Shown here piece after piece: positions 1 to 64,000 of a stretch of DNA of 64,000 nt (position 1 is the stretch's first letter; each line of letters starts with the position of its first letter). The DNA lies in the NCBI RefSeq assembly GCF_029784135.1, contig NC_073744.1:16649441-16713440 (forward strand), given 5' to 3'. A program made the position numbers and the translations under genes. The stretch comes from Toxorhynchites rutilus septentrionalis (Eukaryota > Arthropoda > Insecta > Diptera > Culicidae). Under the pieces are notes generated by a model that had not been told where the DNA came from, searched no databases, and worked only from the letters and a program-made list of their open reading frames with translations.

Positions 1-255
1 TTGATTTCATTCTAGTCTCGCTTCAGCCAGCAAGCGGCCAACAGCCGTAGTGGTTTTGCCCGTAATGAAGTCTGAGAGGGTCGATAATTTTATCTTTTTA
101 GTTATTTTTATTCTCAAATCCTGGAAGGTTCTGTTTTCATTGAACCTTCGCACCGCGTCGATTCTCAGATCATCAGGTTGAACCCTTCATGCCAAATTTG
201 GTTTCGTTTGCTTGATTAATTCTCGAGTAATGCAGAAATTTGTGTTTCATTTGTG

Positions 256-296
256 ACACTCCACCCCCCTAAGAACGGGGGCTGGAGTGTCTAACC
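256..296. repeat. Hairpin in the duplicated repeat
   Basis: GACACTCCA and CCCCC are followed after a short loop by GGGGG and TGGAGTGTC, giving a nearly perfect G/C-rich stem. The second copy of the block has only the right arm, near 2515-2540, because the left arm falls in its deletion. Confidence 0.6.
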
Positions 297-1189
297 ACCA
301 TAGAAACATTTATTGTACTCTAGAAACCTCCATATGCCTAATTTGGTCTTATTTGCTTGATTAATTCTCGAGAAATGCAGAAATTTGTGTTTCATTTGTA
401 TGGCAGCCCCACCTTAGAGAGGAAGGAGGAGTGTCTAACCACCGTAAAAACATTTATTGCACCCTAAAACCTTCACATGCCAAATTTGGTTTCATTTGCT
501 TGAATAATTCCCGAGTAATGTAGAAATTTGTGTTTGATTTGTATGGCAGCCCCCCCTTAGAGAGGGGGGTAGAGTGTCTAACCACCATAGAAATATTTAT
601 TGCACCCTAAAACCTTCACATGCCAAAATTAGGTTTCGTTTGCTTAATTAATTCTCGAATAATGCAGAATATAAATTTAAAAAAACTAAATTAAAAAGAC
701 AATACATTAGAAATGCTATTTTAATTATCTCGAGAATGGCTGCATTTAGAAGGAGATTGAAAATGAGCTTTTTTATTTTAAATCACATCAGGATTCATAA
801 TTTTTGGCTAAAATTGATTGTTAACATACAAAAATTAAAAAAAAATCGATGTTCCAAAAAGTTTGCCAAAAATAGACCTTGGACTCATTTTTGGAATTTT
901 CTACATGCACTTCTATTTTATATGAAAAAAATAAAAAAAAATGAAGCTGCATATTTTAAATACTGCAAATAAAAGTTTTTTTCGTAAACGAAAAAAAAAC
1001 TGCTAATTTTTTTTTCTCAGCGCATATTTTTTTCACGTTTAAACATCAATACAGTATAACTCCTTCTAAGATACTATTTCGGCTCGACTCATAGTTTTTG
1101 AGATATAAATAATCAGAAATTTCTCTTACTAAAAGCGATACGCCCTATTTGAAAGTTACACTAGAGTCAACAAATTCCAGATTGCTGTG

Positions 1190-1780
1190 GAAAATTCATC
1201 AAACTCAAATTTTTATGTTTTTAAATTCTTTAAAAATAATATGAATAGCTCTTACAATTTCCAACAAGTCACCCATACATCGGAAGATTGGTACTTTCAC
1301 AGAGGAAACAGTTTTTCTAACAACAACGTTTTCATGTTTTCTACGAAAAAATTACAACTAATCCTAATTTTGTTTAAAGTCAAAATAGCGATATAGTGAC
1401 CCGTGAAAAATTAATGTTTCACTCGTAATATTTTTGTGTGAATGAATTGTATGAAAAATGAATTTTAATTTTTAAAATATTTTTTTTTCTCAATGAATTT
1501 TTTTTTTGAAAATTTGATCGTTTTTTTTAAAGAAAACATGAATAATTTCCTACATTTCATTCATTATCAAATATTTCGTAGATCTTATAGTTTTTAAGTA
1601 AAGATTTTTCGAAAAAAATTGAATAGACCTCAAAATATCAAAAAAAAATTTCACCTAAAACCTATCGGAACTTCAAAATTTTAGCCAAAGAATGAATTGT
1701 AGGAAATTATTGATGTTTTCATAAAAAAATATCAAAAAATAATTGGAAAACCAATTCATTATTCTTTTTTCTCGAAAACA
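1190..1780. repeat. Fragment of the AT-rich foldback repeat family
   Basis: The words AATTTCCAACAAGTCACCCATACATCGGAAGAT and 'flanking T/A-rich text' recur, diverged, at 9735-9800, 10165-10250, 15850-15900 and 16360-16430, in both orientations. This marks one dispersed family. No coding frame survives. Confidence 0.6.
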
Positions 1781-3460
1781 TGTTTTCGAATTTCGACAGA
1801 TTCCGTGAAATTGGTCTTACTTTCTCTATTCCAAGTGAGTTCAGTTTGAATTCCAAGTTTGTCAGAGATCAAAAACTAAAAAAAGGTCTCTGCAGCTGGC
1901 ATTTGTTGGTGATTGAATCATTATTTTCCTAAGATTGGTTTGATTCGCCATACACTATCATTGCCTCATCCGTAAATGGTTGAAACGTTTCATATTTTCT
2001 CATACATTTGTTTAGGCATCTCTGTGATCATCCATGCGCGCCGTCTGTGAAGAGTTGTAGAGTACAGTTACTGTACAGTACTGTTACCTTTGCAAAGTTT
2101 GCTGGGTAAATCAGTCGCCTCGAAGATCGCTCGCTCAAAATGCAAATACTTTTCCACCTTACTAACCATAGTGTTAGGAAAATTATTTATGTATAGTTTT
2201 AAAACATATACTTAAGAATTCGGCTCCTTTAAACTAATGTAACTGAGCCTGTAAAAATAAACGATTTATATAAAAAAAAAAAAAAAAAAATGCAAATGCA
2301 GTGCAAGAGAAAAAAATGAGTAAAATATTGCAACGCAAGAAAATTTCATTTTGATTTCATTCTAGTCTCACTTCAGCCAGCAAGCGGCCAACAGCCGTAG
2401 TGGTTTTGCCCGTAATGAAGTCTGAGAGGGTCGATAATTTTATCTTTTTAGTTATTTTTATTCTCAAATCCTGGAAGGTTCTGTTTTCATTGAACCTTCG
2501 CACCGCGTCGATTCCCCTAAGAACGGGGGCTGGAGTGTCTAACCACCATAGAAACATTTATTGTACTCAAGAAACCTCCATATGCCTAATTTGGTCTTAT
2601 TTGCTTGATTAATTCTCGAGAAATGCAGAAATTTGTGTTTCATTTGTATGGCAGCCCCACCTTAGAGAGGAAGGAGGAGTATCTAACCACCGTAAAAACA
2701 TTTATTGCACCCTAAAACCTTCACATGCCAAATTTGGTTTCATTTGCTTGAATAATTCCCGAGTAATGTAGAAATTTGTGTTTGATTTGTATGGCAGCCC
2801 CCCCTTAGAGAGGGGGGTAGAGTGTCTAACCACCATAGAAATATTTATTGCACCCTAAAACCTTCACATGCCAAAATTAGGTTTCGTTTGCTTAATTAAT
2901 TCTCGAATAATGCAGAATATAAATTTAAAAAAACTAAATTAAAAAGACAATACATTAGAAACGCTATTTTAATTATCTCGAGAATGGCTGCATTTAGAAG
3001 GAGATTGAAAATGAGCTTTTTTATTTTAAATCACATCAGGATTCATAATTTTTGGCTAAAATTGATTGTTAACATACAAAAATTAAAAAAAAATCGATGT
3101 TCCAAAAAGTTTGCCAAAAATAGATTTATCACCTTGGACTCATTTTTGGAATTTTCTACATGCACTTCTATTTTATATGAAAAAAATAAAAAAAAATGAA
3201 GCTGCATATTTTAAATACTGCAAATAAAAGTTTTTTTCGTAAATGAAAAAAAAACTGCTAATTTTTTTTCTCAGCGCATATTTTTTTCACGTTTAAACAT
3301 CAATACAGTATAACTCCTTCTAAGATACTATTTCGGCTCGACTCATAGTTTTTGAGATATAATCAGAAATTTCTCTTACTAAAAGCGATACGCCCTATTT
3401 GAAAGTTACACTAGAGTCAAAAAATTCCAGATGCAAAGTTGCTGTATGCAAAGTTGCTTA

Positions 3461-6400
3461 AAATACCCATGTGTTTAAACCTACAACGTTTCGCTGCTGT
3501 TTGAGATGATGCTGCCAAGTTCTAAGATGAGTTGGAATGAAATTCGTCATTTACGATTCCAATTTCGGCACTATTTCAATCAGCTAGCTATCAACAGCCT
3601 TTTTTGTGGCTGAGAGTTGATTCGGAAATTTTCAAATTGACTAAGCGTGTTTTGTTAAATTGCTATCCAATATAGTCTCCGAAATGATAAACAAACGCAT
3701 TAAAAAAAAACCAGTTGTGGGTAATATCAGTGACATAACCGCAAGGCGGACGTAGGACTACTGGTAGAATAGTATTCATTTGTTGGAAGTTGCATCTGAA
3801 TTAATTCAGTAAAAGGTTGCAATGTTATGTTCTTGTTCTTAAGGGCATTTAATCTGAAGGTCATTAATTCTCAATGAATGAATGGATGAAATAATATTTT
3901 GATAAAAATGCTGAAAGTTTTTCTTGTTAGCGTGATAATGGATGAGTATTGAATATGGAACTTCGTATACAGGGATACACATAAAATTCAACTCTTTTGA
4001 ACTTGTTGGTGGCTCTGAATAGAACCAAGGCGCCCTGATTATGCGCCGGTGTTCGCGAACACAAATTTCGTTCACCAAAAATGCAAGAGAGTAAAAAAGT
4101 ACTGACAGCTTGCATGTATCTGCTATGACGATTTCCCTAGGCGCTTTGATTTTAATTAAGTCCGGCGGTAGAATAGAAATGTGATTGGGAACGAAGAGCA
4201 TAATGCATAGACGTCCTAACGAGACCATCCTCAGGTCACATTACAATTACAACTAAATGGATTTCCGAGCGGGTGCCAGCTTATATACAGATTTGTATGA
4301 TTTCAATGGCCTGTTTTCAAGGCAATTTTCAAGCTATTGAAACAAGGGTCATTAATTAAAAAAGCATATAACGAGTACACATTTTATCTTTTGAATGAAG
4401 CATGATTAGCATCATTTGGTCAGGAGGAAATGACGCTCAAAATCTTGTGTTGTTCCGGCGTAACGCTTTTGTTTTACGCTCTTGTTTAACGTAACGCTCT
4501 TGTAGTTGCTCTTGTTACAATCGTGCATATGTAGTCCATCAGGACATTTACGAACAGATAGCTCTAATCCTGAGATTCCAACAAATCGAAATCAAGAATC
4601 TACACACACCCTCTTTTCGAATTCAATGCATCATTCGCCATCAACCTTTCTTGGCTCACTTTACATTGTCAGCAGAGCCCGTTGAAATCCGGTTGTCGCC
4701 CTCATTCGACCACATATCATCCCCCTCGCACCATCATCATCATCATCACCAATGATGACGACGCAGCTCCTGAAGTCGACGTTGTCATATGAATTTCCGT
4801 GCGTGCCTTCACTAAGGGGTACCCCAGTTCCTCCGGCCTCCGGTTTTGTGTTGAGTGTGGCTCTGTGGGAACTGAAAAGCGTTAATTTCATGACGTGTGG
4901 TGAGCGCGCTTAGCGGTTTGTTGATTTTTCCGGCCCCAAATATGTGGGTTCTGTGGGTTGAGGAGAGAGCCCAACTGAACGAACACAAACGGTGTTTGGA
5001 ATATCGATCTTTGGGTCGTTTAGTTCACTTTAATGCAGAGTCTCAACGATTATCGGAACATGGATTGGTACAAATTTTTGGGGCTAATTTTTTTCGCTCA
5101 CGATTGAACATCGTCTCGGAAAAGGTCTAACTGTGAGAGAGTGTAATAAATCGGAGTATCCTAAGAAGTGTCCTAAAATAACACCCCTCGATATTTGATG
5201 ATTTCCTATAAAAATGTTTTGGAAACTATAAATAAATTGACCGAGCATCAATCCCTTTTTCCCCCAACCTCAGATCGAATCCCTCAGAACACTCACTTCA
5301 CTGACCCGTTTTTTTTTCGTCGGTCGGGTTCTGGGTTCTCTGACTTTCGGATTGAGATAAGGATTTTCAATTTTTTATCCCACTTTCCGCCCCAAATGTG
5401 TGCTATTAGGGTTGTTGCGTGAAAGTATGTGTACACGTACGACGTTTTTCTCCTTCGCCTCTTCGGGTTTTGATGACATTAAGATTGAAACGATTCGCAA
5501 TGGGGGAACGGGAGGAAAATGTTTGTATTTTTTCCCGAGCCAAAAAACAAAGCCATTCTCTGGAATGACAAAAAAGGTTCGTGGTCGCAAAACCGAGGCT
5601 CGAGAAGAAAAAAAATCGAATCAACCTGCGGGTTAGGAACGTACGGGATTGCGGAGGTGTGCGGGATTCAATTTCCAAGAATTCCCACCGCAGGCGAATG
5701 GAATAAAGCAGTCGTAAACGAGAAGCACGTGTGAGGCTGATGAGGGTTTTCATGGAAGAATAATGATACAACTTGGGTACTAATAGAGATAGCTTTCCTC
5801 GCGGGGCTTCACAACGACTGTACTTCGAAGGGTTCATTTCCATTGAAACTTTGAACTTTGTGTGTGAATAGTGAGCCTAGCGAGGAAAGGACACGGGGTG
5901 TAATATGTTAATCTGTCAATCTGTCAACCTTCCAGGAATCACATTTTTTTCTAAATTGAAAAATTTAGCCAAATTATTGGCGAACTTCCCTAAAGATGCT
6001 CTAGGTGAAGCCCCTATAATTTCCACCAGCCATCAGATTTCCACTCTAGCCTCCACTCCATTATCATCCTCCCACCCGGGTCCTACTTATTAGCCATTCT
6101 TCGTGTGGCACTTGTTCAGCTCGCAGGCAATTTGTGTCGGTGTGTTTGTGCGCTTTGTAATATGTCATCTACCGACCGAGTTCTTCGCCCCTCCTACTGG
6201 ACTCTCTGTCTGCTAGATATATCAGGTACACTCTATTTCGAGAAGCTTGCCTGCAGCGTTAAAAGCCACGCACCCATATACACCTCCGCCTTCATCCTCC
6301 CTCCGTTCCGGCGCACACAATGTGTGCCATTGTTTCTCTGGTTTGGTTAGGTTCGGTTTGGGTACCCCCGTTGTATCCCCCCTCGGGGCGAATTCCCTTG

Positions 6401-6762
6401 CGTACAACGGAATGTATTTACCTTTGTTTTATTCCCCATTATAATGTAAAATCAGCCTCACCCCTTTTTTTTTGGGAGGGCGGCGGCGCCCTCAGTGCTT
6501 TGCTCAGTCCGCGCTATCCTTTTGTATTGCGTGTGTTTTGCCGCATTCCCCCACCCGAGGCGCCCGTATTTTAACTCGCTGATGAAATTTATACCGCCGA
6601 ATAATCGCCTTACCGCAGCTACTGAGGATTACCGGTGAGGTACCTCCGGGTACCTTGAGGTTCCGGTTTCACGGTGAAACAATTATGAACATAGATTTAT
6701 TTTCAAACCAATTCATCTGGTACTTTTTGTCTGATCTATTTTCTCTCAATTTCCATTTTCAG
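3461..6762. other. No recognisable gene; sequence upstream of the first visible PTB exon
   Basis: This is probably intron or 5' flank of the PTB gene. The stretch from about 4600 to 6760 is less AT-rich and mostly single copy, unlike the repeats before it, and could hold a first exon or enhancer. No frame in it matches the N-terminus of a PTB protein, and I could not place a start exon. A CAT run sits near 4734-4748. Confidence 0.5.
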
Positions 6763-6889
6763 CGTGGTAGCGACGAACTCCTCAGTCAAGCCGCAGTCAT
6801 GGCACCTGCCTCGGACAACAACAACCAGGATCTAGCAACCAAGAAGGCCAAACTGGAACCGAACACAGTGATCGGCGTGGGTGGCATTA
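6763..6889 (+). CDS. heph: PTB (hephaestus) exon: N-terminal segment
   Basis: This is an internal coding exon of polypyrimidine tract-binding protein, a nuclear RNA-binding repressor of exon inclusion. It follows a TTTCCATTTTCAG acceptor and ends at an A|GTAAGT donor in phase 1, which joins in frame to the next exon at 31069. The peptide starts RGSDELLSQ, matching the conserved RGSDEL block near the N-terminus of PTBP1, and continues through an acidic/Asn-rich stretch to a lysine-rich KKAKLE patch that may help nuclear import. An ATG at 6799 has G at -3 and +4 and could initiate a shorter isoform if an upstream exon is non-coding. Upstream exon(s) were not found. Confidence 0.9.
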
Positions 6890-8548
6890 GTAAGTTTTTT
6901 TTCCACTCCATATTTATCCCGCAAAACACATAACACAAATAATAACGCGAAAGGAGAGGCCGTCATTCCTCATAATTCGCTTTCGGTGGGGATCAAATCA
7001 AAACACGCGCGCGTTGCGTGGGCAGCTGCCAGGATCAAACGCAGTTCTCTAAAACTGATCTTCCGGGGGGCGGAAGGCGGGATTGTTAGGCAGATAACGG
7101 AAAGCGAGCAGTTGTTATCTTGTCGCCAGTCGGGCGGAAAATGAGCTAAAATTTAAAACAAACTTTCGACCGAGGCGGCAGCAGAACTTGCCCTCCGGAG
7201 AGTGCAGTAGTATGAGCGGCCTTTGATCCGGCAATTGCCGAAGAAAATTGCCTGCTGATGATAGATAAACATTCACGAGGCCAACGAGATATCCGAGATG
7301 ACGAGGAGGTGGGGCTTTGCGAGAAAAGTTGGGTTTTGTTGAGGACACAGAGATATGATATCTTGTTTGCTGTCTTCTCCCGTTGTCATCACGCTCCTTT
7401 AATTCATCGAGAGAGGGATGTTATCATTTAAATTTCAATTTGAACAGGTTTGTCGGATTGTTTGTGTTTGCCGGCAACAACAGATTTGTTCTTCGCTGGA
7501 AAAAAGGGGAAAAACTTTTTCCTTCTTCGCCATTTATCAGAACTGAAAACGACCACCAAATATCGACGGTCGAGTTGAGGTCGAGGGGAACATTGTAAAG
7601 AACAAAAAAGAAAGGAAAGAGTGAATCGACGATGTTTTATTCATCGGCAACGATTGGCAACCGGAGAAAAGCTGTTTATTGTCTTTTTTTCTGTTTCGTT
7701 TCCTACTTTTTGCCAGAAGAGTCCTTCGACGGAATTTCGAGGAAAACATGCAAGATTGAGATCGTAAAGCTCCGAAGAGCGATTTATGTTGGGCTAATTT
7801 AACGGCTATTAACGTTTATTATTGATTGTGGCCATCGAGCAGGGAAGAATAGTGATCGTAATCGATTCCGAGAACAACTCTTAATGGTTAAAACAGTTCT
7901 TGAAAATATGCAGAAATTTCAGGGGATTCTTTGGCATTAAGTCGCACAATCGGCCAGAAAATAGCAAATTATGACCCGACCCTCTCCGTTTTTTTTTGCA
8001 ACATGGTTCTTATGATGAAAGCTATTTTCATTTTAATATAACGAATTTAATTACGACTGATTTTTGCGAAGGGCGTTCTCAAAATCGTTGATCTTTCTTT
8101 CAAAACTTCATGACTCGAAATCCAGATTTTTTCTCTTTATTTAATTAGGCTCAAGTGGATAAAGAGCCATCATCTAGCAATACATTATGAAACTATTTAA
8201 ATATATTATAACTACATAATTATTAACTTAAGTCTAATTAACTGAAAACAATATCCAGATGTCTGATTAAAATATAATGTTTGACAAAGTTGTTAGAAAA
8301 TCAATAGCTATTTATGAAAAATATCATTTGAAATACACTGTTAAAAAACCTTACTTAAAAAATGAATTTAATATTAAAAACTTTCAATTTTTTGAAATAA
8401 AGATCAATGAATACGGCTTTTTCAAAAATCAGTCGTAATTCGAATTAGTCATGTTATAATGAAAATGGTTTTTTTTATCTGTATTATAGTGATTTTCAAC
8501 TCATTTGGCTGGTTCGTCACTTTTTACTTCCATTTTTGGAAGAATGTC

Positions 8549-8620
8549 GGGAGCGAGAATTGAACTCGTGACCTTTAGCGTGAGAGGCATGGATGTTACC
8601 ACTACGCCAGATCGCCTCCC
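8549..8620 (-). repeat. tRNA-like SINE head
   Basis: On the minus strand a 72-base tRNA-like unit has an A box TGGCGTAGTGG (8599-8609), a B-box-like GAGTTCAATTC (8557-8567), a T-stem CGAG/CTCG and end halves GGGAG/CTCCC that can pair. The anticodon region resembles a Glu(CTC)-type tRNA, but the acceptor stem has two mismatches. A tRNA-derived SINE is therefore likelier than a functional tRNA gene. Confidence 0.6.
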
Positions 8621-8817
8621 AATGAACATTGTGGTTTTGAGTACTTTCCCATCATAAGTACCTAGTTTTGATAATATCGGAGATGGTCGAGTCAGCGGCG
8701 GGACGATTTGGCGTGGAATTGCTCAATTCGAGTACTCTTAGAAAATTTCCGCACGAAGCACTTAAAGGTCAGGAGGCCATAACAATCCATCAAATCAACC
8801 TTCATTTGGGACTTTGC

Positions 8818-9260
8818 TTTTCTTTTGATGGATTTAAAATTTTTCAACCGTTTCAAACATTTCAAGGGATTTCAAAGGCTTTAAATACCTTTAAAGATTG
8901 CAACAGGTTTCAAATATTGCAATGGTTTAGTAATGTTTCAAAAGGTTTAAGGGTTTCAAATGGATAAAAGGTTTCGAAAGGTTTTAAATGGTTCAAAGAG
9001 TCCAACTTGGCTCCAAAAAATTCGATGATTTAAAAGGTTCCAAAGGCTTCTGAATGGTTCAAAGACCAGTGAAGGTTTCAATGGTTACAGAGATTTCAGG
9101 AGGTTCAAAGGTTTTGAAGGTTTCAAAGTTTTCAAAAGTATTCAAAGTTTACAAAGTTTTCATGGGTTCATAGACTTTCAAACAGTTTCACAGGTTTCAA
9201 TGGCTTCGAAGGTTTCAAAGGTTTCGATGTTTTGAATGTTTTCAAAGTTGGAACCCTTCA
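8818..9260 (+). repeat. Degenerate GGTTTCAAA array 1
   Basis: GGTTTCAAA and variants (GGTTTCAAAGG, AGGTTTCAATGG) recur every 9-12 bases for over 400 bases. The core TTTCAAA is a near-palindrome. Two further arrays of the same unit lie in the same intron at 10540-10790 and 12250-12580. Confidence 0.85.
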
Positions 9261-9329
9261 AAACAGACGAATTACATGGCAACTCGACTGGCTGTTGACA
9301 GCACCATCTCAGATAGCAGTGAAACATTG

Positions 9330-10490
9330 TGGGTGTAAATACATGGGTCTTTTAAGTAGCTTTGCATACTTCAAATATTCAAAAAAAGATTTAGACTATT
9401 TTTTGAAAAGGGTGAAAACAAAACTTCTTGGTTTTTTACAAAAATTAAAACTCAAAAACTATAATAATGTTGGAAATTGTTCAAATTTTCATAAAAAGAT
9501 ACAAAATTAAAAAACAATTCGCTGAAAAACAAATATTTTGAAAATTTAAATTTATTTTTCTCAAAAACGTTGTTTTTTTAATCCTCATAAAAATGAAATG
9601 TAGGAAATTATCTAGGTTTTCATAAAAAAATATTAAACAAGTTTTTGAAAAGAAAATTTATGAAAAAAAAAATCAAAAATTGAAATTTATTTTTCTCGAA
9701 AATATGTGTTTTTAAAATTCTGGAAAAATAGATATAAATAGCCACTACAATTTCCAACAAGTTACCCACACATCTGAAGATGGGCACCTTTACAGGGAAT
9801 GTTTTCACGTTTTCTTTCAAAAATTAATATTAATGTTTAACTCGTAACATTGTTCTGTATAAATTATCGCAATTCACATGGAAACTTGTTTTTAAAAAAG
9901 AAATATGTCAAGAACATATCAAACGCGAGAGTTTACACACAAAAATGTTACGAGTAAAACAATATATTTTCAGGAGTCTTCATACAAAAATGCCTTATAT
10001 TCCAAAAACTTTAAATACAGAAAGTTGACGTCTTCGACAAAAGTTCATATTTTAATAAGATCCAAAAATTTATCGAATACACTATATCGCTATCTTGACT
10101 TTAAACAAAATTAGGAATAGTTGTAATTTTTTCAAAGAAAACATGAAGCTTCGTTTTATTGGGAAATTTTTTTTCCTGTAAAAGGGCTCATCTTCCAATG
10201 CATGGACGACCTTTTGAAAATTGTAAGGGCTATTCATATAATTTTTTATGAGAATTTAAAAAAAAACATTTTTGATAAAACTGAGTATTAATTTTTAAAA
10301 TATTTTTTTCAGTGAAATTGAAAAAAAAATTATTTTTTATGAAAATTTAAACAATTTTCTACATTTCATCCTTTGATAAGAATTTTTTAGGTATCATAGT
10401 CTTTGAGTTATAAATTTTGGCAAAAATTAAGAAAAAATGTTGGCCCTTTTCAAAAAGTAGTATAATTTGTTTTTTAAGATTTCAAGTGCC
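9330..10490. repeat. Long foldback (inverted-repeat) element
   Basis: The left arm reads outward to inward: TTTTTTGAAAAGGG near 9400, CTACAATTTCCAACAAG near 9742, GATGGGCACCTTTACAGGGAA near 9779. The right arm holds the complements in reverse order: CCTGTAAAAGGGCTCATCTTC near 10178, GAAAATTGTAAGGGCT near 10217, CCCTTTTCAAAAAGTAGT near 10445. It is flanked on both sides by GGTTTCAAA arrays. No transposase frame is present. Confidence 0.7.
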
Positions 10491-10539
10491 AACTCCAAAG
10501 ACGAGCATGAAATTCGGCAAATTTCAAAAGTTTGACAGA

Positions 10540-10790
10540 CATGAGAGGTTTGGGGGTGTCAAAGGTTCCAACGATTGCAAAGGCTTAAAAAGATTCAAAG
10601 ATTGCAAAGGGTTTAAAGGTTTGAAAGTTTTAAACGGTTTCACAGGGTAGTAAGGTTTTATAGGTTTCAAAGGCTTCAAAGGATTCAAAGGTTTCAAAAG
10701 GTTTCAAAAGTTTCCAAAGGTTTCCAAATGTTTCTAAAGGTTTTCAAAGGTTTCCGAAGGTTTCCAATGGTTTGAAAAGGTTTAACCCTT
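10540..10790 (+). repeat. Degenerate GGTTTCAAA array 2
   Basis: Same unit as array 1, beginning right after the foldback element. Variants GGTTTCCAAA and GGTTTCGAAGG are common towards its end. Confidence 0.85.
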
Positions 10791-11079
10791 ACAGGACCAT
10801 AAGATGTCCAAGGCTAAATTTGCCGATACAACACAATATTTGAGCTATTGTAGGTGTAAAGTAAAAGAATATCACCAGAAAAACATAGCAGGGTTAGTGA
10901 AACGTAAAGTTAAACGTATTGTTGCGCTGATCGAAAAGTCAAATAAACTTTTCTTTAGGACAATTAAAACAATTCGAAAAATGATTGCTCGAACGTTCAC
11001 CTCGACTCGATTTACATGCATCAATAAGATGATGAAAATTTTCGCTGATATTTCGTGACTGATTTTATGGCGTCCACTG

Positions 11080-11470
11080 ATTTTATTGTTTTCTTTTATT
11101 ATCCACTGTTTATCTATTTTACTATTATCTGCTGTTTATTTTCTACGGTTTCCACTATTTTTCTGCTGTTTTCTGTTGTCCATTGATTATTCTTCTGTTT
11201 TCTGCTTTTTTCTATCGCTTTCGCTTATTTTTTCCTTTTTTTAATTTTTTTTTCTGTTTTTACTGTTTTTTTTACTATTTTTTCTACTGTTCTACTGTTT
11301 ACTATTTTTTTCTACTGTTATCTAACTGTTGTACTGTTTTTTTTATTGTTTTCTATTTTTTTTCTACTGTTTTGTTTTAATGTTTTCTATTGTTTTCTCT
11401 TGCTTTATTTTGTTTTCTGCTGTTTTCTAAAGATTTATTCTGTTTTCTACTGTTATCTATTTGCGCCAAG
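11080..11470 (+). repeat. Pyrimidine-rich TTTTCTACTG simple array
   Basis: Imperfect repeats of TTTTCTACTGT / TTTTCTGCTG run for about 390 bases. The transcribed strand of the PTB gene would yield a U/C-rich RNA with many UUUUCU words. No protein is credible here. Confidence 0.75.
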
Positions 11471-12249
11471 CTTTTACTGTCATAGCAATTTCTAGGTTCA
11501 AATTGTATTTTTAAATATCTTTTAGCAAGCTCATTTTCTACCCGCTTTTTTTTATTTTGTGTTAAGGATTCACTATTTCCAATTAGGGCGGTCTATAAAT
11601 CAGTTTGCTGTGGATTTCATCGATTTAGAAAATAAAAAGTATATTTCTGATCGTTTAACCGATTTTCGATCTTTTTTGCAGCAAAAGAAAGGTATTTTAA
11701 ATTACCACACCCTCAACGGTCCACTTTTGGGCAAACATTTCTTTTTTATGCTAGTAGATCTTACGCTATGATCAGAAAGTCTGAATCAGAATTTTGTTTT
11801 CGTTTATTTCATAGTTTCTCTGGACTTTGAAAAAATATATCCGAACATGTCAATTTAATTTGATTCGTAGCACACTCTAGTAAGACCATTCACCATAGAC
11901 ATTTTTTTGATTGGATGAAAAATTACACTTTCGTCTTTTTATTACGAATATTTCATGGAATAATGATCGTAGAGCAAATTGTTAAAATACCAACAGAAAG
12001 TATACACAGATGAAAGTATATTCCGAAATCAGAGAATTACGGCCGTCGTGCGTTGGTTTATAACGTTCCAAAAATCACCCCAATATTTCGATGTCGCATT
12101 TTGCCCCTCTAATTTGGACATAATTATCTGGAACAATGGGATGTTTTAATTCACATACCTTGGTTATTATCGTACGAACTTTTGTTGGACAATTTCTGAG
12201 CAATGAAATTGAAAAATGAATAAAAAATGTTTCAATGAGTTCATAAGGC

Positions 12250-12580
12250 CCTAGAATCCACTTCCTTCGAAGGTTTCTAAAGGTTTCAAAGATTTCAGAG
12301 GCTGTCAAAGGTTTCAAAGATTTCAATATGACCTTCATAGGTTTCAACGGTTTATAGGTTTCAAAGGCTTCAGAAGTTTCCAAGGTTTCAAAGGTTTCAA
12401 GTGTTTGAAGGGTTTGAAGGGTTTCAAAAGTTTCCAAGGGTTTCCAAAGGTTCTCAAAGGTATCCAATGGTTTCATAAGGTTTAGAAAATTCCAAAGGCT
12501 TCAACTATTTCAAGAGTTTTGGAGGCTTTCAAAGGCTTTAACGATTTCAAAGTTTTCAAGGATTTCATTGGTTTTAGAGG
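12250..12580 (+). repeat. Degenerate GGTTTCAAA array 3
   Basis: The third array of the same unit in this intron, GGTTTCAAAGG with variants GGTTTCCAAAG and GGCTTCAAA. The apparent minus-strand peptides rich in ETLETF-type repeats are this array translated. Confidence 0.85.
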
Positions 12581-12993
12581 TTCCACAGGCTTCACGCTTG
12601 CGATGAGCAGGGAATCTACGGCAATTTGGTTCAGGTTTTGGACAAGTACTTTTTCGCTGAAGTGAAAAATAAATAATTAAACAATTTCTGAGCAATGAAA
12701 TTTGAAAATGAAAAAAAATAATACACGGAACATACCTAAACATAAATATACCATGTGGCTCCATTAGCTACAAAAAACAGAAATAGTCCAGTGGAGATGC
12801 ATGGTTATTTTGGAGTAAAACAGGACTTGTAAAGTTTAATATTTCGGATAAGAAGACACACATCCTGAATCCTGAATTTTTGGTATATTATACAAAAAAG
12901 TCGGATCTTCAAAAAATAGCTCGACACTCTAATTCAAGATGGTGTGCCCTAATGGTCAGAGAAACCACTACAGGTTTGAAATATTCCGATGAG

Positions 12994-13095
<102 letters not shown>

Positions 13096-13239
13096 TTTTT
13101 TGCATATAAAAATGAAGCATTTTTCGGATAGAATTTCACGAACGTTCAGAAAATTCAAAGTCGGTCATTGAATGGATAATCAATCATACTTAATTTTCGG
13201 TTTACATAAAGAACTTCTTTTGCGAATCTTCTCTTGCGG

Positions 13240-15330
13240 TCTGTCCGAAATCCGTTGAACTCGTCATATGTATATGTTTCAGTATAATTATCGACCACAT
13301 AACCTCGCACGAGACGCGCATACTGTCGTCAAATTAACTTCCACCTTCCACCAGACGCTGCTGTGTCGTGATTACAGCTGTTAAATGGCCCATGCATCAA
13401 ATGACATAATCATCATTATTCCGGTTTCACTGCAATTAGCCGCCACCGCCGCCGAGGTCCGATAGATAATCAGTTCCATTTTGGGCCACCCCAAATCCCA
13501 TTCCTCGATATATTATAGTCCCATTACCGGAGCAACCAGCCCGATGCCCCAATCAGTTAGCAAAAGCCGGGCCTTTGTTCCGTGGAGGTGGTAGCAGCGC
13601 TTTTTGAAGGTGTCGGAAGTGTCGATCCGCTTCGAAGGAACCTCCTCAATTCCCCGATTGAATAGTAGTTATACGGGAATGTAATCAATTAACTGCCGAT
13701 ATAACTTCACATACACATTCACGTACGCGTAGCTAAGAAGGGAAGCTAAGCACGAACAATTCCTGGATTTCTTCCGGTTGGCGAGACTTCCCTTTGCCAA
13801 TCCGTGCTTGAACGCCGCCGCGCCCCTTTGTTGTAATGAATGATTTCCTTTTCTGTCTGTTTGTTTGCTGCAATGTGTGCTGTTGCATCGAAATCAATTT
13901 TCGTCAGGATCTGGATTTAAGTGTTGCGAATGCTGCTTGAGAATCAGCCTTATATTTTATCGGTACACTCTCTCGAGTCTCAGCGTTCAAACGTTGCCAC
14001 CACAAAAATAAAGATGAATGGGATTTTACCGACGGTTCCGAATACGTGTAGCATTTCTTCCTTTCGTTCCGAAAGGACTGCAATAACTTTTGGTATTTTT
14101 CTCGTCCCGCAACGGGAAAAAAAATCTGAAAACACGCGGACCCATGTCTGCGTCTCGTCCGCTCACTTGTTGAGCAAAGTTTCATTTCTCATTATTTAAA
14201 TGTGTTCATAATACTACTTAAGGGCGAATTTTTAGCTGTCTTTAGGCTTCAAAGGGGGGACGATGTTTCTGCATGAAAAACAAAAAGCTTCGCCCGTAAA
14301 ATATGACGACGGTGGTACTGAGAAACTCGTTCTGTTGGTTTTATTGCCCCAACAAACCGCAACCTTGCGGGCCTTTTTTCACGCCAAGGACCAAACTGCG
14401 AAACTAAGCTCGAGTTCTCTAACACCAGATGACAGCACTTAATTACCGCGGTTTCACCCGTCCCATAACAACGGACCGGGGCTGCGCTCATTTTCGCGCG
14501 CAATCCCGGGGTCCGCTAAGCCTATTTATTATCGTTTAATTAATATAATTTATTGCAATTTATCATCATCCTCGTCGACCGGTGGTGGATTTCTTCGGGA
14601 CACACCGTACAGCGTGCGATGGTGTAAAATTCCTAAAAATTATCAACACACGCACCACGGCTCGCATCGGGAACCGTCGAATCCCGGCCATAGCTGCCGT
14701 CATCGCTAGTTGTTCGCGCGCGCCATCTGTCGACCAGCTCTCATTCTCTCCGGTGTGGATCATTATTAAGCTTGATTCGATTCGGAGTTAATTTTAATTA
14801 ACTCTGCACACCACTCCCTCCCTTCCCCCTTCTCCCAGCGCTATCCTGCGTGTATTCATCAAATAAAAAAGCGAACATCCTCGCGAAATAAAGCGCGCGC
14901 CAAAGAAGGAGGAGGACGAGGAGAAGGATGGTGTGGTGGTATTCCTCCATTCCACCGAACTTCGTTTGATAATTGATTATTATCATTAATTTTTTGACGG
15001 CATCGGATTTGGTTAATTGAAAGCTGTTTCACAACACACAAAATGAGCAACTCGATGGGGAGGTATGAGATGAGAATTACGGGAACCTAGAGTAGCAGCA
15101 TCAGCAGCAGCAGCGGTTTCGGGAAGGGAAGAACCCTGCGCTGCTGACAGGTGTACTTAATTGCTGCTATTCAGTACGGGGCTTTAATGGACCGATTTGG
15201 GACTTAATGCTGACGGAAAAGATATCCAACATTGGCGGGAAGGAAGCGAGAACCAGCGTTTGATGATGATTTCATATTTTTCGACAGGTTTTGAGAGTGC
15301 TTGTCGGATCTTATAGCGATTTTTCTAACA
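13240..15330. other. Less AT-rich, apparently single-copy intron block
   Basis: No repeat family from this window is seen in it and no coding exon can be supported. It has an ATG followed by a possible GTATGA donor at 15044-15069, but the phase would not join the next PTB exon. It could hold enhancers or an alternative first exon; this is inference only. Confidence 0.35.
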
Positions 15331-15399
15331 CTAGAATCAATTCGCATCAATTTGTTGGACATGAAAACGCGATGGCACCACTAAAACAAAAGCGTGAAG

Positions 15400-16735
15400 A
15401 TCGGACTTGTTGAAAATTGTAAGGGCTTTTCATGTATTTTTTTTTAGGATTTAAAGAAACATATTTCTAAAAAAAATGATTTTTTTTTCAAAATATTTTT
15501 TCAATGATTCTTATTTTAAATTGTTTGATATTGTTTAATGAAAACTTGAATAATTTCCTTCATTTCATTCTTTAACTAACATTTTGTAAATTACTCAATA
15601 ACTACAAGATTATTGAGTCATTTTTTTTAACTTGGAGTTTTATTTCCAACTTTTTTTTCGAAAAATCTCAACTCAGAAACTATAAAGCCTACAAAATATT
15701 GGTTGGAGGATGAAATGTAGGAAATTATTGAATATTTAATAAGAAAATATCATAAAATTTATTTGAAAAAAATTTCGTTACAATTTTTTTTTAAATAAAC
15801 ATTACTTTTCCTCAATTTTTTTTAATTCTGAAAAAAAATATATATGATTAGCCCTTACAATTTTCAACACGTCATCCATACATCGGAAGTTGGGCACATT
15901 GACGGAAAAAAAAATAATTTTTTTTCTGAATAACTACTAAATACCCTTTCCGGTCGTTTGTACTTTATTCCACGTTAAAATAGTTTACATTTTTTCTGAA
16001 TTAATTTTCATCTCTAGAGAACTTTTTCACGAATGTATACGGAGTTTCTATGAATAATAGGTAACGGTACTCGGTATAAAGAAAGAATTATTAGCGTGCA
16101 AAGATAAGAGGACCTTTCTCAAAGTGAATTAATTCCGACCGAAAAGGGTTAATGTTTGACTAGTAACATTTTTATGTATAAATTATCGCGATTTACATGT
16201 TCTGAAAACTTTTTTCTCTGTGGAAACATATTTAAATATCTAAATATCTAAAACCTTGTCGAATACGCTATATCGCTAGCTTGACTTTAAACACAATTAG
16301 GATTAATAGTATTTTTTTCAAAAAAAAAAAACATGAAAAAGCTGTTGTTCGAAAAACTTTTTCCCTGCAAAAGAACCCATCTTCCGATTTATGGGTATTT
16401 TGTTGGAAATTGTAAGGGCTATTCACATAGTTTTTAGAGAATAAAAAAAGAACTCGTTTTTGAGAAAAATGAATCTCAATTTCAAAAATATTTTTTTTCA
16501 GTGTTATTTTTCTTTTAAAAAATTTTGGTATTTTTTCTGAAACAATTTCCTACATTTCATCCTTTGTCCACAATATTGTAGATATTCTAGTTTTTGAGCT
16601 ATATTTTTTTTGTAAAAAACAAAGAAATTAAAATTGGCCCTTTTCAAAAAGTAGTCTAATTTGTCGCCGAAGATCTCAAGTATGCAAAGTTACTTAAATG
16701 ACCAATATCTTTACACCCACAACCAGGGTTGCCAA
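15400..16735. repeat. Second long foldback element
   Basis: It shares words with the 9330-10490 element in both orientations: GTTGAAAATTGTAAGGGCT near 15410, TAGCCCTTACAATTTTCAAC near 15850 and GTTGGAAATTGTAAGGGCT near 16398. The right end, GCAAAGTTACTTAAATGACC near 16684, matches the inverted left end of the first element near 9350 and a fragment at 3448. Confidence 0.65.
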
Positions 16736-16794
16736 CTATAATTTGAAAAAATCAGGAAGAATGAGAATAAAAACCAGGATAAATCAGGATAGCT

Positions 16795-17130
16795 CATATT
16801 GGGTTGTCCGAAAAGTTAATGTCGATTTTTGGGAAAACAAAAACATAATTTTCAATCAAAGCATTACAATTTAGTTTTATATCCATAGTTCTGTTTCACA
16901 ATCTTTCGCCATTTTTCACCCAGCTTAAACATTCTTACCTCCCAGATCATGTTCGCCTCCTCGTCGAAAACTGCTGCGAGCCATACATCTGAGAAACAGG
17001 TTGCTTGGTAGTAGCTGATAATACAAAATCCAATCCAAATCCCACCAGAAACAGAGTATATCTTCCTTCGGGCGAAGACCGGATATCTCGCGAGAACAAT
17101 ACACAAGCTGGCTCTGTAGTGCAAGTTGTT
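16795..17130 (-). pseudogene. Mariner-like transposase C-terminal relic
   Basis: The plus strand near 16800 reads TTGGGTTGTCCGAAAAGTTA, a typical mariner terminal repeat. Reading inward on the minus strand, the C-terminal peptide MFKLGEKWRKIVKQNYGY resembles the 'LPERW-KVV-NG-Y' ending of mariner transposases. Upstream homology is frame-broken, and no intact transposase or second terminus was found. Confidence 0.5.
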
Positions 17131-18109
17131 TTCTTATGTTCATCTTCGTTTTTCCTTGAGGAAATAGCTCGTAAAAAATCGATCACAAGATTAAACCCAA
17201 CTCTCCTGTAGCTCTTTAATTACGTTATGTAAAGGTTGTACACTGTATTTACTGTATTTACGTCGGTACCGCTAGCGATGAATGAGCGTGAAACTGTTGA
17301 CTTAAGGCTGGCCCGTTGACTTGAGAATAGAAATTTTGCCTCGCCCTTTCATTAGTTGTTGGTTATCGTCTGCTCGAGTTGGAAAGTACAAAAATACACA
17401 GAGCAAATTTTTGGATGGGAAAGTGGATGTGTTTCTAATTCACGTCAATTTAAACCATTCACCAATTGAGGCATTCTATTATGCAGCATACAAACCAAAT
17501 CTTGGATAATTTCAGATTCTATTAGATTCTATTACCATTAAAATCCGTTCACCGCGAAAATAGTTATTAGCGTTCAAACTGTTTCATAAAAACGTGACAT
17601 GTTTACTGATTTGGCACGCTTACTGATTGATGTAGTCCTACATCAAAAAGTTAGAGAATTGTATCCAAGGCACGACCGCGTATTTGACGTAGGTATTACC
17701 CCAGCGAGAGAATAAGAGATAGTGTTCTTGTGAGAGAATGTTCTACAATACACAGTTAAATTTGAATAAAATTATTAACAATTCTGAGTATTTATTCGAC
17801 AGCGGGTAGATTCCTTGTGACTAAATACAAATTTTTTTCCGAGTAAAAAAATCGAGAGAATTCACTGAGGAAGCAGGATTCCACAAGACTCCATACTAGT
17901 CGTGACGTTAATATTCACGAAAATGAATAACATTTTTGAGAACCTACACCCAAAATTAATTTTTAGCGCATGTTTTGACATCCTAAAAATAACAGAAAAT
18001 GTGCTTCTCTCCAATACTGGTATAGCATTTGTATAATATACATGCTATGGCAATATAAGAGCAATATGAGCGGTCGAAAAAAAGACACATTGCAAATAAG
18101 CACGCATTG

Positions 18110-18555
18110 AAGCTTTTCGCATACTTTGCCACATATACGGCCTAGACAGAAAATGATAAGTCTTATGTTTATGATTTCCTTTTTACTCTTAGAAAACACC
18201 TTCCAACTTCAATTTATAATCAGTTGTAATATTATCACGCCTTTCTGCAACAGTACCAGTGGCTATGTGCATAGCGTGTTGTGTAAAACAGTCTTGCATT
18301 TCGGCCGGCCTTGGTTCGATCCTTGTTGACATCGTTTGAACCTTTTTTTTGGTACAATCTCCAGCTGACATTTAATCTGAGAGAAAGAGATGTCTGCTCA
18401 AACATTTCATACATACAAACATTTTAAAGGTTTTGAAAAAGGTGCTTCTATTTATTCATTGCACCCTTCAGCACACGAAAAAGCATTTTTTCTGTCGAAG
18501 ATGAAATGCTTTCGGCCAACGCTAGTTTGGGTGAACCAAACGGCATCCGTATCAA
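18110..18555 (+). repeat. Dispersed tRNA-like repeat, family copy A
   Basis: An A-box-like TGGCTATGTGC near 18260 and a B box GGTTCGATCC at 18313-18322 are about 53 bases apart, followed by a conserved tail ending AACGCTAGTTTGGGTG near 18535. The same tail and head occur inverted at 27725-28030 and directly at 34345-34560, so this is a mobile, probably SINE-type family. Confidence 0.65.
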
Positions 18556-18799
18556 ATTTTACGCCTGAGTAGCTTAGTAGATTTCATCCGTGGGATTCCA
18601 GCTATCACCTTCTAAAATTGAGTAGACTCACATATGTAGCTCCGATCTGCAACAACTCGTTATTAAAATCACAAATTCATTATTGAAAGTATTAAATTAA
18701 AATTAGAATCATAAAATAATTTGGTTGTTTCCGCGTATCAAAAATTTCAAGATTCGTTGCGAATAAAAAAACATTTGTTACGCTTGCTATTTTTGTTTT

Positions 18800-19260
18800 T
18801 TTTTTCATTTGCTGAGCAAAGCGATTGAAGCACATCATTTGCTTGCGGAAGCTTATGGTGAACATTCTCCAGCAGTGAAAGCAGGAATTGCAGGAGTTAT
18901 TGGATGTTAGACCCAACACAACAAAAACTGGCAGAAAGACTCGATGTGTCTCAAACAGCAATTGGAAATCGTTTGATGAAACCATGGAAAAGATCCATAA
19001 GTCCACAAAAAATAGGTGCCACACAAATTTAGGCTGAGTTCTTCAACGACACCAAAGAAAGTTTGAGGTTTTGCACTGGGTTATCATTGGCGGCGAAAAA
19101 TGGATTTATTGCGAGAACCCTAAGCGTCAATAATAATGACTTTCACCTGCCGGCTCATCCACTGCAGAGCCAAATCGTTTCGACCGTAAGACGATGCTCT
19201 GTGTGTGGTGAATACCACGGGTGAATACATATCGCTGCCGACAACAAATTATAAATTTAA
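18800..19260 (+). pseudogene. Mariner-family transposase pseudogene
   Basis: Translated pieces in shifting frames match mariner transposase: EAHHLLAEAYGEHSPAVKAG near 18826 (N-terminal region), and HWVIIGGEKWIYCENPKR near 19068. The latter corresponds to the conserved 'H-IVTGDEKWI-Y-NPKR' block of the catalytic core. The first catalytic Asp of that block reads Gly. Several stops and frameshifts are present, so it cannot encode an enzyme. It differs from the three related mariner copies at 47-64 kb. Confidence 0.75.
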
Positions 19261-20309
19261 ACTTTACATTGATGGAAAAAAGACCGAAATAAACTCGAAG
19301 ACACGGTGACGTGAATTTTTTTTATCATTCTAGAATTTTTTGTGGCTCAAAAACCGGCTATCTGTCCGCTTTTAAGTGAAGCGCATTTCTGGGATAGCAT
19401 CTGTATTGAGCAAAACAGTGGTACTCAGGGCCTTAGAAACTCACTCTATCGCAATCAAATTCAATAATGAACACTACATTTCAAAGTGCGCCTCATTCGC
19501 GCTGGGAATTTCGTTCATTTGTCTCCAGCACGAATTGAAACATTCATTTGTTCCTACAGTTTGTATTGAAATGAAAGTTAACTAGTTGCATTCGAAACTA
19601 ATGAAAACGACGATTTGAAAAGTTTCCCAGTAGGCTATGAAGCTATATGTTGACGAGGCCGAAGGTGTGGTGGTAAGCGTGACTGATACGCTCTCATGTT
19701 CCTCTTTCAATTGTACTTTTTCCGGAAGACACTTTCGAGAAATGCAATGACACGGATGAAATTTTTTCATTGAAAGCTGTGAGTGTCCTCTAACATGCAA
19801 ACTAAAGCATGTTGACGATGAAAATGAATAGAACCTATTTGAGTTTCAATTTTCAATAAAAGCTTCTGCTATCCAAATTAAAAGGAGACGACAGCAGAAA
19901 TGAACATAACAGCGAAATCGATGCTTCATTATGCGTAATGATTTTCAATTTTCATTGTCAGCACAAATTAAAACATTCATTTTTTTTTAATTTTTTTTTA
20001 TTTCATCCCAATAGACTAAATTCATTTTTCGATTTCATTTCGCCCCGATAGTCGAAAATTGATCAACCGTAAATTGCTCTGGCTGAAGTGAAAGTGCCAA
20101 ATAAAAAACAATTCACATTTCTTAGTTTCTAAAATTATTAGCCCTGGTCACAAGCTGCCAAATCATGTGACAATTAGATTTCGAAATATGATTTGTTTAT
20201 GGATAGTTCCTTCAGAATCTGAGAGGAACTTCTATTAAAATTTGAATCATTCAGGAATTCTCTGCTGTTTTTGGAAATAGTTCTTAACCAACTTAGCATC
20301 ATGAAGACG

Positions 20310-20314
20310 AGCAT
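20310..20314. repeat. Target-site duplication, left
   Basis: AGCAT immediately outside the left LTR, matched by AGCAT at 27528-27532. Confidence 0.9.
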
Positions 20315-20450
20315 TGTGGCTGCAGGGTATCGTGCTGATTACGCTGGAGGAAAGATCCTCTCTGGAGCCACCAATTGTGGCTGCAGGGTATCGTGCTGAT
20401 TACGCTGGAGGAAAGATCCTCTCTGGAGCCATCAAATGTGGCTGCAGTTC
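20315..20450. repeat. 61-bp tandem repeat at the LTR terminus
   Basis: TGTGGCTGCAG recurs at 20315, 20376 and 20437, a period of exactly 61. Each unit contains CCTCTCTGGAGCCA(C/T)CA, the complement of the primer-binding site next to the real LTR end. The right LTR has the same units at 26468, 26529 and 26590. Confidence 0.9.
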
Positions 20451-20844
20451 GAGATCGTGCTGATGACACGAAGGGAAAGCCCTTTACTGGACGCTATGTG
20501 GTAGGCCAGATCACGTAGAGCGCATAACGAGTATGCGCCTACTGGTGCGATCCGGTAGTACCGCGTCACTTGGGAGTTTGGCCGGGCGGAGCCAAGGGAA
20601 GGAAAAGGGAGAGGAAGGGTGGTTGGAATTTCGGATCTTTGGAGGAGGGGTGTTCAATACTTACCAGCGCTTGTTGCGCTGGGATCTGCCGGCGATGATG
20701 TCCAGGGTGCTCCCGATGGTGTCCAGGATGCTCGGGCGATGTCCAGGGTTGTGATACGTTTATGACAAAAAAAGAGGGGTTCGGTACTTCGCCACGACGC
20801 TCCTACGTCCGTGGTATGGTTGAGAGTGTCCAGTTGAGAGTGCG

Positions 20845-20874
20845 TTTATTCTGTTCAAGTTTTTCTCTTATATA
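20845..20874 (-). promoter_or_regulatory. LTR TATA box and polyadenylation signal (3' LTR)
   Basis: On the element's strand TATATAAG (20874-20867) is followed 16 bases later by AATAAA (20850-20845). In this copy the AATAAA would end the element's transcript. The spacing puts AATAAA about at or just before the expected start site, so it may lie in U3. Confidence 0.6.
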
Positions 20875-21365
20875 CAGACATTGCCTTCTTATCTACCCCA
20901 GAAGGGCGTAGCATAAGAGAGAGAAAATTACAATTATTTATTCTAAGCCAGACGGGCGAACGAGGGATGATTATTAACACGCTCGCAGGCGTGTTATCTT
21001 TTCCTCTCCGTTTTATTACTTATTGTCCTAGCTCGGAGATAGGCTCCGTTTATAGCACCCATAGTGCTCTCTTTTTGGGATTTCTCCCGTCCTTCGGTAT
21101 TTACGATCGGAGATAGGCTCTGATCGTAAACACATTACGTCGTTTTGCTTATTTTTGTTTTGTTCTCCTTCCCGGCGGGTTATCGCTGGCCGGAGGATTT
21201 TTATGATATTTAGGTTTTCAGCTAGCAATAATCGCACTTCGGAAAAACCTCATTAGTTACGATAAAGCCACTGCGCAAGCTATTCTGTGTATTTAGGATA
21301 GAGCGCGATCTAAGCATCCGCTCTATCGTTCTCGCCATGAATCACGCTCTAAAGGCATGATCCGT

Positions 21366-21426
21366 GCGGCGACATACCGGCCCTCGTAAATCGCGTAAGG
21401 CAGATTTACCAATTGAGCTACGCCGC
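21366..21426 (-). other. tRNA-like fold across the internal/3' LTR junction
   Basis: Minus strand: GCGGCG (21426-21421) pairs with CGCCGC (21371-21366), the first bases of the LTR. Inside, GTAAATC (21409-21403) pairs perfectly with GATTTAC (21392-21386) around TGCCTTACGC. TAGCTCAATTGG matches a tRNA A box. The 5' half looks like a Val-type tRNA, but the 3' half has no B box, so it is not a tRNA gene. Confidence 0.5.
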
Positions 21427-22094
21427 ATCTGTTTCTAATAATTTTTTCTTCTATGCTTCTGATGCTGTATCTTTTATTACTGTATAATTCGCAATTGTTT
21501 CATCTTATATTCTCTTTTCAATATTATGTTTTTCTTACATTCAATTTCCTAACCTGAAGTTATACAATGCAATTCGTTTGCTATGAGCGGATGACTTCCG
21601 TTTATTCTTCATACATGGTGTGTTATAAATTCATTCTTTGCTTCGTTACAATTTATTAGCCACTTTGCCTTCAGATTCATTTACAATGCAAATCCTATTC
21701 ATTTTAGCTTTGTGTTACACTTCATTTTACTCTCGCAGGAGTATTCAATTTTCAAATTCAATACTTCTTCTATCCATAGAAGAGTCTTCAACTTTATGTA
21801 CTTTAATAGCCATACAACGGCGCCTAATTGCTTCTTTCACTGAACAAATTATATTTTTTTTTTACTATTACATTAGACGACATATCTTCTCGTCAGTTTA
21901 TGCAACCCTTTGTTGCTTATATTTCTTATTCATTGTCAGATTCCTCATTTTGACTACAATTATTTCATATTCAATTATTTTCTTCTATTTTACATTTTGT
22001 GTACTTATGGTCTAACAGAGTTTTAAATCACTTTTTCTCTCCAATTCTTCGGCATGCCGCCTTGCTTCATTGAACGTCCCTCCAATGCTTGGTT
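21427..22094 (-). other. 3' non-coding region of the retrotransposon
   Basis: About 670 AT-rich bases between the stop codon and the tRNA-like segment. I see no domain in any frame. The plus-strand frame at 21638-22015 is low-complexity and not credible as a gene. Confidence 0.6.
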
Positions 22095-25000
22095 TTAAAG
22101 CGCTGTGTCTTCTAATTGTTGCCGGTTCAATAGGTTGTCCATTCGGATATGGACATCGGGTCCTGCTGTGGCTCTGGATCTGGTGCAGCATCTTCGTCTG
22201 CAGCAACGTAGATAAATGATCCCGATTATAATCATTAGTATGCTTACGAAAAGGGCGGCGTTCCTCCAAAGATACTTCGATTTCGGATGGAAGGGATCCA
22301 AACTGTTGTACACGGTTATCATAGCGTTGTTATCGTAGGGATTATCGGGCTTCGGCTCCACCACATCTTTTACGGTGTCATTGAATTCGTCCAATAGGTG
22401 ATCGGCCACCTGGTATTTAGATTTGAAGTATGTTGCAATCTTCTTGTTCATGCCATTTAAACTTGCATGTATCGTTTTGTTGTTGGATTGTATACGGCAA
22501 TCTGGCTGGAGAGTTACTACTGCTGCCTCATAAGGTGGTGACATTACCACGTTGTCGCAATGTATAACTATTGCCTTTGTATCGGATGCATAGTATAAAA
22601 CGGTATTAGGAGTGGACAGTGTCTCCATCATAGCGTAAGGCGTGGTTAACAGTTTTGTTGCACATTTGCGGGTACTTGCGATATGCAGTATGACAGCCGC
22701 TACGCAATCCACTTCCTTACTCAGTTCTGGTTGAACCGTAATTAAATGCGTATCATTCAGTTTTGTTAGTTCGATCGATGGGTAGAAGAAGTCTTGGTTG
22801 TGGCCTACCGCGATGCGATCATGTTCTGTTACAATAATTGAGCCATTCTCAGCCCGTGGGATCGGTATTATCTTAAATACCTCGAACTCAACTTTGTTGA
22901 TGACAACACTCGTCATGGTAATTATGAGGGAGCCGTTGACTACACGCGTGTTGTATTTTACGGCTGATGGGTGATCCAGGACAATGTAACCAGTTGGCAA
23001 CGCTTGTGAAATGTTTTTTCTGGTTTGGGCTAGTTCGTCGACGGACAAAGGAAACGTTCGAACTTTCCTATATCTATTCAACGTTCCATCGATAACTTCT
23101 CGTGCCAATATCGTGGTTTCTAACATCGTTGTTCGTAACCTTTGAACCTTATCCGCAGAATATAATTGTTTTAATTGAGTCATGTCTTTGTACAATTTAT
23201 AGTATCTCTCGTTAAGCTGTTCTCCCATTTTGGACGCCTTGGTATTCATTTTTACCATTGACTCCGATATTTGGTGAATTTTTTCGTCTTCATGAACCCT
23301 CATTGCCTGTAGCTCGTTTTCCATATCGTCGCTACCAAATATTAAGTCCGCCAAAAAACCGAAGAACCCTTTGCTTCGTTTAGTTCTCGTTGTCTGCTTG
23401 ATCTCATCAATCGCATCATCGCATAAACGTTCAACAGATGTTGCAATTTGCTCTAGGAGAGAGTCTTCGATGACAAACTCCATGTCTTTCATCGCTACTG
23501 TCACATTATTCCGTATCGAGTTAATTACTTCAATGTCTTCATCGGGCACTACGTTGGTTTGTATATTCGTTTGCCATATGCCTCTATGTAATAAGCACGT
23601 TCCTTCATGGTCGAACATTAGACCGTCTTTGTCAACGGGTTTTATGGATATAGCGTTGATCAACGTGAACGACATTACGAACAACATCATTATTTTCAAT
23701 ATACGTGAGATGTTGAACCAAGATTTAGAAATGCCTTTTGTTGTAGTCTTATTTCTACGTCTTTTTTTTCGCGTTGATTTTTTTGATTTATCTTCGGTCG
23801 AGGTTATCAGCATTACGTTGTTAGAACTCGCGGTGGTATACTTGTTGACCGGTTCTAAGGGCAAGGGGTTGTCGTTGACTCTTATTGGTTGTCTGATGCT
23901 AAATTCATCGATCGAGAAGTGCGCAGCCATCATATCTCGTAGTTCTTTATCGTGTTGCAATAGTTCATGATCGTTTTGATAAATTGATCTGACATTACCG
24001 AAAATAAACCATCCAAGCTTACTTCGGACTGCTATTGGGTCATTGTCACTTCCCCTTCTTGTTTCCATGGCGGTAAGCAAATGGCTTTGATTCAGCCCTA
24101 TGAGAATTGTTGGCCTTGCAAGCTCGTAGCTTTCGATCGGAAGGTTTTCCAAATGCGGATATTTTGTAGCCATTGCTTTGTAGTTCATTGTCTGAGTCGG
24201 AAGTTGTAAGTTTTTAATGGTTCTTACACCGTCAAGTCGGTACGACCTTCTGGACGACCCCTGAATGCGAACTTGTACTTTTCTACTGTTCAGCTCGTTT
24301 CGAGACACGTCCTGTGTCCATTTTAATTGTAGTGGTTCTTCTTTGCCGTATAGGTCCAAGGAGTTTGCCATTTCCTCATCTAGCAATGTCAGGGAAGACC
24401 CTGTGTCTAGGAAGGCATATGTATCGACTGAATGCCTTCCGTGTTGAAGTGTTACTGGAATCACCTGGTAGTATATCTCGTTTGCTGAGGACTTGTGAAT
24501 ATTGCAGTTGGCTTCAAGCGGAACTGTAGCGGACGTATTACGAGGTGTTGGTTCCATGTCTGGATTCGAGTGTAACATTCTGTGGTGGTGCTTGTTACAT
24601 CCACTCAAGCCGCACCTCCTAGATCGTCTGCAATCTTTAACCATATGTCCGGTGCCTAGACATCCGAAACATATTTTACATTGTACTGCCAATCGACATC
24701 TTTTTTGGATGTTGGAGTTCTTAAATTCCGTGCAATCGAAGATTTTATGGTTATTCGAGCAAACCGGACATTTCATGCGTGGCATCTCTTGATGGACATG
24801 TATCTGGCTTCTAACTGTAGAAGGTAGAGGAGAAGCCATATTCCTCATTATTTTGGCGTGAGGTTTCAGCCAGTTACTCATTTCTTCTAAAGATGGGGCA
24901 TCACCAGTCGTCGTTCTATGGCGTGTCCATTCTATTTGCAGGTTATAAGGTAGTCTCTTAACTAGGTCTTCTATTAACCTCGCATCTAGTAGGTAACCTC

Positions 25001-25952
25001 TTTGATTTATGATCGTCATGTTTGCCACCATATTTTCTAAAGCATCTGACATTTCGATTATTATTGATCTACTTTCTCTTTTAAGCTTCTGTAGATCGTG
25101 CAGTAGTTCCTCATATATGAATTTAGGGTTTCCGAAATTTTCCTCTAGTCTCTCTATTATACTCGGAACATTTTCCGAGTTTATAAATAGTTGCTGCACG
25201 CTTCTAGCTGCGCGTCCTTCAAGGGCAGCTTCAAGTCTGGAGAGATTTTCATGATTGGAAAACGCACATTCTCTCGTGCTGACTTCGTAGATCCTTTTGA
25301 ATTTAGCCCAATCTTTGGGCGACCCGCTGAATTTTGGCAAGGGAGTCAAAGCTTGCCTCTTCATTAGAATCGTAAAATCTCCATGCTGTGGAGCTGGCAT
25401 CATTGCACTCTGCTCCCAGCCAATTGATGGACCGGATCTCATTGGTAGTGGTGTTTGAATCGTTGCTCGGTCACGTTGTTGCCCGGAGATATTGATTAGG
25501 GGTTCAGTTGACTGCGCTTGCGCCGGAGAGCATGGTAATTCTGTTTGTCGCTGTGTTGCTATTGTCGTTGCGCCCACGACTAAAGCGTTGAGTGATGCCT
25601 GCATTGTTACTATTTCCTTTTTTAATGTGGTTATGTTGTTGCGTTCGCTAACATGCATCTCAGCTAGTTGTGTAACTAGATTCGTCAGCTCCTCTATCTG
25701 TTTTTGTTCCCTCGAATTAGTTGAGGGATGAGACGCTGCAGGTGCCTGTGCCTTTCCCTCACTTTCGTTTGTTTTGGTAGGGGAACAAAGCGAGCATACT
25801 AAATAGGTTTCCTCTTCAGTGGGTGTATGTCCTACACAGGAATGATGATAATTCCTTTTGCACTGTCTGCATTGGACCAGATTGTCTAGTTCAATTTTCT
25901 TGCCACATGCATCACAGCACGGGCGTGATGATCTCGTAAAGCTTGATATCAT
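22095..25952 (-). CDS. Gag-protease-Env fusion polyprotein of a BEL-like element
   Basis: A single frame of 1285 residues. Residues 13-56 form a PHD-type Cys/His finger. About 85-120 are heptad-like. About 203-345 match the BEL gag domain DUF1759 (LPKFSGSPKDWAKF). 395-453 hold Cys/His zinc knuckles. About 497-655 are the DUF1758 retropepsin, with DTGSS at 516-520 and KLGWFIFG at 645-652. Around 690-745 the frame passes through a Lys/Arg-rich linker, where pol should start, into an envelope-like protein. That part has a hydrophobic signal segment about 750-767, a basic RTKR at 856-859 expected for furin-type cleavage, a Gly/Phe-rich fusion-peptide-like stretch at 860-876, a long helical region about 878-960, a transmembrane segment about 1229-1248 and a Cys/Arg tail. 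The layout suggests the baculovirus F / errantivirus Env family (Pfam Baculo_F); no search was run. No pol motif is present. Several N-glycosylation sequons lie in the ectodomain. The start at 25952 gives the PHD finger its full context. Confidence 0.9.
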   Translation of the reverse strand: MISSFTRSSRPCCDACGKKIELDNLVQCRQCKRNYHHSCVGHTPTEEETYLVCSLCSPTKTNESEGKAQAPAASHPSTNSREQKQIEELTNLVTQLAEMHVSERNNITTLKKEIVTMQASLNALVVGATTIATQRQTELPCSPAQAQSTEPLINISGQQRDRATIQTPLPMRSGPSIGWEQSAMMPAPQHGDFTILMKRQALTPLPKFSGSPKDWAKFKRIYEVSTRECAFSNHENLSRLEAALEGRAARSVQQLFINSENVPSIIERLEENFGNPKFIYEELLHDLQKLKRESRSIIIEMSDALENMVANMTIINQRGYLLDARLIEDLVKRLPYNLQIEWTRHRTTTGDAPSLEEMSNWLKPHAKIMRNMASPLPSTVRSQIHVHQEMPRMKCPVCSNNHKIFDCTEFKNSNIQKRCRLAVQCKICFGCLGTGHMVKDCRRSRRCGLSGCNKHHHRMLHSNPDMEPTPRNTSATVPLEANCNIHKSSANEIYYQVIPVTLQHGRHSVDTYAFLDTGSSLTLLDEEMANSLDLYGKEEPLQLKWTQDVSRNELNSRKVQVRIQGSSRRSYRLDGVRTIKNLQLPTQTMNYKAMATKYPHLENLPIESYELARPTILIGLNQSHLLTAMETRRGSDNDPIAVRSKLGWFIFGNVRSIYQNDHELLQHDKELRDMMAAHFSIDEFSIRQPIRVNDNPLPLEPVNKYTTASSNNVMLITSTEDKSKKSTRKKRRRNKTTTKGISKSWFNISRILKIMMLFVMSFTLINAISIKPVDKDGLMFDHEGTCLLHRGIWQTNIQTNVVPDEDIEVINSIRNNVTVAMKDMEFVIEDSLLEQIATSVERLCDDAIDEIKQTTRTKRSKGFFGFLADLIFGSDDMENELQAMRVHEDEKIHQISESMVKMNTKASKMGEQLNERYYKLYKDMTQLKQLYSADKVQRLRTTMLETTILAREVIDGTLNRYRKVRTFPLSVDELAQTRKNISQALPTGYIVLDHPSAVKYNTRVVNGSLIITMTSVVINKVEFEVFKIIPIPRAENGSIIVTEHDRIAVGHNQDFFYPSIELTKLNDTHLITVQPELSKEVDCVAAVILHIASTRKCATKLLTTPYAMMETLSTPNTVLYYASDTKAIVIHCDNVVMSPPYEAAVVTLQPDCRIQSNNKTIHASLNGMNKKIATYFKSKYQVADHLLDEFNDTVKDVVEPKPDNPYDNNAMITVYNSLDPFHPKSKYLWRNAALFVSILMIIIGIIYLRCCRRRCCTRSRATAGPDVHIRMDNLLNRQQLEDTAL

Positions 25953-25965
25953 TATTCCTGAGTGA

Positions 25966-26158
25966 GGAGCCTGGTTGCCGTCACTCGATGTTTAAACTGT
26001 GTTATAATGCGCAAGTGGCGAGGCGCCTGGTTGCCTTCGCCTTGTCTTAACCAAGCGTGGCGCCTAGTTGCCTACGCTGATTTCAAACGTTGCACAATAT
26101 TCGTCTTCCGGCCCTCGTGACCGGATTACAGTTGATGTTGACGAGGCGCCTGGTTGCC
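25966..26158. repeat. Four-copy GGCGCC-containing motif in the retrotransposon leader
   Basis: GGCGCCTGGTTGCC or a one- or two-base variant occurs at 25966-25979, 26022-26035, 26059-26072 and 26145-26158, between the 5' LTR and the start codon. In the element's sense it reads GGCAACCAGGCGCC, with a palindromic GGCGCC. A packaging or dimerisation role is only a guess. Confidence 0.8.
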
Positions 26159-26446
26159 TTCGTCCAACTATGCCTGACTGGCGATCGGTCTGTTTATAAA
26201 GCTGGACTTGTTTCAACAAGATGCCGATTTCTACGGCCTAATTTGTCCGTCTTTCAGGACCTAATTTCTGTTTCTTGAAATGCGCAATTTGCCTCTTGGC
26301 TAAATGGTGATGTCCACAGACAACCTCACCTTGTTCGTCTTTACAAGACCGAACCTCTCCGTTCAACGACGGGCGCAAATCAATTTAACAGGATTCTCAA
26401 CTCAACCGAGCGTGTTGTGAGTTCGTACAGTGTCTTTAGAAAAAGA

Positions 26447-26467
26447 CTCCTCTCTGGAGCCACCAAA
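26447..26467 (-). promoter_or_regulatory. Primer-binding site
   Basis: Directly after the 5' LTR end (26468) the element's strand reads TTTGGTGGCTCCAGAGAGGA. TGG at its start would pair with a tRNA CCA end. I could not name the tRNA. The same 5' word, TGGTGGCTC, follows the probable LTR at 56368-57451. Confidence 0.65.
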
Positions 26468-27527
26468 TGTGGCTGCAGGGTATCGTGCTGATTACGCTGG
26501 AGGAAAGATCCTCTCTGGAGCCACCAATTGTGGCTGCAGGGTATCGTGCTGATTACGCTGGAGGAAAGATCCTCTCTGGAGCCATCAAATGTGGCTGCAG
26601 TTCGAGATCGTGCTGATGACACGAAGGGAAAGCCCTTTACTGGACGCTATGTGGTAGGCCAGATCACGTAGAGCGCATAACGAGTATGCGCCTACTGGTG
26701 CGATCCGGTAGTACCGCGTCACTTGGGAGTTTGGCCGGGCGGAGCCAAGGGAAGGAAAAGGGAGAGGAAGGGTGGTTGGAATTTCGGATCTTTGGAGGAG
26801 GGGTGTTCAATACTTACCAGCGCTTGTTGCGCTGGGATCTGCCGGCGATGATGTCCAGGGTGCTCCCGATGGTGTCCAGGATGCTCGGGCGATGTCCAGG
26901 GTTGTGATACGTTTATGACAAAAAAAGAGGGGTTCGGTACTTCGCCACGACGCTCCTACGTCCGTGGTATGGTTGAGAGTGTCCAGTTGAGAGTGCGTTT
27001 ATTCTGTTCAAGTTTTTCTCTTATATACAGACATTGCCTTCTTATCTACCCCAGAAGGGCGTAGCATAAGAGAGAGAAAATTACAATTATTTATTCTAAG
27101 CCAGACGGGCGAACGAGGGATGATTATTAACACGCTCGCAGGCGTGTTATCTTTTCCTCTCCGTTTTATTACTTATTGTCCTAGCTCGGAGATAGGCTCC
27201 GTTTATAGCACCCATAGTGCTCTCTTTTTGGGATTTCTCCCGTCCTTCGGTATTTACGATCGGAGATAGGCTCTGATCGTAAACACATTACGTCGTTTTG
27301 CTTATTTTTGTTTTGTTCTCCTTCCCGGCGGGTTATCGCTGGCCGGAGGATTTTTATGATATTTAGGTTTTCAGCTAGCAATAATCGCACTTCGGAAAAA
27401 CCTCATTAGTTACGATAAAGCCACTGCGCAAGCTATTCTGTGTATTTAGGATAGAGCGCGATCTAAGCATCCGCTCTATCGTTCTCGCCATGAATCACGC
27501 TCTAAAGGCATGATCCGTGCGGCGACA
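26468..27527 (-). repeat. 5' LTR of the BEL-like element
   Basis: 1060 bases, starting TGTCGCCGC at 27527 in the element's sense and ending CTGCAGCCACA at 26468. TATATAAG at 27027-27020 is the probable TATA box, and AATAAA follows at 27003-26998. It contains the same 61-base tandem units as the 3' LTR. Confidence 0.93.
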
Positions 27528-27532
27528 AGCAT
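27528..27532. repeat. Target-site duplication, right
   Basis: AGCAT immediately outside the right LTR, the match of 20310-20314. Confidence 0.9.
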
Positions 27533-27724
27533 TGTTATGATGAAGTATTATGGTCGGGTGTCTGATCGCATATTCGGGTCGTTTTTCGGCTTTATTTACC
27601 TCCTGATTCGATCTTAACTGTTTCTTTAGCGCCATTTTTCCGTTTGGTTCGGAGTTTATTTTTTCTTATTTACTTGTGAATGTTCACGCTTCGAATTGGG
27701 GTAATAAATTCGTTTTTCGTTACT

Positions 27725-28030
27725 GCACCCAAACTAGCGGTGGCAGAAAACATTTCATCTTCGCAGAAAAAATGCTTTTTCGTGTACTGAAGGGCGAAAT
27801 GAGCAAATAAAATCATCTGTTTCAAAAGCTTTAAAATTTCTGTGTGTATGGGAGGAGACATCCTGTTTTACACAACCACGCTATCCACATAGCTACTGGT
27901 GCTGTTGCATAAATGCGTGATAATATCACACTTCATTACAAAATGAAGCTGGAAAGTGTTTTCTAAGAGTAAAAAGGAGAGTATAAATGTGAACCTATAC
28001 CCTTTTCGGTTTGGGCCATGTATGTGGCAA
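27725..28030 (-). repeat. Dispersed tRNA-like repeat, family copy B
   Basis: The reverse complement of copy A (18110-18555), with a perfect A box TAGCTATGTGG on the minus strand near 27890. The B-box part is missing, replaced or deleted after the head. The long TA microsatellite starts right at its upstream end. Confidence 0.65.
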
Positions 28031-28037
28031 AGTATGC

Positions 28038-28335
<298 letters not shown>

Positions 28336-28351
28336 CAACTGATTTACCACT

Positions 28352-28835
28352 ACAGTAAAACCTGTTTTTGTGCGATTTTTTTTGGTGTGGTTTAATGTTC
28401 TTGTGTGGTATTCGATGGTTTATATGCATTTCAGTGCGAAAAAAGCACATTTGCGTCTCAATTATCCACTTCTGAAATCATTCCCCTCCTCCCATCAAAT
28501 GCTCTAAGTTTTTCTAAGTTTTTGCATGACATGATATCTAACAGCATCACGTTCCGGCATGCAACTAAAAGCACAAAACAGCCACGCGCAACCGAAGAGG
28601 CAAACTGTCCCATCGTAAAGCAGGGAAACAAAAGCAAATTGAACAGTGAACGGCGTGGATTTGAGTTATTTTCTTGGGAGAAACTTTTTTTATGCGGTCC
28701 TTATCTAACGCACAAAAAAAGCTTTTTTCGAAATGTGTACCGAACACTGTTTTTAAAGCTACTGGTGAAGTTTTGCACGATTTTTTTCATGCGATTTTTT
28801 TATGCGATCCCTATCCCCCTCATAAAAAAAGGTTT
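28352..28835. repeat. Possible MITE
   Basis: The left end, TACAGTAAAACCTGTTTTTGTG, is typical of inverted-repeat termini. A diverged complement (AAAAAAAGGTTTGCC) lies near 28822. Inner parts contain short related words such as TTTTTTATGCG repeated. The 156-residue frame across it has no recognisable domain. Confidence 0.35.
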
Positions 28836-31068
28836 GCCTTTATTTGAGAGTCATGACATTTTCTGTTATTTTTAGGATTATTTAATGTAGTAAATGGGGA
28901 TGACAAAACATGGAAATGTTTTGAGTGCAGTAATAATTCAATGCAAAGCGATGTATTTTCATTGCATTTTAAGATAAATTTAAAAACAAAATCGCATTTT
29001 AACAGTCAAGGGCGTTTAGTTCATTTGGCCCCCTGTTTCCCAAAAAAATCCCAACCCCAATTATTTTAGGTTCTTGGAAACCAAACATATCACAAATTCT
29101 TGACTAATTTTGACAGTTACAGTTATGATGTCTTGAAGTTCTGGTCACAGTACGTACAGCTCATGTCACTGGAAGTCAAACTTTGATACTACACACCCTA
29201 ATCATTTACCCATGAATGACCCACATGGTATCACCAATCCAAATCAATGCCCTGAAGTTATTCTGCCGATCCTCCTATTTTACCATTTTTTTCTCCTGCA
29301 TTTCAAATCTAAAAATAAGAATAACGCAAATCCCCAAATCGACCACATTATCGTTTCCTGTGCCCCGGGGAGGTGGTCGCTTCCGTACGTGTGATCATCC
29401 GAAAATAGGGAGCCTACCTTTTTCCCAATCCTAAACCAACATTTGGATTACACGTGTAAATCATAGCCTTCCGTCCAAAGCCCGCCGTATCTCCGATACA
29501 CGAAACATATCCATTGAAGCTGTGATACGGGAATGAGACCAAAGAAGAAAAAAAAGCATTGCAAAAGGAAACATAAATACATCACGGTTCCCAGATTTCG
29601 CCACGCGCACACATATGTCGTGTCGCCACGGGAGATCATTAAAAACCGCTTTTTCAAGCGCCTCCCTTCCACTTCCCACCCGCACCGGGGTTCCCACACG
29701 ACAAAAGCAGCAGCTTCGTGACAGTTCCTTCGTTCCTTCTGCTACCTTTGTGTGTTGTGTTGTCCGTCCAGAGGAGGAGAGATGCCCTGGAGCGATTATT
29801 TCCGGGACTTTTTTTTTATTTTCTCCCAAGGTTGCCAACAGAAACCGGTAATAGGGGATGGATCTCCTCGACGGGGACAACAGGGGGACGCCTTGTCTCG
29901 CCCAGTAGGTGGGGGATGATGGTGGTTGGTGGAGATTTAATCTTCAAATTCATAAATATTATCCTCGTTTTGGACGATCCCTAATAGGGCATAAATCTGA
30001 ATTCATTCGTTTATTTTCTACATTTTTCGAGAACCTGGTGAAGAGCCGAATTGTTGTCTACCCTTTCATCGAGTTATCCTTTCCTACCTTATGAAGGAGA
30101 AGAAAAAAAAACCCGTTGGAACACGGAATGGATATTATAAATCTAATTTCGTGTTGTGAACCCTACTTTTCCATTTTTTTGCTGTTGTTCATCCTTTCTT
30201 CTTAATATTTATTTACTTGGGTGAATTCTGGGACGGGATGGGAAGAGCTTCTCCACGGTGACCACACCACAATCAGCCATCACCACTCTGCGACCATCAG
30301 CCGAGGACCCTTCCTTCGGGGGTTACTCCATTGATTTATGGTTTTTCTTTGACTTTTCTTTGTTTTGCCCTAAAAGCTGTGGAAAAGGCGAAGGTAAGAA
30401 CATTGCTTGACAGAGTGTTTCTGTTGAAAAGCGACTCAGATAAATGTTTGTTTGGCCCGAAATCGTTGCGATTTTAAATAAGTTAACTTTAATTTGTATT
30501 AATCACAAAACACACCCCGTCCGGAATACGACCAATTAAACCCATTGCAAGCAATCAAAAATTGATCGTTTTAAATTTCTCCTCCGTCAACTATTTACGA
30601 TCGGTTATAAAATTAAATAATATATACACTCATAATTTGCTGGAAAAACAAAAATAAATCCCCTCGCAGCCCACTCCATGAATTGGTCGTTTGTGCGGAA
30701 AAATCGACACCGCTTCGATTCGTCCATTTTCAAATTAGCGCCGGCAAAACGAAGCGATTTCCATTCATTTTTTATGCCGTTTGATACCCAACACTCGGCT
30801 GCCTTTATCCGACCAGCAGCAAATACAGAGGACTCGATCATTGGATTATGGAAGCGTGCGAGGCAAACATCAGAAAAAAAAACTGCTCCACTTCTCTCCC
30901 ATTCACACAGTGCAAATAAAATAAAACAAAAATCCCCTTGAAAGCGAATGAAAATGTATTGACGAAGGACTGCCGATATTTTCAGCCGTTTGAATAATTC
31001 ACACATTTTAATCAATTACAAATGTTGTCTTTCTTTCTTCACCTTGCTCTCTCTCTCTCTGCTAACAG

Positions 31069-31340
31069 CGAAACCCTCCCGCGTGGTCCACATCCGCAAC
31101 ATCCCGAACGAGTCCAGCGAGGTGGATGTGATGCACCTGGGTGTCCCCTTCGGTCGGGTGACCAACGTGCTCGTACTCAAGGGAAAGAACCAGGCCTTCC
31201 TGGAGATGGCCGACGAGACGGCGGCGACCAGTATGGTCACGATGTTCACCGCTACGCCACCGATCGTCCGCGGCCGGACAGTCTACGTGCAGTTCAGCAA
31301 CCATCGGGAGCTGAAGACCGATCAGAACCACACAGCGACG
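31069..31340 (+). CDS. heph: PTB (hephaestus) exon: RRM1
   Basis: It follows a CT-run and CTAACAG acceptor. Its first two bases complete a Thr codon with the previous exon, and it ends in phase 0 at ACG|GTGAGT. The exon encodes essentially all of RRM1: RNP2 VHIRNI near the start, the PFG..TNVLVLKGKNQAFLEM block containing RNP1, and VQFSNHRELKTD at the end, the exact order in PTBP1. PTB RRM1 binds short pyrimidine words such as UCUU. High GC and codon conservation contrast with the flanking AT-rich introns. Confidence 0.96.
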
Positions 31341-31412
31341 GTGAGTTTGATGGAATTCGCGGTTCAGAGGACCGCGAATTTAATACACGCTATTTTTTCT
31401 TCTTGATTTCAG
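31341..31412 (+). other. heph: 72-nt PTB intron with a perfect hairpin
   Basis: It runs from donor GTGAGT to acceptor TTGATTTCAG. AATTCGCGGT (31354-31363) pairs perfectly with ACCGCGAATT (31371-31380) across a 7-base loop. The stem lies between the donor and the branch/pyrimidine region, so it could shorten the effective intron or hide the donor. Confidence 0.9.
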
Positions 31413-31673
31413 AACGCCTCTCTACAGACCCAGGATCTCACACAGTCGCCCACTGGCTCACCACTGCCCCTGTCGTTGGACCATGCCAACACTAACTCCA
31501 ACTCCGGCACGACCGGCAGCGGGGGCAACGCCCAGGGTGGTCCCAACACCGTGCTGCGGGTTATCGTCGAGTCGCTGCTGTACCCGGTGTCGCTCGATAT
31601 CCTCTACCAGATATTCCAGCGCTTCGGCAAGGTGCTCAAGATTGTCACCTTCACGAAGAACAACTCGTTCCAG
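31413..31673 (+). CDS. heph: PTB (hephaestus) exon: RRM1-RRM2 linker and first half of RRM2
   Basis: Phase 0 at both ends; 87 codons from AAC to CAG before GTGGGT. The first part is a Ser/Thr/Asn/Gly-rich linker (residues in [18 protein letters not shown]), insect-specific in sequence. RRM2 then begins with [20 protein letters not shown], matching PTBP1 RRM2 RNP2 and helix 1, and runs to TFTKNNSFQ, the first half of RNP1. The exon break inside RNP1 falls at the same place as in PTBP1 as I know it. Confidence 0.95.
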
Positions 31674-32639
31674 GTGGGTTTTTGTAGAAATATTAGGCGT
31701 CAAGAAGCACCGAATCCGCTAATTGATGTTCTTTCCTATCAATCATCACTTTTATTATTCAATTCCAATAAATATAAAATGACATTAAATGAACCGTTGC
31801 CGGTCTTCTAAATTTATCTGGAATCTTTCACACTTTTACGGAGTATCCAGACATCCAGATTGTCCTTGGTCTAGTCCAGACTTTTTATGATTCGTCCAGA
31901 TTTTTTTCAGATTTATTGCAAAAATATAAAAAATAACTCTTCTAGCTGGCTTTAACTTTCGTGAAAGTTGATGAGGTTTTAGCCATTACTCAATGTCATC
32001 TATTTAAATAAACCTAAGTCTTGTTCGTTGCAAAGCAGCAACTTTGATGAAATTCATGAGCGCCTGAAAATGATACCTCTGAGGCTGTCATATCCATTAT
32101 ATTTCAAACAAAAAATGAATTAAACAAACAGGCTCTTGCAAGATAAGCCTTCGAAATTGCAAGCTCAAGATTCAGCATTCAGCACTACTTGTTCAAATGG
32201 TACTAGATGTTTTTAAACAAAATGTTTCAACGGTATGATTAATATACCGTCAAATATTAAAAATCATTGAATAATTGAACAATCGAAACATTCAAAATGT
32301 ATATTTCATAAATACCCAGACATATCCAAAGTTTTTTTAACCCGCATCTCGACTTAACTAAAAAAACACTTGGCAATCCTGCCTCAAACATCAAAATTGT
32401 CGTAGTGATGTTCTGCAAACCATAATTTGGCACCGGCATTCGGTCAATACCAAATTGAAGTTTTTGCTCAACCATCGATGTTTACCTGGGTATGTTATGC
32501 CAGAGAAACGATTTGAAAAAAATTATTCAACTGCAAAGCAGCTTTTGTACAACACATGACGAACTACCAAAATGAGCAAAAACGTGTGTTTAAGCTCATG
32601 TTCGACTGCTTGGCTGTAATGCCAAGGTGTTTTGAGGTG

Positions 32640-32705
32640 TTCTAACGGAGCAAATGGTTTGATGGAGATCCATCGATGCAAAGGTCGTATGTTTGAATCT
32701 GGGTC
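32640..32705 (+). repeat. Possible tRNA-like SINE fragment
   Basis: TGGTTTGATGG (A-box-like) and TGTTTGAATCT (B-box-like) are about 35 bases apart, followed by T-rich sequence. Both boxes are imperfect, so this is a weak call. Confidence 0.35.
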
Positions 32706-33367
32706 ATTTTAATTTTTTTTTTCAAAGGTTCATCAGAAACTGAACTAGTTTTATCTAGTAGCTGTAAAAGACTCTAACAAGCGTCTGTCAAGGTGCTAAA
32801 AACTAATTCTATTTATAGAAATTTGGTAGAAGAAAATAATGCAGTCAGACAGATATTCTTCGTTATCTCAGTCTAAGTATACCTATTAAAATCAGAATAT
32901 GGTCAAATAGACGTTTCCACCATGCCTTGGAGTTGAATAAACAATTACTGATTGACTTTAAACTGCATTTAACGAACAATATTGGCTATAGCTAAATAAT
33001 TTCTTCTAATTTGCTTGAACAAGGCTTGAATAGAGAATTTAATGACAATTAATTCAGGCATTATTAAGCATAGAGCTGTATAAAACCATCATAAAAATGT
33101 CCCACTGATGGGGAATTGTTAGTTGAGTTGTCTGTATTTGACAGAACGAAGATTAAAAACTATTGAGCAAAGTCAATTTCGGGACTGAAAATCAAAAGAG
33201 TTTGTTTTACCTGGCGAAAAGGTTGCTGAAGAATATCATCTCTGAATTTTGAAATATTTATACTTTGTTCATTTTTAATGAGCAATTTCAAACTTTGTCT
33301 CTTTGATTTAATCTCTTCAAATTAACAAATGAAAAGAAAAGAAAATCTCATAATTTGAAACATGAGG

Positions 33368-33768
33368 ACTGCAGCTGCTGTTCTACGCATAGATGTCCCA
33401 TGTTACTATCTGACAAATTTCACTTTTCTTCAAAAAACTATGTTCTTATGCCTAATCTTCTGGAAAAACACAAGGTTATTGTTTGTTCCCAGCATTTAGA
33501 AAAACAGCATCAAGTTCACTTGTCCCATGTTGATGTTCTAGGCATAAATGTCCCAGCATGAATTTTTAAACATATAATCAGTTTTGATTGATTCAAGCGA
33601 GGGGAACTTCTAACATTTCATTAGGCATTAGTTTACTGCTTATAAAAATTGCTAAACTGAAATGCTTAAAGCTTCTGGTAGACAAATATTCCAGAAAACT
33701 TTGATTGCGTTTTTCTCAGTTGCTGATTTCGGAACATGGGACAACTATGCGTAGAACGGCAGTGCAGT
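33368..33768. repeat. MITE with ~36-bp terminal inverted repeats
   Basis: The left end, ACTGCAGCTGCTGTTCTACG, and the right end's complement, ACTGCACTGCCGTTCTACG, both continue CATAG(A/T)TGTCCCATGTT. A third inner copy of TGTCCCATGTTGATGTTCTA lies near 33523. There is no transposase; the internal frame (33355-33561) merely crosses the terminus. Confidence 0.8.
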
Positions 33769-34020
33769 AATAAAATGGAGCTAAAATGTGATAAGTTTTC
33801 GTCGGAATATTGAGGCACATATTATTGATTCGAAACTCAAATGAGCTTCAATAAAATTTGGGCAAAGTTCATATTTGTTTTGATCTAATAGACAACTAAT
33901 TTGTTTTGTTAATATACGAGCAAATTTTGATCTTGAATTGTTTGATTTCTCCTATTATTTAACTACAAAGTTTGTCCACCTCTAGCTTTGAAAAAGACCA
34001 ATTTGACGATCAATCAATGG

Positions 34021-34103
34021 TGGGTCCTGTGATTGAACTCACTCACATTGAACTCACCGCTTAGTGAGCGGACGTGTTCGTATCCATTTGACTATGAAGA
34101 CCC
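34021..34103 (-). repeat. tRNA-like SINE fragment
   Basis: Minus strand: TAGTCAAATGG (A-box-like), GAGTTCAATC (B-box-like) and end halves GGGTC/GACCC. GAGTTCAAT occurs twice because of an 18-base duplication beside the B box. Confidence 0.5.
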
Positions 34104-34197
34104 TCTTATGAACAATATATTGAACAAGCTTTTTGTCGCGTATAATCCGCACCGCGGATCATCCGCTCGCGGATAATAGGGGTTCCACTGTATGTAG

Positions 34198-34260
34198 AAA
34201 TTTGTATTTCATTTGTATGACAGCCTCCCCTTAGAACGGGGAGAGAAGTGTCGAATCATA
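34198..34260 (+). repeat. Fragment of the window-start repeat family
   Basis: GTAGAAATTTGTATTTCATTTGTATGACAGCC-type text matches the 143-base units at 1-3440, truncated after AGAAGTGTCGAATCA, which is itself duplicated. Confidence 0.6.
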
Positions 34261-34344
34261 GAGAGGGGAGAGAAGTGTCGAATCACCTATCACTCTAATT
34301 TGGATGAAGACAAACTCACAAAATATGAGGTGTAATGAGGAGTA

Positions 34345-34560
34345 ATAGTAGCCATGTGGATAGCATGGTCTTATAAAACAGCCTTGCATTCCAGCCGACA
34401 TTGGTTCGATACCCGATGACATCGTTCAGCCTTTTTTTGGTTCAGTCTGAGAGGAAGAGATGGCTTTTATTTGTTAATTTTACCCTTCAGCACACGAAAA
34501 GGTATTTCTTGAAATTAAATGGTGATATGTTTTCTGCCAACGCTAGTTTGGGTGTAGTTA
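34345..34560 (+). repeat. Dispersed tRNA-like repeat, family copy C
   Basis: A box TAGCCATGTGG near 34348, B box GGTTCGATACC near 34402, and the tail CCAACGCTAGTTTGGGTG as in copy A. The region upstream of the A box does not match copies A and B, so the tRNA-like head may mark the true 5' end. Confidence 0.65.
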
Positions 34561-34779
34561 AAATCAATGACACTAATTAGAAGAGTGCATTGAAAAATAT
34601 GTTGTCGATGTTTTTGAACGGTTTTATTTAGCTTGCCCTGTAACATGTTAGTAACATGTTTGTCTGTAGCGCTGAGCCACATTAATAGAAATTTGGCACC
34701 CTTTCTGTTGACCGATTGATCTGAAATTTGGAACACACCTTTATCTCTGTAGTCATTATAAAACTGAATATTTCATGAT

Positions 34780-35085
34780 CTTGAAAATCCAAGATGGCGG
34801 CCGCTACAAAATGGCGGATCACATATTTTCTCAAAACCTCATCAATACGGGTTTTCCTGAATCCCATCAATATTGGTATCAAATGAAAGGGCTTAACTAG
34901 TAGAACACGGTTATTTCTGAAAAATTCAAATCCAAGATGGCTTCCACTACAAAATGGCGGACTACATATTTTCTCAAAACTCCATTAATATGGGTATCAA
35001 ATCATAGAGCTTCACTAGTAGAACACAGTTACTTATGAAAAATGCAAATCCAAGATGGCTGCCAGTACAAAATGGCGGACTACAT
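34780..35085 (+). repeat. Tandem repeat with paired AAGATGGC / AAAATGGCGGA motifs
   Basis: Three imperfect units each carry CCAAGATGGC (34791, 34934, 35052) followed by ACAAAATGGCGGA (about 34807, 34950, 35068). Units also share ACTAGTAGAACAC and TATTTTCTCAAAAC. AAGATGGCGGC in the first unit matches the YY1/Pho binding consensus. The block lies about 340 bases before a PTB exon. Confidence 0.75.
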
Positions 35086-35422
35086 TAACTACTATTTTAG
35101 TCTTATCAATGCCCTAGACTAATGAAGAAGAGATGTGATAACTGCTAACTACTACTTGCCTAGTAATTTCCTAGCTTTTAGTACATTATTATGTTTAATA
35201 ACAATGAATCCGTTTAACTTAAAATGTTTTTTTTTTACTTATTTTATTAGCGCTAACTTTGATCCAATATTCTTAAAGTTTGCTAGGTTTATAGGATTTT
35301 TTTCAAGGTCTTCAATATGTGAGAAAATTCTAATCGATAAAAATTGAAATACTGTATTACCGTCGTAACAACCAGAAATGATCCGTACTCTAATGCACTA
35401 TCTCTCTCTTTTTGGGTTGCAG

Positions 35423-35708
35423 GCGCTGATCCAGTATCCGGACGCGGCGACAGCTCAGCACGCCAAGCAGACCCTGGACGGGCAGAACATCTACAACGGG
35501 TGCTGTACGCTGCGCATCGACAACAGCAAGCTGACCTCGTTGAACGTCAAGTACAACAATGACAAGTCCCGGGACTACACGAACCCCACGCTGCCGTCGG
35601 GCGAACCGGGCAGCGATGTGATCGCCAGCGCCGGCGGACTCGTGTCGGCCGGTGATCTCCTGCTGCTGGCGGCCGGTCAGCGTCCCCAGCTGACCCGGGA
35701 TCGACTAG
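35423..35708 (+). CDS. heph: PTB (hephaestus) exon: second half of RRM2 and linker
   Basis: It begins ALIQY, completing RNP1 from the previous exon, then [20 protein letters not shown] and [19 protein letters not shown], hallmark PTB RRM2 sequence including the extended fifth strand. The exon continues into the RRM2-RRM3 linker and ends in phase 1 at CTAG|GTGAGT. The [21 protein letters not shown] stretch is nearly invariant between insects and vertebrates. A run reading past the donor to 35791 is intron. Confidence 0.96.
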
Positions 35709-35824
35709 GTGAGTCCAGAGAGAGCTGTTCCAAGCTTGCCGTGCTCGGTGTTGTAACGTTGTTGTCGAAAGCCGGGACAATTACCGTGTAATAGTCAAAT
35801 TAGACAAATCTCCCTATTTTCTAG
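35709..35824 (+). other. heph: 116-nt PTB intron
   Basis: Donor GTGAGT, acceptor CCCTATTTTCTAG. Nothing else is seen in it. Confidence 0.9.
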
Positions 35825-36024
35825 TGAATGGCTTAGCGACCCCCGGTGTGCTTCCACCGTTCGGTCTAGGTCTCGGAACGCCAGCCCTCGCGAGCGCATA
35901 CGGTGGCGCCCTGCCGAATCTCGGAGCGTTCGCGCTTGCCTCCAACGGTGCCCTAGGGACACCCAATCCGGCCGTACTGCGAGGACTCTCCAACGTGCTG
36001 CTCGTCTCCAATCTCAATGAGGAG
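35825..36024 (+). CDS. heph: PTB (hephaestus) exon: linker and RNP2 of RRM3
   Basis: The first two bases complete a Val codon. It encodes a Gly/Ala/Pro/Leu-rich linker (GLGLGTPALASAYGGALPNL) like the flexible Ala-rich linker of PTBP1, then SNVLLVSNLNEE, the first beta strand (RNP2) of RRM3. It ends in phase 0 at GAG|GTAAAT. The next exon supplies MVTPDALFTLF, so the joined SNLNEE-MVTPDALFTLFG corresponds to vertebrate SNLNPE-RVTPQSLFILFG. Confidence 0.95.
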
Positions 36025-36039
36025 GTAAATATGAAGCGT

Positions 36040-36310
36040 TCCCACCTTTTTTTTTTCTTATTAGACTATCTCTCGCTCTGTATCCGACTACTCTGGAGCT
36101 CAGTTTGTTTTATTCACTGGCATCATATTTTCACATTCAGTTTTTTTAGTTGTCAACGTTTTCGTTCGCTATCTCTTTCTGTCCGATATAACACGCTCTT
36201 CCGATTAATCCCTTTGTTTCCTATACCGTTGACTGAATTCGTTACGTTTTGTCTTCTGTGTGTGTTTTTTTCTTCGTCCCACCCATCTTTTTTTTTCTCT
36301 CTCATAATGT
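36040..36310 (+). promoter_or_regulatory. Pyrimidine-rich intron segment with PTB-type words
   Basis: Just past the donor come long T/C tracts with TATCTCTTTCTGTCC near 36170, CTCTTCCG near 36197, TTTTTTTCTTCGTCC near 36267 and TTTTTTTTCTCTCTC near 36290. UCUU and CUCU in pyrimidine context are established PTB targets. A role in exon skipping is inference. Confidence 0.45.
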
Positions 36311-37542
36311 GTTGATGTGATCATACTCCTCGAGTTCGCTTTGTTCCCTCCAGTACTCTTTGTACCATCCATCCAATCCTAGCAGCCTAGGATTTTTACT
36401 GCTTTACGGGGCGGAAGAAATGGCGCGGGTGGCATATTTGTGTTACAAGTCACTCGAGGGCCTCTCTGTCGCATTTCTAGTCTGATCTATCCTCTCGGAC
36501 TTTTCATCCTGTATATTTTTTATGCTGTCGTTCATTCAGTGTCAGTGTCTCCTATTTCACCTGTGATGTGATGGGCGCTCGCACACAAACGGGGAGGATA
36601 GACGATAGCTAGCAATTTGCTTTTCTGTCCCTTAATTTTCCATCTGGGATTCTGTAACCTTTTTTTTTTTGTCGTACGCCACTGCTGCTGCTGCTGTTGA
36701 CTGAGTTTTCCTTAATTACTGACTGAATGAAGGTTTTTCTGTCGTTCATTTGCTCCGAATCAACATAGTTTAAAGCTGGCTCTCCGGCAAATGGATTTCG
36801 AAACGCAGCATTTTTCTTTTGGAAAACACATAAAATCAATCCACTTTATCTGCACTCTCCAGTCGATGGGAGAGCGAAAACCACTTTATTTTTACGACCA
36901 CTCTTTAGCAACTCGAAACGGTGCAGGAGAAAGTTTTTTCCCGCATTTAATTTTCCCTTTCGGAGGAGTCGAAGGAAAGCCGCGCGCGTCCAGTGTTAAA
37001 ATTGCGAAGAATACTTTGTGCATAATAATAATCAAAATGATTGCTTTTTCGTCCTACTGGCGGCTCCTTGCTCCCCTCCGAACACAGGGTACACCACATT
37101 TCACATTTTCTTTTTATTATTTCTTAATATTTCTCTGAGTCGGCCCTGCTGCTGCTGCTTCGCCTCCGACTCCGCCACAAACTTTTGTAATTCACCAAAC
37201 TCCATTTCGCCGCCGCCGCTAGGATTGGTTGGTTGCCTTTCATCTTTCAGGCGGAGGATATGTTGAGTAGAAGGACGAGGAGCAGCAGACCCAGATGGAC
37301 AATTTTTCTCGCCCATCGAGAAAATTTTTCCGTAACCCGCGTCGGGGAGAAGCGTGAGGGCTGGCTGTGCGCGCGGAGTCGTTTATGTAAATCGTCCGAA
37401 TTCCACACTCAAAGAAAAAAAGCGACAGATAATTTATGCTGTAATAACAAACCGCGCACAGTTCGCCAATAGAGAGGGGAATGTTCGCAAGTTTAAGAAA
37501 TTTTTTATGTGAGATGTGGCGCAACAGGGCACTCTCCACGCT

Positions 37543-38235
37543 GTTCTGGTCGAAGCTAGGGGTGAAATATTGGATCAAATTGTTAGCAAATTGACTTTTT
37601 TGTGCTGATAATTCTAGTTTTCATTTTTTTCGTATTTTCTACCAGTTGCCGAAATCTGGTATAAACACTTGGAGTCGCTGTTCTGGTCGAAATTGGGGGT
37701 GAAATGTTGGATAAAATGGTTAGCGAATTGACTTTTTGTGCTGATAATTCTAGTTTTACATTTTTTTCGTATTTTCTACCAGTTGCCGAAATTTGGTACA
37801 AATACTTGGAGTTGCTGTTCTTGTCGAATCCAGCGCTGAAATATTGAATCAAATTGGAATTTGACTTTTTTTTTGCTGATAATTCGAGTTTTGCAATTTT
37901 TTTCGAATTATACCAGTTGGCGAAATCTGGTATAAACACTTGCAAATTTGACGCTGAACATCTTTCTAATCTGTTGCTCCCGCGCTCGAGCGGAAAAGTT
38001 TCTAGTATAAACACTTGGAGTCGCTGTTCTGGTCGAATTCTAGTTTTGAAATTTTTTTTCGAATTCTACCAGTTGGCGAAATCTGGTACAAACACTTGGA
38101 GTCGCTATTCTGGTCTGGGTGAAATATTGGATCAAATTGTTAGCGAATTAACTTTTTTGTGGTCATAATTCGAGTTTTGCCTTTTTTTCGAATTATACCA
38201 GTTGGCGAAATCTGGTATAAACACATGGAATTGAT
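37543..38235 (+). repeat. Minisatellite with ~137-bp unit
   Basis: TTCTGGTCGAA starts units at about 37543, 37680, 37817 (as TTCTTGTCGAA), 38025 and 38108 (shortened). Each ends CGAAATCTGGTATAAACACTTGGAGTCGCT-like. The first two spacings are exactly 137. One unit has an insert ending CGCGCTCGAGCGGAAAA, also found at 38327-38343. Confidence 0.85.
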
Positions 38236-40639
38236 CATTCAGGGAACATCCTTGCAAAAAATCACGATGTGAATCCGTTCCCGTGTCGCGGACCATGTTG
38301 AACATCTTTCCAATCTGTTGCTCTCGCGCTCGAGCGGAAAACTTTGCCTCCCCCCACTTCTCTTCTGCCAACAGAAGCCAACAGTCAAACCCTCCTAGCC
38401 CAGTTCCCACAGTCTGTTGTGCTTGCTTTAAATTCACACACTTGTCGGGTGATTTATCCTTCCACATTTTTTTTCGGTCGCCGTTGATTCTCGCTTGAGA
38501 AAACGAACGCCGTGCCGAACTTGTGCAGTTCCGGCGGCAATCAACCCGGCAGTGTGTGTGTGTATGTATACTCTTTCGGAAGAGAAAAGAAGCAGCTTCC
38601 GGCGCGCTGTCTTCTCTCGATAGTTATAAGGAGAAAAGCGAGCAAATTGCAACAACTCGTTATTTGCTCTTCGTTATCGGGACGAAACCCGGAGTGAAAA
38701 CGATGGTTGTCTGTAGGTTAAGAAGGCTCTCTATCGTTTCTTTTTGTTATTTTTTGGCGGGCGGTGACGAAGATAAACTTGTTTGTAAAGTGATTTAAAT
38801 TCGGTTTCGGGCGCTATTTGTTCCGTCGCCTCAAACGACTTTTGAAGTTTTCCAATGGTGTGGGAACTTTACGGGAGGATACTGTGTATTTTGCTATCCT
38901 TTTTTTGACGGCATGGCCAAGCAAGGTGAGCGCGACGAGAGCAGAAGGGGAAATGTGCGAGCAATGGCTGGGAGTAAAATGGCGTGAAATTGATTGGATT
39001 GATTTCTGGTTGACGTGACACTGGCGAACGGAAAAAGCAAAACGTGAGCGCTATCACTCTCAAGATTACTTCTCACGGTTGAAGTTGATCGGAAAATCCA
39101 ACCTAATTTTCGCCCTCCTCACCGCGCGGAACGAGTGACAGATAACAGCGTGGAAAACGGCGGGGGGAAAGACTCCATAACGACAAAAAACGCGCAAGGG
39201 CAAATTTGCCTAGTGAGGAAGAGGGAGTGCCGGGGGAAAAGTAATTTACATGACATCAAAGGCGAAAAATATCTTGATCGTGCTGTTATTTTGGATCACC
39301 TTCGCTCGTTTTGTTTACCATTATCATTACGGAAATGTTTTTCTACTTTGGACTGGACGCACGCATTTCCATGCGACAGTTTTGCGTTGGCTATTTATTT
39401 TCCCGCGCTCAAGCTGTACTCGAGTGATAAAGCTCATTATCCAAATTAAACTGCAATGATGCTGTGAACGATAACACAGCCGCGAATAACAACGGAGATG
39501 GGTTTTCGGCAATTTTTTACGAATTATACCAGTTTTTATACCAGAAGAAAATGTGATTGAAAATTTATACCAGTTAGAAATTTTCAGTTTTTTGAACCAA
39601 TAAAATTTCCCGCACTGCTTCCGCATCTCGTGAAGCGGAAAGAGTGACATCATCTACAACAATCTCGCGGTAAATCTGCTTACAGTCACGCCCTTTCAAT
39701 TGTTCAAATCGTCCGAATCATGGTGTGCACTTCATCCCTCTATTGCTTAGCAAAATTGTACCCTGCCAGATGGAAAATTCTCTGCTCCATCACCATCATT
39801 CATAGCAATGACATCGGCAACAACAACAGCAGCAGCAACAGAAACCCGCCAAAAGCAAAACACGTTCGCCTCATCTCATTATCATTTATTTTTATTATTT
39901 TTTGAAACCGTTTTTCACCCTCTCCTCCCCCCATTGTGCTGTTTCTCTCCCGCTGCTAAACTCTATTTAAAGACACGGTGGCGCAACCCTTTTTAAATAG
40001 CTCCCGCTCCCCCGTCGCGTCTCTGAGGGGGTGGTGGGTTTTACTTTCGCTCACTTAAAAATTCATTTAAATTTATACAAGTATACATTCACCCTTTCCT
40101 GTGTTGCCTCTCGTATGCTGGAGCTTTACAATGTCAGCCTCCCGAGCTCTCTGGTGTTTCGCGAAAGGATGCAATCCTTTTCGTTGTTTATCGATTACAG
40201 CGTGAACCTAGACTTCCCATTTCCGTTAGATTTTATTTCTATAGCTCTGTTGTTACTAATTTTTCACTTTGTCCTCTGTTTCGTTTTGTAGTTCGGGGAT
40301 AGAAAATATAGTTGGTTGAATTTTTGTGGGAAAACCCCACTGGCTTATGCAAGTTTGGAATTGAGCTTCGAAATGATTACGAAAGTAACAAGTGAGCCCT
40401 AAATCAGCACTATTTTCGCATATCGAACATTGCAACATGCTGCTATATGCTCATATAGGGTTCTTTAAAAACCCCAGTTACTGCTGTTGATAAGCATTAC
40501 CAGTGGTCATATTACAATACAATAAAAAACCCACTTGACGTTGCTTCTGTTTGTTCAGAAAAGATACAAGCCATCGATCTCAGTTGATATTCGACAGAAA
40601 ACCAAAAAAAAAAAGTTTATATACTAATAGGCTTTTAAG

Positions 40640-43190
40640 TCTTCTCCTTGTGATTGATGCAGAGTGATTTTTAATCTTTTTAAGCCTTCTGGCGTCCTCT
40701 GAAGCTTTCTGAAGTCCACAGTCTTCTAATGTCTCCTAAGTCCTTTCGAAGTTTTCAGAGGTAATATCAGAAGAAGACATCTGAAGTCTTCTGAACTCTT
40801 CTGATATCCTTAAACTTTATTTTCCGAGGCAAAAAAAACTCTCGGAAAATAAAAAAAAACATAGATTTTTTAATCTTCTCCCTGTCATTGATGTTAGGTA
40901 GAAGACTTGATTAATCCTTTGGACATCTTCAGAATATTTTCAAGGTCTTTTGAAGTCTTTTAAAGCCTTCCGAAGTAATCTCAGATGAAGACATCTGAAG
41001 TCTTCTAAAGTAGTTTGGAGTTTTCTGAAATCTTCTGATCCTTTTTGATGTCTTTTGAAACTATGTCTAGGAAGGGAAATTCTGGGAAAAGAAACATAGG
41101 TCTTTTTCAGTCTATTTCTTGTCATTAGTGTTCGGAAGCATTTTAGTACTTCAGAAGACTTCATAAATTCTTCGGAAATTTTTAGAATTTTTTTTAAATT
41201 CTGGAATTCTCAGAAAATTTTTTTTTTTCTAAATTAAGTCTTCTGATGTCTCCCGAAGTCTTCAGAAGTAAGCTCTAGGAATCTTCCGAATCTGCTGTAG
41301 TCTTCTGAAGTTTTCTGAATCTTTCTGTAATCTTCTTTTGAAGTCTCGTGAAGTCTTTTGTAGTCATCAGAAGTCTTCTTAAGTGCTCTGAGGTCTTCCG
41401 AAGTCTTCTGGGGTAATCTGATGTTTTCTATGATCTTCTCAATTCTTTTGTAGTATCCTCGAGAACAGGAAACCCTAGGAGGGTAAGTGAACTAGAGATT
41501 CTAGGCCTTTGTCACTAATAATGTTTCAGTCCTTTAGAACGCTTAATTAATTTCACGGAGGTATGTGGAAGTCTTCCAGAGCCTACTGAAGATTCCTAGA
41601 GTCCTCTGAAGCCTTCTGATGTCTTCCTGAGTATTCTGACGTCTTCAGAAGTCAGTAAATCTCAGAAGGCAACAGAAAAGTCCAAAATTTTTAAAGGACA
41701 TCAGAAGACTGTAAAAAACTTCGGATGTCGCTCCGAAGTCTTTGGAAGCAATTTCTGGGAAAGAATACTGTAGAGGAATAATGAAATTGAGGGTTTTAAG
41801 ACTTGTTCGAAGACATTTCTTCGGAAGCCTTTTTCAATTCTTCGGAAGTTTTCAGAATTCTTCTGAACTCTTTAACTCAAAGCCTCTTCTGAGGTCTATA
41901 GCCTGAAGCCTCCAGATCTCTTCTTATTCCTATAGTCAAAAGCCTTCATTTATCTTCTTAAGTCTTCAAGAACCTTTTAAAGTCTTCTGAAGCCGCCAAA
42001 AGCCTTCTAAAGACTTCTGAAAGGCTTTTTCTGAAGACTTTTGATGTTTTCTGAAGTCGTTTGAAGTCTTCTGAGGTATTCTGAATTCTTGAAAAGTAAA
42101 TTTTGTAAAAGGAAACTAGGAAAATAAGAAAACTAAGGATTAATGTATTTTCCTTGTCATTGATAGTCAAACTACAGTTTCCAGCATGTTTGAAGGTATT
42201 TAAAGTCCTTCAGAAATCTTTATTGATTTTTCGAAAGTTTTCAGAAGTTTTTCTCAATCCATCACCTCGTGATCTGATTCTTCAAAAAAAATTCTTCAAG
42301 AAGTCGAAGTCTTCAGAAGATTTCATGCATTTAAAAAAAAAATCAGTTTTCCTTTTCAGAATTACTTACAAATACTGAAAAGTTTTTTGAAGTCTTCAGA
42401 AATTTTTATTCTTCAAGAAGTCTTCAAAAACATTCGGACTGAAAATCTAAGTCTTTTAGCGTCTTCAGAGTATATCAGACGATTTGAGATGACTTCAGAC
42501 GTCTTCAGAAAGATTTAAAATTCTTTAAAAATCTTCAGAACTCTCCAGGAAGTCCCAGAAATCATCAGAGGGCAAGCTATCCTCAGAAGTCATCATAAAT
42601 ACTTTGAATGTCCTCAGACTTCTTTAGAAGTAGTCATAACTATTCCAAAGTCGAAAATCTTCATAAAGTTTTCAGTGTCCACCTTTCAAGAAGTCTTCAG
42701 AAGTATTCAGAAGATTCCAGAAGTCTGCAGAGATCTACAGAGATCATCAGAAGTCTTGAAAAGCCTTCAGAAGTTTTAAGCAGTCTTTATAAATCTTCAA
42801 AAGTTTCAAGCAATCTGTAGATCCGTCAATCCGTCTTCAGAAGTATTCATTCATCAAGAAGTTTTCAATATTAATCGGAGAAAAGAAGCGCTGGGAGATC
42901 TTTAGAAAGCGAAAGACCTCACGAAGACCTCAAAAATCTTCAGAATTCTTCTTCGAAAGTTTTCAGAAGTCTCGAGATTTTAAAAGTTGTTTTGAGCAGT
43001 CTTTAAATAATGTTTAGAATCGTCTTCTGAAGTATTCATTCATCAAGAAGTTCTCGATATTATTCGGAGCAAAGAAGCGCTGAAGATCTTTAGAAAGCAA
43101 AAGTCCTCACGAAGACCTCAAAAATCTTCAGAAGTCTTCTTCGAAAGTTTTCAGAAGTCTTGAGACGATTTCAAGTGCCTTCTCAGGTGC
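40640..43190 (+). repeat. 2.5-kb degenerate decamer array, TCTTC-rich
   Basis: Units of about 10 bases fill the region: GAAGTCTTCT is dominant to about 42100, then CAGAAGTCTTCAGAAG from about 42300. The core CTTC(T/A)GAAG is an odd palindrome whose central base flips between the two halves. Several TCTTC words occur per 60 bases on the transcribed strand. Interspersed are longer AT-rich units containing CTTGTCATTGATG (about 40650, 40870, 41115, 42155) and a ~190-base duplication (42840-42970 versus 43025-43160). All frames here are artefacts. Confidence 0.9.
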
Positions 43191-44249
43191 TCTAATCCAC
43201 AGAGAATGTTTACGTTCCTGAAATGGGCCGAACGCTTTCAATAATGCTGTTCATGGACCTGAATTCAAGAGTGAGCTTCTAACGATGCTTCCAAGTTTTC
43301 TAATGTCCACAAATGTATCATTATCATACCTGATTCAACTAAACCCTCGGCTGTGGGTGCCACAAGAAGTCAAATACATCCCAAAAGATTCTAAGGTGTT
43401 TGTGAGACTCTAATCTTTCAAAAATACGTCAGAAAATGTAAGTTGAAGTGTATTCAGCATTCTCTAAAGAATTCACCAGTAATCTATGTTTCTGGAAAGA
43501 ACTGTACGCAACCTAAAATTAAGAAGACATATGATATTCAAAGAACGAAGTTGAAGAGTAACTACTAGCATCAAATCCAGCTTTTCTGATGTCTAAAGAA
43601 GTATATTCATTGTAACTGAATCACTAAACCGCTCTGCTTTGGGTGACACAAAGCGTTAGAGCTATTTCAAAATAATTCTAAAAATGTTTGTGAAGCTCGA
43701 AAATAGTTTAGTAACGAATATAAAAGTATATCCTAAATTCGCTCAAGGATTTAGCATCAATTTCCAATCGTTTCCAGAAGACTATGGAAAGAAAAACAAA
43801 TCTTCCGAGGTTTTCGGTAGTATTCGAAAGATTTCCCCTGAAAGTGACTTTACCACACACGAATCTGGAATCCAGAAGAGTGGGAAGTTCTATTAAAATT
43901 CTCATTGGTCTTCAGCAGTACTCGGAAAGTGGAAGAATCACACGTGGCACTTGGTTATTGTTTGTATTCTCAGTGACGAATTCAAAGATTCGTGGGTGTC
44001 AGTGTTACTCTAGAGAGAGTTTTCACGTCATAAAATAGCTCGAAACGGTATTGAAATTTCACCCAATGTATCTAAATACTGTTATAACTTCTAAAGGTTT
44101 CCGAAAACTAGACATATTCACACATACTCATATGTTTACAAGTGCTCAAAAACTTATCCGAATTCGTCTGATGATTTGAAAAATGTTATTTATTATCAAA
44201 TATGTATTTGCTGATGCTGAGAGTGAAGGTGAATCCTTCACCAGTGTTT

Positions 44250-44559
44250 GTGACAGTAATACTATTTCGTTACCTTGTCTTTTCTTTCATTTTATCCCAA
44301 CCTATCAGCCGATTTTCCCCATTCCGTGTAGCGTGTGTCTCTTTTCCTCTCTGTACCACTGTCTTTCATCCTCTTTTTCGTTCGCTAAATTTGCCTTCAA
44401 ATCGCGCGGGACACAAAACTTATTAATATCGCTAGACGAAACAAGAACGAAACATGTTCTATTAAAAAAGAAAAGAGCAAAAACAAAAACAACAATTGAA
44501 AGAACAGAATTTTTCTCATCTGCTAACTGATTTTTCTCTATTTTTCTTCTCTTCTGTAG
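44250..44559 (+). promoter_or_regulatory. PTB-type pyrimidine tracts before the 34-nt exon
   Basis: TTGTCTTTTCTTTCATTTT near 44276, GTCTCTTTTCCTCTCTG near 44336, CTGTCTTTCATCCTCTTTTTCG near 44361 and the acceptor tract TTTTTCTCTATTTTTCTTCT (44531-44550) carry clustered UCUU/CUCU words. In vertebrates PTB binds such tracts around this exon to skip it. The same use here is inferred from position and sequence. Confidence 0.55.
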
Positions 44560-44593
44560 ATGGTCACGCCTGATGCTCTATTTACCCTCTTTG
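44560..44593 (+). CDS. heph: PTB (hephaestus) 34-nt exon in RRM3
   Basis: Thirty-four bases between TCTTCTGTAG and GTATGT encode MVTPDALFTLF plus the first base of a Gly codon, helix 1 of RRM3. Phase 0 in, phase 1 out, continuing the previous exon exactly. Vertebrate PTBP1 and PTBP2 have a 34-nt exon at this place. Skipping it shifts the frame and sends the mRNA to nonsense-mediated decay, the basis of PTB auto- and cross-regulation. The length, not a multiple of three, makes the same switch possible here. It is the last PTB exon I can find in the window. Confidence 0.92.
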
Positions 44594-47099
44594 GTATGTC
44601 CGCACACACATATGTTATTATCATTTTCCATTTAAGTTTTACTTTTAGTTTTACAACTGTGTCTGGATATAGCGTTTTTTTTCAAATTTTTTGTTATCGT
44701 TTCCAATTCTACTGCTACTACTGATACCACTAGGGTCCTTTTCTGTTTTCAGCGTTCCAGTTCTAACATTTTGAAAGCGGATCGTTGTTTTTTTTTTCAA
44801 CCTGTGCAACAACACAAATACACGTGTTTGTATCACTACTCATTTCGTTCTTCCGAATCCAAGTTTTTCTTTCATTTTTTTCGTTACCGTGTGTGAGTGT
44901 TTTCATCACTTCCATTATTTTCCTTCATCAGAGAACAGCCAACCAAAAAAAAAGAACGACTTTGTGCTTGCTTTATTTTTCAATGCTCATTATTTGTTCT
45001 ATCCAGGAAATTAAACAATAACAAACATGTCTTTTCTTATGTTTTTGAATTTATTGTATCATTCGTTGGAACTCTTTCTAGCTGTAAGATTTTCCGTTTC
45101 CGCGAGTAGCTTTACGGAAGGATATCTCAAGAAGCCCTTTTTTCAGCGTTTGAAAATGCGTAAAGCAAAAATGCGTTTATGAACTTTTACAGCAGCAGGA
45201 TCCTTCTCTCCGCAAGCAAGCACGGGAAAACGCAAACAAGGAATACAAAGTAAGACTGACAGCTGACAGCTGACTGGAAAACCGCTGTCTTGAGATGTTC
45301 GGACGCGCGCGTGGTTTGTTTCCGTTTAGATCATGGGCATCACGCATCGGTTTGCCCTTCATTCGCGGCTCTGCTCGTCAGTCAAATGTCAAATTGTGAC
45401 CGGGAACGTCATTTTGTGGGCAACCACGGCAAGTTATCCAGGATACAGAGTAAAGCTGGAACCGGGAAGATGCGGCACCCTCCGAGGAGAGGGGGTATTC
45501 TGTTTATTATAAATGCAAGCGCCGTTTGAGATGAATTCCCTCGAAGCATTTGTGTCCCAAAGGAAACTCGATAGAAAAAATCTCAATGATTAATTATTAA
45601 AAAGCCCGTGGGATAATGTATTATCTTTTTTTGCGGCGCTTCGATCCATTTTACAAAGCCATGGTTCAATCTCAGGAAAGAGCCAGCAGATGCACCGGGT
45701 GTCTCCGCAAGAAAGGAATTATGTTACCCATCCAGTAAACCATATCCTTGAGCACAGCTCCTTCGTTTACCGAATAGCTTTCTTAGACTTTCATACGATG
45801 GGAGCCCACACAAAAAAGACTTCTGCAGTCAGGTGTGTTCACATTTACGGGTGGGATTTAGATTGCGGTTATAGAGTAAGTGCAATTTTTCTTACATGTA
45901 TGTTATAAGAGCTTCCAAGAAGAATGGCGAAGCCATTCAATGCCCCGCTGCTCCAGGCTACCCAAGAGGTGGAGATTGAAAATTGAATTTTCAACACGAG
46001 GAGCACTTTCTTGTGGGTGGGTGGGAAATGCTGGCCAACAAAGACCACAGATTATGCGCCGCAGGTTATTTCCAACGCAAATGAATGAAAAAGGTCCACC
46101 GTTGCTCTGGAAAGAGAGTAACGATCGTTCGTGTGATTGATTGACAGGCTGATTGACGCATGTTTCGTGGCTCATATCCGTCCAAAACCTGCACTGCTAT
46201 CAAGCTGATGGTGCCCGGAAGACAAGATAACGCCAGGAGCCCCCTTTTTCGCTATATTTCTCAAACGACAAATTCGACCCCATTTCAGTGCAGTTTCTGT
46301 CCATTTATCTCAACCCTCGCTTATCTTTTAACCCGACCAGCAGCAACAACAACAAAAAATCGGTCTCGCTATAATATTCAAATTTGTTTCATTGATTCAC
46401 TTCATCTTCCACTACTCTTCCTTTCAGAGCGCACAAAAAAAGAGTTCGCTTCACTTACTTAAATCTCCACTTCCATCTACCGAGATGGAACCCGAACCCA
46501 GCCAGCCTCCTGCTGCTCCGTCCCTTCCCCGCCCCCATCTCGGCTAGCAGCCAGCGTCAGCAAGCTCAAATCCGCCTGAATGGATTGCTCGGTTTGGTCT
46601 GATGGAAAAACCCCATCCGACATCGTCTCACTTCTCGGGAGAATTTTCTCCTTTTTTTTGGGTGTGTGTGTTCTGAACATATGCAGTTCAACCCCATTTC
46701 CTTACAATTTCCATAATCTCTTCACAAGCAGTCAACCCGAAACCGCTCCGCCCGAAGCACCCGCATCCCGGTGTTGCAACGCTACTCATGCAACCCCATT
46801 TCTCCCGGATGCACCTATGGACCGGCTTTTCCGTGGCGACACGATGGAAAAAGCTAGCCAGGCCAGCGAAAGTTCGTCCGAACTGTTTCGATCTAGATTG
46901 TGGAATTTATTGGTTCCATTTTTGCTTGTTGTGTTTTGTGGTTCCGTGCGGAGTAGTTAGTAGTCATTTTTCCTACTCGTGGTACCACAAAACTGATGGC
47001 GCGATCTTAATTGATCTACGATAATAAGGGAAGAGGAGAACGTGTTCAGGACAAATAACTTCCTGATATCTCGAGTTATTAAAATGCAAATTCGGGAAC

Positions 47100-47715
47100 G
47101 ATTTGAATAGCGTTCGAATCAAGAAAATTGATCGGAGTTCCGTGATGCGACGGGTTGTGACGACAAAATTGGGCTGTCAAAACGGTTCTCACGAAGCGGT
47201 AATTTGAGTAATTATCCATTGGACGAACGTGGGATCAGAATTTGATCGTTCTGGCTTGTCTTTAGCCACTTGAGGGCGATTCTGAAGAAAATTTAGCTAT
47301 TTTGGCACTAGTCGTGCTGCGATTTTTTTCATGCCCAAATATCAATGGTTCATCCCTTCTCGGCCTTCTCGGTCTTTGAATGCCTTATGCCATTCATACA
47401 CCCTTTTTTCGACATAATTGAATCACCAAATGTATTCTGCAACATTTTCAACGTTTCGGTAGATGACATTTTGTTTGCAACACGAAATTTTACACAATAT
47501 CTGTGATCAATGTAATTATCGATATCAAAAATCGCCAAGCAAAAAAAAAAAAACTAACTTGTTCTTTATGACGTTGTCAACTAATCAACTGACAGATGGC
47601 GCTCAAAATTGACATTAAAACCACTGACACTAGTATCAACTTCTTAAAAAATATTTGAAGATGTTCAGCGGGACAATTTAAAATTACAAATTCCCGGTAT
47701 ACATTTGACAGAATG
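47100..47715 (-). pseudogene. Internally deleted mariner element, copy 1
   Basis: Reading on the minus strand from 47715: a terminal region ATTCTGTCAAATGTATACCG, then the transposase N-terminus (47538-47350) with YCVKFRVANKMSSTETLKML and QNTFGDSIMSK, the HTH typical of mariner transposases. A large internal gap follows and then a C-terminal scrap LPLRENRFDS near 47200. The catalytic core is gone. Confidence 0.7.
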
Positions 47716-48039
47716 TATATCGTAATGAGTTCAAATCTGTACACTTAAGCACTTACGACGATAACTTCAACTACTAAAAAATATTGACATATCATAACAT
47801 GAAAAATTACTGTTCCTATACAATTAGAAGGTATTCATGTAAGTTATAAATCACATAATTCCAAAAATTCATGCCATATTTGTTCAAAATTTGTTAATTT
47901 CTTCATTGGGCCGTGATTTGAAATCCGTGCTTCAACATTTTGCATTCCTATTATTTTATGAACATTCTATTATTTCTATTATTCTTCTTTAATAAGAAAT
48001 TTCATCGTCTGTTTTTGATTCGCCCGGTTTTGAAATCAT

Positions 48040-48545
48040 CTTCTGAATGTGTTTTTCCATTCCGAACGTGGGTTCGCTATTGAGATTGGGAAATCGGGAT
48101 TGTTAAAAAAAATTATGCCAAATGTCTTTAGATTGCACGAAACTTTGAGATTTATTGTTATCTCGAAAAATTTTTTTTGTCAAAAATTAACTTTTTGGCA
48201 CTCGGTCTGGCCAGATCTCGACGTTTCATGCAATTTAAAGATTACAAAACAAACAAACAAAGAAACCAAGTATATGTGGTAACGAAAATGGTTATGTCAA
48301 ATTTCAAAAACCGACCATGCCTATGTAAAATTTCAGCATAATCGAACATGATTTAGAAGTGTCTCAAAACGCTCAAAGTTTTGATTTTTTGATCCTCGAA
48401 AATCTTCCAGAGGGGAGGGGAGAGTACATGAAATTTGGAAAATCCAATTTTTTTCTCCGATACCAAATGACTTAAAAATGCAAAAAACGTCAAGATCTTG
48501 TGTAATCTCAAAAAAAAATTTGGCAAAAATTTTTTTTCGATATTC
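48040..48545 (+). repeat. Dispersed repeat shared with 62520-62830
   Basis: TTTTGGCACTCGGTCTGGCCAGATCTCGACGTTTCATGCAATTT-like text here parallels GATGGCACTAGATCTCGACGTTTTATGCAATTT near 62573. Both continue with T-rich text, CGAAAATC and AAAACTCAAA-like words. There is no coding content. Confidence 0.55.
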
Positions 48546-50978
48546 TAAATTTTGAACTTTAATTCTATTTTAAGCTGCCCGAAAAAAATAATGTTTCGGT
48601 TTGCTCTGAAAATGGCACATTGCCTCAGTGTGAAGAGTTCAACGATTGAACGTGCACGAAGACATAGAGACATTTTCTTTGCTGAGCGTAAAAAGAGGAG
48701 TAGCAATATACTGCGCCAGCGTGAATAAGGTGCAACATGAAATGCGGTTGATTCATTATTAAAATCAAGAAAAACTCGCTTAAATTTAGCGAGTGGCTCA
48801 ACAAGCAATTGTAAACCGACCCAAAGTATGCTTGAGCTTCGTTAGACTGTTGCTCACCATGATTGATCTAACCCAGCGAAATTGCACAAAGTAATTGTGC
48901 TCGAAAGTATCAGCCCATCCTCATTGTGGAAGTTCCGGTGATTCGAACTTTTTAGCCTGTCAACAACGTCTTTACAGTATCCTGGGTACGAGACTCTGCG
49001 GTATTCATGGAAGGGGGGTAAGGTTTTAAGAATCTAGATTAACTGCGGTTAAAACTTAAAAATAAATCCAATCGTCAATATAATGCGTGGCCCTTCATGT
49101 GTAGTACTCTCATTTTTATATAATTAACATCGTTTTCTGTGTGTCTTTCTTCAATTCTAAATTCTATGTCTATAAAAACACTTTGCATGAAGGTTCCGAA
49201 ATGGCACTTCATTCGAAAGATAAAATATTTACGCGTCTTCGCTTGTTACTTATTGATCCAAAAACTTGTATCAATATTTCAAAAATTGTTTTGAAAGCAA
49301 ACTATCAAAATCACAATAATCTGTATATAAGCGGATACTAACTCGGAAATCCATTCAGTTTCTCTCTTGATTTCGCAAGAGCATCACTTTCTATTTTGCC
49401 ACTGCGTGGAGAGATTATGGAAAATAGTTCGCTCGTGATGAAATCGTATCCAATCAAAATAATGTGATTACCCTCACACTCGAACAGACCGCTAGGCGAT
49501 TCCCTAATACAGACCTCAATCCGAGTAACCTGCGAAATAAAAATCGTGCATCGTAACACTTTTCGTTTGATGTTTGCTGAGTGAACATTTGTTTATCGGC
49601 GAGCGTCGTGCGGGAATGAATTGTCTTTCTCAAGACATGGAAAGAGTTGAAGTTAAGTTTTCCACAAGGGCGCCTTTTTTCCGGGCTAGAGACGAATGAA
49701 CTGAAAAACTTAAAGCCTCTTTAACACAAAAACGGATCATGCATCAGTTGCTATTTTGCTTGCGAATGCATTCTAAGAATTCTGTACTAAATAAGCATAG
49801 TCCAAAACCCAATCAGAAGAGAAGTATTCACTAGGCTTCTCAAGTGCAAATTAAATTGATAAATTTCCTAATTAATATTTATTTTTTGCCTAAGTGTTCC
49901 TCTGGTAAAATTATACCCGAACGAAAGAGGAAGTATTGTTTGAATATATCCATACCATTGCGAAAACAATAACATCGAACCAAGGTGTATATTTGTATTC
50001 AAGTGAAAAAAAAATCGTTCTTCCATTTATTCAATTGATTTTGGATGCAACATTAACCCAGTAATTACTAAGCCAACGGTATCCCTACACACACCTTGCG
50101 GTTATATCACAGATATAGCCTAGTTTTTCAATGACTAATCAGTATACTCTTTAACAGATTGAATAATGTCGTAGCTAACGATGGACAATACTTTGAATAA
50201 AAAATATTTTGACGTCCGATATATAAACCTGTCTGCGAAATATTCATTTAGAGCACTTCGATAGTCATGAAGTTTTAGAGCTCTTCTGAGACGTTTAGTG
50301 TGGCATACGATAGTCGCGCATACAATATGGTGTCTTGTTATGGGAAACATAACCACTTAGCATTCAAAAAAATTATCGGACCTCCAGAGGTCTTTGGTAT
50401 ATATGGACATTTTTGAGAATCTCCAGAAAACTTTAAATCTTCAGAAAACCTCCGTATCGTGAAGAATTCCAGAGAGTTTTCGAATCTTATACACAGTTAT
50501 AGTTTTTCAACAGGCATCCAATGTATTGTTTAGAATTTCTTATCGCCAGGGTATTCCTTCACTTCTGAGCCTTTTTGGAAGAATAGAATTCACGCTCATA
50601 CCTTATTTAAAGATTCTGTTTTGCGCTCTTGTCACGTCCATCTAAGAGAATCTTTTAAACCGCTAATTGCATCGAAGATCTCTCAGACCTTTTGACCTTG
50701 TGACAATTTGAAGCGGTGGATTTAATACCCGTCTTCCGGGCAAAATGTCCCTTTTAATAATGTTGTTGGAAACCAGCATGAATATAAATGCTAAAAAATC
50801 ATATGGAAAATTATACATAGTTCATGTTAGTATCCTACTATACAAGTTCGATACCTATAAAATGCCTTCTCTCGAAGCGGTTTTCGATGTAATTTCCACA
50901 TCGCTTCTATAAGGTTTTCGTTGGTTAAAACCGATTCAGAGACGAAAGCATAAGTCGTATTCATTGAGATGAGTGCCC

Positions 50979-51360
50979 ACCCAGCAAACACCAAATCATA
51001 TAACTTTTGCACATGTTAGGTCGCATACAAATTCGTATCAAATTACAATCGTATGAAATATCAATCAAATAATGCATCAGGTGTATCCGGAATCGTATAA
51101 AATGCAAAAACACGATTTTCTATATCACTGATGGATGAAGTCGTAAATCGGTACAACGATCATCCTAGTATTGCGATATGCAGTATTATATACGCACATT
51201 CTATTAATTGTATATGACATTGTCGCATATCTGTGAAAAAAAGCATCGTATATCGCCATATACGGCTTTATATGCATCATATATTATCCAAATGTGTCTT
51301 GAATGTGTGTATTTCGCCTCCAATTATGGCTATTCATACGATTTAATGTTTGCTGGGCAG
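50979..51360. repeat. MITE with CCCAGCAAACA termini
   Basis: The left end, ACCCAGCAAACACCAAATC, and the right end, GATTTAATGTTTGCTGGGC, are inverted repeats. AGTGCC lies just outside both ends (50972-50977 and 51360-51365) and may be the target duplication. The interior is AT-rich with repeated CGTAT words and no frame. Confidence 0.7.
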
Positions 51361-54300
51361 TGCCTTTAGGAGTGCTAATTGTATGAGATATACATACTTC
51401 ATTACATCTTTAAATTATTGTAAACAGTGATGGTACGGTTCTATGATATTTTTTTTTTCCAAGAATCAATCAGAGGATTATTTAGAGGAAAATTTCCTCA
51501 AAGAACCACGAATTATTAAAATGTAAGTTGAAGAGTAGTTGAGGTAGTGCCTTTTCAACGACGAAATATCATAGAAAAGAACCTGTGTCAAAAATAACAC
51601 AGCGAACAGAAAATACCCTATTCAGATTTTTGTTTCCTCTGCAGAAAGACATAATCTACTTTCCGCCAGCTCTGAGGAATCACTACCATCACCATCATTC
51701 ACATCGAATAGTCGTCGAAATAGAAAAGCTGAATCAGCTAATAGCGGTGGCGGAATTCTTTTCCGTTTCCACGATTTCTTGCCGAAATTCATATATCACT
51801 TTTCGCTTGCCAAAACCTCATTACGGGAGACAAAAGCGAGCGCGCGGAACTTCCCATCACGGTGAATTTCCAACAAAAGCAGGATTATTACCCTACTCCT
51901 CCTCCTCCTCCTACTTTTGGTGTCTGTCATTCATCTAAAATTAGCTTGTGCTGCCACATGACGCGAACGAGTAGTAGTAGCAGTAGCGGCAGGAGCGCAG
52001 CAATTTCTAATCATTTCCGCCTCTCGTTCCAACCATTTTTTGGGAACGCGACAGTGAAAGTCACTCTCACCTGGGACGCACCGGAGGAGGGTGGGTAATC
52101 CTAGACGAAATGATACACAGGCGCGCGCCAGTCGAAGACGACGGCTTCGTAAGGATTCTGGTGGCATAAACCCGGAGCAGTGTTACTGAAAACAAAGGCA
52201 GGATTTGTGCGTTATCTTATATTTTCGTCCGAATAAAATCGAAAATGTGGATGGCATCGTGTCACTAATTTACTCTCCCCAAAAACTTTTCTCAATTGAT
52301 TGAGGCTTTTCCGGGAAAACTTATGAAAGCTGGACCAATTTTCCGTCCCGACTTTTGGCAGGGGAGGTAAGATTGAGCAGCAATTCCGAGTCAATTTGCC
52401 ACCGAAAAGCGAGAGGATGGCTTCTGTTGGCTTAATTTATGGCATATGATTGATGCGGGGAAAATCCTCTAGAGGCGTCGATGGGCTTAATAGGGAGTAA
52501 TCTTTTTCTGACGAGCACACCCCCGGATAAAAGAGAAAAGGTATAATATGATACCTTCCATAACCCTTACCGGCTGAAACTTCGGAAACTTTCTTCGTCA
52601 CAGACGACTTTCTCCTAGTTGTTTTATTGATACTACAGCTTCAGTTTTGATAGTTTCTCGACACGACGGAACGCTATCGTCATTAGTGGTTCATATTGTT
52701 ACTAAACCTGAACCGCAAAGTTTGGGACAACGATGATGACATTTCCCCGCCCTACTCGAAATCGTCACCAATTACCGTCCCGGCCAATAACGGCAATATC
52801 CTGCTTTTAGTTGGTTCCCCTACATCTTACGCGAAACTTTTTGGGGGTAATTCGCAAGGCAATAGACCATCAAAAGCAACAGCAACCCGTTTTCCGTTGT
52901 GTTGCCTAACCCTTCACCCCGGCACTTTCGGTTGACTTCATTTACGCTCCTCCTCCCCCTCTACTACTGTAGGACAGTAAACTATGCCGGAAAAGCTTTT
53001 ATCATCCTCACTGTTTGCGAACAAGAGCTGTGCATATTTTCTGGTTTGGGTCGCTACTTTTCCCATTCCGACCGTCCGGGGTAAATGATGTGAGTGAGCT
53101 ACTTCCTTTCGCTACTTCTTGGTCTCACCTCGCGCTAGTGCGAGGAGACAATACCGTTCTGGGCTGGGGTCGCAGATGGGAAACTTCTTAGAGCAAGATA
53201 TGTGCAAGTACACGTAGTTTGGCTGGGTTTTTTGGGTTTGGGGTTCTTTGAACTCTGACCGAGTAGCGATAAGTGCTACATTTCTGAAGGTGCACTTCAA
53301 GTATCGTCCCATCTTTTTTTATAGGTGAACTAATGGTAAGACGGACATAATAAGAAGAACTTCAATTGTAAGCCCACGATGCCCCAAAATTTAAATGCAG
53401 TTTTCGGTCAAATGTCTCAAAAATTAAGTATTTTCCAATGCTCTCTATCGAAATTAAAACGGATATTTGATGGGGGTAAGAAAGATAGGCAATGTAATAC
53501 GCATAGCAGTGACATTTATCGCTCGCGAGTGGAACAATTTTAATACTCGCTCATCGTTTGACTCTCCAGAAACTGAAACGTGAAAAAAAAAACAGAGAGA
53601 AACAAAGAGAGAGCACGATTTAGATGTTCTTTCCATCAACAACTATTCCCTGTGCATCTCACCTACACTAGAAGCTGTCCGTTTCACCTCACCAGTTTGA
53701 TTATGTGAATCATTGATAATTTATCACTTCAGAATAAGTTTACCTATTGGTAGAACTTGTGGAAAATATTTTAGATTCAAATTTTTACCCGAAATTTACT
53801 GATATCTAAAAATGTGAACACAAAATATGGATTCGAGTCGAGCATTGTTTTTGTGATAAAACCATTTTTTATATATTTATATGCAAATATTTATTTCTTA
53901 TCGAAAAATGAATACTTTAATTACTATACAGGAAAGTCACTCTACGAAATTGAAAATGAGACATGAAAAGATCAAAAAGTTCATGAAAACTCAAAAGATT
54001 CCAAATACATATTACGCAGCATTGTTGTAGTGATTTATGACATACAATTGCCAATAGACGATATCAAATTTTATCTGTCTAGGATACAAATAGCGATGAA
54101 AGGAGAACAATCACACAATTAAACTAATGAAATAGGCATGTTTCTTCCAATTTTATTTGCCTTATACATTCCTCCACAAGTACCATTTCTGCGAACGATT
54201 CAGGCGTAATATTGCTAATCGATACGTATTAAGAATTTTTCTTCATCTGCCGACAGCACAGGCACCTATCTCATTATTCACAAAAATTTGAGCCTACTTT

Positions 54301-54951
54301 AAAAAGTTCAATGTTGATAGAAATTTTATCATCCTCCGAAATGGCCTTTTTCGAGGCCATCATTTGAAATATTAAATATTAAAATATTATATTTACGAAT
54401 TTCTGAGCTATTGAAAGTAGTAAATTCAATAACATTTTTTTCGAACATTCACAGTCCTACGTCAATCACAGCCCAAATCAATCTTCTCTTAGGCCCAGAC
54501 CGTTAAACGCTTTTTTTCTACTTGACATCATCACGAATCAGGGTGGCGCGAAAAATCGGCTTACGACAGATTTTTTCGAATATACTGTTTTTTTTACTCT
54601 TAAATAATTTCAAACAACTTTATAAACTCTTGACTGATTAAAGATCATTTTACATCAATTGAATGACATCTATATGAACTTTTTAGGGAAAATTTCACCT
54701 CAAATGACAAATATAAACCTGAATCTGAATACAGTACAACGAAGGCCGAGCAAGAACTAAGTTTTTTTTTGTTCAAGAACCATGTAAAAAGAATAGTGAT
54801 TTTTGTATGCATGTGTGTATATTCCAGTACAACTCTGGAACGCATGAACTGATTTCCATCAAACTTTGTTGGTTCACGGGTTATTGAGAAAGAGGAAGGC
54901 CTGAAAAAAGCGCCAATATTCATAGAAGTCTTAATTTGTGCAGATTCTTCC

Positions 54952-55645
54952 GATTGTATTCTGTCAAATATATACCGAGAATTTGAAATTTCAAATTTTT
55001 CCGATGAACATTTTTGATTTTTTTTTATGTTGCTACTACTGTCAGTGGACCTTATGTAAATGTTGAGCGCGATCTATCATCTAGTTTGTTTACAGCGTCA
55101 TTAAGAACGTTTAACTTTTTTTTTTGCGATTTATGATATGATGTTGTCCATTCGGCATCCTTTACGGAGGGCCAAACGTTTAAAAAAGAGTATTACCTTG
55201 GCGTTTGTGTTTGGCGTCTGATAGAGAAAATTCGTCGCAAACGGCCAGATTTGTGGAGAAATAACACTTGGATTTCGGCACCACAATAATGCACCAGCTC
55301 ATCGTTCGATCAACGTTAACGTTAACGTTAACGAATTTGTCAATTTTGGACCAAAAATGGCACAACTGTGATTGAACAAGCACCATACTCTTCATATGGG
55401 CCCACTGACTATTTCCTATTTCCGAAACTCAAATTACCACTTCCTGAGACCCGCTTCGACAGCATTAGAAACATCAAAACGAATTCGCTACGTGAACTGA
55501 AGTCGATTCTTGAATACAGCTGTAAAAAGTGTTTCGTTGACTGAACTGTTCGTTGAAAAAAAAGTGCATTGCCTCAGAAGGGACCTATTTTCTTCAAAAC
55601 CTCAAATTATGTACTGAAATTTTTTTTGACAGAATGTAAATAATC
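54952..55645 (+). pseudogene. Internally deleted mariner element, copy 2
   Basis: Left terminus GATTGTATTCTGTCAAATAT; right terminus TTTTGACAGAATGTAAATAATC. The 5' leader matches copy 1. The N-terminal half is missing. From about 55220 the C-terminal half survives in changing frames: IREKIRRKRPDLWRNNTW, a broken HHDNAPAHRS (second catalytic Asp region), then FPKLKLPLPETRFDSI-like and CIASEGTYF. A (GTTAAC) hexamer run at 55316-55333 interrupts it. It cannot make an enzyme. Confidence 0.8.
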
Positions 55646-55785
55646 CATTCGCCATTGCAAATCACAGTAAGGGTCTTCGTAGTCTGTTGCTCCACTTACC
55701 AAGCTAATGAAAGTGAGTTCAATCCCAGGCCCCTCCTCCATTGATTTATTGGCCCTTTTCAAGGCTAGAGACGGATTAACGTTGT

Positions 55786-55796
55786 AGACTAGAGCC
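55786..55796. repeat. SINE target-site duplication, left
   Basis: AGACTAGAGCC, repeated at 56076-56086 on the other side of the SINE. Confidence 0.8.
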
Positions 55797-56077
55797 TTCT
55801 TCTTCTTCTTCTTCAATGGCACTAACGTTCCTAGAGGAACTTCGCCGTCTCAACGTAGTATTACTTGCGTCATTTTTATTAGTACTTAGTTGAGATTTCT
55901 ATGCCAAATAACACGCCTCTAATGCATTCTGAGTGGCAAGCTCTAGAATACGCGTGATCACAGTGCAAGTCGGAGGAAATTTCTTTGACGAAAAATTCCC
56001 CCGACCAGAACGGGAATCGAACCCGAACACCCGGCATGTTAGTTATGACGCTAACCACTCGGCCAAGGGAGCACAAG
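55797..56077 (-). mobile_element. Full-length tRNA-derived SINE (Feilai-like)
   Basis: On the minus strand it starts CTTGTGCTCCCTTGGCCGAG, with A box TGGCCGAGTGG and a perfect B box GGTTCGATTCC. A tRNA-unrelated body follows and then GTTGAGACGGCGAAGTTCC, ending in a GAA-repeat tail. An 11-base duplication flanks it. The head resembles a Ser/Leu-type tRNA. The body recalls the Feilai family of Aedes mosquitoes from memory; this was not checked by search. Confidence 0.85.
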
Positions 56078-56367
56078 ACTAGAGCCTCTATAATAGAAAA
56101 AAATCAATCGATCTCAAATCTCAGTCACAATCCTGCTAGCAAGCAGACTAAATTCTTTCCTGACGATAATAGGTTTCTACAGTGGTTTTGTACGACACAA
56201 GATTGGAAGAGGGGAAGAAAAAGTTTGCCCTCGGGGAAGTCTGAGTTACGAGCCAGCCACAAGGCAGAAAGTCACTGAAATACAGCAAAAAAAAAATACA
56301 AACAGCGGTGCATATTTATTCGATGAGAGCATCGGGTCAATTTTCATGTCGTCTGGCGAGCCACCAA

Positions 56368-57451
56368 TGTTAACCTGGATTTTTGTCACTTTTCGAAATC
56401 TTGCCTTGCCTTGCTCTCTCATGGACTAAGCCCCTAGACTTTAGCATATTCCGACTAGAGCAGCCACTAACCCTTCAGAATCCAACGGCTCCAGAATGGT
56501 CCGTCCGAGTGAAGTGAGCGGTCTGCTTTTCGGTTTGGGATTTGCTCTGTTATTCTTACCAGGGTTTTCGAACTCCATCCCTATTAGGTGTTCTGGCGTT
56601 GTGGATGTTGGACTCCGCTGGTTGGGCTCGGCTGACTGGACTCGGCTAACTTGATCCTGATGGACCTTATTTTGAGAAATAAATACGTCCTGGTTTGCTT
56701 CCGAAATTGAACTATTTATTTCCTTGCTATCATGAATCTTTTGATTTGTCCAACTAAATTGAACTAAGGATTTTAACTGATTTTTTGAGTAAGAATCCGG
56801 ACTATATACACACGAATTCTTACTCTAGCTAAAAATCAAAAGAGAGAGACAAGATCGCCCTTTCCTACTCAGATAACCGAAACCGCATCGGTTATCTGCC
56901 TGCCTATTTGCTACATAAAACTCATCTCACTTGTTTCCGTCCTCCGGAATTGCTAAAGCGGCTCAATTTGGTGAAGATTTTACGACCTAATTATTTGCTG
57001 ATTGCCAGCAAAGGAATCTCACTACGCCACCCGGATCCTAAATAAACATTTTTGTTTCTTTGCCCTATTCCTTCTCAGCCCTTCGCGCTCATTCTATGCG
57101 CGATAAAGGGCGAGACCTAAACAAAACAATTGTTATCACCTCTCGAGTGGCCCATACAACGCTCTCGCCTTGGGTCCTTATCCAAACATGCTTCCCACGA
57201 AAAAGGTTAAAGTGGGAATGATCTAGCTAATTGCTGGCAATCACTATTTACTTCTATTCTTTCGTCTAATGCGCTATCTCTGGCGCGCTTATCTTGGGAA
57301 CTGTATAGAACAATTGAAGGAAAGGAAACGAAACATGTGGATTCCTCCTGCTGGCATTATTTTGTTTTTAAAATGCGCCTTGCGCTACAAATTTGATATT
57401 TGATTATTTCAATTTATATTTAGCTCTGCTATCTAAGATGGGTTCGTAACA
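56368..57451 (-). repeat. Probable solo or truncated LTR
   Basis: In minus sense it begins TGTTACGAACCC at 57451 and ends GGTTAACA at 56368, about 1084 bases. Directly after comes TTGGTGGCTCGCCAGACGACA, which looks like a primer-binding site starting with the same word as the BEL-like element's site. About 90 bases of possible leader follow and then unrelated sequence. No second LTR or target duplication was found. Confidence 0.5.
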
Positions 57452-60400
57452 CCTACGAAGAAGACTTGCGTATTGCGAGGGTACGAAAGCATTACTAATC
57501 AACCATCTTCAACTGTCCATCGGTCCTTTTAAGGCCTCTAAAACTCTCTACTGAAGAGTTGTTAAAATTTTCAAATTAAAAGAAGCGAATTGATATTCAT
57601 TAATTTTTGTCTGAAAAAGCTTGTTTCAGAAGTGTGTTCGGATTAATTGACTCTCCGATCGATCGTATAATTTTCATGGATTCGAGCACTATTTCCCAGT
57701 TAAGATTGAAATTGATTTTATCGAAACACTGTTCTTTCAGCCCATTTTTCTATTATTCATGGTTGTAAAATTTCACATCTTTGTTTCAGCCTATTTCTTA
57801 CATTTGGGCAGCCCATCCTGCCTCGAAATCATCACTCCCGAGCACCGAGGTTCGGCTACCGACCGTTTTCCGAACAAACACGCCCACGTGGTGCGGTGAG
57901 CACCAGGTGTAGAATGTGTCAGAAGTTTATCCACTAACCGAAAAAGCAAATATTATCTAGCCGCACTAGCACTAGTTTGTCTATATTTCCCGTTCGGGTC
58001 CCCAAAGAGGGAAAGGGTTGGACGACGACAAGTGGCGGCGGATAAAGGCAAACATGCAAGAGTTCGTTCGCTGCTTGCTCGGGGGACTTCTTGTATCGTC
58101 CGATTTGGAAGTTTTGTTGAAAAGTGGTGGTGGTGGTGGTGGCGCGATGGCGAGGGAATGGGATTAGTCAGGTCGGGTCGGGAAGCAGCCAAAGATCAAC
58201 AACGGAGAGTGGGCTCTAGCAGTGCAGCAAAGTGGGATTATGTGGAGCGTTTGCTCTGTTCACCCGTTGAATGCCAATCGCTGAGACATATCCGGGAGAG
58301 CCGTCGAGTGGACACACTTGGTTGGTGATCGGCCGAAAGTGTCGAGTGGTGAGACGAGACATCTGTTGGCGGGTGTTTATCTTTATCAGCCACTTTCCGA
58401 TGACATTACCGGGGAGATGTGACGATGGTGGCAAACAACACAGTGATTATGCGGGGTACTTGTATCCCTTTATTGGGAGTGGAAAGGATGATGTGTTCCT
58501 CGGGTGTGGGACATGGTGATAATTAAATAGAATTAGGTGGGCGGTATGAATCCTCGCAATGACGATAATGATGTGGTTGGAAACTTTGTCATGACTAAGC
58601 GATTTTGGGTCGTTCATAGAACCAAAAGTTTTTCAGAAACATTCCAGTCCAGTTAAATTAACTCATTCACTCACCAATTTACCGTTCAGTGAAAAGGGAA
58701 GCAGGTTTTACTATCAATCATATCGTCTAGCATAGATTTGAGCACCTCTAGGCGCGCCACCAGTAATTTGTCGCCTTCCGAGTAGCGAAAAAGTCGCACA
58801 TCCTGTTATTAACCTCTTGGAAAAATATAGAAAAAGATCTCATTCTCATCGGCCGACTCCTTATCAGCTTCCTTGCCGTTTACCACAGCGTTCAATTCAA
58901 CAAACGGTGAAAAGTCCCATCCAATAAGCGCACACACACACATACACTCGGCTCCCTTGCTTTGTCGGCACAAGCGGAAGCTACCTGTTAGCACTTTAAA
59001 TTCTTCCGTTTCCACTTCTCCTCCTCCAACTGCAGGATAGAACGAATTTGTAAAAAGAATCCTTCTTCTCCCAGCATCCTCACATTGGAGGGCACAAGCC
59101 AAGAAAATCCAGGTCCTGGTGCGGAGTTAGTGGAAAGCATAATTCTCTTCCGTTCCATGGTCCTATTCCCATTTGCCAGCTCTTTTACCCGTGTATGTTG
59201 GTGTGCTGTTTGCACTTCTCATACGGAGCGAAAAAGATGCATGGTATCCTGTTTCTCCTAACCTCCTCTGCCCGGAGTCGCACCCGTGTATTGTACAATA
59301 GTTGAAGAGCGAACTTCCATATCCGTGTGGTGTGCGCCTGCTGCTGGCTGCCATCGCGCTTCACAGATATACAGACGTAGACTTTTATTATTATTATTAT
59401 TGCTATTGCCATATTACATTTATTATTTCTGCCACTGTGCCACTCACCTGGGAGGCGAAGAACCTTTTTCACCCACTGCCGGGGCGCCCTGCCGAACAAA
59501 AGTCGAACGTATGTGGTGGGAAAGCATGGGGGGGGGGTCGTCGTGGTGGGAGGCCCGGTAAAAGGATTGAGAATCAATAATTTACAAAAGGTGGAATCTT
59601 CTCCACATACCACATTCTTGCCATTTCAACTCTTATCTTTCACTGCTATATGGGCTCTTATTTCGTGGGCCCGAGTGCGCCGCGCATTACTGCCATCGGT
59701 AAGCTCTTTCAATGGGCGCGTTGGCGATTTATAATATGGTTACCTTCGTCCTTTGATGGAGAAGGAAAAAAAACGCTGGTTATCGAGATTGAAACCATCT
59801 TCAAATTCTTTGTAGTTTTCGGGTTGTGAGGTTTTTGGGGGTTTCCCTGAAACTTTTGCTAGGTAATGGTGCCGATGAGATTGGTTTTGCCAACCGCTCG
59901 CACTAAGTAATGCTCCTTGTTAATAATCTCAACTGATAAAAAAAGATTGTTATGCCCATTGTTGGGATCCTGAGGATCGCCACATCAACTTTTTTTCGAC
60001 GGACCAATAAACTATAGCTCGTTGGATAATCCCCATAAACTCGTCTCAAGCCGATAACAATATCCTAGTCCGTAAACGGATCAAACTGACGAAAATTGGA
60101 AGCATTCCCATTTTCCCAGTCGCGCGTAAATCGTTCACTCTAAATGAAAATGCAGTGCTGTGCTCCACTGGGTAGAAATGAAATATTGCAACCTATGCTC
60201 CGCCCGTTTGCACCTTATTACCATGGACGGCAGTATGGAAGATGACAGTTGCGATATCTATTCCAGTAACACTTCGGTCAGCGAGCATTCAACAGCTTTT
60301 ATTAAGGTTGAAAGTAAATTTTAATGTTTTCAAATTGGCGTTTTGAAGTCTACGAAAAAGTTGTAACAAAACCACAAAAACCATTGACTCTTCATAGGAC

Positions 60401-61001
60401 TGCTTCTCTTTCCACCACTGTGTGGTTCGGTCGAACTCAAAAAAAAAAATGGCCGAGAATATGTAATACAAAATATTTAATGTCATCTGCGAATGCAATT
60501 CCAGTATCGCTCTAGCCAGCTAACAGTCCACAGCGTTTGTTAACCCTTTTACGGGTAATGGTAAGTATATTGCCACCAATCATTTTATGTTTTTCTCTTC
60601 TTTAATACTTCTGTACTCGCGCGAAAAATCGTAAGTTGTGTACTCAAAGACTGTGCGCGTCTCTGTGATATTACTATTGCGTATTTTTAGGGAATAGTAA
60701 TTTTTTTGTATTTATTCAAAGAATAAGATGTAATTGAGTGAACTCATTCATTCTCAGTCTGTCAGACCTATGCGCGAGTATAGGAAGGTTAATAGGTAAC
60801 TAGCTCTGATATCTAGCAACATGCTTGATTTTTTTGAGCTCGAAAAAAAATTAAAAACTGTTCATTTTGAAGCCATTTTGGTTTCACCCCCAATTTCGGG
60901 CAGCTAAAGCAAATTTCCCGAAAAGTCAATGAAAAGCAATCAATTTGTTTTCAATATACATAAACTGTTTTGGACCTGCTGAGTCTGATCATGAGTTTTA
61001 T

Positions 61002-61425
61002 TACAGGTAAACTTTGATATAACGTACATTTCACTTTCAAAATTGTACGTTGTATCGAATTGTACGTTATATCGAAGCATGATGAAGTACTCACAAACGT
61101 AGTCTATAATACATTATTATGTTGCTGTTTTAGTAAAGTCAATGAATAACTTCAATCAGAAGACGAAGCCAGCCTTTCTCATGATGTTTCCCTTCGTACT
61201 GTTGATTAAAGCATGATTCATTTAGAATCCGGAATTACAAAACCAGCTGTATTTCGGCATCACAATACAGATAATTCATTGTTCTATCAGAAAAAAATAT
61301 TGGATTTTTTTCCCTACACTTTGGAAATGTGTACGTTATATCGAGGTAAAATGTACGATATATCGAGTGACGTTATATCGAGGGTACCTTATAACGAGGG
61401 TACGTTATATCGAAGTTTCCCTGTA
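61002..61425. repeat. MITE with ACAGG...CCTGT termini and internal GTACGTTATATCGA repeats
   Basis: The left end, TACAGGTAAACTTTGATATAACGTAC, and the right end, GTACGTTATATCGAAGTTTCCCTGTA, are inverted repeats of about 25 bases with TA at the edges, as in Tc1/mariner-type elements. GTACGTTATATCGA or a variant recurs at least six times inside both subterminal regions. The frame at 61213-61500 is not a transposase. Confidence 0.8.
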
Positions 61426-62519
61426 GTTGTTTTTGTTGAAACTAACATCAAAAATTCAAATATAAAAACACCATGTTTATCATCGAATGTTTACCGCTAG
61501 ACGGACAGTGACAACTATATCCCCACCACTATATCTCAATATTTTGAACTGTTTTACGCATCGAAATTTTTTTTTGTGTATTTTAGCATGTTGTTGTATT
61601 GAAATTTGCGTTGATTACACGTCTAGTTCTCGCGACCCGTTAAAGGCTTAAGGCTGAGTGTTAATTAAAGAAAGCTTCGACAAACACCCCACAAACCATC
61701 GATCCTTTTCATAGGCAAAAAAACATTTCTACTAAATAGTTAATTATTGTATTATTTTCCATCTTATGAATATATCTGAAGTGATACGTATTAGCAGTCG
61801 GATTGAATCAAATAATTTCAAAGTCCTACGTTAGCAATGCGATCGTGTTTGGGATACCATCCTTCTAATTTTGAACCAAGTTCTTCCCGCACCAATTTTG
61901 CACCAACAACGCGATCTAGTTTATTGAATTCACATCGAATCTTTGATTAAAGCTCAAGTCCTCGGTTAGCTTGGAAATGATTGACCCAACCATCTTCTTA
62001 CTTTATTTATTACCGCAAATAATCATGCCGACTAAATAATTTGATGTAGAATAGGCATTTACAAATATTTTTGAAGTGCTTATTAGTTTGTTATAATAAA
62101 ATAGTAAAAAATATTCTGGTCTATGAAATTGTTTCTTCGAGGCTTGGTAGTGCTTGTGGCAAATCATGGAGACTATTTTATTTTTCATAAGAGATAGCTG
62201 GAAGGAGAGTTTTTATAACAAATGTTACAACTTTAGCTAATGAATATGAAAAAAGAATATGAAAATATGTAAATAAATGCGGCCAAAAAATTGGTCCAAT
62301 TCAGTTGAAACGTTTATGAACATCATTTTTTTGGCAACAAGTTGAAATCGAGCTAACATGTGGAAATAAAGCTCTAGCCTAAAAATACCTAACCTTTATA
62401 ATACTGACTGAGATTTAACTGCTTGCAAATCAATATTTCGCAGCAAGTTCCGAATGAAAAATCGAGATAACTATTTTTATTGGTACCCAACGTTTACGCA
62501 TACGTTTCGTCTCGTATAC

Positions 62520-62830
62520 AAAAAAAAAACTAAATCGCAGAGTGTTGATTTTTGAGAAATTATTTTTTTTGAGATGGCACTAGATCTCGACGTTTTATGC
62601 AATTTTAAGACATTTGGCATCAATTTTTTTTTTCGAAAACCCCGATTTCCCTTACTCCCTCCTTGGGTGATTTTTCGATTTTCAAAAAACTCAAACTTAG
62701 ACCGCTTGGCGCCACTCTCCCTTAAATCCGATTGAGCTGATATTTGGCATAGGGTGTTTTTCCGAGGTGGTGAACATTTTTATGGGGTAACTTTTTGAAA
62801 TTAGAGATGACCATTTTCATTGTCACCCAA
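62520..62830 (+). repeat. Dispersed repeat, second copy of the 48040-48545 family
   Basis: See 48040-48545. This copy continues with AAATCCGATTGAGCTGATATTTGGCAT and is not coding. Confidence 0.5.
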
Positions 62831-63844
62831 CTGTACATGTTAGTATTTATTATTTTAGACGTTTTAAATCAAATCCATCCAACCGTGATTCGTCAAATGT
62901 TAAAATATTATTCAAAGTAATTAAATTGTGGTGTGGTTTGACATGCCGCATGATAGATTTACCTAATATCAAATTCCTTTCTTATCCATATTCTGTGTTC
63001 ACCGGAGCTTGTTCCGATCATCTCCGGAATCATTTCAGCGATTCGAACCATATTCGATAGCGACATCTAAAATTAGAATACCTCCCATCTGGCGGTTGCC
63101 ACATTCTGATTCAGCTGGTGTCAAGCATATTTATTGACAAATTGAGGGTGCCGGTGTTACCCCCATGGGGTGCCGGCTTCACCCGCACTGGTTTGTGAAC
63201 TCTGTTTTTATGTCAGCTTTGAACATTGATTATTACTTGCAAAATTGCCGTTCAAAAGCACTGATATTTGTTATATCTATTGGAAAATAATCGAGACAAT
63301 AATTCTGTGAAGGAAACATAACAATATGTGCCCCTAGATCTCACAAAACAATACTTTCCCTTACGAGGCCGAGCTTACCCTCAGTTCCCCTATCTGGACT
63401 TGTATTGAACTTGATACATTTAGCATTATGTTTTGTAACAAACACTGAAATCACCTATAAAACGTGCAAAAAAGATCCGATTATTGCGGCGACTTCTGCA
63501 CAACTGATTAAGGAAGGCACTGTTAGAATGGGGAGACAGGGGCATTTGCAGGGCTCAACAGGAACGATTTCCCAAATTACAAATCAAAACGCGACGGGTC
63601 AGTTATGTAGTGGTATAAGATTCGAAGCGAGGACATCTGAAGGCTCTTGGCTCAACGAAAGCATATGCAATTTGCTATCAAGTACGTAAGTCATTGGAAA
63701 AAATCATTATTGATCAAGAGTATTCTAGAAGTTTTGAAAAGTATTGCAAAAAATAACTGAAATCCTTTGAGTACTGTATTTCGTATAGAAAAGATAACTC
63801 TCCGTAATCTTGTGACGAACTAGAAGTTGATGCGCAAGTAAACG

Positions 63845-64000
63845 ATTTACATTCTTTCAAATATATACCGGGAATTTGTGTTCAAAATAGGCACTCTCTG
63901 AAACAATACACTTTGTCCATCGAACCACTTTTTATAGCTGTATTCAGGAATTGCCTTCAGCTCACGCAGCGAATTCGGATCTCACGAAGCGGTAATTTAA
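63845..64000 (-). pseudogene. Mariner C-terminal relic, copy 3 (cut by window end)
   Basis: The minus-strand translation starts KLPLREIRI and matches the C-terminal scraps of copies 1 and 2 in broken frames. It ends in the same ATATATTTGAAAGAATGTAAA terminus near 63850. The rest lies outside the window. Confidence 0.65.

What the first reader, a model, noticed from the sequence alone, without database searches (positions are those of the whole stretch)
20315..27527. Young LTR element encoding Gag-protease-Env in one frame with no pol
Seen: two 1060-base LTRs with no indel between them, a 5-bp target duplication, and one uninterrupted 1285-codon frame joining BEL-type gag and retropepsin to a complete envelope-like protein. 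Reverse transcriptase, RNase H and integrase are absent. Known: env of errantiviruses and retroviruses is made from spliced RNA that removes pol. Inference: this is either a retrocopy of such a spliced RNA, trapped in frame, or a pol-deletion derivative that multiplied in trans. Such an element would carry capsid, protease and fusogen but no replicase, and would be parasitic on a full-length partner.
Basis: partly seen in the sequence, partly recalled or inferred. Interest (0 to 1): 0.86.

Follow-up and report, generated by a model that had tools for sequence, protein, structure and literature searches.

The report
Split-genome retroelement: capsid-envelope half
This mosquito DNA carries one half of what looks like a two-part retrovirus-like element: it encodes the capsid, protease and envelope but no copying enzyme, while separate elements with the same ends encode the copying enzyme and no envelope.

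Summary
On the minus strand lies an LTR element with identical 1060-bp LTRs, a 5-bp target duplication and one intact 1285-codon Gag-protease-Env frame without pol. It is not a lone derivative. In its genome (Toxorhynchites rutilus), 35 scored gag rows are at least 95% identical, 28 of them in frames of 1297-1328 codons. All 20 insertions fetched with both ends have their own 5-bp duplication. Older Gag-Pro-Env lineages (69-78% identical protein) keep the same pol-less junction, with env dN/dS 0.10-0.12 to the window. No full-length partner was found among the scored rows. The same LTRs flank a reciprocal element, L021: Gag-Pro-RT-RH-IN, 1873 codons, no env. A second pair with unrelated LTRs repeats the pattern at both ends; a third is weaker (LTR about 84%). 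One copy is a clean recombinant of the two kinds. Best reading: a trans-mobilised Gag-Env segment sharing particles and termini with Gag-Pol partners, a functionally bipartite BEL/Pao system. A spliced-RNA origin is unsupported. Closest precedent: plant Athila gag+env families.

The parts
20310..20314 (.). target-site duplication AGCAT, left copy
20315..21374 (-). 3' LTR (1060 bp)
   Evidence: 0 differences to the other LTR
21375..22094 (-). 3' non-coding region (720 nt); its last 332 nt (positions 389-720) are shared with the Gag-Pol partner L021 at 94%
22095..25952 (-). single Gag-protease-Env reading frame, 1285 codons
   Evidence: intact in 16 of 18 fetched pol-less copies, window included
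23883..25952 (-). Gag and protease part (residues 1-690): weak PHD/C1-like finger about 9-56, DUF1759 208-346, zinc-knuckle-like motifs 395-441, protease motif DTGS at 516
23721..23882 (-). junction/linker where RT-RNase H-integrase are absent; same spacing in most family copies
22095..23720 (-). Env part (residues 745-1285): internal signal-like stretch, RTKR/SKGFFGFL cleavage and fusion-peptide-like site, C-terminal transmembrane-like stretch
   Evidence: homologue in the 2321-codon family, L037
25953..26467 (-). 5' leader
   Evidence: 95.9% to L021 over 506 nt
26448..26465 (-). probable primer-binding site TGGTGGCTCCAGAGAGGA next to the 5' LTR (tRNA not identified)
   Evidence: position and sequence only
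26468..27527 (-). 5' LTR (1060 bp); its 3' end holds 61-bp tandem units that repeat the PBS-like sequence (other copies have fewer units)
27528..27532 (.). target-site duplication AGCAT, right copy

Best explanation
The window holds one young copy of a long-lived, pol-less Gag-protease-Env lineage of BEL/Pao elements. Shown: many independent, near-identical, mostly intact insertions, and Gag-Pol elements without env that carry the same LTRs, leader, related gag and the same 3' end. Inferred: the Gag-Env RNA is packaged in particles built from Gag of both element types and is reverse-transcribed and integrated in trans by the RT and integrase of its Gag-Pol partner. Template switching in shared particles keeps the termini matched and sometimes moves the Gag-Env cassette onto the termini of another Gag-Pol family. 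Inferred with less certainty: the Env it makes also coats the shared particles, so the two elements together work as a two-segment retrovirus-like genome, derived from a roo-like one-frame Gag-Pol-Env ancestor.
For: Multiplication without pol: 35 of 67 gag rows (64 of 4199 candidates scored) are at least 95% identical over at least 667 of 690 residues, 28 of the 35 in frames of 1297-1328 codons; 16 of 18 fetched pol-less copies, window included, encode 1285 aa; each of 20 insertions fetched with both ends has its own 5-bp duplication; the 16 LTR pairs compared have 0 (13) or 1 (3) mismatches. Reciprocal partner: L021 has the same LTR (99.3/99.6%), leader (95.9%) and gag (91.5% DNA), then RT/RH/IN, and no env; L026 is a second, frameshifted copy. 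The RT of this partner is present in 3 rows at 93% or more; the next best is 63%. None of 6 RT rows of the two partner types has an env row at 72% or more within 8 kb. Pair 2: Gag-Env L035 and Gag-Pol L039 share LTR and leader in two blocks (98.6% and 97.0%), gag at 90-100% per 90-nt bin up to nt 720, and a 637-nt 3' stretch (99.4%), though the pair-1 and pair-2 LTRs do not align. Recombination between kinds: in L012, 58 of 59 informative sites from -53 to 432 match the Gag-Pol element and 131 of 132 from 465 to 2030 match the Gag-Env element. Selection: env dN/dS 0.10-0.12 from the window to B, C34 and C35.
Against: No RNA, particle or protein evidence. Only 3 Gag-Pol rows of pair 1 were seen against 35 Gag-Env rows; one is intact, one frameshifted, one old and interrupted, and a different pol source cannot be excluded. 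In pair 2 the gag bins from nt 720 to 1080 are only 72-94% alike, and the rest of gag-protease is unlike. Pair 3 is weak: LTR 84%, 3' end 80-86% in pieces, and the 3' LTR of L034 lacks about 510 nt relative to the 1762-codon family; the LTR search for a closer partner of L034 did not complete. Lineage B has no partner identified. dS between A and C is near saturation and the sequences are mosaic, which blurs dN/dS. Between C34 and C35 the ratios are 0.43 (env) and 0.25 (gag). Env polymorphism within the young copies (5 synonymous, 9 non-synonymous codon variants) does not by itself show selection. Seven further gag rows without an env row were not read. Genome searches score only the best candidates. 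Other one-frame Gag-Pol-Env families exist in the genome and could supply pol too.
Confidence: 0.8

Rival explanations
1. One-sided parasite: the Gag-Env element borrows pol from Gag-Pol elements and gives nothing back. Its env is dispensable and survives only because copies are young.
For: Copy excess over the pair-1 partner. Within the young copies env variants are 5 synonymous and 9 non-synonymous, ratio 0.5. Copying in trans should need only LTR, leader and packaging signals (general knowledge).
Against: Env of the diverged pol-less lineages shows dN/dS 0.10-0.15 for pairs above dS 0.4, and the three diverged copies read have open frames of 1278, 1288 and 1293 codons; a dispensable env should decay. 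Other diverged rows do carry stops.
Confidence: 0.35
2. Recent in-frame pol deletion from a full-length Gag-Pol-Env element with the same LTRs, which is the real driver and was missed.
For: One-frame Gag-Pol-Env relatives exist (2321 codons, env about 40% identical). Searches score only part of the candidates (80 of 264 for env).
Against: Of the 50 env rows at 72% or more, 48 have gag within 8 kb upstream, with spacing 163-187 nt in 41; the other seven mostly start later inside env, and one (C3:254167314, 1869 nt) was not read. None of the 6 partner-type RT rows is near them. The next env rows drop to 40%. The junction is shared by A, B and C, so it is not recent.
Confidence: 0.1
3. Retrocopy of a spliced RNA that lost pol between a donor after protease and an acceptor before env.
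For: The fusion is in frame. A GTAAGT donor-like site lies in the LTR (26812-26817) and a CCCCTTGCCCTTAG tract in the junction.
Against: The LTR donor would remove gag, which is present. The tract is not seen in lineages B and C. No parent is known, so the intron bounds cannot be tested. Linker similarity to the L021 tail was no better than shuffles (152, 367 and 1021 of 2000 reached it for B, C34 and A).
Confidence: 0.06
4. Host-domesticated gag-env gene copies amplified by duplication rather than retrotransposition.
For: NCBI annotates one copy as a gene (P0001). One tandem array exists (L024/L025).
Against: LTRs, PBS-like site and a 5-bp target duplication at each of 20 insertions fetched with both ends.
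Confidence: 0.02

Closest known systems
Athila gag+env pol-less families of Arabidopsis (Marco and Marin 2008, PMC2410132; abstract and sections 5 and 9 read)
   Same: Families of LTR elements with gag and env but no pol, intact frames under purifying selection, inferred trans-mobilisation and recombination with pol-bearing families.
   Different: Plant Athila elements with separate gag and env ORFs; here an animal BEL/Pao element with one fused Gag-Pro-Env frame, reciprocal env-less Gag-Pol partners carrying the same LTRs, leader and 3' end, and nearly the same cassette on two different sets of LTRs.
roo of Drosophila (PMC3087523, passages seen)
   Same: BEL-type element with gag, pol and env in one 7083-nt frame; a likely model for the ancestor.
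   Different: roo is full-length; the window element lacks pol and its partner lacks env. Sequence homology to roo env was not tested.
Pao elements with chuvirus glycoprotein, 'Anakin' (PMC7642597, passages seen)
   Same: Mosquito BEL/Pao elements carrying an envelope-like protein between LTRs.
   Different: That env is a chuvirus-type glycoprotein; the window Env does not match PF24664. A separate 2465-codon family in the same genome does.
Parasitic LTR elements such as BARE-2 (recalled; only search listings seen)
   Same: Coding-competent non-autonomous element that relies on a relative in trans.
   Different: BARE-2 is recalled as deficient in gag, not as a Gag-Env element with a reciprocal Gag-Pol partner.

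Membership tests
BEL/Pao LTR element | BEL-type Gag domain (DUF1759) | tested here: met
   E 2.3e-15
BEL/Pao LTR element | Pao-type pol (Peptidase_A17 model, RVT_1, DUF5641) | tested here: not met
   absent from the window element; present in the partner L021 with the same LTRs. So: a derivative of BEL/Pao, not a complete member
BEL/Pao LTR element | LTR pair, 5-bp target duplication, PBS-like site | tested here: met
   PBS tRNA not identified
Non-autonomous, trans-mobilised LTR element | multiple independent insertions of the same pol-less structure | tested here: met
Non-autonomous, trans-mobilised LTR element | pol-bearing partner with matching termini | tested here: met
   L021/L026 for the window lineage; L038/L039 for L035; not found for lineage B, weak for L034
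Non-autonomous, trans-mobilised LTR element | mobilisation by the partner shown directly | not testable with these tools
   needs RNA or cell data
roo-like one-frame Gag-Pol-Env element | gag, pol and env in one frame | tested here: not met
Athila-type gag+env family (works like) | gag and env without pol, intact frames under purifying selection, recombination with pol-bearing relatives | tested here: met
   it is not an Athila element (BEL-type gag, animal)
Bipartite retroelement | two complementary elements with shared termini | tested here: met
Bipartite retroelement | both RNAs packaged in one particle type | tested here: inconclusive
   recombinant L012 suggests co-packaging; no particle data
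Bipartite retroelement | the Gag-Pol partner depends on Env from the other element | not testable with these tools
   needs experiment
Baculovirus F / errantivirus-type Env | sequence-profile match | tested here: not met
   no such Pfam match for the window Env or for lineage B, C34 and 2321-codon-family Env; only the furin-like site and fusion-peptide-like layout; the fold model was too poor to use

The most novel reading that the evidence does not exclude
A functionally bipartite animal retroelement: a roo-like Gag-Pol-Env genome has split into a Gag-Pol segment and a Gag-Pro-Env segment. Both have the same terminal sequences, are co-packaged and co-transmitted, are kept matched by template switching, and have been maintained by selection on both parts for a long time. 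The envelope segment can change polymerase partners by acquiring the partner's termini.
Probability: 0.35. Interest if true: 0.92.

Novelty: new variant of a known kind. Interest (0 to 1): 0.74.

Why it matters
Retroviruses and LTR elements are normally treated as single-segment genomes, and pol-less copies as dead ends or parasites. Here the coding capacity of one element appears divided between two complementary lineages that share ends. The pattern recurs in a second pair with unrelated LTRs. It gives a genomic system for asking when a parasite becomes a partner, how segmented genomes start, and what keeps an envelope gene under selection in an element that cannot copy itself.

Tried and rejected
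Spliced-RNA origin: checked the junction and LTR for donor and acceptor; the acceptor-like tract is not seen in the sister lineages. Linker derived from the pol tail: a weak BLAST match was no better than shuffles; rejected. Env fold: AlphaFold2 on 5 sequences gave mean pLDDT 37, so no fold search was run. Env relatives elsewhere: none in the protein collection within the length limits (none among 4999 candidates; only the own protein P0001 among 4122; polyproteins over 2249 aa could not be candidates). No PDB relative. Four proteins that lack pol domains in their precomputed annotation (P0004, P0021, P0022, P0028) gave no match to the window env. Host gene duplication: rejected by the target duplications. 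Nested insertion of the env half: rejected, since gag and env stand in one frame with homologous linkers in A, B and C. Genome-wide searches with the pair-2 LTR and the L034 LTR, and for the 489-codon frame of L022: not completed. Papers: the terms multipartite, retrovirus, segmented genome and retrotransposon together gave 0 papers; 'pol-less' with retrotransposon, env and gag gave only the Athila paper. In the listings (searches showed 12 of 21 and 12 of 28 papers) I saw no animal gag+env pol-less family in the titles or the starts of abstracts. This does not show that none is in print. BEL/Pao survey PMC3118150: four passages seen.
Full report
Observation. The element at 20315-27527 lies on the minus strand. 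Its LTRs are identical over 1060 bp, the target duplication is AGCAT, and a 1285-codon frame runs from 25952 to 22095. Pfam recognises the BEL gag domain DUF1759 and, below its cut-off, an aspartyl protease, and nothing of RT, RNase H or integrase. The Env half has no Pfam or PDB match (also none for lineage B, C34 and 2321-codon-family Env in Pfam). It has an internal hydrophobic stretch at 746-773, RTKR/SKGFFGFL at 856-867, eight N-glycosylation sequons and a C-terminal hydrophobic stretch. Its homologue is the C-terminal part of a 2321-codon frame in the same genome (42% over 430 residues; 39% over the alignment), read in two pieces that show gag, protease and RT at one end and DUF5641-like tail and Env at the other.

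Host. The window lies in a 902.6-Mb assembly of 514 contigs.

It is a family. A gag-protease search scored 64 of 4199 candidates and gave 67 rows. Thirty-five are at least 95% identical over at least 667 of 690 residues; 28 of them lie in frames of 1297-1328 codons, one in 1287 and six in shorter ones. I fetched 17 further pol-less copies. With the window, 16 of 18 encode 1285 aa; L013 and L015 are broken. L024 and L025 are two internal regions of one tandem insertion. All 20 insertions fetched with both ends (17 Gag-Env, 2 Gag-Pol, 1 mosaic L022) have a 5-bp duplication. LTR pairs were compared for 16 insertions: 13 have 0 mismatches and 3 have 1; L023 also has a 61-column length difference, and the LTRs of L027 differ in length (997 and 1049). 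Two further LTR places, L028 and L029/L030, showed a single LTR without internal sequence in the stretch read. So pol-less elements have transposed many times and recently.

The partner. L021 has the same LTR (99.3% and 99.6%), leader (95.9%) and gag (91.5% DNA, 607 of 687 residues identical), then continues into RT, RNase H and integrase in one 1873-codon frame and stops without env; the last 332 nt of the 3' non-coding region are shared at 94%. Gag similarity is uneven: 92-100% in nt 540-1440, 81-92% before and 56-91% after. L026 is a second copy, 99.9% identical in pol but frameshifted. A search with the L021 RT (103 of 3772 candidates scored) found three rows at 93-100%, the third old and interrupted, and all others at 63% or less. 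So the window lineage has a reciprocal, env-less Gag-Pol partner with matching ends and far fewer copies.

No full-length parent seen. The env search scored 80 of 264 candidates and gave 81 rows: 50 at 72% identity or more, and 31 at 40%, 19 of these in 2321-codon frames. Of the 50, 48 have a gag row within 8 kb upstream, at 163-187 nt in 41; two elements each gave two rows; the remaining larger spacings mostly reflect env rows that start later, except C3:254167314 (1869 nt), not read. The two without are L022 and an env fragment. None of six RT rows (three of each partner type, the pair-2 ones assigned by gag identity of 60-63%) has such an env within 8 kb. Thirteen gag rows have no env row downstream; six are the partner-type Gag-Pol elements and seven were not read.

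The pol-less form is old. L033 (lineage B), L034 and L035 (lineage C) are Gag-Pro-Env frames of 1278, 1288 and 1293 codons, 77.5, 68.6 and 69.3% identical to the window protein, with the junction in the same place. Nei-Gojobori dN/dS for env is 0.116 (A-B) and 0.100 (A-C34, A-C35); for gag 0.166 (A-B), 0.086 and 0.064 (A-C34, A-C35); dS is near saturation in the A-C comparisons. Between the very similar C34 and C35 it is 0.43 for env and 0.25 for gag. Within the young copies (14, without the recombinant L012) there are 18 synonymous and 21 non-synonymous codon variants, ratio 0.32 (with L012: 32 and 49, 0.43); for env alone 5 and 9, ratio 0.5, which is weak.

A second pair. L035 (Gag-Env) and L039 (Gag-Pol) share LTR and leader in two blocks at 98.6% (212 nt) and 97.0% (1083 nt), with about 130 nt extra in L035; L038, an interrupted copy like L039, gives 98.2 and 97.6%. 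Their gag is 90-100% alike per 90-nt bin up to nt 720 (88-100% for L038), 72-94% to nt 1080, and 62% or less beyond. Downstream they share 637 nt at 99.4% and the rest of the LTR at 96.2%; their own LTR pairs are 99.8% identical. The L039 frame ends after DUF5641 without env. The pair-1 and pair-2 LTRs do not align; only leader stretches do. In both pairs the shared parts are the two ends and part of gag, and the swapped part is pol or env.

A weaker third. L034 has nearly the same cassette as L035 (92-100% per bin from gag nt 450 to 1890, 81-83% in the last bins; env 97% protein) but other LTRs. Those are 83.7% identical over 1368 columns to the LTR region of the 1762-codon Gag-Pol family (one copy read), with 80-86% in pieces at the 3' end, where the L034 LTR lacks about 510 nt. 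The cassette has therefore sat on two different sets of ends, each related to a different Gag-Pol family. The LTR search for a closer match did not complete, and lineage B has no known partner.

Recombination between kinds. L012 carries window-type LTRs and env, but from -53 to 432 of gag 58 of 59 informative sites match the Gag-Pol element, and from 465 to 2030 131 of 132 match the Gag-Env element; upstream, 8 of 8 sites from -309 to -85 are Gag-Env-type and one at -487 is Gag-Pol-type. That is expected if both RNAs enter one particle. Env of lineage B is also mosaic: first half nearer A (88%), second half nearer C34 (95%).

Mechanism proposed. Shown: structure, copy number, recent independent insertion, reciprocal partners, shared ends, recombination. 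Inferred: trans-use of RT and integrase, common particles, template switching as the cause of matching ends. More speculative: Env supplied by this element serves both, and Env is released from the fusion by signal peptidase at the internal hydrophobic stretch or made from a spliced RNA; neither was tested.

Comparison. Gag+env pol-less families under purifying selection, inferred to be mobilised in trans and to recombine with pol-bearing families, are known from Athila in Arabidopsis (PMC2410132, abstract and sections 5 and 9). What is new here, as far as the searches named under Tried and rejected go, is the animal BEL/Pao setting, the fused frame, the reciprocal env-less partners with the same ends, the repetition in a second pair, and the change of ends.

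Limits. Genome searches score only the best candidates; the machine was often unreachable; there are no RNA, protein or population data.

Noticed in passing
L022 (C3:92471039-92478947), element sense from 1870: A third kind of element with the same LTRs: a 489-codon frame with an N-terminal part unlike gag and without a Pfam match, joined to an Env-like signal region (77% DNA identity over 161 nt), ahead of a window-type protease-Env half. It may be a further segment or a capture.
   Followed up: partly
C3:1335700-1338100 (L045) and 19 of 103 RT rows in 2465-codon frames: A 2465-codon Gag-Pol-Env family whose env, in the one copy read, is a chuvirus-type fusion glycoprotein (PF24664, E 2.9e-170), like the published Anakin elements.
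   Followed up: partly
window 20315-20440 and 26468-26593: The 3' end of the LTR carries 61-bp units that repeat the PBS-like sequence; copies have zero, one or two extra units and L023 differs between its two LTRs, which suggests priming at alternative PBS copies.
   Followed up: partly
L024/L025 (C2:36141-49734): Tandem array with three LTRs and two internal regions of the Gag-Env element in one insertion.
   Followed up: no
30 of 103 RT rows in 1762-codon frames; P0007; L048/L050: An abundant Gag-Pol family without env in P0007 (LTRs of 1263 bp, 100% identical in the copy read).
   Followed up: partly
window 28024-28339: Long (TA)n repeat of about 310 bases beside the element.
   Followed up: no
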